A stretch of DNA of 64,000 nucleotides. Source: Thermodesulfomicrobium sp. WS. Its GTDB lineage: Bacteria; Desulfobacterota; Desulfovibrionia; Desulfovibrionales; Desulfomicrobiaceae. The stretch lies in the NCBI RefSeq assembly GCF_027925145.1, contig NZ_AP027130.1:1-64000 (forward strand), written 5' to 3'. Position 1 is the stretch's first letter; the number at the start of each line of letters is the position of its first letter. Shown piece after piece: positions 1 to 64,000 of this stretch. The translations under genes were made by a program, and so were the position numbers. The notes under the pieces were generated by a model. The model was given only the letters and a program-made list of their open reading frames with translations, was not told where the DNA came from and did not search any database.

Positions 1-40
1 GCGGCCCACGGGGAAGGAAGGAGGGATGGTTCGGGCGAGC

Positions 41-71
41 AAAAAACGCCCCTGGGTGGGGGCGTTTTTTT
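41..71 (-). terminator. rRNA operon terminator
   Basis: A GC-rich hairpin (arms cgcccc/ggggcg around a 5-nt loop) is flanked by A6 on one side and T7 on the other. Read on the minus strand it sits about 12 nt after the 5S gene and ends in a U-run, which is the form of an intrinsic terminator for the rRNA operon. Its symmetry means it could also stop plus-strand transcription. Confidence 0.85.
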
Positions 72-83
72 GGGAAAAAAAAC

Positions 84-200
84 TCCTGGCAGCGACCTAC
101 TTTCCCACGGGAAGGCCCGCAGTAGCATCGGCGCTGGAGGGTTTCACTGCCGAGTTCGGAATGGGTTCGGGTGGGACACCTCCGCTATGACCGCCAGGAG
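84..200 (-). rRNA. rrf: 5S ribosomal RNA
   Basis: About 117 nt on the minus strand. The two ends are complementary (cctggcg / cgccagg) and form the 5S terminal helix, and the interior has the expected 5S blocks. It lies directly downstream of 23S. Ends are set by the terminal helix and may be off by 1-2 nt. Confidence 0.93.
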
Positions 201-227
201 AAAAATATAAGAATAATAGAGAGAAGA

Positions 228-3172
<2,945 letters not shown>

Positions 3173-3260
3173 CCTCTATTCTTCTGTCAATGAACCACAA
3201 GCTTTCCGCTCATGTCCCCTAGCGATACCTCGCTCGAGGACCCAAGGGCAAACCTTGTTG

Positions 3261-3336
3261 TGGTGGAGGTGAACAGGTTCGAACTGATGACCTCCTGCGT
3301 GCAAGGCAGGCGCTCTCCCAGCTGAGCTACACCCCC
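3261..3336 (-). tRNA. tRNA-Ala (anticodon TGC)
   Basis: A 76-nt tRNA with encoded CCA. The 7-bp acceptor stem pairs GGGGGUG with CACCUCC and includes the G3-U70 pair that marks alanine tRNAs. The anticodon is TGC and the T-loop GTTCGAAC is present. It sits in the 16S-23S spacer, the usual place for tRNA-Ala in this type of operon. Confidence 0.96.
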
Positions 3337-3339
3337 ACT

Positions 3340-3416
3340 TGGTGGGCCTGGGAAGACTTGAACTTCCGACCTCACGCTTATCAGGCGTGCGCTCTGACCA
3401 CCTGAGCTACAAGCCC
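3340..3416 (-). tRNA. tRNA-Ile (anticodon GAT)
   Basis: A 77-nt tRNA with encoded CCA. The acceptor stem pairs GGGCUUG with CAGGCCC, the anticodon is GAT and the T-arm is standard. Only 3 nt separate it from tRNA-Ala, a very tight Ile-Ala spacer pair. Confidence 0.96.
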
Positions 3417-3469
3417 CCACCGCAAGGACAACAACCCTTGCAAGTAAATAGCGAGAAGAACTCTTCCGA

Positions 3470-5024
<1,555 letters not shown>

Positions 5025-5123
5025 AAACGTCAAGGCAACCAAGTTGCCGTAGAAACCTTACCTTTGGTTCTTCTCGCTATTTATTTGTCAAAGACCGTTG
5101 CCCTTCCGGGCGCGAGGTCGGCG

Positions 5124-5152
5124 CCTCTACCGAGCCACCCACCCCCTGTCAA
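5124..5152 (-). promoter_or_regulatory. rRNA promoter P1 (16S-proximal)
   Basis: On the minus strand, a consensus -35 TTGACA (5147-5152) is followed by a 17-bp spacer and a -10 TAGAGG (5124-5129). Initiation near 5117 would give a leader of about 90 nt before 16S. An A-run lies immediately upstream of the -35, as in UP-element-assisted rRNA promoters. Confidence 0.72.
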
Positions 5153-5199
5153 GGAGTTTTTTCCCGGGGCCATCCGGCCCCTCCCGAAGGGACGCACCC

Positions 5200-5227
5200 C
5201 CTACAGGGCACCACCCTCCGCTGTCAA
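5200..5227 (-). promoter_or_regulatory. rRNA promoter P2 (distal)
   Basis: A second minus-strand promoter with -35 TTGACA (5222-5227), a 16-bp spacer and -10 TGTAGG (5200-5205). It lies 75 bp upstream of P1. The sequences just upstream of the two -35 boxes are nearly the same (A-run then CTCC or GTCC, then TTGACA), which suggests that one promoter is a duplicate of the other. Confidence 0.62.
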
Positions 5228-5501
5228 GGACTTTTTCGCCCAGGCCCAAAACCCCTTCGCCTTTCTAAAGAACCCCACGGGCAAAACCTGCTCGCTCGCG
5301 GGAAGAAAACTTTTAGAGAAAAAACCAAACAGCAGTCAAGAAAAAAATCGTCAACGAATCAAAAAGTTATTTTTTACTGAAAAATTCAAATGATACCCAA
5401 CTCGCCAATGGCACAATCCCCCTCAGGGGCACAATCTCCGCAGAACCGAACAACACACAAGGGCTGGTTTGTGCTGCGCTTCGAGTCCCGCAGCCGCAGG
5501 A
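5228..5501 (-). other. AT-rich region upstream of rRNA promoters
   Basis: No gene is seen here. The stretch 5300-5395 is strongly A/T-rich in an otherwise GC-rich window, which suits an UP element or a nucleoid-protein site. A weak third promoter is possible on the minus strand (TTGACT at 5334-5339, 18-bp spacer, TAAAAG at 5310-5315). The remainder up to 5501 holds nothing I recognise. Confidence 0.4.
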
Positions 5502-6182
5502 TTACCCCAATTTCTCCACCCCCTGGGCCAAGCGAAGGAGCCGGTCCTGGTCATGGATAGTGATGGTGCGGCCACTGACGCCGATCACCCCAGCTTCACT
5601 CAGGCGCCCCAGGGTGCGGGAAAGGGTTTCCGGGCTTGCGCCCAGAATGGTAGCAAGCGTCCCCTTGGCGACATCCAGGCGCACGGCCCGGCGCCCACCC
5701 TCGGCGCGGTGGACGAGATAGGCCGCGAGCCGCTGAGGCATCTCCTTGAGGGAAAGATTTTCGATCAACCCGGTAAACTCCCGCAAGCGCCGGGCCAACA
5801 CCGCCAGCATGGCCATGGGGAGGGCAGGATTGTGGGCATAGGCCGCAAGCAGACTGGCGCGCGGAAAAAAACAGACTTCCGCATCCTCAATGGCCTGGGC
5901 GGAGGCGGGAAAATGGGTGCCGGCAAAGACCGGCACCTCGCCCACCGGCTCCCCGGGGCCCAAGATGTGGAGCGTCTGCTCCCGGCCGTCCCACGCAGTC
6001 TTGAAAACCCGCACCCGGCCGCGCCCCACCACGAAAAACCCTTCCGCAGGGTCTCCTTCGGCAAACAGCCACTCGCCCTTGGCGTAACGCTGTCTCTGCC
6101 CGACTGCGGCGAGCTCCTGGGCCTGCGCCTCCGGGAGCCCCTGAAACAGGCTTGACGCGATAATTATCTGAAAACATTCCAT
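5502..6182 (-). CDS. Crp/Fnr-family transcriptional regulator
   Basis: 226 aa. The N-terminal half is a cyclic-nucleotide-binding-type beta-barrel (EGDPAEGFFVVGRGRVRVF, then a GEPVGE turn), followed by the long dimer helix. The C-terminal winged helix runs from about residue 170 (AKGTLATILGASPETLSRTL); the E..SR pattern matches the Fnr/Dnr recognition helix. There are no N-terminal Cys clusters, so it is not an Fe-S Fnr; a Dnr/HcpR-like or ligand-free sensor is possible. The start at 6182 is chosen because a GGGAG Shine-Dalgarno lies 7 nt upstream. It is divergent from the HAD phosphatase. Target genes cannot be named. Confidence 0.85.
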   Translation of the reverse strand: MECFQIIIASSLFQGLPEAQAQELAAVGQRQRYAKGEWLFAEGDPAEGFFVVGRGRVRVFKTAWDGREQTLHILGPGEPVGEVPVFAGTHFPASAQAIEDAEVCFFPRASLLAAYAHNPALPMAMLAVLARRLREFTGLIENLSLKEMPQRLAAYLVHRAEGGRRAVRLDVAKGTLATILGASPETLSRTLGRLSEAGVIGVSGRTITIHDQDRLLRLAQGVEKLG

Positions 6183-6276
6183 ACATCGCTCCCTTTTCCT
6201 ACCCAAAGCACCCAAGCTCGACAGCACGGCCCGGCCTGGATATCCGAAGCCTATCATTTCCCTCCAGAGGTATCTC

Positions 6277-6972
6277 ATGTCCTTTCGCGCAGTACTCTTC
6301 GATATGGACGGCACCCTCCTCAACACCTTGGAGGACATCGCCCACGCCATGAACCATGCCCTGGCCCTGCACCGCCTGCCCACGCATCCGGTGCCGGCCT
6401 ATCGGCATTTCGTGGGCAGCGGGGCACCGGAACTCGCTGCCCGCGTGCTGCCTCCCGATGCGCCGCACGAACTGCGCCGCCAAGTGCTCGAAGCATTCCT
6501 TGCCCGCTACCGAGAGGCGTGGAACATCCACACCCAACTCTACGCCGGCATCCCGGAGCTTTTGGATTTCCTTTGCAAGCAGGGCCTTACCCTGGCCGTA
6601 CTCACCAACAAGCCCCAGGAATTCGCGAACCAGTGCATGGAGGCGTATCTCGCTTCCTGGCCCTTTGCCATAGCACTCGGCATGGACGGACACACGCCGC
6701 CCAAACCCCACCCTGCGGGGCCGCGCCGCATCATGGAGCACCTCGGGATCGCAGCCGAAGAATTCCTCTATCTGGGGGACACGGACGTGGACATGCACAC
6801 CGCCCGGGCCGTGGGCATGCACGCCGTGGGGGTGACCTGGGGGTTCCGGCCGGAGTCGGAACTCCGTGCCGCCGGGGCGCAGACCATCATCCATCACCCT
6901 ATGGAGCTGGCGGCGCTGCTGGAAGACCCCATCAAGCCAGCACCAGATAACTCACCAATCCCACAGGGATAA
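6277..6972 (+). CDS. HAD phosphatase, phosphoglycolate phosphatase-like
   Basis: 231 aa, full length for the Gph/PGP branch of HAD hydrolases. Motif I DMDGTLLNT carries the nucleophile Asp (about residue 9). Motif II is LTNKP, motif III Lys is in PPKPHP, and motif IV is GDTDVD. A cap domain lies between motifs I and II. It probably dephosphorylates small phosphorylated metabolites such as 2-phosphoglycolate in the cytoplasm; the exact substrate cannot be read from sequence. Its 3' end overlaps the convergent DUF401 gene by 41 bp. Confidence 0.82.
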   Translation: MSFRAVLFDMDGTLLNTLEDIAHAMNHALALHRLPTHPVPAYRHFVGSGAPELAARVLPPDAPHELRRQVLEAFLARYREAWNIHTQLYAGIPELLDFLCKQGLTLAVLTNKPQEFANQCMEAYLASWPFAIALGMDGHTPPKPHPAGPRRIMEHLGIAAEEFLYLGDTDVDMHTARAVGMHAVGVTWGFRPESELRAAGAQTIIHHPMELAALLEDPIKPAPDNSPIPQG

Positions 6973-8185
6973 ACATGAGGCTGGGCAGGGCAATCCGGGG
7001 GAGCAGACGCGCCGGATCCACCCGAAAATAGCGGCAGGTCACCAAATAGCAGATGTGCATGGGCGAGGCCATGATCCCGGCGAAGCCGCTATAGAGCCCC
7101 AGGCAGAGTAAGGCCGGGATCTGCGCCTGCTGCCCGGTGGAGGTGGCAAGCCCGAAGAGCAGGGGAAACGTCGCGCCCACGAAGGCCATGGTAATCCCCG
7201 AAATGCTGCCCACAACAAACGGCAGTACCACGGCCAGGAGCACCACCGCCCCGCCGCCGCCCAGCTCCGCGGCCAAGGCGTCCACCACCTGTCCGCGGGC
7301 AAGGACCTCCTTGAACACGAAGACCGCGGCCACCACGGCAAGGAGTCCGAAAATATTGTTTTGGGCCGCTTCCTGCAAAGTCAGACGCCACTGGGCCTGG
7401 GAGCGCACAAGGCTCACCCCCGCAGCCGCGACCATGGCCACGACCACCGCCCACTCCATAGGCAGGTGCGGCAACAGCCGGGCGCACCCCCACTCGCCGA
7501 GCACCGCCCCGCCGATGGCGACCGCCAGCGGCAGCCCATCCAGCAGGCCGGATACCGGAGCCCCTTCCTGGGCAAACCGCCCCCACTGTCCCCGGGACCT
7601 CGCCGGACGCAAGATCCACCACCAGCCCAAGGCCATGGCGACCATGGGTCCTGGCCACATGAAGGCCATGACCTCCGCCACCGGCATCCGGGCGAGGGAG
7701 GCCGCGAGAATAATCCCCGGATAGAGCGGCCACGCCAGCTCCCACACATGCCGGAACCAGTAGTTGATGAGGCTTTGGTCTTCCGGGGAAAGATCGAGGT
7801 CCGCCGCGGCCTGGGCCACCATGGGCGCGGAAAAGATCGCCCCGCCCGGCATGGGCAAAAGGCCGATCAAGGCAGGGAAAAATGTGACGAGAAGCTCCGG
7901 CGACGCAATGCGGCCGCGCACTGCGGCCAAAAACCGGGCCGATTGCCCGGAGGCGGCATACACGGAGCTGAAGACGAGAATCACCGTGATCATGACGGCC
8001 AAAAGCACCGTTTGCCGGGAAAGCAGGGCCGCCGGGAGGGCCCCAAGCCACTGCAGCCACGAAAGCCCCCGCAGCATGGCCAAAGCGAAGCTTGCCCCCA
8101 CGATGGAGGTCGCAAGGCCCAGCCGCGCACGGATACCGCCAAGAAGCAGGGCAAATACCACAACCAGGGTCAGTGTTGCAGGCAT
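6932..8185 (-). CDS. DUF401-family polytopic membrane protein
   Basis: 417 aa, very hydrophobic, with roughly ten membrane segments. It resembles the DUF401 family, integral membrane proteins of unconfirmed transport function common in sulfate-reducing and methanogenic lineages. Typical blocks include LLPMPGGAIFSAP (about residue 120) and the NYWFRHVWE segment. It is divergent from the GntR/FCD regulator, so that regulator is a natural candidate to control it. Family-level call only; no substrate can be proposed from the sequence. Confidence 0.75.
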   Translation of the reverse strand: MPATLTLVVVFALLLGGIRARLGLATSIVGASFALAMLRGLSWLQWLGALPAALLSRQTVLLAVMITVILVFSSVYAASGQSARFLAAVRGRIASPELLVTFFPALIGLLPMPGGAIFSAPMVAQAAADLDLSPEDQSLINYWFRHVWELAWPLYPGIILAASLARMPVAEVMAFMWPGPMVAMALGWWWILRPARSRGQWGRFAQEGAPVSGLLDGLPLAVAIGGAVLGEWGCARLLPHLPMEWAVVVAMVAAAGVSLVRSQAQWRLTLQEAAQNNIFGLLAVVAAVFVFKEVLARGQVVDALAAELGGGGAVVLLAVVLPFVVGSISGITMAFVGATFPLLFGLATSTGQQAQIPALLCLGLYSGFAGIMASPMHICYLVTCRYFRVDPARLLPRIALPSLMFIPVGLVSYLVLA

Positions 8186-8272
8186 AGAATATCAGGAGGT
8201 TGGAGTTATGCTCGCAACATTGCGCTAAAGAAGGCCCGAACCAGCGTCAATGCCTGTTTTTTCCGAGGCGCG

Positions 8273-8301
8273 TTGACGCACCCCCCACAAAAGGATACGT
8301 G
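8273..8301 (+). promoter_or_regulatory. Candidate promoter of GntR regulator
   Basis: TTGACG (8273-8278), 17-bp spacer, TACGTG (8296-8301), giving a 5' leader of about 40 nt before the gntR-type start. A perfect TATAAT (8328-8333) also lies here, but initiation from it would start almost on the Shine-Dalgarno and it has no good -35. Confidence 0.35.
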
Positions 8302-8350
8302 CCTGCCGCGCATTCCGAAATTTTATCTATAATCGAAAAAGGAGAAGCAT

Positions 8351-9019
8351 ATGACCGAACACCATGGCCTCAAGCGCCGCGTTCTCCGCGAGGAAGTGGC
8401 CGAATACATCATGGCCGCCATGCTGCGCGGCGAACTTCTGCCCGGCCACAAGGTCGTGGAATCGAAACTCGCCCGCGAGCTCAACATCAGCCAAGGGGCC
8501 GTGCGCGAAGCCATCCGGGACCTCATCGCCCAGGGCATCCTGGAGACCGAGCCTTACAAGGGCACCCGCGTCCGCACCCTCACCCGCGAACAGATCGCCG
8601 ACTATTACGAGGTGCGCACCGAGATCGAGGGCATTGCCGTGCGCTGGGCCATCGGCAAATACGACGGCCGGTACCTGGACCTCGGTTACCTGGAGCGCTG
8701 TGTGAAAGACATGGAGCGCTGCTTTCTCCAAAACGATACCAAGGCCATGCGCCTGCATGACATGGCCTTCCACGAAGCCATCGTCCGCGCCGCAGGCAGC
8801 GACAGCCTGCTCAAGGCCTGGAACAGCCTGGGCAACCACTACTGGATGTACGTGGCCATCCACTATGATCACCTCGCCTCGCTGCTGCCGGAACAGATCG
8901 AAAAGCACAAAGCGCTCTTTCGCGCCATCGCCGCCAAAGACGTCCAGGCCTATACGCAATGCGTGCGCGGCCATTACTTCGACGCCGACCGCCTCTTTAC
9001 CGTGCCCGCCACGCAATAG
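8351..9019 (+). CDS. GntR-family regulator, FCD (FadR) subgroup
   Basis: 222 aa. An N-terminal winged helix (residues about 10-75; ARELNISQGAVREAIRDL is the helix-turn-helix) is followed by an all-helical FCD ligand-binding domain (about 85-210) with the Asp/His residues that usually hold a metal and a carboxylate ligand. The start has a strong AAGGAG 7 nt upstream. FCD regulators usually respond to small organic acids or sugar acids. The divergent DUF401 transporter-like gene is the likely target. Confidence 0.9.
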   Translation: MTEHHGLKRRVLREEVAEYIMAAMLRGELLPGHKVVESKLARELNISQGAVREAIRDLIAQGILETEPYKGTRVRTLTREQIADYYEVRTEIEGIAVRWAIGKYDGRYLDLGYLERCVKDMERCFLQNDTKAMRLHDMAFHEAIVRAAGSDSLLKAWNSLGNHYWMYVAIHYDHLASLLPEQIEKHKALFRAIAAKDVQAYTQCVRGHYFDADRLFTVPATQ

Positions 9020-9123
9020 GAGCGGTTTTCGGGCCCCCCGCGCCAAATCGCTTGCGAAAGATCCGCGTTTTCGCCTAAAGGGAACCATCTTGATGCAACC
9101 ATTATCTCGGCGAAGGATATGGC

Positions 9124-10338
9124 ATGCCTGCGATCACCATCGATCAGCTTCGACCCGGACATGTACTTCAAGAAGATGTGGTCAGCCTCCATGGCCGCCG
9201 CCTGGCCGCTGCCGGGACCGTTCTCACCGAGGCCCATCTGCGCACCTTCAAGACCTGGGGGGTGCACACCGTCCAGGTCCACCCTTCCGCCGCCCCCCAA
9301 GAAACGCCGCCGCCGCTTCCCGAAGCGTTTCTCGAACAGGCCAGGCATGCCACCAAACGATTCTTCGCCCGCAACGACACGCGCCATCCGCTGGTGCGGC
9401 AACTGGCACACCTCTACTACAGCCGCATCCTCAAACAGGGAGAGCTCCCCGCAGCACCGCCGCCCATCCCAGAAGGCCCCGCAGTCGCCCCGCCGCCCCT
9501 CGACCAGCTGCTCGGACAGCGCATCGAGCTGGCCTCACTGCCGGACATCTTTACCCGCATCATCGAGGCCCTGGGGAAACCCAACGCCTCGGCCAGCTAT
9601 CTGGCGGAGCTCATCCAAAACGACATCGGGCTCACCACCCGGCTGCTCAAGATAGCCAACAGCCCGGCCTTTGCCGGCCCCCGACGGGTGGAGACCGTGT
9701 CACGGGCCATCGCCCTCCTGGGGACGGACCAGCTCTGCCGCCTGGCCTTCGGCATTTCCCTCGTTTCGCTCTTTTCCCACATTCCCCAAGAACTCCTGGA
9801 CATGCCCCAGTTCTGGCGCCACAGCATCGCCTGCGGCATCCTGGCCCGGCTGCTTGCCATCCAAACCAAGATGCCGGCAAGTGAGGCCTTCTTCCTCTAT
9901 GGCATGCTCCATGACATCGGCCGGCTCATCATGCTCACCCACGAACCAGACTCCGCCCGGGCGCCCCTGGCCCTGGAGGCGCGCAAACCCCACGGCCTCT
10001 TGGACGCCGAACGCCACTTCTGGCACTACGATCATACCCAAGTGGCCGCCGCGGTGCTCCAAGCGTGGAAACTTCCGGATCATCTGGCGCTGCCGGTGGC
10101 CCTGCACCACGCCCCAAACCAGGCCCCGGACATCCCGGCGGCGGCCATCGTGCATTTGGCCGATGCCTTAGCGCACGTGAGCCTCCATGGTCGAAGCGGC
10201 ATCCAAGCCCTTGCGCCCCTGGACATCGCGTATATCGAACGCCTGGGCCTGGAAGAGGGCTTCGTTCACACGGTCATGCCCCAACTGGACGCCCACATCG
10301 ACGAGGTCATGCACCTCTTTTTCCACCATGCAGAATGA
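9124..10338 (+). CDS. HDOD-domain signalling protein
   Basis: 404 aa. Residues about 1-60 form a small N-terminal segment (DQLRPGHVLQEDV) like that found in front of c-di-GMP-type HD proteins. An HDOD domain follows from about residue 125, with the HD pair retained in YGMLHDIGRL and a later HHAPNQ motif. HDOD proteins lack proven phosphodiesterase activity and usually act as scaffolds in signalling. It overlaps the start of the next gene by 11 bp, so the HDOD and EAL proteins are probably co-translated partners. Confidence 0.82.
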   Translation: MPAITIDQLRPGHVLQEDVVSLHGRRLAAAGTVLTEAHLRTFKTWGVHTVQVHPSAAPQETPPPLPEAFLEQARHATKRFFARNDTRHPLVRQLAHLYYSRILKQGELPAAPPPIPEGPAVAPPPLDQLLGQRIELASLPDIFTRIIEALGKPNASASYLAELIQNDIGLTTRLLKIANSPAFAGPRRVETVSRAIALLGTDQLCRLAFGISLVSLFSHIPQELLDMPQFWRHSIACGILARLLAIQTKMPASEAFFLYGMLHDIGRLIMLTHEPDSARAPLALEARKPHGLLDAERHFWHYDHTQVAAAVLQAWKLPDHLALPVALHHAPNQAPDIPAAAIVHLADALAHVSLHGRSGIQALAPLDIAYIERLGLEEGFVHTVMPQLDAHIDEVMHLFFHHAE

Positions 10339-12982
10339 ACTCCGGCCACTCCAGGCCCGCATCCTCTACCTGGAAGAGGAACTGCTCTTCGCCCAATCGG
10401 TGCTCGCCCAAATGAGCGCGGCGGGCTGCTTTCACCAAAGCCTCAACCGCTACGCCTCGGCCGATGCCATCCTCCAGGAAGCGGACCACAAACTCTGCCA
10501 GGTGCTCCCCCTGGTGGCCACGGCCTTTTTTCTCATCGACGAAGCCACCGCAGACATCGAGATGCGCCTCGTCCAGGGGCCGGAATACATCACCCAAGAA
10601 ATCCCCCAAGAAATCGAACGGCTCCGGGAAGAACGCCTGGTGGCCCAAGCCTTGGTGAGCGATCACGTCATCTTCCGCACCGCATCCCGCGGCGACGCCA
10701 CCTTGGTGCTCCACGGCATCGCCACCCGCTCCCGCGTGCGAGGACTCTTTTTGGGCGTGCTTCAGGGCCCCCGGGAGGACCTGCGGGAAAGCGCGCTCAC
10801 CCTGCTTCGCGTGGCCCTCGGCAACCTCGCCCATACCCTGGAGAGTTTTGAACTCTACCGCATGCTCCGCTCCTCCAACCGGGAGCTGGAAGAACGCAAC
10901 CACGCCTTGGAATTGGCGCGGGCCCGCTTGCATGCCTGCTTCGAGCTCATGCCCTTGGGGCTTGCCATCCTCCACACCCCTCCCGGCGAGCCCCCCAGCA
11001 TCATCGCCATCAACGCCGCGGCCCGACGCCACGGCCGCTGCACCCAAGATGCCCTGCCCGCACCCTTGGCGCAGATTTTTCCCTGTATTGCCAAGCAGCC
11101 CACGCTCTGGGAAGATCCGTCGTCCGCGCCGCGCCCCTTTGGTCCGCTCGCCTGTCATTGCCACGGGCAAGAGCGGTGGATCCAAGGCCAAGTGGTACCG
11201 GTGTGGCCCAACGAAGTGCTCCTGCTCTTCGAAGACAAGACCCAACAGTACCGTACCGAAGAGGCCCTGGCAGCAGCGCGGCGCATCACCCGCATGCTGG
11301 AAGAAAACGCCCGAGACCTCACCCTCGCCATCGACGAGGCAGGCACCCTCACTTATGTGAGCCCCAGCGCCCGCACGCTGCTCGGCGCCAACCCAGCCCG
11401 TCTCGTGGGCATGCCCGCCACGGACATCATCCCGGAAGAGGCCCTTGCCCGCGTGCGCCTGGCCCAGGCGGGTAGTCCCGTCACCGTGGAAGCCGAGCTC
11501 GTGCACCACAGCGGCGAACCCATTGCCTGCGAGCTGGTAGCCGCACCGCTGCGGGATGCCGAGGGCCGTTGGGACAGCATCATGGTGGTGGCCCGAGACA
11601 TCCGGGAACGCAAGGCCCTGGAAGCCCGCCTCTCCCACCAGGCCCTCCACGACGGACTCACCGGCCTTCCCCAGCGCGAGCTCTTCCTTTCCTTTATCCA
11701 GCGTGCCATTCAGGCCAAGCACCGGGACCCCAAGCGCACTCCCGTGGTTTTTCTCGTGGAGTTCCTGCGCTTTTCCCTGGTCACCACCTCTTTCGGGCAC
11801 CCCGTGGGCGACGCCATCCTGCTCCAGGCGACACACCGCCTCCAGGAACACGTGCGTGCCCACGACGCCATTGCCCGGCTCGGGGAAAACACATTCGGCA
11901 TTCTCCTCGACAATCCCCCTGACGGCCGCACCGCCATCCACCTCCAGCGCCGACTGCGCCGAGCCTTCGAAGCTCCTTATCTCGTGGACAACCAGGAAGT
12001 CCGTCTGGAAACCGCCTGGGGTATCGCCGCCATCCTCGAACCCCAGACCAACGCACAAGAGGCCCTACGTCAGGCATCCATCGCCCTTGCCCACAGCAAA
12101 AAGCAGGAACACCGGCGATTGCAGGTCTTTCGGCCGTCCATGTGTCAAGAATTTGCCCAGCGCGCCGTCCTGGAGCAGGACCTCGCCCGCGCCCTGGAGG
12201 AAAGCGGTGCGGCTGGCGGGCCGCTGGACATCCATTTCCAGCCCCTGGTCCGCCCCCCGCATTTTACGCTCTGGGGGTTCGAGGCGCTGGCGCGCTGGAA
12301 CCATCCCCGTCACGGCTTCATCCCGCCGGCGGTCTTCATCCCCCTGGCCGAGGAAACGGGCCTCATCGATCCGCTGGGCAGGCTGGTCCTGGAGCGCGCC
12401 TGCCTGTACGCCGCGGCCTGGAATACCCGCCAAGAAGTGCACATGTCGGTGAACCTCTCGGCCCGACAGCTTCTCGCCCCGGATCTGGCCGAACACGTGC
12501 GCCAGGTGCTTGCGGCAAGCGGCCTGCCTGCGCACCTGCTCACCCTGGAGATCACCGAATCCACCCTCATGACCAACCCCGCCCAGGCCCTGGCCATTCT
12601 CCAGCGCCTGCGCCAATTGGGTGTGGGCATCGCCATCGACGACTTCGGCACCGGATATTCGTCCTTGGCCTATCTCCATCAACTGCCGGTCACGAGCCTC
12701 AAGATCGACCGCTCGTTCGTCGCCTCCCTCTCCCATCCCTCCACCCAAAACCTGGTACATACCATCCTCTCCCTGGCCTTCAGCCTCGGTCTCCAGGTGA
12801 CCGCCGAAGGCGTGGAATCCCCAGAACAGGCCCTCCTCCTTGCCCAAAGCCAAACCCATTTCCTGCAAGGATTTCTCTTCTCCCGTCCTGTGCCTGCGGC
12901 CGAGGCCGAAGCGCTTCTCGCCACCCCGAGCCTTGCCCCGGAGCCGATGCATCGCCGCCCAAACGTCACCCGCGCGTCATGA
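10328..12982 (+). CDS. GAF/PAS-GGDEF-EAL protein, probable c-di-GMP phosphodiesterase
   Basis: 884 aa. In order: a coiled start, a GAF-like sensor (about 30-190), PAS-like segments (about 205-300 and 318-432), a GGDEF domain (about 445-605) and an EAL domain (about 615-870). The GGDEF signature is degraded to GENTF (about residue 519), so cyclase activity is unlikely. The EAL domain keeps FEALARW, NLSARQL, EITES, DDFGTGYSSL and KIDRSF, so phosphodiesterase activity is expected. There are no membrane segments, so sensing should be cytoplasmic. The start at 10328 is chosen because upstream in-frame codons fall inside the HDOD gene. Confidence 0.9.
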   Translation: MQNELRPLQARILYLEEELLFAQSVLAQMSAAGCFHQSLNRYASADAILQEADHKLCQVLPLVATAFFLIDEATADIEMRLVQGPEYITQEIPQEIERLREERLVAQALVSDHVIFRTASRGDATLVLHGIATRSRVRGLFLGVLQGPREDLRESALTLLRVALGNLAHTLESFELYRMLRSSNRELEERNHALELARARLHACFELMPLGLAILHTPPGEPPSIIAINAAARRHGRCTQDALPAPLAQIFPCIAKQPTLWEDPSSAPRPFGPLACHCHGQERWIQGQVVPVWPNEVLLLFEDKTQQYRTEEALAAARRITRMLEENARDLTLAIDEAGTLTYVSPSARTLLGANPARLVGMPATDIIPEEALARVRLAQAGSPVTVEAELVHHSGEPIACELVAAPLRDAEGRWDSIMVVARDIRERKALEARLSHQALHDGLTGLPQRELFLSFIQRAIQAKHRDPKRTPVVFLVEFLRFSLVTTSFGHPVGDAILLQATHRLQEHVRAHDAIARLGENTFGILLDNPPDGRTAIHLQRRLRRAFEAPYLVDNQEVRLETAWGIAAILEPQTNAQEALRQASIALAHSKKQEHRRLQVFRPSMCQEFAQRAVLEQDLARALEESGAAGGPLDIHFQPLVRPPHFTLWGFEALARWNHPRHGFIPPAVFIPLAEETGLIDPLGRLVLERACLYAAAWNTRQEVHMSVNLSARQLLAPDLAEHVRQVLAASGLPAHLLTLEITESTLMTNPAQALAILQRLRQLGVGIAIDDFGTGYSSLAYLHQLPVTSLKIDRSFVASLSHPSTQNLVHTILSLAFSLGLQVTAEGVESPEQALLLAQSQTHFLQGFLFSRPVPAAEAEALLATPSLAPEPMHRRPNVTRAS

Positions 12983-13040
12983 AGCCGTGACGCAGCCCCA
13001 GCACTAGCGGGCATCATCACCCAATTCTTGAGGAGGTTGT

Positions 13041-13424
13041 ATGCCCCAGCTCCATCCCGACATCTCCGCGGCCCTGCGGCAAGAACTGCAACGTGCCCAA
13101 AAGGAACATGACTCCCTGCGCGCCCGGCTGGCCGAGACCACGACGCTCCCGGACATGACCGACGAGGCGGACCGCATCCAGACCTCCCTGCGCGACCTCG
13201 CCCGCTATCATGCGGTGGTGCGGCGCTGCGAAGAGCTGGAAAAAGCCCTCCAGGCCCTTGCCCGCGGCGACTACGGTACCTGTGAGCTCTGCGGCGAACC
13301 CATTGCCCTGCGCCGTCTCATGGCCGTGCCCTCCACCCGGCTCTGCATCCACTGCCAAACACTCCTGGAAAACCAGCAGGGGTTTGGCGACCACAGCCAC
13401 GCGGCTGCCTCTGCGCGCCTCTAG
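13041..13424 (+). CDS. DksA/TraR-type C4 zinc-finger protein
   Basis: 127 aa. A coiled-coil-like N-terminal half is followed by a four-cysteine zinc finger (CELCG about residue 81 and CIHC about residue 103) with the spacing of DksA/TraR proteins. These bind the RNA polymerase secondary channel and tune promoter response, often with ppGpp. The DxxDxA tip motif of true DksA is not obvious (DMTDEAD is present nearby), so a paralogue role is likely. A strong GAGGAGG site precedes the ATG. A hairpin follows the stop codon. Confidence 0.82.
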   Translation: MPQLHPDISAALRQELQRAQKEHDSLRARLAETTTLPDMTDEADRIQTSLRDLARYHAVVRRCEELEKALQALARGDYGTCELCGEPIALRRLMAVPSTRLCIHCQTLLENQQGFGDHSHAAASARL

Positions 13425-13449
13425 TCGCACCGATCCAGCTTTCCCAGAC

Positions 13450-13480
13450 AGTGCCCTTCATGCTTGACATGAGGGGCACT
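13450..13480 (+). terminator. Hairpin terminator after DksA-type gene
   Basis: A near-perfect 13-bp inverted repeat (agtgccc-ttcatg / catgaggggcact) with a 5-nt loop, followed by a pyrimidine-rich cttcttct tract. It is placed between the DksA-type gene and the TonB receptor, and probably ends the former. Confidence 0.55.
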
Positions 13481-13555
13481 CTTCTTCTACCGGCCAGCAT
13501 ACTTTTTCTGCAAAAATATATCATAGAAGACATTTTTTCAGCCAAGGAGACGATG

Positions 13556-15457
13556 ATGCGCCGACTTCTTGCGACAATGGCGATGTGTGTGCTCGGTCTC
13601 TCGTCCGCCGGGGCGGAAACGCTGCCCACCATCACGGTGGAAGCCACGCCCATCATCGAAGCCAATCAGGTAGACCCGTTTGCATCCAGCTCTACGGTGG
13701 TGTCCCGGCAGCAGATGGAAGACCTCAACGCCGTGGACCTCCCCACAGCCCTGCGCCGCACCCCGGGAGTGACCATCTCCCGCTATAATCCGGTGGGCGC
13801 CTTTGGCGGGGCCGAAGGCGGCGGCATCTTCATCCGCGGTCTGGGTTCCAGCCGCCCTGGCGGCGAGGTCAAGACCCTCATTGACGGCGTACCGCTCATC
13901 ATGGGGGTGTGGAACCATCCGCTCCTCGACCTCATCTCCATCGATCCTGCCGAGCGCATCCAGGTGTTCAAGAGCCCCCAGCCGCAGGTGTTCGGCAATG
14001 CCCTGGCGGCCGTCAATCTCGTGCCCAGCATCCCCAAAAACCAAGGGTTCACCACCCACCTGCAGACCCAGGCGGGCAGCTCCAGTACCGTGATCCAAAA
14101 GGCGGAGCACGGCGGCCGCAGCGACAACTTCGCCTACCTCATCGGGCAAAGCTTTCGCCGCTCCAGCGGACACCGTGAAGACGCCGACGGCCGCATCACC
14201 GCGTACCATGCCAACACGCGCTACGATTGGGACACGGGCTGGTACATGGGCGCCTTTGGCCTCTATACCGACAATCTGGCCCATGATCCTGGGGTAGAAG
14301 GAAACGAAGCCGCCACCCAACAAGGCACGTATGCCACCCACGCCGGGCTTGGGATCTTCACCCTCGGCCACGACCTGCCTCAGGCCCGCGGCTCCATCAA
14401 GCTTTTTACCAACAGCGGCCACGGGGCCTGGACCGAGCAGCTCCCTCCGGACCGCGACACCATCAGCACCTTCACTGCCTGGGGGCTGCGGGCACAGGAA
14501 AACCTCGCCCCCTGGGAGGGCGGAAAAATCCGCCTCGGGCTCGACTGGGACAGCATGGACGGCCACGTGGATTTCACCAAGGCAAACGGCGCCGAGTCCG
14601 ACTGGGACACCTCAGGGTTCCAGATCCTCTCCCCGTATGCGGCCATCCACCACACCTTCGGCGATCCCTCATCCTGGTTCCTCACGCCCTCCATGGGCGC
14701 ACGGCTCACGAGCCATAGCGAGCTGGGCGCCCGGCTTGCCCCCCACGCCGGCGTGGTAGGCGGCTACGGCCCCACGCAGGTGCATGCCGGCTATTCCCGC
14801 GGTGTGCTCTATCCTGGCCTTGAAGTGCAGGTGTTCTCGCAAGCCGTCCTGCCTGCCTTGGGACAATCCTGGAAAGACCTGGACCCGGAAGTGCTCGACC
14901 ATTTTGAAGTGGGCCTGCGCCACGACTTCGGCACCCTGGCCCGGGCCGAGGCCACCCTCTTTCGTGACGCCGGCCGCGACCGCTATGTCATCGTCCCGGC
15001 CCCGCCCTTCCCGCCCCGTTACGCCAATGTGGAAGAATACACCCTGCGCGGGCTGGAACTGGCGCTCACCCTCTGGCCCACGGAAGACGTGAGCCTCTTT
15101 GCCGGCGCCACCTTCCTCGACCCCGAGCCCGCGGACCTGCCCTATGCCCCGCATACGAGCATCAGCTTGGGCGGCACCTGGAGCTTCCTTGAGCACTGGC
15201 GACTGGCCGTCGACGGCCAGCACGTCTCCTCCATGCACGTGGGATCTCAAGCACGGCGAGCCAACACGGAAAACACCAAGGAAGTGGATGCCTACACCGT
15301 GGTCAATGCCCGTCTCGGGTATGGCTGGACATGGGAGCGTCTCCAGGGAGAAATCTTCGTGGCCGCAGAGAACCTCTTTAACGCCGACTACGAATACCAG
15401 CCTGGCTACCCCATGCCTGGGACAACCGCCATGGTGGGACTCGATCTGCGCTTCTAG
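13556..15457 (+). CDS. TonB-dependent outer-membrane receptor (metal uptake)
   Basis: 633 aa. A signal peptide (about 1-20, ending SSAGA) is followed by a TonB-box-like TITVEA, a plug domain (about 35-150, with GGIFIRGLGS and LIDGVPL) and a beta-barrel that ends in Phe (GLDLRF), as outer-membrane barrels do. Length is at the small end for the family, like zinc or heme receptors. It is 12 nt ahead of a methyltransferase and a zinc-type ABC importer, so the cargo is probably a metal or metal complex. The second of two adjacent ATGs is chosen because AGGAG is then 6 nt away; the first (13553) is also possible. Confidence 0.85.
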   Translation: MRRLLATMAMCVLGLSSAGAETLPTITVEATPIIEANQVDPFASSSTVVSRQQMEDLNAVDLPTALRRTPGVTISRYNPVGAFGGAEGGGIFIRGLGSSRPGGEVKTLIDGVPLIMGVWNHPLLDLISIDPAERIQVFKSPQPQVFGNALAAVNLVPSIPKNQGFTTHLQTQAGSSSTVIQKAEHGGRSDNFAYLIGQSFRRSSGHREDADGRITAYHANTRYDWDTGWYMGAFGLYTDNLAHDPGVEGNEAATQQGTYATHAGLGIFTLGHDLPQARGSIKLFTNSGHGAWTEQLPPDRDTISTFTAWGLRAQENLAPWEGGKIRLGLDWDSMDGHVDFTKANGAESDWDTSGFQILSPYAAIHHTFGDPSSWFLTPSMGARLTSHSELGARLAPHAGVVGGYGPTQVHAGYSRGVLYPGLEVQVFSQAVLPALGQSWKDLDPEVLDHFEVGLRHDFGTLARAEATLFRDAGRDRYVIVPAPPFPPRYANVEEYTLRGLELALTLWPTEDVSLFAGATFLDPEPADLPYAPHTSISLGGTWSFLEHWRLAVDGQHVSSMHVGSQARRANTENTKEVDAYTVVNARLGYGWTWERLQGEIFVAAENLFNADYEYQPGYPMPGTTAMVGLDLRF

Positions 15458-15469
15458 GGCCCGCCGCTC

Positions 15470-16072
15470 ATGGATGCCCAGCGCCAATTCTTCGATGCCC
15501 GGGCCCACGACTGGGAGGCGCGCTGCTATCCTCCCGAGACGCGGGCCCGGCTGCAAGCCTTCCTGCCGAGCTGGCAGGTGGAGGCAGGGACCCATGTGCT
15601 GGACTTAGGCACCGGTCCGGGGGTGCTTTTGCCGTATCTCGCAGCCTACGGAGTGCGCGTGGTGGCTGTGGACATTTCCATGGCCATGCTCCAGCAGGCG
15701 GCGCGCAAGCCCATGGCCTCCGAGCTGGTGCAGGCCGACGCCCAACGGCTCCCCTTTGTGGACGCCACCTTCCATCAGGTCATCTGCTTTGCCGCCTTTC
15801 CCCATTTTCCCGACAAGGCGCAGGCGGCGCGGGAATGCGCCCGGGTGTTGCGGCCAGGGGGGAGCCTCGTCATCGCCCACCTCCTCTCCCGCGAAGAGTT
15901 GGCGCGGCACCACGGCCACCACGGGGCCGTGGCCGCAGACGTCCTCCCCGATGCCGCGGCCATGGAAGCCGTGCTGGCTGCAGCAGGGCTGCGTCTTATC
16001 GAGCTCGTTGACCAGCCAGGCCGCTATCTGGCACGGGCGCGACGTGAATCCGAGCCATCTTATCCTTCGTGA
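15470..16072 (+). CDS. Class I SAM-dependent methyltransferase in metal-uptake operon
   Basis: 200 aa. Motif I VLDLGTGPGVLLPYL (about residue 43) binds S-adenosylmethionine; VVAVDIS is motif II and LRPGGSLVIAH is the post-III segment, as in UbiE/Methyltransf_11 proteins. A His cluster HHGHH lies at residues 147-151 and could bind metal. It sits between the TonB receptor and the ABC ATPase, with its stop overlapping the ATPase start. The substrate is unknown; in this setting a metal ligand or metallophore-type molecule is one inference. Confidence 0.8.
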   Translation: MDAQRQFFDARAHDWEARCYPPETRARLQAFLPSWQVEAGTHVLDLGTGPGVLLPYLAAYGVRVVAVDISMAMLQQAARKPMASELVQADAQRLPFVDATFHQVICFAAFPHFPDKAQAARECARVLRPGGSLVIAHLLSREELARHHGHHGAVAADVLPDAAAMEAVLAAAGLRLIELVDQPGRYLARARRESEPSYPS

Positions 16073-16661
16073 CCTCGTCTGCCGCCTCGGGGACCAAGAG
16101 GCCGTCGGCGCGGTCAGCCTGGAGCTTGCCCCGGGCGAGCACGTCGCCCTTCTTGGCAGCAATGGTGCAGGCAAAAGCACCCTGCTGCGCGCCATCCTGG
16201 GCCTTGCCCCGGTGCATGCCGGCAGCATCCTCGTGGACGGCCGCCAGCAGCCCCGGCCCTGTCCTGCCTCCTGGGCCCGAACCATGGCCTGGATCCCCCA
16301 ACGCCCGCCGCGGGGAGAAATTCCCTTTCCACTGCGGGAGCTCCTCGCCCATCCCCGGGCGTGGGCATGGGGAGAACGCCTGGGGCTTGGGGCGCTGCGA
16401 AACCGGCCGCTCTCGCAGCTCTCCGGGGGTGAACTGCAGCGGGCCTACGTAGCCCGGGCCCTTGGCCAGGTGGAGGCCGGCGCCGGGCTCCTCCTGGCCG
16501 ACGAGCCCACCGCAGCCCTGGATTTTTCCGGCCAGAACGAAGTGGGGGAGATCCTCGCGGCGATTCCCGTCACCCTCCTGCTCGTCACCCATGACCCGGC
16601 CCAGGCCAAACGCTGCCAGCGCTGCCTCACCATGGCCCAAGGAAGGATCCGCAGCCCATGA
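16044..16661 (+). CDS. znuC: Metal ABC transporter, ATP-binding protein
   Basis: 205 aa, short for the family (usually 230-260). Walker A GSNGAGKST (about residue 42), signature LSGGELQR, Walker B LLLADEPT and H-loop LLVTHD are all present. The start is taken as GTG at 16044, overlapping the methyltransferase by 29 bp, because no ATG exists before the Walker A region; the start is therefore uncertain. It pairs with the ABC-3 permease that follows (ATGA overlap). Zinc is the likeliest ion; manganese or iron cannot be excluded. Confidence 0.83.
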   Translation: MNPSHLILRDLVCRLGDQEAVGAVSLELAPGEHVALLGSNGAGKSTLLRAILGLAPVHAGSILVDGRQQPRPCPASWARTMAWIPQRPPRGEIPFPLRELLAHPRAWAWGERLGLGALRNRPLSQLSGGELQRAYVARALGQVEAGAGLLLADEPTAALDFSGQNEVGEILAAIPVTLLLVTHDPAQAKRCQRCLTMAQGRIRSP

Positions 16662-17479
16662 CCGACCTCCTGAGCCTCCTGAGTCTGCCCGCAGTGCTCC
16701 GCGGTCTGGTAGCCATGGTGGTATGCGGGATTTTCCTGCCCGTGGCAGGGGTGGCCATCGTGGCCCTCAACATCTATCCGTTGCGCTTCACCATCATGCA
16801 CACGGCCCTCCTCGGCCTGGCGGTGGGCGGGTGGCTGGGCGCGCCACCGGTAGCCGTGGCCATGGTGCTGTGCGCCGCCACCGGAGCAGGGCTTGGCGCC
16901 CTGGCACCCTGCCCGCGCAGCGCGGCGGCGGCCATGGGGTTTCTCATGCCCGTGGTCATTGCCGTAGCCTTCCTCGTCTTGGCGGCCACCGGGGTCCATG
17001 CCACGGATGCCTTTGCCCTGCTGTGGGGATCGGTCCTGGTGGCGTCCTGGGGCGAAGTGGGGGTTCTCACCGCCGTGGGGGCAGGGATGCTGGGGCTTGC
17101 CTGCGCAGGGCGGCGCCAACTCGCCCTCTACCTCCTGGACCCGGAGCTCGCCTGGACAAGCGGGGTGGAAACCCGCCGCCTGGGCGCCCTCCTGCTGACG
17201 ATCCTGGCCGTGGCCATGGCCGCTTCGGTACGCCTCACTGGGGCACTCCTCGTGGACGCCGTCACCATCCTGCCGGCCTTGACCGCCCGAGCCATGGCCA
17301 CCAGCCTGACATCGATGACACTCCTGGCCATGGTCGCCGGCCTTACCGGAAATCTTTTGGGATTTGCTTTGGCCCTGGTGCTGGATATCCCGCCCGGGCC
17401 CATCCTCGTCATCACCGCAGGCGGACTCACCCTGGCTGCGCACCTCGTGCGCACCCCCATTCGAAGGAGACACCCATGA
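16658..17479 (+). CDS. znuB: Metal ABC transporter permease (ABC-3 family)
   Basis: 273 aa with about eight membrane segments. It has the family pattern, including an early segment with an FTIMHTALLGLAVG block and the late LVDAVTILPALTARAMA segment typical of ZnuB/TroC permeases. It forms the inner-membrane channel for the ion delivered by the binding protein. It starts within the stop of the ATPase gene and ends within the start of the binding-protein gene, so all three are translationally coupled. Confidence 0.86.
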   Translation: MTDLLSLLSLPAVLRGLVAMVVCGIFLPVAGVAIVALNIYPLRFTIMHTALLGLAVGGWLGAPPVAVAMVLCAATGAGLGALAPCPRSAAAAMGFLMPVVIAVAFLVLAATGVHATDAFALLWGSVLVASWGEVGVLTAVGAGMLGLACAGRRQLALYLLDPELAWTSGVETRRLGALLLTILAVAMAASVRLTGALLVDAVTILPALTARAMATSLTSMTLLAMVAGLTGNLLGFALALVLDIPPGPILVITAGGLTLAAHLVRTPIRRRHP

Positions 17480-18210
17480 TGCGCCGGACCACACTCCTCG
17501 GTTCACTGATGTTCCTGCTGATGGCCCTGCCTGCCCACGCCGGGGGCGTGGTGGCCTCCACCTCCTGGGCGGCGGCCATGGCGCGCGCCGCCGGCGCCAC
17601 CGAGGTGCGGATCATCGCCCCGGAAGGACTCCAGCACCCGCCGGACTACGACCCCAAGCCTTCGGACCTCATGGCCATACGCCAAGCGCAGGTGGTGGTG
17701 TTCGGCGGTTTTGAAGGCTTTGCCGCCAAACTCCTGGAGGCCGCAGGGAGCTCGGCGCAGGTGGTGCGCCTGCATCTCTCCTACGACCCGCATACCGTGG
17801 AAACCGAAGTGCTGCGCCTCGGCGAGATCCTTGGCACTTCTCCCGCGGCCCAAGCCTTCGCGGCCCAATGGCGCACGGAAGTGGCTGCAGCGCAAGCCCG
17901 CTTGCGGCCTCTCGCCCGCGGCCGCACCTGCATCGCCCATGTCTTTTTCGCGCCCTGGGCCGAGCTCGCCGGCCTTCCGGTGCGCGATACCTTCGGTCCC
18001 AAGCCCCTCTCCATCCCCCAGCTCGGAAGACTCGCCGCGCTTCGGCCCGAATTTATCCTCGACAACGCCCACATGCCCCAGGCCCAAGCCTTGGCGGAAG
18101 CCACCGGCGCACGACGCATCGTCCTCGCCAACTTCCCCGGTCCCGGACAGGGATTGCTCGACGTCCTGCACGCCAATGCCGCGGCCCTGGAGCGCGCCCT
18201 GCAGGATTAG
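17476..18210 (+). CDS. znuA: Metal ABC transporter substrate-binding protein (ZnuA-like)
   Basis: 244 aa. A signal peptide (about 1-22, ending PAHA) precedes a cluster A-I binding protein. The segment EGLQHPPDYDPKPSDL (about residue 55) holds the metal-ligand His and the Y.P.PSD signature of ZnuA/TroA proteins. A second His lies in CIAHVFF, and the acidic DNAHMP segment follows. The His-rich loop of E. coli ZnuA is absent and the protein is about 50 residues shorter than usual. AAGGAGA precedes the start. Zinc is inferred from family, not proven. Confidence 0.82.
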   Translation: MMRRTTLLGSLMFLLMALPAHAGGVVASTSWAAAMARAAGATEVRIIAPEGLQHPPDYDPKPSDLMAIRQAQVVVFGGFEGFAAKLLEAAGSSAQVVRLHLSYDPHTVETEVLRLGEILGTSPAAQAFAAQWRTEVAAAQARLRPLARGRTCIAHVFFAPWAELAGLPVRDTFGPKPLSIPQLGRLAALRPEFILDNAHMPQAQALAEATGARRIVLANFPGPGQGLLDVLHANAAALERALQD

Positions 18211-19583
18211 TCCGTACCCGCACAAGCACCTGCCACAGTACCGCGCACCCCGGATGCAAGCAGGGTGTCGACGAGCTCGGCCACCCCAGCGTCGGCGCAT
18301 GCAGGCAGGCGCAGATCCGCCGTGGCCTGGGTCCGGGGCGCGGCATTGGCCACGGCCGCGGCCAAACCGCACAGGGCAAAGAGGTGGGCGTCGTTTTCGT
18401 TGTCCCCCACAGCGATGCTCGCCAAGACCGGCCAAGCTTGCTGGGAAAATATCCAGCGCGCCGCCGTGCCCTTGCCGCAGCCTGCCGGGAGAATCTCGAG
18501 GAAATGCCGGTCGCTGCGGCATACCTCACAGCCCGCCGCCGAGGCCACCTGCCGCACCTGGGCCTCGATCTGCGCCGCACCTTCTTCGAGCACCACGAGG
18601 AGCTTGAGGATGGGGCCGGAGAGCCTGGTGCCTGCAGGCACGAGCTCGCCGTAGCGGGCAAAGGCGGCGGAGTACGCCTCCTGCCACGCGCCTCGGGGCT
18701 CGATGCCCGCCACCCGGTACACCGCCACCCCCAGACCCAAGGCGCTCAAGGCTGCCACCAGGTCTTCGGCAAACTCCGGCAAGTGCGCCACCACTTCCAC
18801 ACCGCCAGGCCCCACGGCGCAGGTGCCGTTGGCCGCCACGTGCCAGCCGGAGAGCCCCCATTTTTGGGCATGCGCCCAGGTGCTCGCCGGGTGTTTGCCC
18901 GAGGCCAGGCTCACCCGACCGCCAGCCTCGAGGTAGCGGGCAAAGGCCGCCTGCACCGCTGGCGGGAGCTCTCCACCGGGGACAAGGAGGGTGTTGTCGA
19001 TATCGCACACCAGCCACGGAAGCCCCCAGGCGTCCATGCAGGCGGCCCAAAACCGGCGCACTTCGGCCACCAGGCGCTGGGCGCGCCTTGCCTTGGCCTC
19101 GTTTCCCGGATGGCGTTCCACGATATCCCAAAAACGCTGCCCCAGGCTCACCCGGCCACCGATGCCGGCGGCGCGCCAATCGCACAGCGTCGTGGCCTCC
19201 ACCAACCACGCGGCCTCAGCACGCGGCGCCCGCGCAGCGTAGGCCTGCCGGATTGCAGGTGGGAGGTGATCTCCCTCACCAGCCCGGGAGTGGCGCAGCA
19301 CGGCCTCCACAATCCAGGGGTCCTCGCCGCACCGCTCCAAAAAGAGCGCCCCATCCAGGGGATGATAGCCGGTCTGCATCACGGCAGGTGCGTAGCCGAT
19401 GTCATGGGCCAAGGCGGCGCGCGCAAGCTGCTGCGTGGCTGGGGACGAAAGCCCGAGCACGGCGGCCACATCCGCGGCAACACCGGCGGCGTCGCGCATG
19501 TGCTGCAAGCGGGCGGGATTGTCGGCAAAAAACACATCCAATTGCCCCTGCCATTTACATTTTTCCTGCACACGGCTATCCAC
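18207..19583 (-). CDS. HD-domain and HAD-phosphatase fusion protein
   Basis: About 458 aa. The N-terminal part is an HD domain (AALAHDIGYA and a following GYHPLDG His, later TLCDW Asp). The C-terminal part is a Cof-type HAD phosphatase: motif I CDIDNTLL (about residue 215), SLASGK, GCGKGTAARW with the motif III Lys, and motif IV GDNENDAHLF. HD plus HAD in one chain suggests sequential removal of phosphates from a nucleotide or sugar phosphate. I prefer the GTG at 19583 (GGAG 7 nt upstream; it overlaps the preceding gene's stop), but an ATG at 19610 is in frame. The neighbour upstream is the Cys-rich gene. Confidence 0.75.
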   Translation of the reverse strand: MDSRVQEKCKWQGQLDVFFADNPARLQHMRDAAGVAADVAAVLGLSSPATQQLARAALAHDIGYAPAVMQTGYHPLDGALFLERCGEDPWIVEAVLRHSRAGEGDHLPPAIRQAYAARAPRAEAAWLVEATTLCDWRAAGIGGRVSLGQRFWDIVERHPGNEAKARRAQRLVAEVRRFWAACMDAWGLPWLVCDIDNTLLVPGGELPPAVQAAFARYLEAGGRVSLASGKHPASTWAHAQKWGLSGWHVAANGTCAVGPGGVEVVAHLPEFAEDLVAALSALGLGVAVYRVAGIEPRGAWQEAYSAAFARYGELVPAGTRLSGPILKLLVVLEEGAAQIEAQVRQVASAAGCEVCRSDRHFLEILPAGCGKGTAARWIFSQQAWPVLASIAVGDNENDAHLFALCGLAAAVANAAPRTQATADLRLPACADAGVAELVDTLLASGVRGTVAGACAGTD

Positions 19584-20076
19584 GACGCCACTCCATTTGA
19601 GGTTTGCCATGAAATACTCGCTCTGCCTGCGCATCCTTGCCGCCATCTGCCGAAAGCTCTGGGCCGTGCTCCTTTTTCTCAGCCTCTTTGCCGCAAGCCA
19701 CGTCCTCAACTTCGCCTGGCCCACTATCGCGCGCAGCGCCACCAGTCTTGCCGGGCTGATCCAGCAATTCCTCGCCCCCTAGCGCAGGAAAGAGCAACTG
19801 GCGCAGACGCACCGCCCGCCCCAACCGAAAAGGGTGCAGGGCGCAGGGCTCATGCACGCCCATGACGGCTCCTGCCGGACAGTCCGCCACATCTTCAACC
19901 GAACCCGCACACGCCAGACAAAACGCCCGCACCCGGGCCAAAAGCCGCGGAGCGCCTTCGTCCTCCGCCACCCCTTCGAGCGGGCACTCGCCACACCCAA
20001 GGGCCTGCACCCGGCCGCCCCGACACCAGGAACACATCCGCCGCACGGCCCGCAACACCACCGATGCTTGCTGCAT
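19576..20076 (-). CDS. Cys-rich small protein, putative zinc-ribbon
   Basis: 166 aa with an excellent GGAGG 6 nt before the ATG. The first 90 residues hold paired cysteines (CSWC, CGEC, CLAC, then DCPAG and EPCALHPFRLGR). The C..CAL.P.R.G ending resembles small Cys-rich proteins seen in Desulfovibrio-type genomes. Residues after about 95 are charged and low in complexity and lie antisense to a small hydrophobic reading frame, so the C-terminal part is less certain. Its stop overlaps the proposed start of the HD-HAD gene. Function unknown; metal or nucleic-acid binding is a guess from the cysteines. Confidence 0.6.
   Translation of the reverse strand: MQQASVVLRAVRRMCSWCRGGRVQALGCGECPLEGVAEDEGAPRLLARVRAFCLACAGSVEDVADCPAGAVMGVHEPCALHPFRLGRAVRLRQLLFPALGGEELLDQPGKTGGAARDSGPGEVEDVACGKEAEKKEHGPELSADGGKDAQAERVFHGKPQMEWRRG
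19609..19782 (+). CDS. Possible small single-span membrane protein
   Basis: 57 aa with one hydrophobic segment (LWAVLLFLSLFAASHVLNF, about residues 17-35) between basic ends, and a GAGG 6 nt before the ATG. Codon third positions are G/C-rich, as in neighbouring genes. It lies antisense to the 3' end of the Cys-rich gene and touches the HD-HAD start, so probably only one strand is coding here. Reported as an alternative, not a firm gene. Confidence 0.3.
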   Translation: MKYSLCLRILAAICRKLWAVLLFLSLFAASHVLNFAWPTIARSATSLAGLIQQFLAP

Positions 20077-20298
20077 GTCCGCCTCCTGCCGCGGTTGCTA
20101 CCCCCTTTGCGGCCAAAGGCCAAGATCGCGCCAACCGCCCCCTCCACATGCCCCACAACAAAGCGTCCTGCAGAACGCCAGGCAGAAAAATACATACAAC
20201 TATTTGTATTTTCATACTTTTATTTTTTTATCGATTATTGACCCAGGGTCACATTTTTCCTTGACACCTCCCCACCCCGGCGCATAGAGAGGCTTTCC
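20077..20298 (+). promoter_or_regulatory. Control region of aromatic supraoperon
   Basis: No gene is seen. 20190-20240 is strongly AT-rich. Two palindromes stand out: atacaa-ctat-ttgtat (20194-20209) and TGACCC-A-GGGTCA (20239-20251), both perfect. A plausible promoter is TTCATA (20211-20216), 16-bp spacer, GATTAT (20233-20238), which would start transcription inside the second palindrome, so that site could be an operator. A consensus TTGACA at 20261 is also present, but its only -10 partner would start transcription past the leader Shine-Dalgarno. Confidence 0.45.
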
Positions 20299-20388
20299 AT
20301 GAAGCGCGAAAACCTCCTCCAGAACCGCCGGTACTTTTTTTGGTACTTTTATGGAAACAGGGCCTGTGGTCTGGAGGGGCTGTCGTAG
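20299..20388 (+). CDS. Aromatic leader peptide (Phe/Tyr/Trp), 29 aa
   Basis: A 29-codon frame with GAGAGG 6 nt before the ATG. Codons 12-18 (20332-20352) read Tyr-Phe-Phe-Trp-Tyr-Phe-Tyr: seven aromatic codons in a row, covering all three products of the downstream pathway. The frame ends at TAG 20386-20388, just before an intrinsic terminator. This is the layout of a leader peptide whose translation is slowed by shortage of charged tRNA-Phe, tRNA-Tyr or tRNA-Trp. The protein is not expected to have a function of its own. Confidence 0.88.
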   Translation: MKRENLLQNRRYFFWYFYGNRACGLEGLS

Positions 20389-20447
20389 CGTTTACACATC
20401 ACGAACATCCACCGAAGGGCCGCAGGCGCAAAGCCGGCGGCCCTTCG
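20316..20447 (+). promoter_or_regulatory. Attenuator with alternative RNA folds (segments 1-4)
   Basis: Segment 1 (20316-20326) pairs with segment 2 (20368-20377): seven Watson-Crick pairs plus three more across a one-base bulge. Segment 2 (20362-20372) can instead pair with segment 3 (20417-20427): 11 pairs, three of them G-U. Segment 3 (20413-20423) can also pair with segment 4 (20437-20447) as the terminator. Folds 2:3 and 3:4 exclude each other. Stalling at the aromatic codons would mask segment 1, freeing 2 to pair with 3 and allow read-through; finishing at the stop codon would cover segment 2 and allow the terminator. Confidence 0.85.
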
Positions 20448-20455
20448 AGTTTTTC
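20413..20455 (+). terminator. Leader terminator (attenuator stem 3:4)
   Basis: A perfect 11-bp stem, cgaagggccgc (20413-20423) with gcggcccttcg (20437-20447), and a 13-nt loop, followed by a run of T at 20450-20454. It stands between the leader stop codon and the first structural gene, 39 nt before that gene's start. Confidence 0.88.
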
Positions 20456-20493
20456 GGGCCGCCGGGGCCGGGCCCCAAACCAAGGAGGAGGCC

Positions 20494-21300
20494 ATGAACC
20501 TGGGAAAAAGCGTTCGTTTGGAACGGATCTTCAACCGCAACACCGGCAAGACCATCATCGTGCCCTTGGACCACGGCACCACCGTGGGCCCCATCGCCGG
20601 CCTGGTAGACATGCGGGACACCATCAACAAGGTGGCTGAAGGCGGAGCCAACGCCGTCCTCATGCACAAGGGCCTGCCCCGCTGTTCCCACCGCGGCAAG
20701 GGCCGGGACGTGGGGCTCATCATCCACCTGTCCGCCAGCACCACCCTCTCGCCCTTCCCCAATGCCAAGACCCTGGTGGCCACCGTGGAAGACGGCCTGC
20801 GCCTGGGGGCGGACGCCGTGTCCGTACACCTCAATCTTGGCGACGAGACCGAGCGCGACATGCTGCGGGACGTGGGCGAAGTGTCCTCCCGGGCCGAATC
20901 CTGGGGCATGCCGCTTCTGGCCATGGTCTACGCCCGCGGCCCCAAAGTGAAATCCGAATGGGACCCGGCTACGGTAGCGCACTGCGCCCGGGTGGCCGAG
21001 GAATTGGGCGCAGATGTCGTGAAAGTCCCGTACACCGGGGATCCGGAGAGCTTTTCCCGGGTCACGGAAGCCTGCTGCATCCCGGTAGTCATCGCCGGCG
21101 GCCCCAAGATGGGCTCGGTGCGCGAAATCCTCCAGACCGCCCACGACAGCCTCAAGGCCGGCGGTTCCGGGCTTTCCATGGGCCGCAACATCTTCCAGGC
21201 CGAAGACCCCACCCGCTTGGTGCAGGCCCTGCACGCCGTAGTGCACCTGGACTACGACGTGGACCAGGCCCTCGCCCTCATGCACACCCCCAGCGCCTAA
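20494..21300 (+). CDS. 2-amino-3,7-dideoxy-D-threo-hept-6-ulosonate (ADH) synthase
   Basis: 268 aa, a class I aldolase of the FbaB/DhnA fold. In the archaeal-type aromatic route this enzyme joins 6-deoxy-5-ketofructose phosphate with aspartate semialdehyde to give ADH, replacing DAHP synthase. PLDHGTT (about residue 24) is the conserved Asp/His active-site segment; the Schiff-base Lys is expected in [10 protein letters not shown] (about residue 174); AGGPKMGSV closes the phosphate site. AAGGAGGAGG precedes the ATG. Its place directly ahead of DHQ synthase II supports the call. Confidence 0.92.
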
Positions 21301-21310
21301 AGGACTCGCC

Positions 21311-22276
21311 ATGCGCATCTACTTCGCTGCCCTGCCGTTTTGCAAAGACGAGGTCACCCTCGCCCTGGAATCCGGGGTGGACGGCGTCATCACCGACGCC
21401 GAGCACGTGCCGGTGGTCCAATCCCTGGCCAAAGGGGCGGTCCTGGACGCCGCAGACCTCCTGTGGGTGACCCTTGCCTCCAAGGACGACGAAGAAACGG
21501 CCGTGACCCAGGCCCTTGCCGGCAAGACCGTGATCCTGCGCGCCGGCTTCGAGATCATCCCGGTGGAGAACATCCTCGCCCAAACCCGAGAGGTGCTGGC
21601 CGAAGTGGAAAACGCCGAGCGGGCGCGGGTGGCGGCCGGCATCTTGGAATGCGGGGTGGCGGGGGTTGTGGTGCGGCCGGAAGCCGCAGCCGAGCTCAAG
21701 ACCATCGTCACCGAGCTGCGCGAGCGCCTGGGACAGGAAACCTTGGTGGCAGCCACGATCACTGCCGTGGAGAACGCCGGCCTCGGGCACCGGGTGTGCG
21801 TGGACACCACCTCGCTCTTCACCACGGGCATGGGGCTTTTGGTGGGGAATTCCAGCGCCTTCACCTTTCTGGTGCATGCCGAGACCGAGGCCAACCCCTA
21901 CGTGGCGCCGCGGCCTTTTCGCATCAATGCCGGCGCGGTGCACAGCTACTGCGTCATGCCCGAAGACCGCACCCGCTACCTGGAAGAACTGCGGCCCGGC
22001 GACGCGCTGATGGTCGTCCGCGCCGACGGCCGCACCCAACGGGCCACCGTCGGCCGGGTGAAGACCGAAATCCGCCCGATGCTGCGCATCGACGCCGAGG
22101 CCAGCGGCCAGCGCGGGACCATCTTCCTGCAAAACGCCGAGACCATCCGCCTCACCCGGCCGGACGGCACCCCGGTGAGCGTGGTGCAGCTTAGCCCCGG
22201 CGACCAGGTACTCTGCCGCCTGGATGCAGCAGGCCGGCATTTCGGCATGCGTATCTCCGAGGACATCCGCGAATGA
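21311..22276 (+). CDS. 3-dehydroquinate synthase II
   Basis: 321 aa, the usual length for the archaeal-type (AroB') enzyme. It converts ADH to 3-dehydroquinate by NAD-dependent oxidative deamination and cyclisation, and is not related to normal AroB. Recognised by ESGVDGVITDAEHV near the N-terminus, ILECGVAGVVV, VCVDTTSLF and the NPYVAPRPFRINAGAVH block (about residue 195). It lies 10 nt after ADH synthase and overlaps pheA by 4 bp. With ADH synthase it provides the entry to the shikimate pathway. Confidence 0.93.
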   Translation: MRIYFAALPFCKDEVTLALESGVDGVITDAEHVPVVQSLAKGAVLDAADLLWVTLASKDDEETAVTQALAGKTVILRAGFEIIPVENILAQTREVLAEVENAERARVAAGILECGVAGVVVRPEAAAELKTIVTELRERLGQETLVAATITAVENAGLGHRVCVDTTSLFTTGMGLLVGNSSAFTFLVHAETEANPYVAPRPFRINAGAVHSYCVMPEDRTRYLEELRPGDALMVVRADGRTQRATVGRVKTEIRPMLRIDAEASGQRGTIFLQNAETIRLTRPDGTPVSVVQLSPGDQVLCRLDAAGRHFGMRISEDIRE

Positions 22277-23355
22277 ACACCGAATCTGCCCTGACCTTGG
22301 AAGAACTGCGCCAGCGCATCGACGCCGTGGACGAGGCCATCGTCGCCCTGCTCCACGAACGGGCGAGCCTCAGCCGCCAGGTGGGCCAGCGCAAGAAAGA
22401 CGGTGTCATCTTCCACCCGTTTCGGGAAAAGGAAGTCCTCGAGCGCCTGCTCTCTCTGCCCGGCGAGCACCTGCCCAAAGAGCATTTGCGCGCCATCTAC
22501 CGCGAGATCCTCTCCTCTTCCCGCAGTCTGCAAGCCCCGCAGACCGTGGCCTATCTCGGTCCCGAAGGGACCTTCTCCCACCGCGCCGCCCTGGAGTACT
22601 TCGGCCACAGCGCCGAACTCCTCCCCCAGCCATCACTGGAGGCGGTATTCCGGGCCGTTGCCACAGACACCTGCCGGCTGGGCATCGTGCCCCTGGAAAA
22701 TTCGCTCCACGGCTCGGTAGCCGAGACGCTGGACCTCTTCCTGCACCACGACACCCCCATCCTGGCCGAGGTCTTCTGCCGGGTTCGGCACGCCCTCCTG
22801 GGGCACCGCATGGAGACGGTGCGCCGGGTGCTCTCCCATCCCCAGGCCCTGGCCCAATGCGCCCAGTGGCTGCGCACCCACCTGCCCCACGCCCAGCTCA
22901 TGGCTGTGGAGAGCACCGCAGCCGCAGCCCGAGCCGTCCACGACGACCCCGAGGCAGCGGCCATCGGCCATCCCGGCTTGGCAGGCCCCACGCTCGCCGT
23001 GCTCGCCACGGACATCCAGGATCTGGCGGACAATTGGACCCGGTTCGCCATCATCGGCCGCGAACCCGGCACTGCAGCCCAGCGGGACAAGACCTCGCTG
23101 CTCCTCACCCTGCCCGACCGGCCAGGCGCCCTGGCCGCGGTGCTGCGCATCCTCGCCGAGGCCGGGCTCAACCTCGCCAAGCTGGAGTCACGGCCGCTGC
23201 GCGCGGAAAAATGGAAGTACATCTTCTTCATGGACGTCGAGTCGGATCTGGGCGCGGAAAAATATGCCCAGACCCTGCGCCAGGTGGCCGAATGTTGCCA
23301 TAGCCTGCGCGTGCTCGGAAGCTACCCTGCCGGCCCCCATCTTGACCCGTTGTGA
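22273..23355 (+). CDS. pheA: Bifunctional chorismate mutase / prephenate dehydratase
   Basis: 360 aa with three domains: AroQ-type chorismate mutase (about 5-90), prephenate dehydratase (about 95-275; YLGPEGTFSHRAAL and GIVPLENSLHG), and a C-terminal ACT regulatory domain (about 283-360; the phenylalanine-site motif ESRPLR is retained). It makes phenylpyruvate for Phe, and Phe feedback is expected through the ACT domain. The start overlaps the preceding stop by ATGA. Confidence 0.96.
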   Translation: MNTESALTLEELRQRIDAVDEAIVALLHERASLSRQVGQRKKDGVIFHPFREKEVLERLLSLPGEHLPKEHLRAIYREILSSSRSLQAPQTVAYLGPEGTFSHRAALEYFGHSAELLPQPSLEAVFRAVATDTCRLGIVPLENSLHGSVAETLDLFLHHDTPILAEVFCRVRHALLGHRMETVRRVLSHPQALAQCAQWLRTHLPHAQLMAVESTAAAARAVHDDPEAAAIGHPGLAGPTLAVLATDIQDLADNWTRFAIIGREPGTAAQRDKTSLLLTLPDRPGALAAVLRILAEAGLNLAKLESRPLRAEKWKYIFFMDVESDLGAEKYAQTLRQVAECCHSLRVLGSYPAGPHLDPL

Positions 23356-23362
23356 GCACCCC

Positions 23363-24685
23363 ATGATCACCATCCCTGCCCCGCCCTCCAAGTCCCAGAC
23401 CCACCGCGCCTTCATCCTGGCGGCCCTGGCCGCAGGCGTCTCGCGGGTGCTGCGGCCCCTGGAGAGCGATGACACCCAGCGTACCCGCGATTGCCTGACC
23501 GCCTTGGGCGCCCGCATCCACCCCATCGAGGGCGGCTACCGCGTGGAAGCCATCCCGCCCGTCCGGCCGGCCCATCCGGTGGAGCTCGCCGTGGGGGAGT
23601 CCGGCACCACCTGCCGCCTCATCACCGCGGTAGCCGCAGCCCTCCCCGGTACGTACCGGATCTCGGGTGCAGGGCGCATGCACCTGCGGCCCATCGCCCC
23701 CCTCACCGACGCCCTGGAACGCCTCGGCGTCGGCGTCCACTTCGAAGGCGCCCCGGGCTGCCCGCCCCTGCGCCTGACTTCGCGCGGGTTTCTCCAAAGC
23801 CACACCGCCCTCGATGTTGCCGAAAGCAGCCAATATCTCTCGGCCCTGCTTCTGGCCGCGCCGCTGAGCCCCCAAGGGCTTACCGTGGATATCACCAGCG
23901 CCGCCATTGCCTCCTGGCCCTACGCCCACCTCACCCTGGAGGCCATGGCCCAGGCTGGGGTCCCGGTCACCATCAGCCAGCGTCAGGGACACGGGTTCGC
24001 GCCGCTTTCGCCCGCAGCAGTCCCCCAAGCACCGGCACAAACCCTGCGCTTTTGCGTGCCCGCCGGCCACAGCTACCGCGCCGGGGATTTTCTCGTGGAA
24101 GGCGATTGGTCCAGCGCCTCGTATTTCCTCGCTGCCGGCATACTCGGGCAGGTACCGGTGGCGGTCACCGGGCTGCGTCCCCAATCCTTGCAGGCGGACC
24201 GGGCGCTTGTGGATATCCTCAATACCATGGGCGGCCGGGTGGAGGTGCGCGAAGATCGCGTCACGGCCTATCCCAGCCGCCTGCACGGTGCGGAGCTGTC
24301 CATGGGCGCGTGCCCGGACATCGTGCCCACCGTGGCCATGCTTGCGGCCGCCGCCCACGGCACGACCCGCATCCGCGACGCCGCGCATCTGCGCCTCAAG
24401 GAAAGCGACCGCATCGCCGCCGTGGTGGACGGACTTACCCGCCTGGGGGTTTGCGCGCAGCCAACACCCGACGGCATGATCATCCATGGGGGGATCCAGA
24501 ATACCTCCCCGGTGGAGCTGGCCACCTTCGGCGACCACCGCCTGGCCATGAGCCTCTGCCTGGCGGAGCTCTTGGGGGCGCGGCCCATGCTCGACACCCC
24601 TGGCTGCGTGGCCAAGTCCTTCCCCCACTTTTGGGAGCTGTGGGAAACGGTGCGCCGCGCCAATGCGGAGGAGCATCGTGCCTAG
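23363..24685 (+). CDS. aroA: 3-phosphoshikimate 1-carboxyvinyltransferase (EPSP synthase)
   Basis: 440 aa. Joins phosphoenolpyruvate to shikimate-3-phosphate to form EPSP, the step before chorismate. PPSKSQTHRAFILAALA (N-terminal Lys-Ser), ESGTTCRL and LRLKESDRI (about residue 344) are signature segments of the family. The ATG at 23363 follows the pheA stop by 7 nt; longer in-frame starts lie inside pheA. Its own 3' end overlaps tyrA by 8 bp. Confidence 0.95.
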   Translation: MITIPAPPSKSQTHRAFILAALAAGVSRVLRPLESDDTQRTRDCLTALGARIHPIEGGYRVEAIPPVRPAHPVELAVGESGTTCRLITAVAAALPGTYRISGAGRMHLRPIAPLTDALERLGVGVHFEGAPGCPPLRLTSRGFLQSHTALDVAESSQYLSALLLAAPLSPQGLTVDITSAAIASWPYAHLTLEAMAQAGVPVTISQRQGHGFAPLSPAAVPQAPAQTLRFCVPAGHSYRAGDFLVEGDWSSASYFLAAGILGQVPVAVTGLRPQSLQADRALVDILNTMGGRVEVREDRVTAYPSRLHGAELSMGACPDIVPTVAMLAAAAHGTTRIRDAAHLRLKESDRIAAVVDGLTRLGVCAQPTPDGMIIHGGIQNTSPVELATFGDHRLAMSLCLAELLGARPMLDTPGCVAKSFPHFWELWETVRRANAEEHRA

Positions 24686-25448
24686 ACGGACTTCCCTCGT
24701 GATCCTCGGCGCCCGCGGCCGCATGGGGCAAAGGCTCTCCCGGGACTTTGCCCAGGCCGGATTCTCCGTGGCCGGATTTGACCTCCCCTTGGACCGCGCG
24801 CGCCTGCATGCCGCCGTGGCCGCAGCCCGCTTCGTCGTCCTTGCCGTGCCCGTGGCTGCCGTGGCCGAGGCCACCGCCCTCGTGGCGCCGGCACTTTCCG
24901 AAGACACCATCCTCATGGACATCACCTCGGTGAAGGTCCTGCCCTTGCAGCAGATGCTCGGCGCCACCACCACCCCGGTGGTGGGGCTCCACCCGCTTTT
25001 TGGCCCCGACACCCAAGCGCCCCTGCGGGTGGCGGTGGTCCCCGGCCGGGGCGACGAGGCCGCCTGCGCAGCCGAAACGCTCCTCAAGGATGCCGGCTAC
25101 GCCCCGTTTCGTACCACGGCCAGCGCCCATGACCAGGCCATGGCCTACATCCAAGGGCTCAATTTTCTGACCACCGTGGCCTATCTCTGCGCCACGCCGG
25201 ACCTCGATCTCACGCCGTACCTCACCCCGTCTTTTGGCCGCCGCATGGAGGCTGCCGCCAAATTGGTGGGCGAGGACGCGGCCCTTTTTTCCACCTTGGT
25301 GGAGGCCAATCCCTTCTCCCTGGAGGCCGCGCGCCGCTTCCGCAGCTACCTCAACCTCACCGCCAGCGGAGACCTGGAACTGGCGACCCGCAAGGCCGAA
25401 GCCATGCTGTGGTGGTGGCGCACGACGACTTCCTCGGGAGGGCCGTAA
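24678..25448 (+). CDS. tyrA: Prephenate dehydrogenase with Trp-rich C-terminal tail
   Basis: 256 aa. Oxidatively decarboxylates prephenate to 4-hydroxyphenylpyruvate for Tyr. The N-terminal Rossmann motif is ILGARGRMG (about residue 9), and VGLHPLFGPD holds the catalytic His region. No ACT domain is present. GTG at 24678 is chosen because GGAGGAG lies 4 nt upstream; an ATG at 24663 is an alternative. The last codons read LWWWRTTTSSGGP and form the leader peptide of the attenuator ahead of trpE, so translation of tyrA's end probably doubles as a Trp sensor. Confidence 0.9.
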   Translation: MPRRTSLVILGARGRMGQRLSRDFAQAGFSVAGFDLPLDRARLHAAVAAARFVVLAVPVAAVAEATALVAPALSEDTILMDITSVKVLPLQQMLGATTTPVVGLHPLFGPDTQAPLRVAVVPGRGDEAACAAETLLKDAGYAPFRTTASAHDQAMAYIQGLNFLTTVAYLCATPDLDLTPYLTPSFGRRMEAAAKLVGEDAALFSTLVEANPFSLEAARRFRSYLNLTASGDLELATRKAEAMLWWWRTTTSSGGP

Positions 25449-25496
25449 GGCTTTGGTCCTGGTTGATACCCATGGCCGGCCGGTTCCTCCCGAGGA
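25404..25496 (+). promoter_or_regulatory. trp attenuator built on the 3' end of tyrA
   Basis: Three consecutive Trp codons (25410-25418) lie 10 codons before the tyrA stop, and an in-frame ATG (25404) could also start a 14-residue peptide. Bases 25431-25441 (tcctcgggagg) are perfectly complementary to 25486-25496 (cctcccgagga), 11 bp, which overlap both arms of the terminator that follows. A ribosome stalled on the Trp codons leaves 25431-25441 free, so the antiterminator forms; a ribosome reaching the stop at 25446 covers it and the terminator wins. The tggtggcgcac string also occurs in the E. coli trpL coding region (WWRTS). Confidence 0.86.
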
Positions 25497-25512
25497 GCCG
25501 GCCTTTGTTTTT
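25478..25512 (+). terminator. trp attenuator terminator between tyrA and trpE
   Basis: An 11-bp stem, ggccggttcct (25478-25488) with aggagccggcc (25493-25503) including one G-U, a 4-nt loop, and tttgttttt directly after. It stands 22 nt before the trpE start, in the only sizeable gap (86 nt) inside the supraoperon. Confidence 0.88.
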
Positions 25513-25534
25513 CCCTTCAACCCTGGAGAATACC

Positions 25535-26956
25535 ATGCCGCATAACCCCCCGCCTCTGCGCCAACGCGGTGCGTGGCTGCCTGCCGACACCCAAACCCCC
25601 ATCTCGCTCTACCTCCACATGGTGCAGCGCAAGCCGGGCATCCTTCTCGAGAGTAGCGAAGTGGACGGGCGGCTCGGCCGCTACAGTCTCATTGCCTGGG
25701 ATTTTCGCCTGGTACTCACCTGTGCCCAGGGCCGGCTGGCGGTGCGCGTCAATGACCCGCTCCTGGGACCCCTGCGAGAGCTCCACGGCCTGCCTTTTGT
25801 GGAGGGTGTACGCGCCGCGCAAGCGGCCATCGCCATCCTGCCGCCCGAAGCAGGGCTGCCGGCCATGACCCGCTCGCTCATCGGCTATTTCGGCTACACC
25901 GCGGCAGGGCTTCTAGAACCCGCCGTGGCGGACATCCTGCCCCCACAGCAGGCCCAGGCCTGCCTCGTGCTGCCGGGCCGCCAGATCCTCTTCGACCATC
26001 TGCGGCACCGCTGCCTCACACTGGCCCTGGAGGAAGATCCCGTGCCTCCCATCTGTGGCCGCCCGCTCACCCCCGAGCCTGCGCGCCTGGGCCCGGTGAC
26101 CACCACCCCGGACCGCGAGCAATTCCTCGCCAGTGTCCGCCGCACCAAGGAGGCCATCCAGGCCGGTGAAGCCATCCAGGTGGTCCTCTCCACCCGCTTC
26201 TCGGCGCCGTTTTCCGGCTCGCCCTTCGAGGTCTACCGCTCCCTGCGCCGGGTCAACCCGTCGCCCTACACCTTCTACATGGCCCTATCCCCGGACTTCA
26301 CCCTGCTCGGGTCCTCGCCCGAACTCTTGGTGCGCTCCCAGAAAGGCCGCCTGGAGCTTCGGCCCATCGCCGGCACCCGGCCGCGCGGGGCCACGGTGAG
26401 CGAGGACGAAGCCTTGGCCCGGGAGCTTCTGGCCGACGAAAAAGAACGCGCCGAACACGTCATGCTGGTGGACCTGGGGCGCAACGACCTCGGACGCATC
26501 GCCGCCCCCGGATCAGTGCAGGTGGACGCCACCATGGAAGTGGAGCGCTTCTCCCACGTCATGCACCTCACCTCCTACCTCTCGGCCACCCTCAAGCCGA
26601 ACCTCACGGCCCTCGACGTCCTCGCCGCAGTGTTCCCCGCCGGCACCGTCTCCGGGGCACCGAAAATCCGGGCCATGCAGCTCATCCACGACGAAGAACC
26701 CCTGCCCCGGGGCCCCTACGCCGGATGTATCGGCTGGATGGGCCTGGGCGACGAAGCCGCAGACATGGATACCGGCATCACCATCCGCTCCCTGTGGGTG
26801 CAGGGCGGCCAGATCCATTGGCAGGCCGGAGCCGGTATCGTCTTCGACTCCGACCCCGAAAACGAATGGCAGGAATGCCACAACAAGGCCCGGGCCATCC
26901 TGACGGCCGTCAACGACACCGGAGGCAGCGATGTTTTTGCTGATCGACAACTTTGA
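25535..26956 (+). CDS. trpE: Anthranilate synthase component I
   Basis: 473 aa. Converts chorismate and ammonia (from TrpG) to anthranilate. The N-terminal LLESSEVDGRLGRYS (about residue 34) carries the LLES-type tryptophan feedback site. The chorismate-binding domain includes SSPELLV, IAGTRPRG, DLGRNDLGR, FPAGTVSGAPK and QAGAGIV. The ATG at 25535 is preceded by GGAG. It is the first gene after the trp attenuator and overlaps trpG by 26 bp. Confidence 0.96.
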   Translation: MPHNPPPLRQRGAWLPADTQTPISLYLHMVQRKPGILLESSEVDGRLGRYSLIAWDFRLVLTCAQGRLAVRVNDPLLGPLRELHGLPFVEGVRAAQAAIAILPPEAGLPAMTRSLIGYFGYTAAGLLEPAVADILPPQQAQACLVLPGRQILFDHLRHRCLTLALEEDPVPPICGRPLTPEPARLGPVTTTPDREQFLASVRRTKEAIQAGEAIQVVLSTRFSAPFSGSPFEVYRSLRRVNPSPYTFYMALSPDFTLLGSSPELLVRSQKGRLELRPIAGTRPRGATVSEDEALARELLADEKERAEHVMLVDLGRNDLGRIAAPGSVQVDATMEVERFSHVMHLTSYLSATLKPNLTALDVLAAVFPAGTVSGAPKIRAMQLIHDEEPLPRGPYAGCIGWMGLGDEAADMDTGITIRSLWVQGGQIHWQAGAGIVFDSDPENEWQECHNKARAILTAVNDTGGSDVFADRQL

Positions 26957-27503
26957 CTCGTTTACCTTCAACCTGGTGCAGGTCTTCCAAGGTTTGGGCG
27001 TCGAACCCTTGGTGCTGCGCAACACAGAAACGCAGCTCCTTGAGCTTGCCACAGATCCACGGCTGAGCGCCGTGGTGCTCTCCCCCGGTCCCAGCCACCC
27101 GGGCAACACGGGCCTGTGTCTCCGCTTTCTGGATCTGGTGCCCCAGCAGGTGCCCATCCTCGGGGTCTGCCTCGGGCACCAGACCCTGGCCCATCACGCC
27201 GGCGCCACCGTGGGCAGGGCCCGGCGCATCATGCACGGCAAGACTTCCCTCGTGACCCACGACGGCACCGGGCTCTTTGCGGGCCTGCCCAACCCCGTGG
27301 AAGTGGGCCGCTACCACTCCCTGGCCATCCTCGAGGACCAACCGCTCCCCTTTACCGTCACCGCCCGGGCCGATGACGGAGAAATCATGGGCATCGCCTT
27401 TGCCGACCGCCCCTGGGTGGGGGTCCAGTTCCATCCCGAATCCGTCCTCACCCCCCATGGCCCGAAACTTCTTGCCAACTTCCTTGCCATGATCCGGAGG
27501 TAA
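26931..27503 (+). CDS. trpG: Anthranilate synthase component II (glutamine amidotransferase)
   Basis: 190 aa class I glutamine amidotransferase that supplies ammonia to TrpE. IDNFDSFTFNLVQ opens the protein; the nucleophile Cys is in GVCLGHQ (about residue 79); the His-Glu pair is in GVQFHPESVLT (about residue 170). GGAGG lies 5 nt before the start, inside the trpE 3' end, so the two subunits are translationally coupled. Confidence 0.96.
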   Translation: MFLLIDNFDSFTFNLVQVFQGLGVEPLVLRNTETQLLELATDPRLSAVVLSPGPSHPGNTGLCLRFLDLVPQQVPILGVCLGHQTLAHHAGATVGRARRIMHGKTSLVTHDGTGLFAGLPNPVEVGRYHSLAILEDQPLPFTVTARADDGEIMGIAFADRPWVGVQFHPESVLTPHGPKLLANFLAMIRR

Positions 27504-27505
27504 CC

Positions 27506-28498
27506 ATGTCCATCGCCCCCATTCTCGAAACCCTGCTTGCCGGCCACGACCTGGACTTTGCCACCGCCTCGGCCGTGTTCGCCGATCTCTTGGACGGACG
27601 CCTGTCCGAAGGCCAGGCCGCGGCCCTGCTCATCGCCCTGCGCAGCAAAGGCGAATCCGCCACCGAGCTGGCCGCTGCCGCCACCGCCGCCTTGGCGCGC
27701 GCCCACCTCGTGGAGGGGCTTCCCTCCCCGCGCATGGATACCTGCGGCACCGGCGGCGACGGTCGTCAGAGTTTCAATTGCTCCACCGCCGTGGCCCTGT
27801 TTCTCGCCGACATGGGCTACACCATAGTGAAACACGGCAACCGGGCGGTATCCAGCTCCTGCGGCAGCGCCGACATCGTCGAGGCCCTGGGCCTTCCCAT
27901 GGCGCAGGATCCACATGAGGTCGCCGCCGCTGCCCGCACCGATCGCTTCGTGTTCCTCTTTGCCCCGCATTTCCATCCCGCCTTTGCCCGCATCGCCCCC
28001 TTGCGCCGCGCCCTCGGGGTGCGCACCCTTTTCAATCTCTTAGGACCACTCATCAACCCCGCACGGCCCACACACCAGATCCTGGGGGTCCCAGAAGAAC
28101 GTCTGGTCCCCATCATGAGCGCCGCCCTGGCCCAGATCGGCGTCCAGCACGCCGCCGTGGTGCACGGCGCCGGAGGCTTTGACGAACTGACCCCCTGCGG
28201 TCCCGGTCATGTGGCCTGGGTGCAGAACGGCGCCGTGCGGGAGGAAGTCATCCATCCAAAATCCCTGGGCTTTGAGTATTTTCCTCCCACAAGCCTCTCC
28301 TGCACAGGCAAAGAAGACGCCCTCGATCTCCAACGACGCGTGCTCACTGGCCAAGGTCCCGCACCATTGCAGGCCATGGTGGCCCTCAACTTGGGGCTTG
28401 CCCTGCATCTGCTCGAAGACCTGCCCCTCGCCGAAGCCATGGCCAAGGCCCGGACCAAGGTGTCTCAAGGGATCTTACGGGAGGTGCCCCATGCTTGA
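27506..28498 (+). CDS. trpD: Anthranilate phosphoribosyltransferase
   Basis: 330 aa. Transfers phosphoribose from PRPP to anthranilate. The PRPP-binding loop is DTCGTGGDG (about residue 78); KHGNRAVSSSCGSAD (about residue 109) and the NLLGPLINP segment are family signatures. It starts 2 nt after trpG and overlaps trpC by 8 bp. It is separate from trpG, unlike the fused form in enteric bacteria. Confidence 0.96.
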   Translation: MSIAPILETLLAGHDLDFATASAVFADLLDGRLSEGQAAALLIALRSKGESATELAAAATAALARAHLVEGLPSPRMDTCGTGGDGRQSFNCSTAVALFLADMGYTIVKHGNRAVSSSCGSADIVEALGLPMAQDPHEVAAAARTDRFVFLFAPHFHPAFARIAPLRRALGVRTLFNLLGPLINPARPTHQILGVPEERLVPIMSAALAQIGVQHAAVVHGAGGFDELTPCGPGHVAWVQNGAVREEVIHPKSLGFEYFPPTSLSCTGKEDALDLQRRVLTGQGPAPLQAMVALNLGLALHLLEDLPLAEAMAKARTKVSQGILREVPHA

Positions 28499-29267
28499 GC
28501 GCTTCCGTGCGGCCAAACAGGCGGAAATCGCTGCCCTGCATGCCGCCGAGGCCGCCGGCACCCTTGCCCCCCTCTGGACCGCAGCACGCCCCAGTCTTGC
28601 CGAAGCCATCGCCACGGCCCGCGCCACGGGACGCAGTGCCATCATCGCCGAATACAAGCGCGCCTCACCCAGCCAGGGCTGCATCCGCACGGACCTCACC
28701 GCCCGCGAGGTCTGCAGCCAGTACGCCGGCGCCGGGGCCTGCGCCCTCTCCATCCTCACGGAAGAGCGCTTCTTCCAGGGAAGCCTCGCCTTCCTCCACG
28801 ACGCCGCGCCCTTGGGGCTGCCCATGCTGCGCAAGGACTTCATCCTCGACCCCCTGCAGGTGCGCGCCACCGCCGCCACCCCGGCCAGCGCCGTGCTCCT
28901 CGTGACGCGCATGCTCTCGGACGCCGCCCTGGCGGCCTGCCTTGAGATTGCCCAAGAAACCGGGCTCGAGGCCGTGGTGGAGGTCTTCGACCACGCCGAC
29001 CTTCACCGGACGCTCGCGGCCCAGGCGCGCATCATCCAGGTCAACGCCCGGGATCTGGACACCCTGGCCGTGGACCTAGGTCGCAGCCGCGCCCTGGTGC
29101 GGGAAAAATCCCCGGGACAGATTTGGATCGCCGCCAGCGGCATCACCTGCCGGGAAGACGTGCTGCGCCTGGAGGATGCGGGTTTCGACGCCGCCCTGGT
29201 GGGCACGAGTCTCATGCGCGCCCCTGACCCTGGGGCGGCCCTGCGCCAACTGCTGGGGGAGCCATGA
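28491..29267 (+). CDS. trpC: Indole-3-glycerol phosphate synthase
   Basis: 258 aa TIM-barrel enzyme. [13 protein letters not shown] (about residue 48) carries the catalytic Lys, LRKDFILD the next Lys, VNARDLDTL the Asn segment, and [10 protein letters not shown] ends the phosphate site. The ATG at 28491 overlaps the trpD stop; longer in-frame extensions fall within trpD. Not fused to trpF. Confidence 0.95.
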
Positions 29268-29872
29268 TCGTCAAAGTCTGTGGACTTGCCCGCGAGGAAG
29301 ATGTGCGCCTGTGCCAGACACTTGGGGTGGACATGGTGGGATTTATCTTCCATCCCCAAAGCCCGCGGCAGGTGGACCCGGCCTGGGTGGGGAGCATTGC
29401 CACCTCCTGCCGCAAGGTCGGGGTGTTCACGGTGCAGGATACCGCCACCATCGCCCGCATGGCGGCCGAGGCGCGGCTCGATATGCTCCAGCTCCATGGC
29501 CCATACCCGCCTGCGAGTGGAGACGCCCTCGGCCCGGAGCGCGTCATCGCCGTGCTCTGGCCGGAAGGCTTTTCCACGCCGCAGGCATTCCTCGGCGCGG
29601 CCGCCTCCTGGCAGGGGCATTGCCGCTTCCTGCTCCTCGATGCCGGGCGCTGCGGCGGTGGCCACGGCCGGGCCTTGCGGCTCCCCTGGACGCTCCCCGC
29701 CCTTCCTCTCCCCTGGATCCTGGCCGGCGGCCTTGGCCCGGAGACCATCGCCGCCGCGTGCGCCCTCCGCCCAGACGGGGTGGACCTCAACTCCGGGGTG
29801 GAGGCCCGTCCCGGCGTCAAGGACGCCGCCAAACTCCGTCAGACCCTCAACCACCTGCGAGGTTGTCCATGA
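29264..29872 (+). CDS. trpF: Phosphoribosylanthranilate isomerase
   Basis: 202 aa TIM-barrel isomerase. The N-terminal [12 protein letters not shown] carries the catalytic Cys; [12 protein letters not shown] follows; the second-half Asp is in [13 protein letters not shown] (about residue 127), and LAGGLGPE and DLNSGVE close the phosphate site. Overlaps both neighbours by ATGA. Confidence 0.95.
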
Positions 29873-31092
29873 TTCTTCCCCGTCATTTCGGCCCCTTTGG
29901 CGGCCGCTACGTGCCGGAGATGCTCATCCCGGCCCTGGACCAACTGGAAGCCGCCTTTGTGCAGGCGCACAGCGACCCGGCATTTCACGCCGAATTCCAG
30001 CGCTTGCTGACCTGCTACTGCGGCCGGCCCACGCCGCTCTACCCGGCGGAAAACCTCACCCGACACCTGGGCGGCTGCCAGGTGTTCCTGAAGCTGGAGA
30101 GCCTCAACCACACCGGCGCGCACAAGATCACCAACGCCCTCGGCCAAGCCCTGCTTGCCCGACGCATGGGCAAGACCCGGCTCATCGCCGAGACCGGGGC
30201 CGGCCAGCACGGCCTGGCCACAGCCACGGTGGCTGCCCGCTGCGGCATGCAGTGCACGGTGTTCATGGGCGAGGTGGACGTGGCCCGCCAATATCCCAAT
30301 GTCTTTGCCATGCGCCTTTTGGGGGCCGACGTCGTCCCCGTGGCCGACGGCACCCGCACCCTCAAGGACGCGGTCAACGCCGCCCTCAAGGATTGGATCC
30401 AGCATCTGGACTCCACCCACTACGTGCTGGGGTCCGCCCTGGGGCCGCATCCGTATCCCACCGTGGTGCGGGAGTTCCAATCGGTCATCGGTCGGGAGGT
30501 GGCGGCGCAACTGGAAACCCAGACCGGCCGGCGGCCAGGTCACCTGGTGGCCTGCGTGGGCGGCGGGTCCAACTCCATGGGGCTCTTCGCCCCCTTCCTT
30601 GGAGATCCCAGCGTGCGCCTCTACGGCGCCGAGGCCGGCGGCCGGGGCCCCAACCCCGGGGACCACGCAGCCCGGCTCCAGGGGCAGCCCAAGGCCGGCA
30701 TCGTCCAAGGGTACAAGAGCTACTTCCTCCAGGACGACCACGGCCAGGTGCAGGGCACCCACTCCATCTCCGCCGGGCTCGACTACGCCGGCATCGGGCC
30801 CGAGCTCGCCTGGCTCTTTGACCAGGGCCGGGTAGCCTTCACCCCCATCCCGGATGCCGAGGCCCTGGCCGCCTACCAGCTGCTGGCACGCCTCGAGGGC
30901 ATCATCCCGGCGCTGGAATCCTCCCACGCCGTGGCTCTGGCCATGCGTCTGGCCCCGAGCCTGCCCCCGGAGGACATCATGGTGGTCAATATCTCCGGCC
31001 GCGGCGACAAAGACCTCTTCATCACCGCCCGCGCCCTGGACGCCGAACGGTGGATTTCCTTTCTGCAAAGCGAGGTGGAACGTGACCAATAA
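29869..31092 (+). CDS. trpB: Tryptophan synthase beta chain
   Basis: 407 aa PLP enzyme that joins indole and serine. [15 protein letters not shown] holds the PLP Lys; [10 protein letters not shown] (about residue 106), the GGGSNSMG phosphate cradle (about residue 229) and [12 protein letters not shown] are all intact, as in the standard TrpB1 type. It starts in the trpF stop (ATGA) and its 3' end contains the trpA start. Confidence 0.97.
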
Positions 31093-31855
31093 ACTCGATG
31101 CCGTGCTGGCGGCGGCCCACGGGCATATCCAACTCATGACCCACGTGGTGGCCGGATACCCGGATCTGGACACCGGACTGCGCCTGGTGCGTGCCATGGC
31201 GGCCTGCGGGGTGCGCATCATCGAGATCCAAATCCCCTTCACCGACCCTTTGGCCGACGGCCCCACCATCATGGCCGCCAACCAGGCGGCCCTGGATGCA
31301 GGCATGACCCCGGAGGACGCCCTGGCCTGGGCAGGAGCGGTGGCGGCGGCCCTCCCCGAGGTGGCCGTGCTCGTCATGACGTATGCCAACGTGCCCTATG
31401 CCATGGGCATGGAGGAGTTTCTGCGGCGCTGCGCGGCGAGAAACATCCAGGGAGTCATCATCCCGGATTTACCGGTGGACGAGCCCGAAGGCGACTACGC
31501 CGCCATGGCGCGGCGCCTGGGCCTCCATCCCGTCATGGTGATCTCCCCGGACACCCCGGAAAAACGTCTCGAGCTCCTGCTCCCCCAGGCATCCGGGCTC
31601 CTCTACACCACCCTCAAGGTGGGCATCACCGGCGCAAGTTCCGACCTCTGCCCCGAAGCCCTCGCCTATCTCCAGAGCCTTGGCCGCCGCACGCACCTCC
31701 CCATTGCCGCGGGCTTCGGCATCAGTCAGCCCCGGCATGTGGCAGCCCTGGCGGGACGCGCCCAGGTGGCGGTGGTGGGAAGCCACGTGCTCAGCCTCCT
31801 GAACCACGGCGGCATCCCGGCTGTGGAGGCGTTTTTGCGCGCCTGCATGGCATGA
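31082..31855 (+). CDS. trpA: Tryptophan synthase alpha chain
   Basis: 257 aa TIM barrel. Cleaves indole-3-glycerol phosphate and passes indole to TrpB. The two catalytic acids are placed by [16 protein letters not shown] (Glu near residue 47, Asp near residue 58). GTG at 31082 is chosen: GAGG lies upstream, it overlaps trpB by 11 bp, and no ATG occurs before the first strand. It is the last gene of the aromatic supraoperon. Confidence 0.94.
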
Positions 31856-31858
31856 TCC

Positions 31859-31878
31859 AAGGCGGGGCCTCCCGCCTT
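31859..31878. terminator. Hairpin between trpA and GNAT gene
   Basis: An 8-bp perfect inverted repeat (aaggcggg / cccgcctt) with a 4-nt loop, between two convergent genes. There is no T-run on either side, so if it terminates transcription it does so weakly or with help. Confidence 0.35.
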
Positions 31879-31881
31879 GAA

Positions 31882-32451
31882 TCACAGATCCAAGGTCCAC
31901 ACTTCCATGGGTTTTTCCGTCTCCTCGGCCTCGCCGATCTCCTTCCAGGGGCATGGGGTCTCGCATCCGGGGACCTTGGCAAAGCCGAAGCGCTCCCACA
32001 ACGCATCCGCAGACCAGTACCCGCTGGGCTTGGCCGGATGCCCAGGGTCCCGGCGTACGGTGTACAGACACGCCTTGGCAAACCCCTGGGCCCGCGCCGC
32101 ATCCAGCATGGCGGCAAGCAAGCGGCTACCCCATCCCTGCCTGCGGCAATCGGCCCGGACCATGACCTCGCCGATGTAGAAGTATTCGGACGGATCCGCA
32201 CAAAAGGGCTGGATGAAGCACGAGGTCTCCTCGGCCAGCGCGATCCCTGTCGCCGCGGCCACCAGCCCGTGGGCATCGCGGGAAAACAGCACCACGCTGG
32301 AGGTGCTTGCAGCATACCGGGAGAGGTACTCCCGCTCGTATTCCATGGAGCCGTCGTACAAATACGGATACTCCCGAAAGATGGTGATCCGAAAACGCCC
32401 CAACGCTTCGATCAACGCGCCAATCTCGGGCCCCTGCAATCGTTCGAGCAT
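31882..32451 (-). CDS. GNAT-family N-acetyltransferase
   Basis: 189 aa. The acetyl-CoA-binding motif A is GEVMVRADCRRQGWGSRLL (R..G.G pattern, about residue 97), followed by a motif B region (YWSADALWERFGF). GAGG lies 7 nt before the ATG. It is a cytoplasmic acetyltransferase; the acceptor is unknown. It is convergent with trpA and divergent from the glutamine synthetase gene. Confidence 0.8.
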   Translation of the reverse strand: MLERLQGPEIGALIEALGRFRITIFREYPYLYDGSMEYEREYLSRYAASTSSVVLFSRDAHGLVAAATGIALAEETSCFIQPFCADPSEYFYIGEVMVRADCRRQGWGSRLLAAMLDAARAQGFAKACLYTVRRDPGHPAKPSGYWSADALWERFGFAKVPGCETPCPWKEIGEAEETEKPMEVWTLDL

Positions 32452-32555
32452 AATTTCCTCCCTCCCCTCCCTGTGCCACCATTGCCCTGGAAGGCGCAAC
32501 TGCCTTGACCACCACGAAGTTTTGCTCCACTCTTCCGCAAAAGCGAGGGAACGAC

Positions 32556-33887
32556 ATGCTCAAATGCAAAAATTCCGACGACGTGATCCGCGCGGTGCGC
32601 GAACACGGCCTCGAGTTGGTGGAGCTCTGGTTCGTGGACGTCCTTGGCGGGCTCAAAAGCTTTCAGGTGCTGCCCGATGAGCTGGAAATCGCCCTGGAAG
32701 ACGGCATGGGATTTGACGGCTCGGCCTTGGAAGGCTTTTGCCGCATCGAGGAAAGCGACATGCTCGCCAAGCCGGACCCCACGACCTTCCAGCTGGTCAC
32801 CTGGCGGACCGGGGAACCTGCCACCGGCCGCATGTTCTGCCAGATCCTCCACCCCGATGGCCGCCCCTTCGACGGTGACAGTCGCGCCTGCCTGCATCGG
32901 GTGCTGCAGCGTGCCGCCCGGCGGGGATACACCCTGTACGTGGGCCCGGAATTGGAATTCTTCCTCTTTCCCAACGCCCAGGCCCCGCTCCCCACAGATC
33001 CCGGCGGATATTTCGACGCCCCGCCCCATGATCTGGGGACGCCGGTGCGCCGGGCCGTCATCGCCGGGCTGCGCGCCATGGGTATCGACGTGGAATACGC
33101 CCACCACGAGGTCGCTCCAGGCCAGCATGAAATCTCCCTGCGCTACGCCGAGGCGCTGCGCATGGCGGACGCTGCCGTCACCTACCGCGCCGTGGTCAAG
33201 GACGTGGCCCGACAGCACGGCCTCTACGCCACCTTCATGCCCAAGCCCATTGCCACCATCAACGGCAGCGGCATGCACGTCCACCAGTCGCTGTTCAAAA
33301 ACGGCCGCAACGTGCTGCATGACCCAAGCGCCCCGTACGGCTTGAGCCGCGAAGGCCGCGCCTACGTGGCCGGACTGTTGCGCTACGCACCGGAATTCAC
33401 CGCCATCACCAACCAATGGGTCAACTCGTACAAACGGCTCATCCCGGGCTTCGAGGCACCGGTATCGGTGGTGTGGGCCTGCCGCAACCGCTCGGCGCTG
33501 GTGCGCATCCCGCAGTACAAACCCAGCCAGGAGAACGCCTTCCGCGTGGAGCTACGCTCCCCAGACCCGGCCTGCAACCCCTACCTCGCCTTTGCCTGTA
33601 TCCTCGCCGCAGGGCTCAAAGGCATGGAGGAAAACCTCCCCCTGCCGGCCCCTGTGGAAGAAGACGTCAGCGCCCTCTCGGAAGCCCAACGCCGGGAGCG
33701 CGGCATCGCCACCCTGCCCGGCAGCCTGGAAAGCGCCCTTGCAGCCATGGAGGCGAGCACGCTCGTCCGGGAGACGTTGGGAGAACACATCTTCGCCAAA
33801 TTCCTCCAAAACAAGAAAGCAGAATGGGAACTGTTCCGCGCTCATGTCACCGACTTCGAGCGCGAGCGCTACCTTTCCCGGCTGTAG
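32556..33887 (+). CDS. glnA: Glutamine synthetase, type I-alpha
   Basis: 443 aa. Makes glutamine from glutamate, ammonia and ATP. GFDGSALEGFCRIEESDM (about residue 49) contains the Arg of the I-alpha feedback site; GPELEFFLF holds metal-binding Glu residues; NGSGMHVHQSL and ELRSPDPACNPYLAF complete the active site. The length and absence of the adenylylation Tyr segment fit the I-alpha form, which is controlled by feedback and regulators, not by GlnE. GAGGGA precedes the ATG. Confidence 0.94.
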   Translation: MLKCKNSDDVIRAVREHGLELVELWFVDVLGGLKSFQVLPDELEIALEDGMGFDGSALEGFCRIEESDMLAKPDPTTFQLVTWRTGEPATGRMFCQILHPDGRPFDGDSRACLHRVLQRAARRGYTLYVGPELEFFLFPNAQAPLPTDPGGYFDAPPHDLGTPVRRAVIAGLRAMGIDVEYAHHEVAPGQHEISLRYAEALRMADAAVTYRAVVKDVARQHGLYATFMPKPIATINGSGMHVHQSLFKNGRNVLHDPSAPYGLSREGRAYVAGLLRYAPEFTAITNQWVNSYKRLIPGFEAPVSVVWACRNRSALVRIPQYKPSQENAFRVELRSPDPACNPYLAFACILAAGLKGMEENLPLPAPVEEDVSALSEAQRRERGIATLPGSLESALAAMEASTLVRETLGEHIFAKFLQNKKAEWELFRAHVTDFERERYLSRL

Positions 33888-33894
33888 CGTAACG

Positions 33895-33982
33895 CAGTGC
33901 CGCGCGGCTTTTTATTGTCCCATCCAAAGTGACAATATCATTGTCCGGTAACATCATTGTCCGGCAACAAGTGCCGCGCGGC
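33895..33982. repeat. Operator-like repeat cluster upstream of rod-like gene
   Basis: Two adjacent 16-bp direct repeats (atcattgtccgg-y-aac at 33937-33952 and 33953-33968). Half-sites ATTGTC/GACAAT occur at 33914, 33931, 33940 and 33956, giving inverted pairs ATTGTC-N11-GACAAT and GACAAT-N3-ATTGTC. The cluster is bracketed by two copies of agtgccgcgcggc (33896-33908 and 33970-33982); the first is followed by ttttt and may act as a weak glnA terminator. The rest of the gap 33888-34033 holds nothing else. Confidence 0.6.
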
Positions 33983-34033
33983 CTCCTTGACGAAACGGCT
34001 GCGGCGTCGCATCTCCTGCACAAGGAGGATACC

Positions 34034-34372
34034 ATGGAGACGAATCTCAGCGCCCTTTCCGCCTTCGGCATCTCGCAGGCAGTCACGGCCAATGATGTGG
34101 CCAACATGAATACCCCTGGCTACCGGGCCAAAGAGGCCCGACTGGAAAGCGGGCCAGACGATCAGGGCGTGCGCGTGGCGGAAATCCGCGAGGATACCTC
34201 CTCCGGGCCGCTCGTCCCTGGGCCGGAAAACAGCCTTGTGGAGGGGTCCACCGTGGATTTGGCCACGGAGATGGTGCAGATGGTGCGCGACGAGGTGGCG
34301 TACGCCGCCAACGCCGCGGCCATCCGCACCCAGGCGGACATGACTGGGGTGCTCCTCGACACCCGCATCTAA
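34034..34372 (+). CDS. Orphan flagellar basal-body-rod-like protein
   Basis: 112 aa. The N-terminal ANDVANMNTPGYRAKEA (about residue 18) is the flagellar rod/hook family motif, and the C-terminal STVDLATEMVQMVRDEVAY block matches the rod C-terminal helix that ends with a heptad pattern. It lacks the middle domain of FlgG and is close in size to a reduced FlgB/FlgC. No other flagellar gene is nearby. AAGGAGG 7 nt upstream supports a real gene. A role in rod or another export structure is inference. Confidence 0.72.
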   Translation: METNLSALSAFGISQAVTANDVANMNTPGYRAKEARLESGPDDQGVRVAEIREDTSSGPLVPGPENSLVEGSTVDLATEMVQMVRDEVAYAANAAAIRTQADMTGVLLDTRI

Positions 34373-34388
34373 CGGTGCCGATGCCTCC

Positions 34389-35297
34389 TCATGCGGCAGG
34401 GGGCTCGCTTTCCGGATGCGGGTGTTGGGGGAGTTGGTGCACGAGCTCGCGGAGTTGGTGCGCGGAAAAGCGATGTTCTTCGCCGCAGAACTCGCAGCGG
34501 ATGGCGATGGTCTCTTCGTCCGCGGCAAGGCGCAAGAGCGCGTCGCGCCCCAACGTCTTCAGGGCTTGGGCGATGCGTTGCTCGGAGCAGCTGCAGCGGA
34601 AGGCCACCGGGGATGTGTCGAGGATTTCCATGTCCATGCCGTGGAAGATGCGCTCCAAGAGCCCTTGGGCGGACGGCGCGTCCTGCAAGATCCGGCCAAG
34701 GGGCGGTATGGTTTGGATGCGCTGCAGGACTGCGTCGATGGCGTCCATGTTGGCTGGCGGAAGACTTTGGATGAGAAATCCGCCTGCTACCATGACGCCC
34801 CCCTGGGCGTCCGGGATGGTGGTCACGCCCACTGCCGAGGGGATTTGCTCGGATTCGGTAAGGTAGTAGGCCACGTCCTCGCCGATCTCTGCCGAGACCA
34901 AATGCACCACGCCCTGATAGGGGGTCTTGAGGAGGAGATCCTTGGTGACCGTGAGCACCCCGGCCCCCAAGGCCCCGGCGACGTCGAAACGGTCGTGGCG
35001 AAGCGGCAGGTCCACGTCCGGATGGGCCACGTAGCCATGCACCCCGCCGTGGGCGTCGGCCTGCACCACAATCTTTTCCAGCGGGCCGCTGCCTTCGAAT
35101 TTGAGGGCAAGACGCTGCCGGCCTTTGAGCAAGGCCCCGAGCAGCACCCCGGCGGTGAGCGCCCGGCCGAGGGCCACGGCCGCCGTGGGTGCGGGCTGGT
35201 GGCGGCGGCAGGCCTCGGCCACGGTATCGGTGGTGATGCACGCCACGGCGCGGAGATTGGCGGAAGGGACGAGGGCGCGCGTTAGATGGTCGGGCAT
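34389..35297 (-). CDS. hslO: Hsp33 redox-regulated chaperone
   Basis: 302 aa. An N-terminal chaperone domain (GEDVAYYLTESEQIPSAV, about residue 140) is followed by the C-terminal redox switch: FRCSC and IRCEFCGEEH give the CxC...CxxC zinc site that is released under oxidative stress. The ATG at 35297 is chosen because GGAG lies 7 nt upstream; 35303 is also possible. The start overlaps the sfsA stop by 16 bp, so the two form an operon. Confidence 0.92.
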   Translation of the reverse strand: MPDHLTRALVPSANLRAVACITTDTVAEACRRHQPAPTAAVALGRALTAGVLLGALLKGRQRLALKFEGSGPLEKIVVQADAHGGVHGYVAHPDVDLPLRHDRFDVAGALGAGVLTVTKDLLLKTPYQGVVHLVSAEIGEDVAYYLTESEQIPSAVGVTTIPDAQGGVMVAGGFLIQSLPPANMDAIDAVLQRIQTIPPLGRILQDAPSAQGLLERIFHGMDMEILDTSPVAFRCSCSEQRIAQALKTLGRDALLRLAADEETIAIRCEFCGEEHRFSAHQLRELVHQLPQHPHPESEPPAA

Positions 35298-36007
35298 ATC
35301 CATTCTCCAGGAAGGACAAGGGGAAGGCGGTGGTGCAGGCGGATGCCGGTTGGGGATGGCTCCAAAACGTACGGGAGCATGCGCACGCCAGCGCGGAGCG
35401 CCGCCACAAAGGCCCGGGTAAAGGCGGGATCGATATGGGCGGCAGGGCCAAAGGCCGTGCAGTCCGTGCGCTGGATACCAAAGAAAATTGCGGTGTTGGC
35501 CCCTGCCTTGGCCATGGCGGCAAGTTCTTCCACATGCTTGGTGCCGCGGATGGTGACCGCATCGGGAAAGCAGGCCACCCCGCCTTCGGCCAGGGTGACG
35601 TTTTTGGTCTCCACCCAGATGCGACCAGCTGGGCCGTCGAGGACGAAGTCCAACCGGCTTTGGCCGTGGCGCACCTCTGCGTGCAGTTGCGAAAATCCGA
35701 TGAGCTCCGGGATGGCGTTTTCCTGCACTGCTTGGCGCAGCACGCGTCCTGGTGTGGCGGTGTTGACGCCGATCCACACCGTCTCCGGGCAGACCAGCTC
35801 CAGGGTATAGGGGAGCTTGCGGCCGGACGTGGTGGCTTGGGAGAGGAGGATGGGCATCCCGGGACGCAGCAGTCCGCGCATGGAGCCGGAATTGTTGGTG
35901 TGTGCCATGGCAGGTTGCCCATCCACCACGCAATGGATGAGAAAGCGCTTTTCCCGACGGACAAATTGGGCCGGGACCAGGGGATGGGGAGAGGAAAGAA
36001 ACGTCAT
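35282..36007 (-). CDS. sfsA: SfsA family DNA/RNA nuclease-like protein
   Basis: 241 aa, full length. Family blocks include FVRREKRFL, AHTNNSGSMRGLL (about residue 33), ETKNVTLAEGGVACFPDAVT (about residue 131) and IFFGIQRTDCTAF. SfsA was named for sugar-fermentation stimulation in E. coli; the fold suggests nuclease activity, but the role here is unproven. The Shine-Dalgarno is weak. It is divergent from the sigma-54 activator, and translation runs on into hslO. Confidence 0.9.
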   Translation of the reverse strand: MTFLSSPHPLVPAQFVRREKRFLIHCVVDGQPAMAHTNNSGSMRGLLRPGMPILLSQATTSGRKLPYTLELVCPETVWIGVNTATPGRVLRQAVQENAIPELIGFSQLHAEVRHGQSRLDFVLDGPAGRIWVETKNVTLAEGGVACFPDAVTIRGTKHVEELAAMAKAGANTAIFFGIQRTDCTAFGPAAHIDPAFTRAFVAALRAGVRMLPYVLEPSPTGIRLHHRLPLVLPGEWICPTI

Positions 36008-36062
36008 ATTCTTGACAGCGCCTGCAGTGCACATCAGGGAACAGGCAACGAGGCAGGTGACC

Positions 36063-37064
36063 ATGGCATTCGACACATCTGGGATACTGGGCGCGAGCCC
36101 GGCGTTGCAAGGGGTTTTCCGGGTCCTCTCCAAGGTGGCGCCCACGGACTCCACGGTGCTCGTAACCGGCGAGTCCGGCACGGGCAAGGAACTCTTGGTG
36201 CGTGCGCTGCATCGCAATAGCCCCCGCCGGGACAAACCGTTCGTGCCCATCAATTGCGGGGCCATCCCCAAGGACCTTCTGGAAAGCGAGCTCTTCGGCC
36301 ATGAGAAGGGGGCCTTTACCCATGCCATCCGCACCAAGGTGGGACGCTTTGAACTCGCGGAAGGCGGGACAGTGTTTCTCGACGAAATCGGCGAGATGGA
36401 CCTTGCCCTGCAAGTGAAGATCCTGCGCGTCCTGCAGGAAAAAGAATTCGAGCGCGTCGGCGGCACCAAGACCCTGCACGCCGACGTGCGCGTGGTGGCG
36501 GCGACCAACCGCGACCTGGAAGAAGAAGTCCGTCAGGGCCGCTTTCGCGAGGACCTCTACTACCGGCTCAACGTCATCCCCATCCATTTGCCGCCGCTGC
36601 GCGAACGCGGGGACGACATCCTGCTCCTGGCCGAACACTTTCTCCAGCGCTTCTGCCAGCGCCAAAAGCGGCCGCCGCTGCCGCTCTCCCCGGAGGCCCG
36701 CGCCGCCCTGCTGGCCTATTCCTGGCCGGGCAACGTGCGCGAGCTCGAGAACTTCATGGAGCGCCTGACCATCCTCTGCGAGGGGGAGCAAATCTGCCTT
36801 CGGGATTTGCCCGCCAAGATCTTGCAGGAAGTGGGATACGCGCCGCCCCTGCCCGAGCCTGCGCCCGCGCCGGGGGGATTTCGCTGGCCGACCTTGGCGG
36901 ATTTGGAGTCCCTGGGCATGGGGCTCAAGGAATTTCTCGATACTGCCGAGGCCCGGTTGGTGGACGAGGCTTTGGCCCAAAGCGATGGAGTCAAAAATCG
37001 GGCGGCCGAACTTTTGGGCATCAAGCGGACCACGCTGATCGAAAAGCTCAAAAAACGCGAATAG
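36063..37064 (+). CDS. Sigma-54-dependent activator without sensor domain
   Basis: 333 aa. It starts directly with the AAA+ domain (Walker A GESGTGKE, Walker B VFLDEIGEM, R-finger region DLYYRLNV) and ends in a Fis-type helix-turn-helix (AAELLGIKRTTLIEKLKK). No receiver or GAF domain is present, as in PspF or FlrC-like forms. The loop that touches sigma-54 reads GAFTHA (residues 83-88) where GAFTGA is usual. Targets are unknown; the TPR gene downstream is one candidate. Confidence 0.88.
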   Translation: MAFDTSGILGASPALQGVFRVLSKVAPTDSTVLVTGESGTGKELLVRALHRNSPRRDKPFVPINCGAIPKDLLESELFGHEKGAFTHAIRTKVGRFELAEGGTVFLDEIGEMDLALQVKILRVLQEKEFERVGGTKTLHADVRVVAATNRDLEEEVRQGRFREDLYYRLNVIPIHLPPLRERGDDILLLAEHFLQRFCQRQKRPPLPLSPEARAALLAYSWPGNVRELENFMERLTILCEGEQICLRDLPAKILQEVGYAPPLPEPAPAPGGFRWPTLADLESLGMGLKEFLDTAEARLVDEALAQSDGVKNRAAELLGIKRTTLIEKLKKRE

Positions 37065-37147
37065 GAGCGTCCCGGGGCACCACTGCCCGCAAACGGCATT
37101 TTTGCCGGAACTACTTCAAGTTGCCCGATTCTTGCTAGGGGCACGAC

Positions 37148-40100
37148 GTGCGGCACAGTGTTTTTGCCAGATGCTTCTGGTCCCTTCTTGGCAGCTTGGT
37201 GCTCCTCGCCCCGCTTTCTGCAGGGGCGGCCAGCTATTACTGGAGCCGTCAGCCCCAGCACGAGCGGCTCGTCTTCCACTTCGACACTGTCATGCCGCCC
37301 CTGGACGTGGCCCGCACCAGCGCCACGGAAATTACCGTGCGTCTGCCGCAAGACATTTGGAGCAGCGAGTCCCGGCCCGCGCCCTTTGACCTGACCCCAT
37401 CACGCCTTGTGGCCGCGGTACGCGTGGAAGAGCGTGCCTTGGTGGTCAAGCTGCGGCGCGAGGATGTGCACCATCTCGCCTACCCGCTGCCGCGGGAGAA
37501 CAACATCGTGCTGGAGCTGACGCGCCAGCCCAAAAATCCCCCGGCGACCAATGCCACCAATGCCACCAATGCCACGGACAAGAACGCGACTGCTGCGGGA
37601 GCCTCCTCCACCGCCGCGGGCGCTGCTGCGCCGCCTGCGGAAAACACCACTGCCGTGCAGGCGGCATCCCAGGCGGATGCTCCCGCCAACCACACCACGT
37701 TGGCCCCCCGCGCGCAAATGCCGCCACCTGCGGCAGACGCCACCGAAACATCCGGGAGCCGGGTGCGCGCCGCCATTGCCCCGGCAGGTCCTCCACCGCC
37801 GTCTGTGCATCAGGTGCGATCCCGCATCGATGCTGCCGCCACCCCGGAGCGCCCTGGCGAGGTGATGGCGGCCGCCGCGCCGCCGACTTTGGCCGCATCA
37901 TCCCCCTTTGGACCCCAGCAAACGGGCGAAGTAGTCCCGCCTGCAGCGCCAGGGGTGCTGCAGCCAGCCACGGCACCCAACGCGTCGGCGGCGCAGTCCC
38001 TGGATGGGGCCGCAAAAACCGCGCCCCCGCAAGAGACGGCAGCGTCTGGCGCCTCCCCCGGTGCCGGAGAGACCCCGTCGCAAGCAAACGCAACCAGCAT
38101 CAATGCCACGGCGCAGTCGCTCCCCTCGGCCGGGCCCGAACCGCCTGCCGCGGCGGCGCCGGTCCGCGCCAACGCCAGTGCGGAAAACGCTTCTTCTGTG
38201 CAGGCCGCAGCCAACGCCACGGACGCCCAGCGCACGGCGGAGTTGGAAAATCTCTTCCAGACCGTGCAGGATACCCTGGCCCGAGGCGACACTCGCGGCG
38301 CCCTCGACGGGCTGGAGGCATTACGCCGCTCTCCGGAGCTTCCGGATCACTTGCGCGAAGAGGTGCTCTACACCCTGGCCGAACTGCGCATGAAAGAGGC
38401 CAAGGGCGACATGGCCGGCCACTATGTCGCGGTGCGGGAAGCCTTTTTGGAAGCCCTGCACTTCAACCCCTCTTCCGCCCGTGCGCCGCAGGCCCTCATC
38501 AATCTGGGCTACCTGAACCTTGCCGTGGGCAACGAACCCGAGGCCAAGGCCTATTTCGACCTCTTGCGCCGCAAATATCCCCAGGACTTCAATGTTCCCT
38601 TCATTGATTACTATTGGGGCGAATATTTTGCGCGGCGAGGTCAATGGAATCAGGCCGCGGACCATTTCCAGGCCGTGATCCAGCAATATCCGGACTCCCA
38701 GCCGGTGCTCCCAAGCGCAGTAGGGCTGGTGCGCGCCCTGGCCGAACTGGGATTCTGGGCCAAGGCCTGGGAGATCGTGGACTTCGTGGAAAAACGCTGG
38801 CCCCGCTACTACATCGACGACCCGGAATTCCTCTCCCTGGCCGGGCAGGTGGCCATGAACCATGACCTGCTCGATGCGGCACGGGAACGGCTGTGGCTCT
38901 ACTTCAACCTGATGGGCGACAAAGGTGCCTCCGCGGACATGGCACTCGCCCGCATCGGCGATATTTATCTTCGGCAAAATAGTCCTCAGGCCGCCAAAAG
39001 GATTTACGAAAAGGCGGCTGCCGAATTTCCGGACAAGGAAGGCGGGCTCATTGCCATGATGCGTCTGGCCGAGGAAGGCATCGTGGATTCCCCTACCCTG
39101 GAAGGCATGGCTGCGGTGTTCGACCGGCCCTTCAGCCTGCGGCCGGAGCGCATCTATACCGACATCGTCACCCGGTTTCCGGACTCGCCCTTGGCCCCCA
39201 TTGCCCGCCTCAAGCTCGCCATGTGGTATCTCTGGACCGGCCGCTTTGACGCGGCCGTGACCCAAGGCCGCCGCTTTTTGCAGGACTACCCGCAGCACGC
39301 GCTGGCCTCCCGGACAAAAGACACGATCTTTACCGCCCTCACCCGCTGGATGACCCGGGATGCGGAAGAAGAGAACTATCGCGGCATCGTGACGCGCTTC
39401 GAGGCCAACGCCGACATGGGAGCGCGGCTTTTGGAAAGCGACCGCCTGCGTCTGGCCTTGGCCATGGCCTATCTCAAGCTCGGACAGCCCGAAAAGACCC
39501 TGGAAATCGCCCGCCCCTTCTTCTTCGGCACCATTGCCCAGGGCGAGTTCTCCCTGCCTGCCCTGGATTTGGCCCTGGCCGTGCTCGTGGATTTGGGCCG
39601 CTGGAGCGACGTGGTGGATTTGGTCTCCCGAGTGAAGGATTGGAATTTGGGCGAAGCGCGGCAGCGCCAGGTAGACTACGCCCTCGCCCTTGCCTTTGAG
39701 AATTTGAACCAGGAAAAAGACGCCCTCGCCATCTGGCGGCATTTGGCCACCGACGTGGAGCTCCCGCCCACGCAGCGGGGCCATGCCCTCTATTTTCTCG
39801 CTCGCGCCGCGTATGCCGAAGGGGAATGGGAGCAGGCATACACGGCTGCCCAGGAATCCCTTTCCTTGCTGCTGCACAAAAAGAGCGACCCCGGAAAGAT
39901 TCGCGATACCTTGGGTATGCTGACGGATATTACGGAAAACACCGGCCGCCTCGATGAGGCCCTCATGTGGGCCGGGGAATACGAGCGCCAGCTGGAACCC
40001 AAGAGCCCGCAGTGGGCTGCCTGGATCTACCGCAAGGCTCAGCTCGAGCGGCGCCTTGCCCGGGAAGACGCCTGGCGGGCAAGCCTCAACGCCCTGATCG

Positions 40101-40189
40101 ACGCGGCCCCGGATTCCCTGTATGCCCGCATGGCCCGCTCGGACCTTGCGGCCGCGGCCATTGCCGAACGTCTGGATCGCCTCCAGTAG
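37148..40189 (+). CDS. Exported TPR protein with AMIN-like domain and sequon-rich linker
   Basis: 1,013 aa. A signal peptide (about 1-27) is followed by an AMIN-like beta domain (about 30-122). A long Ala/Pro linker (about 125-360) contains about twelve N-x-S/T sequons, including three NAT units in tandem and one DKNAT. A large set of tetratricopeptide helices (about 360-1013) follows. The start is GTG at 37148 with AGGGG 6 nt upstream. A periplasmic scaffold, perhaps linked to cell envelope or motility, is inferred; AMIN domains usually target peptidoglycan or cell poles. Confidence 0.82.
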   Translation: MRHSVFARCFWSLLGSLVLLAPLSAGAASYYWSRQPQHERLVFHFDTVMPPLDVARTSATEITVRLPQDIWSSESRPAPFDLTPSRLVAAVRVEERALVVKLRREDVHHLAYPLPRENNIVLELTRQPKNPPATNATNATNATDKNATAAGASSTAAGAAAPPAENTTAVQAASQADAPANHTTLAPRAQMPPPAADATETSGSRVRAAIAPAGPPPPSVHQVRSRIDAAATPERPGEVMAAAAPPTLAASSPFGPQQTGEVVPPAAPGVLQPATAPNASAAQSLDGAAKTAPPQETAASGASPGAGETPSQANATSINATAQSLPSAGPEPPAAAAPVRANASAENASSVQAAANATDAQRTAELENLFQTVQDTLARGDTRGALDGLEALRRSPELPDHLREEVLYTLAELRMKEAKGDMAGHYVAVREAFLEALHFNPSSARAPQALINLGYLNLAVGNEPEAKAYFDLLRRKYPQDFNVPFIDYYWGEYFARRGQWNQAADHFQAVIQQYPDSQPVLPSAVGLVRALAELGFWAKAWEIVDFVEKRWPRYYIDDPEFLSLAGQVAMNHDLLDAARERLWLYFNLMGDKGASADMALARIGDIYLRQNSPQAAKRIYEKAAAEFPDKEGGLIAMMRLAEEGIVDSPTLEGMAAVFDRPFSLRPERIYTDIVTRFPDSPLAPIARLKLAMWYLWTGRFDAAVTQGRRFLQDYPQHALASRTKDTIFTALTRWMTRDAEEENYRGIVTRFEANADMGARLLESDRLRLALAMAYLKLGQPEKTLEIARPFFFGTIAQGEFSLPALDLALAVLVDLGRWSDVVDLVSRVKDWNLGEARQRQVDYALALAFENLNQEKDALAIWRHLATDVELPPTQRGHALYFLARAAYAEGEWEQAYTAAQESLSLLLHKKSDPGKIRDTLGMLTDITENTGRLDEALMWAGEYERQLEPKSPQWAAWIYRKAQLERRLAREDAWRASLNALIDAAPDSLYARMARSDLAAAAIAERLDRLQ

Positions 40190-40266
40190 GGCAATGGACC
40201 CAAGCGAAGGCCCCAGCAGTTTCGCCGCGCGTGGTGGCGGGCACGACCTGTACCAAGGAGATGTCT

Positions 40267-41079
40267 ATGCCCCGAGATCGGTTGCCCATCGTTGCCGGAC
40301 AATTTTATCCTCAGGATCCAGAAACCCTCAGCGGCGTGGTGCGTGCAGCCCTCGCCAAAGGAAAGGAGCGGCAGTCCCCGACCCTTTTGGCCATGGCCCC
40401 CCATGCGGGCTACATGTTCTCCGGCCGCCTGGCGGGGGAAACGCTTGGTGCGGCCAACCTGGCGCAGACCGTGATCCTTTTGGGTCCCAACCACACCGGC
40501 CTGGGGGCGTCCATGGCAGTATGGCCCCACGGCCGGTGGCATATCCCCGGCGGGGCGCTGGAGGTGGACGCCGCCCTGGCGCAGGCGCTCCTGGAGGCCG
40601 AGCCCAGCCTGAGTGCAGACACGGCGGCGCACCTGCGGGAACACTCGCTGGAAGTCCTCCTCCCCTTCCTTTTTGGAAAAAACCCCGCCATGCGCATCGT
40701 GCCCATCGCCGTGGCCGATCCTCGGCCGCAGGTGCTTGCAGCGGTTGCCGCCCGCATGGCCGAGGTGACCCAGAAGTGGGAAGAGCCCGTCAGCGTGGTG
40801 GTGAGCTCCGACATGAACCACTTTGCCGACGACGCCACCACCCGGAAAGTGGACCGCTTGGCCATCGACCGCATCCTCGCCCTCGATCCCATGGGGCTCT
40901 ACGGGGTCGTGCGCGAGCATGGGATCTCCATGTGCGGGGTCTACCCCATGACCTTGGGGCTGCAATGGGCGTGCATCCGGGGCGCCAAGACGGCCGAACT
41001 GGTGGGCTATGCCACCTCGGCCGATGCCGGCGGCGACACCGACCGGGTGGTGGGCTACTGCGGGGTGCTCGTTGCCTAA
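40267..41079 (+). CDS. MEMO1-family protein (AmmeMemoRadiSam system protein B)
   Basis: 270 aa. AGQFYP near the N-terminus, MAPHAGYMFSG (about residue 43), LLGPNHTGLG and the SSDMNHF segment match the MEMO family, which is distantly related to extradiol dioxygenases and keeps the metal-type His residues. In bacteria it often goes with an AMMECR1-like protein and a radical SAM enzyme; neither is in this window. The ATG at 40267 is chosen because AAGGAG is then 6 nt upstream. Its stop overlaps the convergent folD stop by 4 bp. Confidence 0.85.
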   Translation: MPRDRLPIVAGQFYPQDPETLSGVVRAALAKGKERQSPTLLAMAPHAGYMFSGRLAGETLGAANLAQTVILLGPNHTGLGASMAVWPHGRWHIPGGALEVDAALAQALLEAEPSLSADTAAHLREHSLEVLLPFLFGKNPAMRIVPIAVADPRPQVLAAVAARMAEVTQKWEEPVSVVVSSDMNHFADDATTRKVDRLAIDRILALDPMGLYGVVREHGISMCGVYPMTLGLQWACIRGAKTAELVGYATSADAGGDTDRVVGYCGVLVA

Positions 41080-41930
41080 AAGCGCGAGACGGAGTGCTGG
41101 CGGTAGGCCGTAAGGGTATTGGCAAGCAGCATGGCGATGGTCATGGGCCCCACGCCGCCGGGCACGGGCGTCATGGCCGCGGCCTTGGGGGTGAGTGCGG
41201 GATAGTCGCAGTCGCCCACAAGCCCTGCCTCGGTGCGGTTGATGCCCACATCCACCACGACGGCACCTTCGGCGACCATGTCTTCCCGGATGAGGCACGG
41301 CATGCCCACTGCGGCCACGAGGATGTCCGCCTGGCGGGTGATGGCCCCAAGGTCCGGAGTGCGGGAATGGCACACCGTGACCGTGGCGTGGGCTTCCAGG
41401 AGCATGAGGGCCATGGGCTTGCCCACAATGGTGCTGCGCCCCACCACCACGGCATGCTTGCCGGCGCAGGTGATGTCGTAGCGCCGCAGCAGCTCCATGA
41501 CCCCGGCCGGGGTGCAGGGGCGCAGTCCGGGCAGGCCCTGTACGAGGCGGCCCATGTTTTCCGGGTGGAAGCCGTCCACGTCCTTGTGGGCGGCGATGCG
41601 GATAAGGCACTTTTGGGTATCGAGGCCGCGAGGTAAGGGGAGCTGAAGCAGGATGCCGTCCACCGCAGGGTCGGCGTTGAGGTCGTCGATGATGCCCAGC
41701 AGGCGTTCCTGTGCGGTCGTCTCCGGCAGGCGGATGACCTGAGAGGCAAAGCCGACCTCCGCACATGCCCGTTCTTTGTTGCGCACGTATACCTGGGATG
41801 CCGGATCTTCCCCCACCACAATGACGGTGAGCCCGGGGAGGCGCCCACCACGGGCGCGGATATTCTCCACTTCGGCACGGATTTCCGCCCGCATCTGGGC
41901 GGCCACGGCCTTGCCGTCAAGCACGATCAT
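41076..41930 (-). CDS. folD: Methylenetetrahydrofolate dehydrogenase / cyclohydrolase
   Basis: 284 aa. Interconverts methylene-, methenyl- and formyl-tetrahydrofolate. The catalytic Lys lies in YVRNKERAC (about residue 55); DGILLQLPLP (about residue 98) and PGGVGPMTIAMLL (about residue 260) are family signatures, and GRSTIVGKP is the NADP segment. AAGGAG precedes the ATG. It lies after enolase on the same strand, but a terminator-like hairpin separates the two. Confidence 0.95.
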   Translation of the reverse strand: MIVLDGKAVAAQMRAEIRAEVENIRARGGRLPGLTVIVVGEDPASQVYVRNKERACAEVGFASQVIRLPETTAQERLLGIIDDLNADPAVDGILLQLPLPRGLDTQKCLIRIAAHKDVDGFHPENMGRLVQGLPGLRPCTPAGVMELLRRYDITCAGKHAVVVGRSTIVGKPMALMLLEAHATVTVCHSRTPDLGAITRQADILVAAVGMPCLIREDMVAEGAVVVDVGINRTEAGLVGDCDYPALTPKAAAMTPVPGGVGPMTIAMLLANTLTAYRQHSVSRF

Positions 41931-41970
41931 GCAGTTCTCCTTATGGGATGCGAAAGCGGGGCGCTGCCGC

Positions 41971-41997
41971 AAAACGAAGCGGCCCCGGAGGGCCGCT
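41971..41997 (-). terminator. Terminator after enolase
   Basis: An 8-bp perfect stem (agcggccc / gggccgct) with a 4-nt loop; on the minus strand it is followed by tcgtttt. It stands 5 nt after the eno stop and before folD. Confidence 0.58.
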
Positions 41998-42001
41998 CGC
42001 C

Positions 42002-44088
<2,087 letters not shown>

Positions 44089-44211
44089 GGGCGGGGTTGT
44101 ATTCTCTTCCGGGGAAAAGACAAGGCTTGCCCTTGAGCTTGGGCGCACCTCGGCGTAAGCCCCGAAGGCCGTCGGGACGCACTGCGGCAGAGCATCTTTT
44201 GAGGAGGATTT

Positions 44212-44415
44212 ATGGCCTTACATCCGGAACTGCTCCGAATTTTATGCTGCCCGGCCTGCAAAGGCGATCTTGAAGTGCTGGGTGCGGAAGAGGGACTGCA
44301 CTGCGCCAGCTGTGGGGTGGTCTATCCCATCCGGGACGAGATCCCGGTGATGCTGGTGGACGAGGCCGTGCCCTACTCGGCGTGGGAAAAGGGCGAGCGG
44401 GAGGTCTCGCGGTGA
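44212..44415 (+). CDS. Trm112/YcaR-family small zinc-ribbon protein
   Basis: 67 aa. Cysteines in LCCPACKG and CASCGVVYPI form the zinc ribbon of the Trm112 family (UPF0434); IRDEIPVML is the usual ending. In eukaryotes and some bacteria such proteins stabilise methyltransferases; the partner here is unknown. GAGGAGG precedes the ATG. Its stop overlaps the GTG start of the TatD gene. Confidence 0.9.
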   Translation: MALHPELLRILCCPACKGDLEVLGAEEGLHCASCGVVYPIRDEIPVMLVDEAVPYSAWEKGEREVSR

Positions 44416-45254
44416 GCCGCAAAGCCCCACGGCCGGCGCCGGAGGCTGCGGCGCTGCCGCCAGGCGGGGTGGACACCCACGCTCATTTGGACGGAGACCG
44501 CTACGCAGATCCGCTCCACGTGCTCGAGCGGGCGCGCGCCTGCGGGGTGAGTGCCGTGGGGAACGTCTTTTTGGGGCCTGCGGCCTACGCTGCGGACCAC
44601 CAGCGCTTCCGCGTGCCCGGAGTGTTTTTTCTCTTGGGTATCCACCCGCACGAGGCAGGGCAGGTGGATCGCGAATCTCTAACAGCCATGGAGGCCGCCT
44701 TCCGTGAGGATGGCCGCCTGCGCGCCATGGGCGAGATCGGCCTGGACTACCACTATGACTTCCATCCCCGATCCGTGCAGCAGGACGCCCTGCGCCGCCA
44801 ATTGGATCTCGCCCTCCGATTGGATATCCCTGTGGTCATCCACAGCCGTGAGGCCGAAGAGGACGCCCTCGCCATCTTGGATGCCATGGGCTTTGCCCAT
44901 CGACCGGTGCTGTGGCATTGTTTTGGGCTGGGCGCCGATTGGGCCGCAGAGGTTATCAATCGCGACTGGATCCTCTCCATCCCCGGCACGGTGACCTTTC
45001 CCAAGAATCACGCCTTGCGGGCCGCAGTGGCCGGCCTGCCGGCAGACTCCTTCGTGCTGGAGACCGATTGCCCCTATCTTGCGCCCGAACCGTACCGGGG
45101 CCAGCGCAACGAACCCGCGCTACTGGTCTTCACCGCCCGGGAGGTGGCCCGACTGCGCGGGGAGGACCCGGCGCTCGTGTGGCAGCGCTGCGGGACTACA
45201 GCCCGGAGCTTCTTCGGGATCGAGGAGGAGACGAGCGCCGAGGGCGGAAAGTAG
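44412..45254 (+). CDS. TatD-family metal-dependent hydrolase
   Basis: 280 aa TIM-barrel hydrolase. DTHAHLDG is the first metal motif, GEIGLDYHYD (about residue 101) the second, VIHSREAEEDAL and LWHCFG supply His residues, and ETDCPYLAPEPYRG the last Asp. Family members act as DNases or on D-aminoacyl-tRNA. The GTG start at 44412 has GGAGG 7 nt upstream and overlaps the Trm112 stop. Its 3' end overlaps a gene on the opposite strand by 135 bp. Confidence 0.9.
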   Translation: MSRKAPRPAPEAAALPPGGVDTHAHLDGDRYADPLHVLERARACGVSAVGNVFLGPAAYAADHQRFRVPGVFFLLGIHPHEAGQVDRESLTAMEAAFREDGRLRAMGEIGLDYHYDFHPRSVQQDALRRQLDLALRLDIPVVIHSREAEEDALAILDAMGFAHRPVLWHCFGLGADWAAEVINRDWILSIPGTVTFPKNHALRAAVAGLPADSFVLETDCPYLAPEPYRGQRNEPALLVFTAREVARLRGEDPALVWQRCGTTARSFFGIEEETSAEGGK

Positions 45255-45449
45255 GGCGCGCACCTCGGCCTCGGCTGCACGGGTGCAGCGCAGTTTGAGC
45301 ACCGCCCGAAAGCGATCGAGCACCGTGGCAATGGCCAGGTGTCCGTGGGCTTCGAGCAGAAAGCGAAAGCGGGCGATGTCGGTCCGCGGCACCTCCACGT
45401 AGAGGATGCGGCTTTGCTGCGGCTTTGGGTTTTGGGCGTGGTTGGACAT
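45120..45449 (-). CDS. DUF4911-type protein
   Basis: 109 aa. The core SRILYVEVPRTDIARFRFLL and the following VLKLRCTRAAEAEVRALL match, by recollection, small DUF4911 proteins common in Desulfovibrionales. No catalytic motif is seen and the function is unknown. The last 135 bp lie antisense to the tatD 3' end, and the last 25 residues or so look less protein-like than the core. The Shine-Dalgarno is weak. Confidence 0.65.
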   Translation of the reverse strand: MSNHAQNPKPQQSRILYVEVPRTDIARFRFLLEAHGHLAIATVLDRFRAVLKLRCTRAAEAEVRALLSALGARLLLDPEEAPGCSPAALPHERRVLPAQSGHLPGGEDQ

Positions 45450-45494
45450 CGGCTTTTGTGGGGCGGCCGGGGGAGCGCCCCGATGCATCTCAAA

Positions 45495-45585
45495 GACTTC
45501 GTGTCCTGTCGCGGCTGAAAATCGCCGCGGAGGGCGCTGCACAAGAGCTCCTGATGCGCCTAGAGGACTTCGTGTCCTGTCGCGG
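45495..45585. repeat. 20-bp direct repeat at the 3' end of pepP
   Basis: gacttcgtgtcctgtcgcgg occurs at 45495-45514 and again at 45566-45585, 71 bp apart. The second copy codes for the last residues of PepP (ATGHEV on the minus strand). The first copy lies in the non-coding gap between pepP and the DUF4911 gene. Confidence 0.8.
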
Positions 45586-46615
45586 TGACCACCACCATGT
45601 ACTCCCAGCGCACCCCTCCCCAGGGGAAATAGAGCCCCGGTTCCACGGTGACCACCATGCCCGGCTCCAGGATGGTGGCATCATGGGCCGCCAGGCGCGG
45701 GGCCTCATGGGTCTCCAGGCCGATGCCGTGCCCGAGGCTGTGGGTGAAGTGCTCGGCCACACCATGGCGGGCCAGAAACTCCCGGGCCACGCGATCCACC
45801 TCGGCACACGGGACCCCAGGGGCGATTGCTTCGATGGCCGCTGCCTGGGCCTCCTGCACAAGATTCAAAGCGCGGGAGAACTCCGGACTGGGGCGGCTGC
45901 CAAACCAGAAACTGCGCGTCTGGTCCGAGCAGTAGTCCTGCAGGCGGCAGCCCATGTCCACCAGCACCGGGGTCTCGGGCTCCAGGCGCTGGCTTCCGGG
46001 GATGGCATGGGCCTTGGCGCCGTTGGGTCCAAATCCGACGATAGTGGGGAAGCTCAGGGCTTCGGCCCCGGCTTCGCGGAAGCTGCGTTCCAGCTCCCAG
46101 GCGAGCTCGGCCTCGGTGATCCCGTGGCGCAGCATCTCGGTTACCCGGGCGAACACCCGGTGGTTGACGGCCGCGGAGGCTCGAAGCAGGCGGATTTCTT
46201 CGGCGCTCTTGATGCGGCGCAGTCCCTCCACCAAGGGCGGGGCGGGATGCAGCGGGATCTTTTCCGCCAAGGCCCGGTATTCCCGTACGCACAGGGCATC
46301 TTCCTCCACCCAGAGTTCCGTGACCCCAAGGTCGCACAGCATGGCGGCAAGGTCTTTGCGGCGACGGTAGAGCGCCACGCTGTCCGGGCCGAGGCATTCT
46401 CGAGCCGTCTGCGCAAAGCGGGCGTCCGTAAAGAGCATCTCCGGTCCATCCAGGCGGATGAGGAGCACGCCGGAGGACTCGTTGCACTGGGTGTCGTGGA
46501 GCTCGAAGCCCGAGAGATAGTAGCGGTTGGCTGGGGCGGAGACGAGCAAGGAGCGCACCCCGTTCGCCTCCATGGCGGCTTGGAGACGGGTGCGGCGCAG
46601 GGCATAATCGTTCAT
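45560..46615 (-). CDS. M24-family Xaa-Pro aminopeptidase
   Basis: 351 aa. An N-terminal creatinase-type domain (about 1-120) precedes the pita-bread peptidase domain. Metal ligands can be followed: two Asp in VDMGCRLQDYCSDQTR, His in HSLGHGIGLETHE, Glu in VTVEPGLYF and Glu in GVRWEYMV. It removes N-terminal residues ahead of proline in the cytoplasm. The ATG at 46615 has GGGAGG 6 nt upstream. An in-frame ATG at 46711 would add 32 residues. The gap 46616-46803 holds no other gene that I see. Confidence 0.9.
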   Translation of the reverse strand: MNDYALRRTRLQAAMEANGVRSLLVSAPANRYYLSGFELHDTQCNESSGVLLIRLDGPEMLFTDARFAQTARECLGPDSVALYRRRKDLAAMLCDLGVTELWVEEDALCVREYRALAEKIPLHPAPPLVEGLRRIKSAEEIRLLRASAAVNHRVFARVTEMLRHGITEAELAWELERSFREAGAEALSFPTIVGFGPNGAKAHAIPGSQRLEPETPVLVDMGCRLQDYCSDQTRSFWFGSRPSPEFSRALNLVQEAQAAAIEAIAPGVPCAEVDRVAREFLARHGVAEHFTHSLGHGIGLETHEAPRLAAHDATILEPGMVVTVEPGLYFPWGGVRWEYMVVVTATGHEVL

Positions 46616-46803
46616 CGGCAACCTCCCGGCGGCCTTGTGGCGAAGAAGTTTTGCGGCGTCAAATGGATGCACCGTACTCCCCGAAGGCCAATGGAGAGGT
46701 TTTTTCTGCATCCTCCCTCCGGATCATCGCCTCCGCCGGTTCTGTGCACCTGCCGCGCCCGGAACGCGCTTCAGGGGACCGCGCCAAGCGCGTCCATCAC
46801 CGC

Positions 46804-47616
46804 CTACGCAAGCGGCGCAAGCGAGCCCCCAATCCATGCCTCGCCACCGGCCCACGACTCGATACACGCATAGGCGCTGTGGTTGTGGATGGACTCCATG
46901 GACTCCACCTCCACCCGAAACCCCTGCACCCGGGGATGGACCGCCAGGCGCTGGGCCACGGCGCGCACCACGTCTTCCACGAAGGTTGGCTGGGCAAAGG
47001 CGGTCTCGGTGACGTGCTTTTCGTCCTCCCGCTTGAGCAGCGGATACACCGGTGACGACGCCGACTCCTGGGCAATGGCGATGAGGTCTTCGATCCAGAG
47101 CATGCCGGAAAACTGGGCCTCTATGCGCACCAGGGCCCGCTGGCTATGGGCGCCCTCCCGGCTGATGGCCTTGGAGCACGGGCACACGGTCATCACCGGC
47201 ACCTCGACGCCCAAGCTCATCCGGGTGCCGTCTTCCTGAAGGCAACCTCGCAACCAGCAGCGATAATCCATGGGAGCGGCGCTGCCAGTCACCGGGGCAC
47301 GGCGCTCCAAGAAATACGGAAAACGGAAACAGAGAAACGCCCGCCGGGCTTCCAAGCGGGCGCGGACATCGGCAAGGAGCATACGGCACGTCTGGGCATC
47401 CAAGGCAAAGTCCGCCGCGGCCAGGGCCTCGAGGAAGCGGCTCATATGCGTGCCTTTGAAATGCGCCGGCAGTTCCACCCCCAGTTCCACTTGGGCCACG
47501 GTGTGCTGCACCCCCCGCTCCCGGTCCCGCACCCGCAAGGGTACCGCCACGTGCCGCACGCCCACCCGGTCGATGGGCAGGGGCACTTCCGCTGGGTCCC
47601 GCTGGACGTCGCGCAT
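46804..47616 (-). CDS. folE2: GTP cyclohydrolase IB (FolE2)
   Basis: 270 aa. Opens GTP to 7,8-dihydroneopterin triphosphate for folate or 7-deazaguanine products. [17 protein letters not shown] (about residue 135) contains the conserved Cys of the IB family; FVEDVVR and the [13 protein letters not shown] ending (about residue 247) fit. Type IB accepts several metals and often replaces zinc-dependent FolE. The start overlaps the nikR stop by 1 nt (TGATG). Confidence 0.94.
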
Positions 47617-48041
47617 CAGGGCAAATCGTGGCCGGTGGTGGACAGGGTGAGCTTGCCGTGCTTCACCCCCTTGGTGGCGATGAGCCGCTCCGCAGTCGCC
47701 TTGAGCTCCTGGCCCGGGCCACGCAAGACCAGCACTTCCATGCAATTGTGGTGGTCCAGATGCACGTGCAGGGACACCACGATGACGTCCAAAGACGAAT
47801 GCTGGATCTCGGTCATCTTCTGGGCCAGGTCCGATTGGTGATGGTCGTACACCAAAGTGAGGGTGCCGACCATCTCTTTGGCTCTATTGAGGTCTTCCCA
47901 CTCCTTCTGCACTAAGGCGTTCCGGATGAGATCCCGGATGGCCTCGGAGCGGGTCTGGTAGCAGCGCTCCTCGCACAGGGCGTCGAACTTCTCCAGCAGG
48001 TCCGAATCCAGCGACACGCCAAAACGGATGGTCTGTCCCAT
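47616..48041 (-). CDS. nikR: Nickel-responsive regulator NikR
   Basis: 141 aa. A ribbon-helix-helix DNA-binding domain (about 1-45, [15 protein letters not shown]) is followed by an ACT-like nickel domain; the square-planar nickel ligands are visible in HVHLDHHNC together with the His of YDHHQSD (about residue 65). NikR represses nickel import when nickel is plentiful. No nickel transporter is in the window; it is embedded in a purine-uptake operon, right after a methyltransferase gene (0-nt gap). Confidence 0.94.
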
Positions 48042-48692
48042 TTAGTCCCCCTTGGGTTGAAGTTCCCAAATACGCACGAGCGACGGCTTCCCGTACCACG
48101 GGAGCTCCGTCTCCTGCCGGCAGACGACCCGCCAGCCGCAGTCCCGAAAACGATCCCACACGGGACGGGAAACCGCCCGATCCGGGTCCGCCAACCACAC
48201 CCGACCGCCCGGGGCCAAAAGCCTCCGGAAAAGTCCTTCCAAGGCCGGGAAAAACCGCGTCTCGTACAAAATATCCGCCCCCCAAATGCGGGGAAAGCTC
48301 TGAGGCCGCAGCGGAGGATGGTTCCAATCTCCGGCCACCCAGCCCGGCGCGACGGGCACCGCGTTGTGCGCTGCATTTTTGCGGGCAAATCTGAGCGCAT
48401 CATGGATAAGGTCCATTCCCACCACCTGCGCCCCGCACCAGGCCGCCACCATACTGGAGAGTCCCAAGCCGCAGCCCACGTCCAGGCAGCGCACCCCCTG
48501 CAAGGCCGCGCCTTCGCGCGCCACGAATTGGGCGAGCCCCACCGCGGCTGGCCACAGCTCCACCCAATAGGGGATACGATCTTCTGCCGCAGGGTCATCC
48601 TCGGGAAAATCGGCCCACAGGCGCTCCAAATCCGCAGGCCGCAACAGTTCCCAACGCCGGCCTGCCACATGGGCACAAAGCACGCCGCTCAT
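48042..48692 (-). CDS. Class I SAM methyltransferase (protein-lysine type)
   Basis: 216 aa. Motif I CLDVGCGLGLSSMVAA (about residue 70) and the preceding IPYWVELWPAAVGLA segment resemble the ETFB-lysine / METTL20-type methyltransferases. DILYETRFFPAL stands where that family has its D.(F/Y)Y..(E/L) catalytic motif. The target is unknown. GGAGG precedes the ATG; the start lies in the stop of the ABC ATPase gene (ATGA). Confidence 0.8.
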   Translation of the reverse strand: MSGVLCAHVAGRRWELLRPADLERLWADFPEDDPAAEDRIPYWVELWPAAVGLAQFVAREGAALQGVRCLDVGCGLGLSSMVAAWCGAQVVGMDLIHDALRFARKNAAHNAVPVAPGWVAGDWNHPPLRPQSFPRIWGADILYETRFFPALEGLFRRLLAPGGRVWLADPDRAVSRPVWDRFRDCGWRVVCRQETELPWYGKPSLVRIWELQPKGD

Positions 48693-50191
48693 GCCTCCGC
48701 CTCCCTGCCTTGGCGCGCACCCCCAGCCATGTAGAGCCCAATGCGTGCCACCTCGCCCTCGTCGTCCGCAGCGAAAGACGCCACCACCTGCCCGCGGTAC
48801 AGGATCACGATACGGTCGGCCACAGCCAGGGCCTCCGCCACTTCTCCGGTGACCAAAAGCACCCCGGCCTCTTCCCGGGCCGCCAAAAGGGCGCGCCATA
48901 TTTCCTGCGTGGCCGCGATGTCGAGCCCCTGCGTGGGCTGGTCCGCCACCACCAAGCGCGGCCGCCGGGCAAATTCGCGCGCCAGCACCAATTTTTGGAG
49001 GTTGCCGCCGGAAAATTGCCGGGCCGCCATCTCGGGCCGCGGGGGATAGACCGCGAAAGTATCCATGAGCTCCACCACCTTCCGCCGCGCCCGCGCCCGC
49101 TCCATCCACCCCCAGCGGGAGAACCCCTGCCGGGTGGTGAGGAGGAAATTGTCCACCGTATCCATGTCCCGGCACACCGCCACCCCGAGGCGGTCCTCCG
49201 GCACGTATCCGATGCCGCCCTGCCACGGGGCTCGGCGATGGAACTGTGTCCAAGGCTGACCCAAAATCCACGCCTCTCCCCGCTGGGGGGCGCGCAGACC
49301 ACAGACCACCTCCACCAGGGCGCTTTGGCCATTGCCCGCCACCCCCACCACCGCCACGATCTCGCCCTGGCGCACCCGCAAATCCACGCCAGCCAGGCCG
49401 CCACCATGCACACCGGCAAGACGGAGCACCGTCTGGCGAGGCTCCACAGGCGGGCGCTCCACCGCAAGGAGGACGTCCCGCCCCACCATGCGCCGGGCGA
49501 GCTCCGCCGGGGAAGTCACCTCGGAGACCAAGAGCTCGTCCACGATGCGGCCGCGGCGCAAGATGGCCACCTCGTGCGCCACCGACAGGACTTCGTTCAA
49601 CTTATGGGAGATGAAGACCACCGCCACCCCTTCCGCAGCCAAGCGGCGCAGCGCGCCAAAAAGGACTTCGGTTTCAGTGGGGGTAAGCACTGCTGTGGGC
49701 TCATCCAAGATGAGCACCCGGCAGCCCCGGGCCAAGACCTTCACGATCTCCACCCGTTGGCGCTCGCCCATGGAAAGGTCCGCCACCCGGGCCATGGGGT
49801 CCACTTCCAGCCCCAGGCGCTTGGCCAAGTCCGTCACCCGACGGGCCTGGGCCGCAGGCGAGACCCACGCCCCGCCCTCTTGGCCCAAGGCGATATTCTC
49901 TGCCACGGTCATTGCGGGCACCAGGGTGAAATGCTGGTAGACCATGCCGATGCCCACCGCCAGGGAATCACGGGCAGAGCCAAAACTCACCGGGGCGCCA
50001 TCCACCAGGATGGTACCTTCATCCGGGCGGTACTGCCCCGCCAAAATGGCCATAAGGGTGGATTTGCCGGCGCCGTTTTCTCCGAGCACCGCCTTGATAC
50101 ATCCGGGCCGAATATCCAGGCTCACCCCGTCACATGCCGTAACCGGGCCAAAACGTTTGACGATGTGCTGCAGGCGGATGATGGGCTCCAC
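48689..50191 (-). CDS. BMP-type ABC importer, duplicated ATPase (purine nucleosides)
   Basis: 500 aa with two ABC domains. First: Walker A GENGAGKST, signature LSMGERQR, Walker B ILDEPTAVL. Second: a divergent Walker A GVAGNGQSA, signature FSGGNLQK and VADQPTQGLD, as usual for the second half of simple-sugar/nucleoside importers. GTG at 50191 is chosen (GGGA upstream, 1 nt after the gpt stop); an ATG at 50242 would extend into gpt. It powers uptake with the two permeases and the binding protein upstream. Confidence 0.9.
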   Translation of the reverse strand: MEPIIRLQHIVKRFGPVTACDGVSLDIRPGCIKAVLGENGAGKSTLMAILAGQYRPDEGTILVDGAPVSFGSARDSLAVGIGMVYQHFTLVPAMTVAENIALGQEGGAWVSPAAQARRVTDLAKRLGLEVDPMARVADLSMGERQRVEIVKVLARGCRVLILDEPTAVLTPTETEVLFGALRRLAAEGVAVVFISHKLNEVLSVAHEVAILRRGRIVDELLVSEVTSPAELARRMVGRDVLLAVERPPVEPRQTVLRLAGVHGGGLAGVDLRVRQGEIVAVVGVAGNGQSALVEVVCGLRAPQRGEAWILGQPWTQFHRRAPWQGGIGYVPEDRLGVAVCRDMDTVDNFLLTTRQGFSRWGWMERARARRKVVELMDTFAVYPPRPEMAARQFSGGNLQKLVLAREFARRPRLVVADQPTQGLDIAATQEIWRALLAAREEAGVLLVTGEVAEALAVADRIVILYRGQVVASFAADDEGEVARIGLYMAGGARQGREAEA

Positions 50192-50192
50192 A

Positions 50193-50672
50193 CTATCCCT
50201 GCCGCATGCCCGCAATGGGTTGGACGAACTGGGATTCGGCATCCCAGGGGAAGAGGATCCAGGTGTCCTGGCTCACCTCCGTGATAAAGGTATCCACCAA
50301 GGGCCGACCCGCGGGCTTGGCGTAGAGGGTGGCGAAATGCGCCTTGGGGTACAGCTCGCGGATCACCTTGGCCGTGCGGCCGGTGTCCACCAAGTCGTCC
50401 ACGATGAGCCAGCCTGCGCCGTCGCCGGCGACACTCTTGAGCACCTGCACCTCGCCTTTGTGCTCCTGCCAATCATAACTGGCCACACACACGGTATCCA
50501 CCAGACGGATGTCCAATTCCCGGGCGACAATGGCCGCAGGCACGAGACCACCGCGCGTCACGGCGATGATCCCCTGAAAGTACTCCAACTCCAAAAGCCG
50601 CCAGGACAAGGCCTTGGCGTCGCGGTGCAGCTGATCCCAAGAAATAGGATAGGTTCGTTGATAGCGTTTCAT
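50193..50672 (-). CDS. gpt: Xanthine-guanine phosphoribosyltransferase
   Basis: 159 aa. The order GIIAVTRGGLVPAAIVAREL, DTVCVASYD, the PRPP loop LIVDDLVDTGRTA (about residue 85), KPAGRPLVD and QDTWILFPWD follows E. coli Gpt closely. It turns guanine and xanthine into GMP and XMP. It lies inside the importer operon between permease and ATPase genes, with gaps of 2 and 1 nt, which ties import directly to salvage and argues that the cargo is a purine. Confidence 0.94.
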   Translation of the reverse strand: MKRYQRTYPISWDQLHRDAKALSWRLLELEYFQGIIAVTRGGLVPAAIVARELDIRLVDTVCVASYDWQEHKGEVQVLKSVAGDGAGWLIVDDLVDTGRTAKVIRELYPKAHFATLYAKPAGRPLVDTFITEVSQDTWILFPWDAESQFVQPIAGMRQG

Positions 50673-50674
50673 GG

Positions 50675-51595
50675 TTATTCCGAAGGTTCGGGGTTGATAC
50701 CGAGGGCCGCCGGCGCGCCCAAGAAGCGCCCCCAACGGCTGGAGACGGCAAGCACAACGATGGTCAGGGCATACGGGAGCATCAGGAGCAGGGACGACGG
50801 CACGGCAGTGCCCGCGGCCTGCAGCCGGAGCTGAAAGGCCATGACCCCGCCAAAAAGATAGGCCCCCACCATCGCCCGCCCAGGACGCCAGAAGGCAAAG
50901 ATGACGAGCGCCACGGCGATCCAGCCCCGACCTGCGGTCACGCCGTTGGTCCACAGGTGCGTAAAGGCAAGGCTCAAATATGCCCCGCCCACGCCAATGA
51001 GCATGCCTCCCACCAGGCATGCCCCCATGCGCAACCGGGCAACGGAAAGTCCGGCGGCCCGACATGCCGTGGGGCTCTCGCCTGCGGCCCGCAGCCGAAG
51101 CCCCCAACGGGTATGGGAAAGCCCCACGCCGGTCACGAGGGGGAGGGCATACGAAGCATACACCAGCACGTCTTGGGTAAAGAACACTGGGCCGAGCACC
51201 GGGATCTCCCGCAGGCCGAAAATGGGCATGGGGTCAAACCCTGGTGCCGCAAGGCCGATGTAAGGGGTGCCGAGAAAATTGGCCAGCCCCGTGGCCAGGA
51301 TGGTGAGGGCCAAGCCCGAGACCACCTGGTTGGCCAGGCCGTACGTGCAGACCGCACCGTGGAGCAGACAGGCTGCAGCCCCTGCCCCGGCGGCAGCCGC
51401 CAACCCCAGCCATGGGCTGCCGGTCACCATGCTCACCCAAAAGCCTGCGAGCGCCCCGAGCAGCATGGCCCCCTCCACACCCAGGTTGAGGATGCCCGCG
51501 CGCTCCATGAGGATCTCGCCCACGGTGGCATAAAAGATCGGGGTCCCGGCCTGGACCGCGGCTGCCAAAACCGGAAGGACCATCTCCTCGGTCAT
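50675..51595 (-). CDS. BMP-type ABC importer permease 2
   Basis: 306 aa with about nine membrane segments. ILMERAGILNLGVEGAMLLG (about residue 27) is the hallmark of the second permease of BMP/Nup importers. It overlaps the first permease gene (ATGA) and precedes gpt by 2 nt. It forms the inner-membrane channel with permease 1. Confidence 0.92.
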   Translation of the reverse strand: MTEEMVLPVLAAAVQAGTPIFYATVGEILMERAGILNLGVEGAMLLGALAGFWVSMVTGSPWLGLAAAAGAGAAACLLHGAVCTYGLANQVVSGLALTILATGLANFLGTPYIGLAAPGFDPMPIFGLREIPVLGPVFFTQDVLVYASYALPLVTGVGLSHTRWGLRLRAAGESPTACRAAGLSVARLRMGACLVGGMLIGVGGAYLSLAFTHLWTNGVTAGRGWIAVALVIFAFWRPGRAMVGAYLFGGVMAFQLRLQAAGTAVPSSLLLMLPYALTIVVLAVSSRWGRFLGAPAALGINPEPSE

Positions 51596-52656
51596 GCCGA
51601 CCTCCGAACGATCTGGTAGCGGGTCCAAAAGCCGCCCACCAGCACCATGAGGAGCATCGTCCCCTCCACCATGGTTCCAAAGGCTGCCGGCACCTGGAGA
51701 TCCAATTGCAGACTCTCCAGCCCCACGCGCAAGGCCGCAAGAAAAAGCGCCACGACGGCCACGCTTCCGGAGCGCAGGCCGGACAGCCACGCCACCACGA
51801 TGGCGGTATACCCATACCCGGTCATGATGCTCGGCTGCAGCCGGCCCAAGGCGGCCGAGACCTCCAAGAACCCGGCAAGGCCCGCCAAGGCGCCACCCAC
51901 CACGAGCACCACGCTGACCCACGTCGCATAGGGAATGCGGGCATAGCGGGCCGCCGCAGGATTCTGGCCGCATACGGCGATCTCAAAACCTGCCCGGGAT
52001 GCACGCAGCACCACGGAGAGGAGCACGCCCACCACCAGGCAGATCACCACACCCCAATGGATGCGTGTGCCCGGCAGGGCCGGCACCACCGCCGCGGGCG
52101 CGAACTCCGCGGTCATGGGAAAGCCAAAACTCGCAGGATCCTTCCACGGGCCAAAGACCAAAAATTCCAGCACCAAGATGCCGATGTAGTTGAGCATCAA
52201 CGTCACGATGGTCTCGCTCGCCCCACACCACACCCGCAAGGCGGCAGCGATCATCGCCCACAGACCGCCTGCCAGCATTGCCGCAAGGGCCATGAGCGGC
52301 AGCAGCACCAAGGCGGGAAGCGTCGCCCCCCACGTCAGCGCCACCGCGGTAGCACCCACCGCGCCCAAGGCAAATTGCCCCTCCGCGCCGATGTTCCATA
52401 CCGCCATGCGAAAGGAAAGTCCTACCCCCAAGGCACACAAAAAAAGCGGGATGGCCTTGAGCACACAGTCCTCCAGAGCCCATACCGAACCCACGGGGCT
52501 GCCGAGCAAGATTGCCATGCCGCGCCACGCCGGCTTGCCCTGGAGGGCCAAGAGGGCGCCGCCGACCGCCAAGGCCACGGCCACCGCCCCAAGAAAAACG
52601 AGGCAGGAGCCCCACCAAGGGAGGGGCTCCCGCCGTTTGCGCACCACAAGGGCCAC
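51592..52656 (-). CDS. BMP-type ABC importer permease 1
   Basis: 354 aa with about ten membrane segments. The FRMAVWNIGAEGQFALGAVG block (about residue 80) and the SETIVTLMLNYI segment are typical of NupP-type permeases. It starts 3 nt after the binding-protein gene and partners with permease 2. Confidence 0.92.
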   Translation of the reverse strand: MALVVRKRREPLPWWGSCLVFLGAVAVALAVGGALLALQGKPAWRGMAILLGSPVGSVWALEDCVLKAIPLFLCALGVGLSFRMAVWNIGAEGQFALGAVGATAVALTWGATLPALVLLPLMALAAMLAGGLWAMIAAALRVWCGASETIVTLMLNYIGILVLEFLVFGPWKDPASFGFPMTAEFAPAAVVPALPGTRIHWGVVICLVVGVLLSVVLRASRAGFEIAVCGQNPAAARYARIPYATWVSVVLVVGGALAGLAGFLEVSAALGRLQPSIMTGYGYTAIVVAWLSGLRSGSVAVVALFLAALRVGLESLQLDLQVPAAFGTMVEGTMLLMVLVGGFWTRYQIVRRSA

Positions 52657-52659
52657 GGG

Positions 52660-53712
52660 CTACTCCAAGGTCCCGACCACGCCGCGGACGAACCAGTTCA
52701 TGGACAAAAGCTCCGCATCCGAGAGCGCTTTGCCTGCCGGCACCCGCTCCACGCCCTTTTGATCGGCGATGGGCCCCACAAACACGGGGTGTTCCCCTTT
52801 GCGGATGGCCTCTTTGGCAGCCAGCACCGTAGTGCGGACCGCTTCCGGCACCATGGGGCCAAAGGGGGCGATGTCCACCACGCCCTTATCCATGCCCCAC
52901 CAATAGGAATCCGCCTTCCACGTGCCTGCCTGGACCTGACGCACCATTTCCGTGTAGAAGGGCGCCCAATTCCACACCGCTGCCGTCAAGTGCGCCTTGG
53001 GAGCAAACTTGGCCATATCGGAGTTGTAGCCCACGGAGTACACCCCGCGTTCCTGCGCGGCCTCCTGGGGGGCCGGGGAATCCTGATGCTGGGCGATGAC
53101 ATCGCAGCCTGCATCCAAGAGCGACTTGGCCGCTTCCTTTTCCCGCGCCGGATCGTACCAGGTCTTGGTCCAGACCACGCGCACCTCGGCCTTGGGATTG
53201 ACCGCCTGGGCGCCGAGGGCAAAGGCGTTGATGCCACGAATCACCTCTGGGATGGGGAAGGCGGCCACGTAGCCCAAAAGGTTGGACTTGGTCATGGCTC
53301 CGGCCACCATGCCCGTCAGGTAGCGGGCCTGGTACATCCGACCGAAGTAATTGGCCATATTGGGCGCGGTCTTGTAGCCGGAACAATGGAGGAACTTGAT
53401 GTCGGGGAACTGTTTAGCCACTTTCAGCGTCGGATCCATGTATCCGAAGCTCGTGGTGAAGATCATGTCGTAGCCCTTGCGCGCCATGGTGGTGATCACG
53501 CGCTCGGCGTCCTGACCTTCAGGAACGGATTCCACAAAAGACGTAGTCACGCCCTCCATGGCCTCCACGGCCTTGCGGCCCTGGTCATGGGCGTAGGAAT
53601 AACCTGCATCCCCCACCGGCGAGACATACACGAACCCCACTTGCAACTCCTTGGCCCATGCCCCGGTGGTCCAGAGCAGCACGGCCAGCGCCATCATCCA
53701 TCGCGTACGCAT
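52660..53712 (-). CDS. BMP-family substrate-binding protein
   Basis: 350 aa. A Sec signal peptide (about 1-20, cleavage after AWA; no lipobox Cys) precedes a BMP/Med domain: VGFVYVSPVGDAGYSYAHDQ, TTSFGYMDP, AAFPIPEVIRGINAF and AQHQDSPAPQEAA are family blocks. It captures substrate in the periplasm. Family members bind purine nucleosides; gpt in the operon supports a purine here. GGAG lies 7 nt before the ATG. Confidence 0.92.
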   Translation of the reverse strand: MRTRWMMALAVLLWTTGAWAKELQVGFVYVSPVGDAGYSYAHDQGRKAVEAMEGVTTSFVESVPEGQDAERVITTMARKGYDMIFTTSFGYMDPTLKVAKQFPDIKFLHCSGYKTAPNMANYFGRMYQARYLTGMVAGAMTKSNLLGYVAAFPIPEVIRGINAFALGAQAVNPKAEVRVVWTKTWYDPAREKEAAKSLLDAGCDVIAQHQDSPAPQEAAQERGVYSVGYNSDMAKFAPKAHLTAAVWNWAPFYTEMVRQVQAGTWKADSYWWGMDKGVVDIAPFGPMVPEAVRTTVLAAKEAIRKGEHPVFVGPIADQKGVERVPAGKALSDAELLSMNWFVRGVVGTLE

Positions 53713-53777
53713 TCTCTCACTCCTTGCGTCAAAAAATACCGAAAAGAAGCCTCCAACACTCCACCTCAAGGCCATGC

Positions 53778-53806
53778 GGTATAGCCAAGAGCAGGCCCAG
53801 AGGCAA
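53778..53806 (-). promoter_or_regulatory. Candidate promoter of purine-import operon
   Basis: Minus strand: TTGCCT (53801-53806), 17-bp spacer, TATACC (53778-53783), giving a leader of about 59 nt before the binding-protein start. A moderate match only. I see no purine riboswitch fold here. Confidence 0.35.
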
Positions 53807-53835
53807 TGGCGCATCTCCAGCCTTCGCCCAAGGGG

Positions 53836-54375
53836 TCAGTCCGAAAACCGCCCGCGCCGATCGATCCAGCGCCCAAGGTCCTGCACTTCGGCCTCCCAGG
53901 CAGGGGAAAACCGGAGCATGACGAAGCGGGCCCAGAGCGCATCCACAAAGTCCATGGCCTGCTCGAGAAGAAAGAGCTTTTCCAGGATGCGAGCGTCCGG
54001 ATCTTCGCCCTCTTCCAGACGCATATCCACCTTGGGGGTCTTGAGGCTCGTCAGCGTCAGTCGCGCGGCATCGACACTCACGCTCCATTCGGCCTCGTCT
54101 TTTTCCAGACGCAAACGCACGCTGTCCACCTTCTTCCCGGCGGCAAGACCGGTGCGGGCCTCGGCCAGGCTGGCCATGGGGCCGCTGCACACCGCCGTCT
54201 CCCGGCCCTCGCCTTCGCCGCCGGTCACCCGCACGCGCTGCTCCACGAAAAACCGAAACGCCTCCCCGTCGGGGGTAGCAAAAAGGCCGTTTTCCCGCTC
54301 ACTGACAAACCACAACCAGGTCAGGAATTCCTGGCCCAAACCAGTGGCGATGCGGCTTGCGCGTTCCAAATCCAT
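53836..54375 (-). CDS. Hypothetical protein paired with RdgC-like gene
   Basis: 179 aa, acidic, with no signal peptide and no membrane segment. I do not recognise a family. The C-terminal half (LEKLFLLEQAMDFVDALWARF, about residues 132-152) is helical and hydrophobic-patterned. The start overlaps the rdgC-like stop by 1 nt (TGATG), so the two are translated together and may form a complex. DNA transactions are inferred only from this neighbour. Confidence 0.7.
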   Translation of the reverse strand: MDLERASRIATGLGQEFLTWLWFVSERENGLFATPDGEAFRFFVEQRVRVTGGEGEGRETAVCSGPMASLAEARTGLAAGKKVDSVRLRLEKDEAEWSVSVDAARLTLTSLKTPKVDMRLEEGEDPDARILEKLFLLEQAMDFVDALWARFVMLRFSPAWEAEVQDLGRWIDRRGRFSD

Positions 54376-55004
54376 CAGGCAACTCCAGGGGTAAAGATCG
54401 TGGGGGCGTGGTCGTCCAAAAGCGAAAGCTTCGAGGCGTCAAGCAGGGCCCGGGCGGCAAAGTACGGGTCCATGGGCTCCAGATGGAGGTCAAAGGTCTG
54501 GGAGAACATCTCGTGGAACAAGTCGATGACCTTGGGATGCACCGAAGCCAAATACACGTGGTGACGCCGCACGTTCCAGACCACTTGGAAGACCGCCGGG
54601 ATGGGTAAAAATCGGGCCCGAAGCGCCAGGGCCACCCGCTCGCGGATCTCGAGCTTCTCATCCTTGGAGAGAAACTTCTTTCCCTCCGCCTTGGCCGCGG
54701 CAAGGGCCTGACCCATGGCCACGGTGACATGCTTCTTGAAGACCGCGGCAGGCACCCGCCGCGTATCCAGGCGCAGGGCAAAGACGAGATAGTCTCCCAA
54801 ATCCACGGGTTCGTTCTCAAACGAGGTGTCCAGCATATTGCCGAAGGCCACCCAGCCGAAGGAACGTTCCTCCGCCGTATTGTCGATGTCCCGAAAGGCG
54901 TACCGACGCAGGCGCTCGGCAGCCTCGGCCAAAATGGTCGGCTCCACGGTGTCTTCCACCAGCCGAAACCGGGTCAGGCTCGTCGAGCCAGCAAGAAATC
55001 CCAT
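54375..55004 (-). CDS. RdgC-like recombination-associated protein
   Basis: 209 aa, shorter than E. coli RdgC (about 300). The N-terminal region (STSLTRFRLVED, GWVAFG) and the segment VFKKHVTVAMGQALAAAKAEG with a later LSKDEKLEIRERV resemble RdgC. RdgC forms a ring on duplex DNA and restrains RecA. The shorter C-terminus suggests a Desulfovibrionales subtype. It is followed by the hypothetical partner gene. Confidence 0.65.
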   Translation of the reverse strand: MGFLAGSTSLTRFRLVEDTVEPTILAEAAERLRRYAFRDIDNTAEERSFGWVAFGNMLDTSFENEPVDLGDYLVFALRLDTRRVPAAVFKKHVTVAMGQALAAAKAEGKKFLSKDEKLEIRERVALALRARFLPIPAVFQVVWNVRRHHVYLASVHPKVIDLFHEMFSQTFDLHLEPMDPYFAARALLDASKLSLLDDHAPTIFTPGVA

Positions 55005-55098
55005 ACTTGTTCCTTATGTGAAGGCCACATGGTTTGACGAAAAGGCGCTTCTTTTTCTACATGGCCGGTGGCGTCAAGTCCATCTTCAGGAGTGCTCC

Positions 55099-57228
55099 AT
55101 GACCCGAGCCATCTGTATCCACGGCCATTTCTACCAACCACCTCGCTTCGACCCATGGCTCGAAGACGTCTTGCCCGAAGGCAGTGCTGCCCCGGATCAC
55201 GATTGGAACGCGCGCATCTGCCGCGAGTGCTACACGCCCATGGCCCACGCCCGCCGGCTCGATGGCAGCGGGCTCGTCATCGAGGCCCTCAATGCCTATG
55301 CCTGGATAAGTTTCAACTTCGGCCCCACCCTGCTCGCCTGGATGGAGCGCCACGCCCCGGATACCTACCAGCGCATCCTCGCGGCAGATAGCGCAAGCCG
55401 CCGCCGGCTCGGGCACGGCAACGCCCTGGCACAGGTCTACCACCACGCCATCATGCCTCTTGCCCCACGCCTGGACAAAGAGCTGGAAGTGGCCTGGGCC
55501 ATCCAGGACTTCCAGCACCGCTTCGGCCGCGCCCCCCAAGGCATGTGGCTGGCGGAAACCGCCGTGGACCTGGACACGTTGGACGTGCTGGCCGCCGCAG
55601 GCATCCAATTCACCATCCTCGCCCCGCGCCAGGCCAAGGCCGTCCGCCTGCCTGGCGAAGCCGAGTTCCATCCGGTGGACGAAGCAAGCCTGCCGGTGCA
55701 CCAACCCTACCTGGTCCAGACCCCAGGGGGGCACCGCATCTCTGTGTTTTTCTACCACGGCCCGGTATCGCAGGCCGTGGCCTTCGAACGACTGCTCCAA
55801 AACGGGGAAACCTTTTGGCAGCGGCTCACCGCCGGACTGGAAGCAGGGCTCCGCGCCATCGCCACGGACGGCGAATCCTACGGCCATCACTTTCCCTTTG
55901 GCGAGATGGCGCTGGCGTACGTCACCGAACAGGCCCGCAGCGGCCGTGACGGGGTGGAGCTCACCAACTTCGCAGCCTATCTCGCCGCCCATCCCCCTAC
56001 GGCCGAGGCCCTCATCCACGAGAACTCTTCTTGGAGCTGCGCCCACGGCGTGGAACGCTGGCGCGCCCATTGCGGTTGCACCACAGGAGAGCACCCCGAT
56101 TGGGACCAGGAATGGCGCCGGCCCCTGCGCCGCGCCCTCAACTACGTCAAATACTATGTCGATGACCACTACTTCTCGGCCATGGCCCGCCTGGGGGCCC
56201 ACCCGGGAAACATCCTCAAGGAATATGGCCAGGTGCTCTGCGGGGCCTGGGAGCTGGAAAAGCTCCTGCACCGCCATGGCGTCACCGACCCCAAGGCACA
56301 GGTGCAGGCCGCCCGCCTTTTGGCCATGCAGCGGAGCGCCCTTGCCAGCTTTGCCAGCTGTGCCTGGTTTTTCGACGATCTGGCGCGCATCGAGCCCTTG
56401 AATGGGCTCACCTGGGCGCGACGCGCCTTGGACCTTTTGGCTGCCTCCGGCGGGCCCGACGTGGAGGAGGGCATGGTGCGCATCCTCGCCGACGCCCACG
56501 CCAACCGCCCGGGCGCCGGCAGCGGCGCAGACCTCTGGGAGCAGGAAGTCACGCCCCGGCGCCCCAAGATGGAAGAACTTGCCCTCTACCTCTCCCTGGA
56601 CGGCGGCATCCACCGCGGCGCTCGGGCAACGTGGCCGGGGCTTGAACTGCACGCGGCCGGCCACGAGCACGGCACCATCCAGGTGCAGTATCATTGGCCC
56701 CGCACTCTGGAGCGCGGCACCCTGGCCCTCACGGCACTGGCCCTTGCCCGCACAACGCCGCATCGGCACCGGCTTGCCCTCTCCCGAATCCTGGAGACCC
56801 AAAGCGAAGAATCCCTTTTTCAGGAGAGCCTGCAGCAGGCGATGCGCCTGTGCGCCATGCTCGGCCCCTTTGACCTGGGACAGCGCCGCTTTGAGACGGA
56901 CATCCTCTTCCTGGCGCCAGGGCTTGCCTGGGCCTGGCTCACCAAGGCCGCCGCCCTGTCTCGCGAGCGCGTCCTGGCCTTGCGCGAACTTTTGGCTGCC
57001 AATCCGGAAATACGCGCCTTCGTCGAGCGCCGCACCGAAGCCCAGGCCGTGCGCCTTACCCAGGATCTCCCCGCCCAGGGGCAGGCCCTGGTGGAGCTGG
57101 TAGGACGCGCCCGGGAGCTGGGCCTCCAATGCACCTGGTGGGAGGCCCAAAACCGCATCCTGGAACACCCGCAACGCGGGCGGATGCTGGAGGTCTGCCA
57201 GCATCTTTCCGTGCGCGCCACACCGTAA
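55099..57228 (+). CDS. GH57 / DUF3536 glycoside hydrolase
   Basis: 709 aa. The N-terminal ICIHGHFYQPPRFDPW starts the GH57 (beta/alpha)7 barrel. GMWLAETAVD (about residue 150) carries the expected nucleophile Glu and ATDGESYGHHFPFGE (about residue 255) the general-acid Asp. The C-terminal 350 residues match DUF3536, which accompanies this GH57 branch. It probably acts on alpha-glucans in the cytoplasm (no signal peptide). GGAG lies 7 nt before the ATG. It is monocistronic. Confidence 0.88.
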   Translation: MTRAICIHGHFYQPPRFDPWLEDVLPEGSAAPDHDWNARICRECYTPMAHARRLDGSGLVIEALNAYAWISFNFGPTLLAWMERHAPDTYQRILAADSASRRRLGHGNALAQVYHHAIMPLAPRLDKELEVAWAIQDFQHRFGRAPQGMWLAETAVDLDTLDVLAAAGIQFTILAPRQAKAVRLPGEAEFHPVDEASLPVHQPYLVQTPGGHRISVFFYHGPVSQAVAFERLLQNGETFWQRLTAGLEAGLRAIATDGESYGHHFPFGEMALAYVTEQARSGRDGVELTNFAAYLAAHPPTAEALIHENSSWSCAHGVERWRAHCGCTTGEHPDWDQEWRRPLRRALNYVKYYVDDHYFSAMARLGAHPGNILKEYGQVLCGAWELEKLLHRHGVTDPKAQVQAARLLAMQRSALASFASCAWFFDDLARIEPLNGLTWARRALDLLAASGGPDVEEGMVRILADAHANRPGAGSGADLWEQEVTPRRPKMEELALYLSLDGGIHRGARATWPGLELHAAGHEHGTIQVQYHWPRTLERGTLALTALALARTTPHRHRLALSRILETQSEESLFQESLQQAMRLCAMLGPFDLGQRRFETDILFLAPGLAWAWLTKAAALSRERVLALRELLAANPEIRAFVERRTEAQAVRLTQDLPAQGQALVELVGRARELGLQCTWWEAQNRILEHPQRGRMLEVCQHLSVRATP

Positions 57229-57382
57229 TCCGTACCACATGGGGGACGCACAGCGGCTGATCAACTCCGCTGGTCACCCGCCCCGGCACGCTTCCCGCAG
57301 ATGTCGAGCACCGGCGACCGCAAGTTTGGGAAACGGGTCCAGACACCCCCCGACCCCCTCCCAGCCGCCCCCGCGACGGCGC

Positions 57383-57420
57383 AAAAAAATTCCGGGCAGA
57401 CCCAGAAGGCCTGCCCGGAA
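57383..57420 (-). terminator. ATP synthase operon terminator
   Basis: A perfect 10-bp stem (ttccgggcag / ctgcccggaa) with an 11-nt loop, followed on the minus strand by seven T. It stands 22 nt after the atpC stop. Confidence 0.9.
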
Positions 57421-57442
57421 CGCTTTGGATTTCGTGACGGAG

Positions 57443-57865
57443 TTAGATCCCGCCTTCGCTCGCGGCCTGTTGCCGGGTTTTCATCCGGTACATGGCCCGG
57501 GCCAGGGCCGCCTGTACCCGAGCGTGGTCGATTTTCTCCTGCTGCTGCCGCATGCGCTGTTCCGCCCGCTCCTGGGCGCGGCGCGCGCGCTCCAGGTCGA
57601 TCTCTTCGGCCCGCTCCGCCACCTCGGCAAGCACCGTTACCTTGGTGGGAGAGACCTCGGCAAATCCGCCGGCCACGAACACATACCGCTTCTTGCCATC
57701 TTTCTTGTAGTACAGGCTGCCGATGCCAAGCGCAGAGAGAAACGGGATATGATTGGGCAGCACGCCGAACTCACCGTTGATGCCCGGAGCGCCGACGTAT
57801 TCCACTTCTTCGGCGAGCACCTTGCGGTCTGGCGTGACAACTTCAAGAGTGATGGTTTTTGCCAT
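57443..57865 (-). CDS. atpC: ATP synthase epsilon subunit
   Basis: 140 aa. An N-terminal beta-sandwich ([25 protein letters not shown]) is followed by a C-terminal helical hairpin rich in Glu, Arg and Gln. It joins the rotor stalk and can inhibit ATP hydrolysis. Last gene of the operon, 24 nt after atpD. Confidence 0.95.
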
Positions 57866-57889
57866 ATCAATACCCCTGCTTCGTAAGGA

Positions 57890-60186
<2,297 letters not shown>

Positions 60187-60204
60187 GAATGACTCCTTCT
60201 CGAA

Positions 60205-61713
60205 CTAGGCTTTGAATCCGGCCTTGAACTCCTCGATGGCAGCGGCGAGCTTCTTCTCGGTCTCGGCGCCAAGGTCCTTGGTCGTTGCAATTTCCTTGAG
60301 GACATCAGCCTTCTGGTTGCGGAGGAACTCCAGCAACTCTTCGCCGAAGCGGATCGCCAGCGACACATCCACGTCATCGAGATAGCCGCGGGTGCCGGCG
60401 TAGAGCACCGCCACCTGCTCTTCCACGGGCAGCGGCTGGTACTGGGGCTGTTTGAGCAGTTCCACCAGACGCTCACCACGGATGAGCTTGGTCTTGGTGG
60501 CCTGGTCGAGGTCGGAGCCGAACTGGGCAAAGGCCGCCAGCTCGCGGTACTGGGCCAGATCCAAGCGCAGGGTGCCGGCCACTTTCTTCATGGCCTTGAT
60601 CTGGGCAGCACCACCCACGCGGGACACGGACAGACCGACGTTGATGGCCGGACGAATGCCCGCCATGAACAGGTTGGGCTCCAGGTACACCTGTCCGTCG
60701 GTGATGGAGATCACGTTGGTGGGAATGTAGGCGGACACGTCGCCGGCCTGGGTTTCAATGATGGGCAGCGCGGTCAGCGACCCGGCCCCCAAGCTGTCGT
60801 TGAGCTTGCACGCGCGCTCCAAGAGGCGGGAGTGGAGGTAGAAGACGTCGCCGGGGAAGGCCTCACGTCCCGGGGGACGGCGCAGCAACAGCGACATCTG
60901 GCGGTAGGCCACGGCCTGCTTGGACAGGTCATCGTAGATGATGAGGGCATGCCGGCCGCTGTCGCGGTAGTACTCGGCCATGGTGCATCCGCAGTACGCG
61001 GCGATGAACTGCAAGGGTGCCGGCTCCGAAGCCGTGGCGGAAATCACCGTGGTGTATTCCATGGCGCCGTAGCGACGCAGGGCCTCCACCACCTGAGCCA
61101 CGGTGGACTTCTTCTGGCCGATGGCCACGTAGAAGCAGTGGATGTCGCTGTTCTTCTGGGCGAGGATGGCGTCCACGCACACTGCGGTCTTGCCTACCTG
61201 ACGGTCGCCGATGACGAGTTCCCGCTGGCCGCGACCGATGGGGGTCATGGCGTCGATGGCCTTGAGGCCGGTGTACATGGGCTCATGTACCGACTTCCGG
61301 GCAATGATGCCGGGGGCCTTGATCTCCACGTTCCGGTACTCGGAGGCCTGGATGGGGCCAAGACCATCGATGGGATTCCCCAGAGGATCGATAACGCGGC
61401 CAGCCACCGCATCACCCACAGGCACCTGGAAGATGCGGCCGGTCCGCTTCACCAGGTCGCCTTCCTTGATGTGATGGCCTTCACCCAACAGGGCCACACC
61501 CACCGAATCTTCTTCCAGGTTGAGCACCATGCCCATGAGACCGCCAGGGAATTCCAACAGTTCCATGGCCATGGCATTCTCGCAGCCATACACACGAGCG
61601 ATACCGTCACCCACGGACAGCACCACGCCAGTTTCGCTCATCTCGACCTTTTTTTCGTAATTTTTGATCTGGCCTTCGATGATCTGGCTGATTTCTTCTG
61701 CTTTGATCTGCAT
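60205..61713 (-). CDS. atpA: ATP synthase alpha subunit
   Basis: 502 aa non-catalytic nucleotide-binding subunit. Walker [11 protein letters not shown] (about residue 169), [17 protein letters not shown] and the [21 protein letters not shown] segment are conserved. 18 nt separate it from atpG. Confidence 0.98.
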
Positions 61714-61718
61714 AGCCT

Positions 61719-62270
61719 CTACTCACCTCGTTTGATATTTTCCTTCAAAATTTGCAGCTGGGCCCGAATGCTGGCGTCAAGGACCTTATCCCCGATCTTC
61801 AGCACCAATCCACCGATGATGTCTTGATCCACCTCGTAATCGAGGACGATCTTGCGACCAGAGTCCTTCTGCAGCTTTTCCACCACCGCCTTTTGCATGC
61901 CATCCGAGAGCCGAATGGCGGTCACCACTTTGCCCCGCACCACGCCTTGGACCTCATCCAAAAGCTTGGCATAATCAGCACTGATTTCCGGCAAAAAGCC
62001 CAAACGATTCTTGTCCGCCAAAAGCATGCAGAAGTTGCGCACCATGGGACTGGCAGCGATCTTGTCCAAAAGGGACGCAACCACCCCCCGCTTTTCATCC
62101 AAGGAAAAAATAGGATTCCGGAAGATCCGCAAAATCTCGGGCGCCGCTTTCAGGACCTCAGCCAAGGCAGCCAACTCGGCCCCATATTTGGCCACCGCAC
62201 CCTCGCCCTCGGACGAAGCCACGGCGAACAGGGCCTTGGCATAGCGTTTCGCAACGATGTTCCCTGTCAA
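61719..62270 (-). CDS. atpH: ATP synthase delta subunit
   Basis: 183 aa peripheral-stalk cap (OSCP type). [10 protein letters not shown] at the N-terminus and the C-terminal [19 protein letters not shown] motif are family signatures. Overlaps atpF by ATGA. Confidence 0.95.
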
Positions 62271-62836
62271 TTGAGCACCACCCTTTTGAGATATTCGTTG
62301 ACCAAATCCTCATGCTCTTTCTTCTTGAGCTGCTTCTTCACCAGATCCTCGGCAGCCAGGGCGATCTCCTCCGCGATGCGTTCCCGCACGGCATCCACCG
62401 CCAGCTTGAGTTCCTGAGAAGCCGCAGCCTCGGCCTGAGCCAAAATCTGCGCGGCCTGCTTCTCGGCCTTCTCCACGATGGCCGCCTTGAGCGCCTCACC
62501 TTGCTCGCGCGCATCCGCCAAAATCTTGGCCTTTTCCGCCTCGATATTGGCAATGCTCGCCTCCACTTCCAAGAGCCGGCGCTCCGCATCGGCCTTGCGT
62601 TCGTCGAGGTCATTGAGATCTGCTTCAATTTGCTTGGTGCGGCCGGAGAAAAAGTCCGCCACCCGTTTGCCGGCGAACTTATACACCAAAAAGGCCACAA
62701 TACCGAAATTGATGCAGCGATACACCAAGTCGAGCCACTTATTGTGGCCGCCTGCCTCGCCGCCGCTCGCGAAGGCCGCTGCGGCAAAAAACACCGCCGC
62801 AAGGGCCACCACCCCGACAGTCTTCAATCGTTTCAA
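62267..62836 (-). CDS. atpF: ATP synthase b subunit
   Basis: 189 aa peripheral-stalk subunit. The N-terminus looks like a signal or first membrane helix (about 1-24), followed by a second hydrophobic helix (INFGIVAFLVYKFAG) and then a long charged coiled coil. The extra N-terminal hydrophobic stretch is common in deltaproteobacterial b subunits. It pairs with b' to form a heterodimeric stalk. Confidence 0.93.
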   Translation of the reverse strand: MKRLKTVGVVALAAVFFAAAAFASGGEAGGHNKWLDLVYRCINFGIVAFLVYKFAGKRVADFFSGRTKQIEADLNDLDERKADAERRLLEVEASIANIEAEKAKILADAREQGEALKAAIVEKAEKQAAQILAQAEAAASQELKLAVDAVRERIAEEIALAAEDLVKKQLKKKEHEDLVNEYLKRVVLN

Positions 62837-62883
62837 TCTTCAGCCCTCCTTAACTCCACCAAAGTTACGACAAAAATGCCGAA

Positions 62884-63306
62884 CTACCCCCGGGCCAAGA
62901 CCTTGGCCGCCACCTGCTTGGCAAAAGCGGCCACCTGACCTTGCAGCGCCGCGAGAGCAGCATTTTTTTGGGCCTCGATTTCCTGCCGGGCCGCAGCCAA
63001 CTTGGCCGCCGCCTTCTCGGAGGCCGCCGCCAGCGTGTTCGCCTCCACGGCGATCCCCTCTTCTTTGAGGGCCGCGCGCACCGCCTGGGCCTCACTGCGG
63101 GCATCGGCCAAAGCCTGCCGATACCCAGCCATCTTGGCCTCGGCCTGCGCGGTGAAGTCCTCCACGGCCCTCAGCCGCTCTGCCATAACCTCCGCTCGTT
63201 TCTTGAGAATCCCCCGAATGGGGCGAAACAGAAGGAGATTCAGCACGGTCAAGATGATCAGGAAATTCACCAACTGCACAAAAAATGTGGAATCGAGATC
63301 AATCAT
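62884..63306 (-). CDS. atpF: ATP synthase b' subunit
   Basis: 140 aa. One N-terminal membrane helix (FFVQLVNFLIILTVLNLLLF) followed by RPIRGILKKR and a long coiled coil. It is shorter than the adjacent b and lacks the signal-like leader, which fits the b' type. First gene of the operon; subunits a and c are not here. Confidence 0.92.
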   Translation of the reverse strand: MIDLDSTFFVQLVNFLIILTVLNLLLFRPIRGILKKRAEVMAERLRAVEDFTAQAEAKMAGYRQALADARSEAQAVRAALKEEGIAVEANTLAAASEKAAAKLAAARQEIEAQKNAALAALQGQVAAFAKQVAAKVLARG

Positions 63307-63353
63307 GCCGCCCCCTTGTACGAGTATGTGAATTTTTGTTCAAAGTGGGGTTG

Positions 63354-63382
63354 GCCCTAGCCGATTCCCCCGGTGGTGTCAA
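63354..63382 (-). promoter_or_regulatory. ATP synthase operon promoter
   Basis: Minus strand: consensus -35 TTGACA (63377-63382), 17-bp spacer, -10 TAGGGC (63354-63359). Initiation near 63347 gives a leader of about 40 nt before b'. The rest of the gap 63307-63475 shows nothing else firm. Confidence 0.6.
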
Positions 63383-63475
63383 AGGCTTTTTGTCGAAAAC
63401 ACCAGGCTTCGAACCATCCCATGCCCCGCAGCCCCCGGAGGAACCACGAGCAATCGTCCTGTTTTTCACGTAACA

Positions 63476-64000
63476 TCAACGTTTGAACATGAAGCGGCGC
63501 ATGGCCACGTTCACCACCAGCGCTACCATGCAAAAGTTCACCAAGAGGGAACTGCCGCCATAGCTCAAAAACGGCAGCGGGATCCCCACCACCGGCATGA
63601 TGCCCAGAACCATCCCCATGTTGATGAGGATCTGCCAGAAGAAATAGAAAAACACCCCCGCAGCCAGGCAGCGGCCAAAATCATCCTTGGCCTCCACGGT
63701 GACCAAATAGATCTGGTACAGAAAGCAGCAAAACACAGAAAGCACAAAGATGCTTCCCACGAAGCCCCATTCTTCGCCCAAGACAGCGAATGCAAAATCC
63801 GTATGTTTTTCCGGCAAAAAACGTAATTGACTCTGGGTGCCCCGCAAAAAACCCTTGCCCCAAAATCCCCCTGATCCAATGGCGATTTGCGACTGGATGA
63901 TATGATATCCAGCGCCGCGGGGATCTGCAGTCGGGTCCAAAAAGACAAGAATGCGTTGTTTCTGGTATTCCTTGAGAAAAAACCATCCAAAGGGAGCGAG
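63476..64000 (-). CDS. rodA: RodA rod-shape peptidoglycan polymerase (3' part)
   Basis: 174 residues of the C-terminal part; the gene runs past the window edge. SEDS-family blocks are present: YQKQRILVFLDPTADPRGAG, SQLRFLPEKHTDFAF and MPVVGIPLPFLSYGGSSL, with the last membrane segments. RodA polymerises glycan strands during cell elongation with its PBP2 partner. It lies upstream of the atp operon on the same strand, separated by 169 nt. Confidence 0.95.
   Translation of the reverse strand, partial: LAPFGWFFLKEYQKQRILVFLDPTADPRGAGYHIIQSQIAIGSGGFWGKGFLRGTQSQLRFLPEKHTDFAFAVLGEEWGFVGSIFVLSVFCCFLYQIYLVTVEAKDDFGRCLAAGVFFYFFWQILINMGMVLGIMPVVGIPLPFLSYGGSSLLVNFCMVALVVNVAMRRFMFKR

Follow-up and report, generated by a model that had tools for sequence, protein, structure and literature searches.

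A probable multivalent Phe/Tyr/Trp attenuator ahead of the aromatic supraoperon in Desulfovibrionales

The trp and phe leaders of enteric bacteria each sense mainly one amino acid. In Escherichia coli and Salmonella the trp, pheA and his leaders have a common plan: a short open reading frame containing the regulatory codons, a set of alternative helices (1:2, 2:3 and 3:4) and a terminator before the first gene. Other enteric leaders, those of ilvGMEDA and thrABC, show that one leader can read several amino acids (multivalent attenuation). At the first step of the aromatic pathway, E. coli employs separate DAHP-synthase isozymes (AroF, AroG and AroH) that respond to different aromatic amino acids. 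The element described here has the plan of the E. coli and Salmonella leaders, but appears to read three amino acids where those read mainly one, precedes a 12-gene supraoperon that follows the ADH/DHQ-synthase-II route, and unlike them is probably carried on a leaderless mRNA. From the ilvGMEDA and thrABC leaders, which read branched-chain amino acids or Thr/Ile, it differs in its amino acids (Phe, Tyr and Trp), in the genes that follow and in phylum.

Three further loci are comparable. The aroF gene of Corynebacterium glutamicum has a predicted leader with Phe-Tyr-Phe (PMC4046766): like the element here it mixes aromatic residues and precedes the gene for the pathway's first enzyme, but it has no Trp and belongs to another phylum, another operon and another first-step enzyme. 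In Sinorhizobium meliloti the 5′ end of the trpL RNA coincides with the leader ATG (PMC7298713), a start that was shown there and that we infer here; that leader is a Trp leader before trpE(G) only. Finally, a putative attenuator was listed in 2005 before the aroA'-aroB'-pheA-aroF-tyrA-trp supraoperon of D. vulgaris (PMC1173090, Table 7). The entry is a terminator-database prediction without a leader peptide, and the word 'leader' is absent from the paper (PMC1173090); it is almost certainly the orthologue of the element described here. A 2004 regulatory reconstruction of delta-proteobacteria contains nothing on an aromatic leader (PMC545781). In a sequence-only reading of the locus, a mixed leader was not known to have been described for operons of this type. 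The aroF Phe-Tyr-Phe leader and the D. vulgaris attenuator are thus precedents in part; a leader reading Phe, Tyr and Trp was not found described in the literature searched, which mostly excluded subscription journals, so that an earlier account is possible. What appears to be new is the multivalent Phe+Tyr+Trp form of classical attenuation.

The window, the 64,000-nucleotide stretch analysed, comes from a 2.36 Mb single-contig genome of the Desulfovibrionales whose closest named relative is an uncultured Desulfomicrobiaceae MAG. It also carries a complete rRNA operon (16S, two tRNAs, 23S, 5S) at 84-5023 on the minus strand. The operon genes and leader elements described next lie on the plus strand. 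ADH synthase (aroA', 20494-21300) heads a series of 12 aromatic genes: its product matches the Pfam DeoC/LacD aldolase family, and its identity comes from context and from PMC1173090. There follow, by Pfam, 3-dehydroquinate synthase II (aroB', 21311-22276; DHQS, E=3.5e-98), pheA (chorismate mutase - prephenate dehydratase - ACT, 22273-23355), aroA (EPSP synthase, 23360-24685), tyrA (prephenate dehydrogenase, 24663-25448) and trpE, trpG, trpD, trpC, trpF, trpB and trpA (25532-31855; the assignment of trpC and trpA uses only gene position and homology).

The leader frame MKRENLLQNRRYFFWYFYGNRACGLEGLS occupies 20299-20388 (29 codons plus TAG), has orthologues in relatives and ends 105 nt before ADH synthase. 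Codons 12-18 (20332-20352; TAC TTT TTT TGG TAC TTT TAT) encode YFFWYFY, exactly as the sequence-only reading had it, and this is the sole run of seven or more F/Y/W residues in the six frames of the 64 kb. End-product codons are thus clustered in a short leader ORF, as in classical attenuators.

Downstream of the stop codon the strong terminator that had been noted is indeed present: hairpin 3:4 at 20413-20447 followed by a U5 tract at 20450-20454. Strand 2, the 5′ arm of the antiterminator (20362-20371), also encodes a conserved ACG of the peptide; strand 3 (20417-20427) is common to antiterminator and terminator. The 2:3 helix had been placed correctly at 20362-20372/20417-20427 (here 20362-20371 with 20418-20427). 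The 1:2 helix also exists, although the earlier placement (20316-20326/20368-20377) is about 2 nt off: its core pairs strand 1 (20314-20323) with 20370-20379. Helices 1:2 and 3:4 each exclude 2:3. The folded leader region has a z-score of -4.66, with none of 200 shuffles equally stable.

Strands 2 and 3 covary. Across a structure alignment of 64 distinct leaders, 96.9% of cells in 2:3 are paired, with 23 two-sided changes (6.1 in shuffles), and sliding the partner by 1-3 columns lowers pairing to 36-43%. For 3:4 the corresponding values are 92.3% and 36 two-sided changes (7.4 in shuffles). Against strand 2, column 105 of strand 3 reads UA in 39 leaders, CG in 12, UG in 10 and AU in 2, and yet in 47 of the 64 leaders it is a mismatch in the terminator. 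That it follows strand 2 despite this mismatch shows selection on the antiterminator itself. For 1:2 the test was weaker than covariation: in 65 of 79 loci, strand 1 paired better with its own strand 2 than with one swapped in from another locus. The region before the first gene thus holds a terminator, a covarying antiterminator and a competing 1:2 hairpin.

ADH synthase orthologues were gathered from whole genomes of relatives and from named genomes, and their upstream regions were examined for any that lack the frame or the helices. In Desulfovibrionales and a few neighbours, an aromatic leader was present wherever a full supraoperon could be examined together with the sequence before it, and the helices covary, in line with what the sequence-only reading led one to expect. 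The frames, with clustered aromatic codons, lie at about -260 to -100 relative to ADH synthase; examples are SLYFFWYFYFSRACGLRG (Desulfomicrobium group), FYFWFWFSHARGQGG (Solidesulfovibrio) and QYWYYWFSRACGLGEVC (Humidesulfovibrio group). In three seeming exceptions (L147, L107 and L073) the leader is located farther upstream or in another frame, and the upstream region of L091 stops at a contig end. Because the most aromatic short upstream frame was chosen as the leader, the choice is biased toward finding leaders; promoter spacing and helices, unlike the picking of leaders itself, are independent of it. Single-gene ADH paralogs at L032-L035, L112, L115, L117 and L146 have no leader before them, and not all copies are therefore under attenuation.

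Terminators competing with antiterminators are also the layout of other RNA sensors, and the element could in principle be a T-box, a riboswitch or a TRAP site beside a fortuitous ORF. We consider this the least probable of the readings weighed here: no Rfam family (T-box, riboswitch, Trp leader, Phe leader or others) reached its gathering score in the window leader or in 12 leader loci, permissive thresholds returned nothing relevant, and the conserved aromatic frame tracks operon content (below). The lone Rfam match among the tested loci is a cobalamin riboswitch elsewhere in L052. A covariance-model search across the phylum returned mostly look-alike terminators below about 35 bits, and few of its matches outside Desulfovibrionales had an aromatic frame.

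A sigma-70 consensus scan of the window found no promoter above its cut-off; comparison of relatives brought out a TTGACA at fixed distance. In 75 of 79 representatives this element, with at most one mismatch, lies 35-40 nt (mode 37) 5′ of the ATG that opens the leader frame. In the window it is at 20261-20266, 38 nt before the ATG, and is followed after a 17-nt spacer by a probable -10 element (ATAGAG, 20284-20289), weak here and assigned by its position relative to TTGACA. Such normal spacing puts the predicted transcript start at, or within a few nucleotides of, the ATG (about 2 nt in the window), so that the leader mRNA is probably leaderless or nearly so. One earlier claim is not supported here, a functional Shine-Dalgarno being unlikely. 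The 'good Shine-Dalgarno' AGAGAGG (20286-20292) sits at the -10 region of the conserved promoter and, given a start beside the ATG, would be part of that promoter; moreover, a good Shine-Dalgarno is absent from most leaders of relatives, whose mean match to AGGAGG is 3.0 of 6 compared to 5.35 for ADH genes.

A near-leaderless mRNA ending in a strong terminator is also the layout of S. meliloti trpL (PMC7298713), where peTrpL and rnTrpL act in trans, and the same could hold here, the peptide or the terminated small RNA having a function in addition to attenuation. We regard this as improbable, since the peptide outside its core is conserved no further than strand 2 requires.

A palindrome, TGACCCAGGGTCA, is found at 20239-20251, directly 5′ of the -35 element. 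TGACC-N3-GGTCA is kept there in most Desulfomicrobium-group relatives and is absent from L014 and from L015/L016, the latter two from genomes without trpE and trpD. It is a candidate operator; against an operator reading, the genome holds just 4 copies (the reversed control occurs at 2 places), and of the three copies beyond this one at least two are intragenic.

What the leader peptides conserve is a class of residue. Among 50 dereplicated supraoperon leaders (relatedness among which still enters the counts) five consecutive zone codons are aromatic in 96-98%, and the flanking codon on each side in 78-86%; over six control codons the range is 86-98%. Their order is free: the 50 leaders contain 38 different cores. 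Nevertheless, Phe, Tyr and Trp are all present in the eight-codon zone of 48 of the 50 (39.7 in column shuffles, P=0.0002), and Trp is present in every one (42.3 in column shuffles). All three kinds of codon are thus selectively kept in the zone. Conservation of composition without conservation of sequence points to reading of codons. It argues against a TnaC-like arrest peptide, whose own sequence, inside the exit tunnel, would detect a free amino acid, a reading to which the short and strongly hydrophobic nature of the peptide lends some appeal. RNA pairing accounts for the one conserved piece of sequence, the ACG tail, which strand 2 encodes; we hold an arrest peptide to be very improbable.

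The leaders also differ from the genes in synonymous codon use. Across all loci TTT:TTC is 449:133 and TAT:TAC 222:102 in leaders, while ADH synthase genes prefer TTC (409:143 over TTT) and TAC (285:154 over TAT). The bias of the leaders may slow decoding or help the region to stay free of pairing.

The position of the aromatic codons was examined with a fold model that assumes a ribosome footprint of 30 nt and treats the nascent RNA as it stands ahead of the synthesis of strand 4. With any of codons 12-17 of the window leader in the A site, predicted 2:3 formation in the nascent RNA is 0.80-1.00; with codons 18-29 there, no 2:3 is predicted. The modelled control zone holds Phe (codons 13, 14 and 17), Tyr (12 and 16) and Trp (15). 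Under the assumed footprint, therefore, the control codons are positioned so that a stalled ribosome would free strand 2. In most of 79 loci the modelled zone finishes at or near the end of the aromatic run, and the Trp codons fall outside it in 3 of 25 trp-containing leaders. Stalls at the non-aromatic codons 3-11 also antiterminate in the model, and when a ribosome pauses at the stop codon, 7 nt of strand 2 stay uncovered and 2:3 stands at 0.68 before strand 4 appears. Once strand 4 is present the terminator wins at equilibrium wherever the ribosome sits: antitermination must then be kinetic. Kinetic antitermination is usual for attenuators of the classical kind.

Leader residues follow the genes that the leaders precede. 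With the control zone taken as 10-52 nt 5′ of the invariant G of strand 2 (the 10-nt cut being chosen post hoc), all 49 operons that contain trp genes have a Trp codon and none of the 27 that lack them does (Fisher P = 3.5e-21, relatedness ignored). In 5 of 10 leaders of ADH+pheA operons a Trp codon lies nearer to strand 2 than the 10-nt cut, or within strand 2, a position at which stalling would keep the antiterminator from forming. In the ADH synthase phylogeny trp genes and Trp codon each change 8 times; the independent contrasts (8) are all concordant, although the 3 of 8 on well-supported branches are too few for significance. Among the cases without Trp are two close relatives of the window genome (G011 and G013): trpE and trpD were not found, only a second-type trpB remains, and in their leaders (NSYVFVYDYY and PRVFAYGYY) Tyr replaces the Trp of their sisters. 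Both are probable Trp auxotrophs or indole users.

In a further five genomes (G004, G030, G034, G038 and G111) the trp genes are located elsewhere, yet the ADH operon retains its Trp codon; the leader thus tracks which end products rely on the operon, rather than strict gene neighbourhood. The separate trp operons of the two that were checked (G004 and G030) have Trp-rich leaders of their own, AWLWWWLFS and KGWWWRIQL. These are accompanied by terminators and lie about 137-224 nt (L127, G030: MNVFSNTISNSFKGWWWRIQLRGGDVRA) and about 160-316 nt (L126, G004: ...TAWLWWWLFSRVRG...) 5′ of the trpE match.

These data bear on whether the leader, as a real attenuator, senses just one or two amino acids, mostly Phe and Tyr, with the Trp codon incidental. 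With TGG occurring just once, the window leader has fewer codons for Trp than for Phe or Tyr, and sensitivity to Trp may for this reason be weak. Opposed to this are the presence of Trp in all 50 dereplicated leaders in spite of its shifting position, its loss along with the trp genes, and the placement of the window Trp codon inside the modelled control zone. We think this reading unlikely, if somewhat less so than an action in trans, and favour joint reading of all three amino acids.

Single-gene ADH paralogs extend the series. Their leaders may carry Phe alone (FFFFSFF is one example), both Phe and Tyr (FFGFYYF) or Tyr alone (QYYYSYG), and are mostly found in genomes that also have a supraoperon leader with Phe, Tyr and Trp. 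A third class without Trp in the control zone precedes ADH+pheA operons, mostly in MAGs labelled Desulfobacterales or Desulfobacteraceae. By the evidence of sequence comparison, leader codons are retuned across lineages and paralogs to match the genes controlled. Like E. coli, these bacteria have separate first-step isozymes, whose specificity in this case seems to reside in the leader codons of the ADH paralogs. It is likely that a single scaffold on a leaderless message serves as a programmable sensor, codon swaps addressing it to Phe+Tyr+Trp, Phe+Tyr, Phe or Tyr, and that leader codons, in place of different regulators, give isozymes and operons their specialisation.

Similar frames were seen at about position 1500 of several further loci. 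In other families of the phylum, probable DAHP synthase genes (L184, G224; L186, G202) are preceded by leaders that carry F/Y/W (SRFYFSGWFFFGGFF) or Trp alone (NNCWWWQVW), and trpE (L178, G284; L180, G267) has Trp leaders (KAWANWRW; INLWWRAWSF) with a similar GGCCGCAGGC terminator. Phe/Tyr-rich leaders with terminators (KYYFYYRR; TFFSYFVFSGF) occur at the same position in L185 and L197, where the gene 3′ of the leader resembles a hydrolase of the metallo-beta-lactamase fold; an aromatic attenuator would not be expected to control such a gene. At L181, again at about position 1500, a Leu-rich frame (LLTLLPGLALLRLL) is found 5′ of a 2-isopropylmalate-synthase-like gene.

Together the above analyses make it very probable that the element works by classical, ribosome-mediated attenuation of transcription through a multivalent Phe/Tyr/Trp leader. 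Computational analysis establishes that the aromatic frame is conserved, how the promoter is spaced, that 2:3 and 3:4 covary, where the control zone lies and that leader residues correlate with operon content; translation, stalling, the start site and the cellular response to shortage are the portions of the model that we infer. Transcription would begin at or beside the leader AUG, and a ribosome would initiate on the leaderless or near-leaderless message. Should charged tRNA-Phe, tRNA-Tyr or tRNA-Trp be scarce, the ribosome would stall within codons 12-17 and cover the loop or 5′ arm of 1:2, allowing strand 2 to pair with strand 3; the terminator would then be blocked and RNA polymerase would enter all twelve genes. 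With all three tRNAs charged the ribosome would pass codon 21 onto strand 2, or leave so that 1:2 re-forms: in either case 3:4 would form and transcription would stop. The arrangement would amount to an OR gate in which any single shortage suffices, sensitivity to each amino acid being set by its number of codons, and relatives would retune the same element through the aromatic codons that occupy the control zone. Such joint reading, proposed from the sequence alone, is supported by retention of all three residues despite their free order, by the stall-position fold model, and by the disappearance of the Trp codon in the absence of trp genes.

In these sulfate-reducing bacteria the whole aromatic pathway is probably switched on when any of Phe, Tyr or Trp runs short, which provides a simple account of aromatic-pathway control across a bacterial order with an archaeal-type start to the pathway. 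The natural series of three-, two- and one-amino-acid leaders, including a lineage that lost its trp genes together with the Trp codon, makes the codon-to-operon logic of attenuation directly testable, and leader residues are usable to predict what a paralogous first-step enzyme responds to.

Follow-up and report, generated by a model that had tools for sequence, protein, structure and literature searches.

In the aromatic operon of Thermodesulfomicrobium sp. WS, the 3' end of tyrA most likely serves as the leader reading frame of a ribosome-mediated transcription attenuator that would respond to tryptophan alone and gate trpEGDCFBA from within the 12 genes; the probability of this reading is put at about 0.9. 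The window is a stretch of 64,000 nucleotides from a genome that forms a single 2.36-Mb contig and whose nearest named relative is an uncultured Desulfomicrobiaceae bacterium (L338). The initial annotation of the window had proposed a second, Trp-only attenuator between tyrA and trpE, and this proposal is now supported by order-wide conservation, geometry and covariation. The support consists of the sequence itself, its conservation, its spacing, the covariation of both helices, the loss of the element together with trpE and a natural stub. Four of the properties expected of an attenuator of the trpL type are present, namely a run of Trp codons in frame, a terminator before trpE, a covarying 2:3 helix and a suitable ribosome geometry.

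The proposed sensor is charged tRNA-Trp. When tryptophan is ample, the ribosome would pass the WWW codons, reach the tyrA stop codon and cover segment 2, so that the 3:4 terminator could form and transcription would stop before trpE, while tyrA and the earlier genes would still be made. When tryptophan is short, the ribosome would stall on the WWW codons, about 60 nt upstream of the terminator, leaving segment 2 (which begins 13-17 nt onward) free to pair as 2:3 with the 5' arm and loop of the terminator, and the polymerase would read into the trp genes. Both the stalling and the Trp-dependent readthrough are deduced from the arrangement of the sequence.

Organization of the operon and of the tyrA 3' end

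The gene order is ADH synthase, DHQ synthase II, chorismate mutase/prephenate dehydratase, EPSP synthase, tyrA, trpE, trpG, trpD, trpC, trpF, trpB and trpA, with tyrA in fifth place (Table 1). The leader of the first attenuator, at the 5' end of this supraoperon, has homologues across the order. Its aromatic stretch contains Trp codons at all 38 named loci that have trpE after tyrA, versus 5 of 12 that trp has left (Fisher p 8e-6, uncorrected for kinship). Our reading is that the first attenuator would sense Phe, Tyr and Trp for the whole operon, and that the tyrA tail would read Trp alone for the trp half.

Table 1. Positions in the window of the operon genes and of the elements of the two attenuators
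Feature	Position	Strand	Remarks
First leader ORF of the supraoperon	20299-20388	+	MKRENLLQNRRYFFWYFYGNRACGLEGLS, then stop
Terminator of the first attenuator, plus T-run	20413-20447	+	strong; whole element 20299-20454
Upstream operon genes (ADH synthase, DHQ synthase II, chorismate mutase/prephenate dehydratase, EPSP synthase)	20494-24685	+	
tyrA (prephenate dehydrogenase)	24663-25448	+	NCBIfam/Pfam prephenate dehydrogenase; start codon uncertain, conserved homology from about 24690
Putative control codons TGG TGG TGG (W1-W3)	25410-25418	+	direct read
Arg codon right after the Trp run (R4)	25419-25421	+	
Segment 2, predicted antiterminator core CGGGAGG	25435-25441	+	within the tyrA frame; starts 16 nt past the last Trp codon
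tyrA stop codon TAA	25446-25448	+	direct read; position at which a ribosome would cover segment 2
Intrinsic terminator hairpin (segments 3 and 4)	25478-25503	+	11 pairs, 8 of them GC; equivalent hairpin in 123 genomes; covariation
Segment 3 core CCTCCCG	25486-25492	+	loop and 5' arm of the terminator; predicted partner of segment 2
Terminator T-run TTTGTTTTT	25504-25512	+	
trpE	25535-26956	+	first gene under the putative internal attenuator
trpG	26931-27503	+	
trpD	27506-28498	+	
trpC	about 28488-29267	+	
trpF	29264-29872	+	trpB and trpA come next

The last codons of tyrA encode LWWWRTTTSSGGP and are followed by TAA, and the C-terminus of the protein reads AEAMLWWWRTTTSSGGP; the terminal Trp codons attributed to the gene in the initial annotation were confirmed base for base. 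The best structural match of TyrA in a fold search is the H. influenzae enzyme (2pv7, Z 23.5 over 251 residues). The PDB rows of that search, judged by their ranges, reach up to residue 252 (2pv7), and the sequence profile against the PDB ends at about residue 220. The predicted structure of TyrA places the WWW close to the end of its last helix (229-246), with low confidence for the final residues beyond it.

The hairpin before trpE outranks every other terminator-like site in 24600-25600 (shuffles average 0.6 sites there), and the strong terminator with T-run that had been reported there is thus confirmed. Chance is excluded by the conservation of the element across genomes, not by the sequence of the single window. 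The terminator lies 29 nt past the tyrA stop codon (mean 35 nt across the set), and the ATG of trpE, at 25535, is 31 nt past its stem. An 11-bp perfect complement had also been noted, and on direct reading 25431-25441 (tcctcgggagg) is the exact reverse complement of 25486-25496 (cctcccgagga). An Rfam search of 25350-25560 with E values up to 10 returned no trp leader family, and the tyrA-trpE gap gave no Rfam match to a T-box or known riboswitch.

Conservation across the Desulfovibrionales

A search for TyrA in 348 genomes of this order of sulfate-reducing bacteria gave a match in 308, and in about 250 of these the tyrA 3' end and the DNA downstream were read and classed. This comparison of TyrA C-termini and tyrA-trpE gaps, one of the checks suggested at the outset, found WWW together with an intrinsic terminator in 123 genomes of 25 genera, representing all six families sampled (f1-f6), each with trpE after tyrA and a gap of at least 20 nt. 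In these genomes tyrA ends in WWW(R) and the terminator stands about 60 nt past the Trp codons. The fused form is found in Desulfomicrobium, Desulfonatronum, Desulfonatronovibrio, Desulfonatronospira, Desulfonauticus, Halodesulfovibrio, Nitratidesulfovibrio, Humidesulfovibrio and Pseudodesulfovibrio, among others.

The remaining adjacent pairs with a gap of at least 20 nt comprise nine with WWW and no terminator, eight with WW and no terminator, and three with WW and a terminator, absence being defined by the detection rule used and the counts being of related genomes. In one of the last three (L100) the terminator lies 80 nt past the stop codon and is seemingly a different element. Where tyrA and trpE overlap (Solidesulfovibrio and others, gap -10 or -26), a terminator was detected in 0 of 21 genomes. 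Among adjacent pairs WWW is associated with the terminator at a Fisher p of about 1e-6, computed over genomes that are not independent.

Two further observations concern the genomes with little or no gap. In Solidesulfovibrio-type genomes (L040, L048, L053, L115, L116, L118 and others) tyrA and trpE overlap by 10 nt, and both the terminator and W1 have been lost. In L036, L061 and L068 the WWW is retained though tyrA abuts or overlaps trpE, and no terminator was detected.

Pairing, covariation and ribosome position

Segment 2 starts on average 17.4 nt (sd 3.5) past the last Trp codon, most often at 13-17 nt, and at least 12 nt past it in 122 of the 123 genomes. By distance, a ribosome at the stop codon would cover at least half of segment 2 in 120 of 123, and the RNA that it leaves free folds into the terminator in all 123. 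With a ribosome on the WWW codons instead, the nascent RNA that stays free folds as 2:3 in 123 of 123, a count that has a high background and is given no weight. The geometry originally proposed, in which a ribosome stalled on WWW frees the antiterminator and one at the stop codon covers it, is consistent with the distances and foldings. Counts of minimum-free-energy structures were rejected as proof of the 2:3 pairing, shuffled spacers giving at least 5 pairs in 89%.

Duplex energies compared with those of shuffled and swapped spacers were used in their place. Across the 123 genomes the spacer pairs with the terminator 5' arm and loop at a mean of -23.1 kcal/mol over genera, versus -14.1 for shuffled spacers and -17.2 for spacers swapped in from other genera. 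The native pairing is stronger than the shuffled one in 25 of 25 genera (Wilcoxon 6e-8) and stronger than the swapped one in 24 of 25 (1.8e-7).

In an alignment of 31 sequences, 93.9% of the cells of the 2:3 helix are paired, compared with at most 50% when the register is slid by 1-3 columns, and both sides have changed in 5 of its 10 pairs, a result reached in 0 of 500 shuffles. The 3:4 helix in the same alignment is 95.3% paired, with four pairs changed on both sides. Examples of matched changes are GGGGTGCGGC/GCCGCACCCC, GGGACGCGGC/GCCGCGTCCC and TGGGAGGATG/CATCCTCCCA. The 11-bp helix, for which a lack of covariation would have told against the attenuator, thus does covary, but its conserved register is confined to the core, CGGGAGG (25435-25441) with CCTCCCG (25486-25492); the flanking TCCTC/GAGGA part is not kept, even in the sister species L002.

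The distance from the Trp codons to the terminator is 57 and 58 nt in the sister pair L032/L141 despite a moved stop codon. A constant distance of this kind was dropped as main evidence, the correlation over all genomes being just -0.37.

Natural variants of the element

A Desulfomicrobium-type metagenome-assembled genome (G011), the one MAG from which such a stub is known, has an intact tyrA with no trpE behind it, and its trpE lies on another contig. There the first attenuator (leader ...SSLYFFWCFY...) is directly succeeded by a 66-codon tyrA remnant, a terminator and trpE (L420 1850-2420), which puts two attenuators in tandem, the intervening operon genes having been deleted. The remnant begins at an ATG and has kept the WWW, and its segment 2 is GGGGGAACC opposite GGTTCCTC. 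It retains 41-43 of 66 residues, versus 56-62 between intact copies. That a decayed stub retains both WWW and terminator suggests that the tail has been kept for regulation without the enzyme.

In L015 and L016, where trpE is no longer the neighbour of tyrA, TyrA ends in ARLWWQETRGKKEKK with no terminator behind it, and in L017 GG has become GE. In genomes whose trpE has moved away from tyrA, a free-standing trpL with WWWR usually takes over. Relatives with a trpL separate from tyrA, another of the checks suggested initially, were found in Desulfovibrio sensu stricto, in Mailhella-type genomes and in outgroups. Within the order these free leaders stand before a trpE located elsewhere (for example MNVFSNTISNSFKGWWWRIQLRGGDVRA) and form a family with WWWR...RGGxVR (L285-L289, L311, L318 and L320-L330, from Desulfovibrio sensu stricto, Mailhella and Bilophila-like genomes); that of L289 had no Rfam trp leader match at E up to 10. 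They resemble the tyrA tail in the WWWR, the RGGxVR, the matching segments and the target, trpE, but differ in having their own start codon and promoter-like sequence, apart from tyrA. In a quick TrpE tree most of the TrpEs behind them group on a branch of their own, which also holds two genomes from outside the order, so that operon replacement may have taken place there; the cases of G011, G018 and G226 are separate.

As a side observation from the same tree, the TrpEs of L284 and L290 (f87, of the same phylum and another order) fall inside the Desulfovibrionales, which suggests transfer of the trp operon.

Probable enzyme and sensor parts of the TyrA tail

The residues of the tail do not behave alike. 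W1 is Trp in 124 of 125 genomes with the attenuator versus 70 of 122 without, and Arg follows the Trp run in 113 of 125 with it and in a minority without. Nearly every TyrA of the order retains W2, attenuator or not, and position 3 is aromatic or Leu; outgroup TyrAs have xWFG or similar (AEWFG, SAWFG) aligned with W2W3. Since W2 is kept and position 3 stays aromatic or Leu regardless, both aligning with the WF of outgroups, and W1 and Arg go with the attenuator, W2W3 look like part of the enzyme, and W1, the Arg, the tail and segment 2 look like regulation. The initial annotation had held that conservation of the tail where TyrA has no trpE behind it would refute its proposal; this is in part the case for W2W3, whereas W1, R4, the stop position, segment 2 and the terminator are not conserved in this way. 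The correlation of W1 with the attenuator is clustered phylogenetically, and a phylogenetic pairs test gave 1-4 pairs in favour and 0 against (p at least 0.125), too few pairs to decide.

Alternative explanations

The hairpin could instead be an ordinary leaky terminator of an aro-tyrA unit, with trp transcribed from its own promoter and the WWW a feature of the protein only. The near-universal retention of W2 and an aromatic position 3, with the aligned WF of outgroups, agrees with this, as does the gap of 100-300 nt between terminator and trpE in some genomes, where a promoter could fit. Many TyrAs without a trpE neighbour also keep the WWW, which, with the nine adjacent genomes that have WWW and no detected terminator, counts against the attenuator. 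In 55 of the 123 genomes, however, the window included, the terminator is at most 40 nt from trpE, too little for a promoter and a ribosome site, so that transcription must pass the terminator in these 55; no promoter-like (sigma-70-like) site was found in 24600-25600 of the window. Neither would a plain terminator need a covarying upstream segment at a fixed distance from Trp codons, and the G011 stub keeps WWW and terminator without the enzyme. This explanation is accordingly considered very improbable.

Coupling of the rph-pyrE type, in which a ribosome at the tyrA stop codon close behind RNA polymerase would block the terminator with no codon-specific sensing, has a precedent in E. coli rph-pyrE, whose leader is likewise the end of an enzyme gene (PMC2784333), and a ribosome at a stop codon a few bp upstream does repress a terminator (PMC4824070). 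In E. coli a stop codon 28 bp upstream of the terminator left about 90% termination (PMC4824070), and the 29 nt in the window and mean of 35 nt across the set exceed the few nucleotides that this threshold allows. Such coupling would moreover leave the Trp codons and segment 2 unexplained, and there is scarcely any probability left for it.

Origin of the leader

The initial annotation had suggested that an ancestral free trpL became fused in frame to tyrA, and the evidence on this is divided, leaving the suggestion at slightly below even odds. Outgroups within the phylum (L293, L296, L304, L307) have free trpLs with WWW(R) before trpE. In G500, whose order is aroK-aroC-tyrA-trpL-terminator-trpE, a trpL (MMIFVSGRNSWWWRGLREGFVRRR) lies between tyrA and trpE, in the frame of tyrA and about 20 codons past its stop codon; this arrangement is the starting point that a fusion would need. 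Arg follows the Trp run both in free trpLs and in the 113 of 125 tails, and the further helix that outgroup TyrAs often have past WF is absent from the order. Against a fusion, W2W3 align with the enzyme's own WF pair, so that part of the run at least is native, and W2 is kept without the attenuator; G500 is also a single case, whose in-frame position has a chance of one in three. Both a fusion and a native WF might be accommodated if a deletion had linked the WF of tyrA to the terminal part of a trpL.

Alternatively, and more tentatively, the enzyme's native aromatic pair W2W3 may have been made into a sensor by the addition of W1, Arg, a shortened tail and segment 2, one stretch being selected both as helix and as control codons, with a consequence for TyrA itself that is part of the same tentative proposal. 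If this co-option took place, a ribosome stalled on WWW could not finish TyrA, and a shortage of Trp would both raise trp expression and cut the amount of complete TyrA, steering chorismate from Tyr to Trp.

Comparison with known systems

The element resembles E. coli trpL in its tandem Trp codons followed by Arg, its 2:3/3:4 alternatives, its terminator before trpE and its similar spacing. It differs in lacking a separate 5' leader gene, since its Trp codons belong to the 3' end of an enzyme gene of 260 codons that lies within an operon. Because the frame is that of tyrA itself, the fifth gene, and there is no short dedicated leader ORF, the element is classed as a variant that would work like trpL and not as a trpL.

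It shares with E. coli rph-pyrE the use of the 3' end of an enzyme gene as a translated leader for the attenuator of the next gene (PMC2784333). The rph-pyrE system appears to be the nearest precedent for such a leader. The signal in rph-pyrE is the pyrimidine level, acting through coupling of RNA polymerase and ribosome near the stop codon, whereas tyrA-trpE has amino-acid-specific codons, an antiterminator segment and a stop codon 29 nt away.

The D. vulgaris supraoperon aroA'>aroB'>aroQ-pheA>aroF>tyrA>[trp] described by Song et al. 2005 (PMC1173090) is the same as the one found here. Table 7 of that paper assigns the whole gene order a putative attenuator, associated with tyrA, and the portions of the paper drawn on here make no mention of an internal attenuator or of the tyrA tail. 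No report of a tyrA-tail attenuator was found in open-access full texts.

Significance

The tyrA tail would show that an amino-acid attenuator can dispense with a leader gene of its own and use the terminal part of a functional enzyme as its gauge. It would also let one operon hold two amino-acid sensors and be switched in halves, by all three aromatic amino acids at the front and by Trp alone in the middle. Searches confined to short ORFs and 5' leaders (e.g. PMC2965389) would miss a sensor of this kind, and more may exist in other operons. Within the Desulfovibrionales, the repeated losses of the element, the one stub and the replacements by free trpLs provide a good record of the gain and loss of leader peptides.
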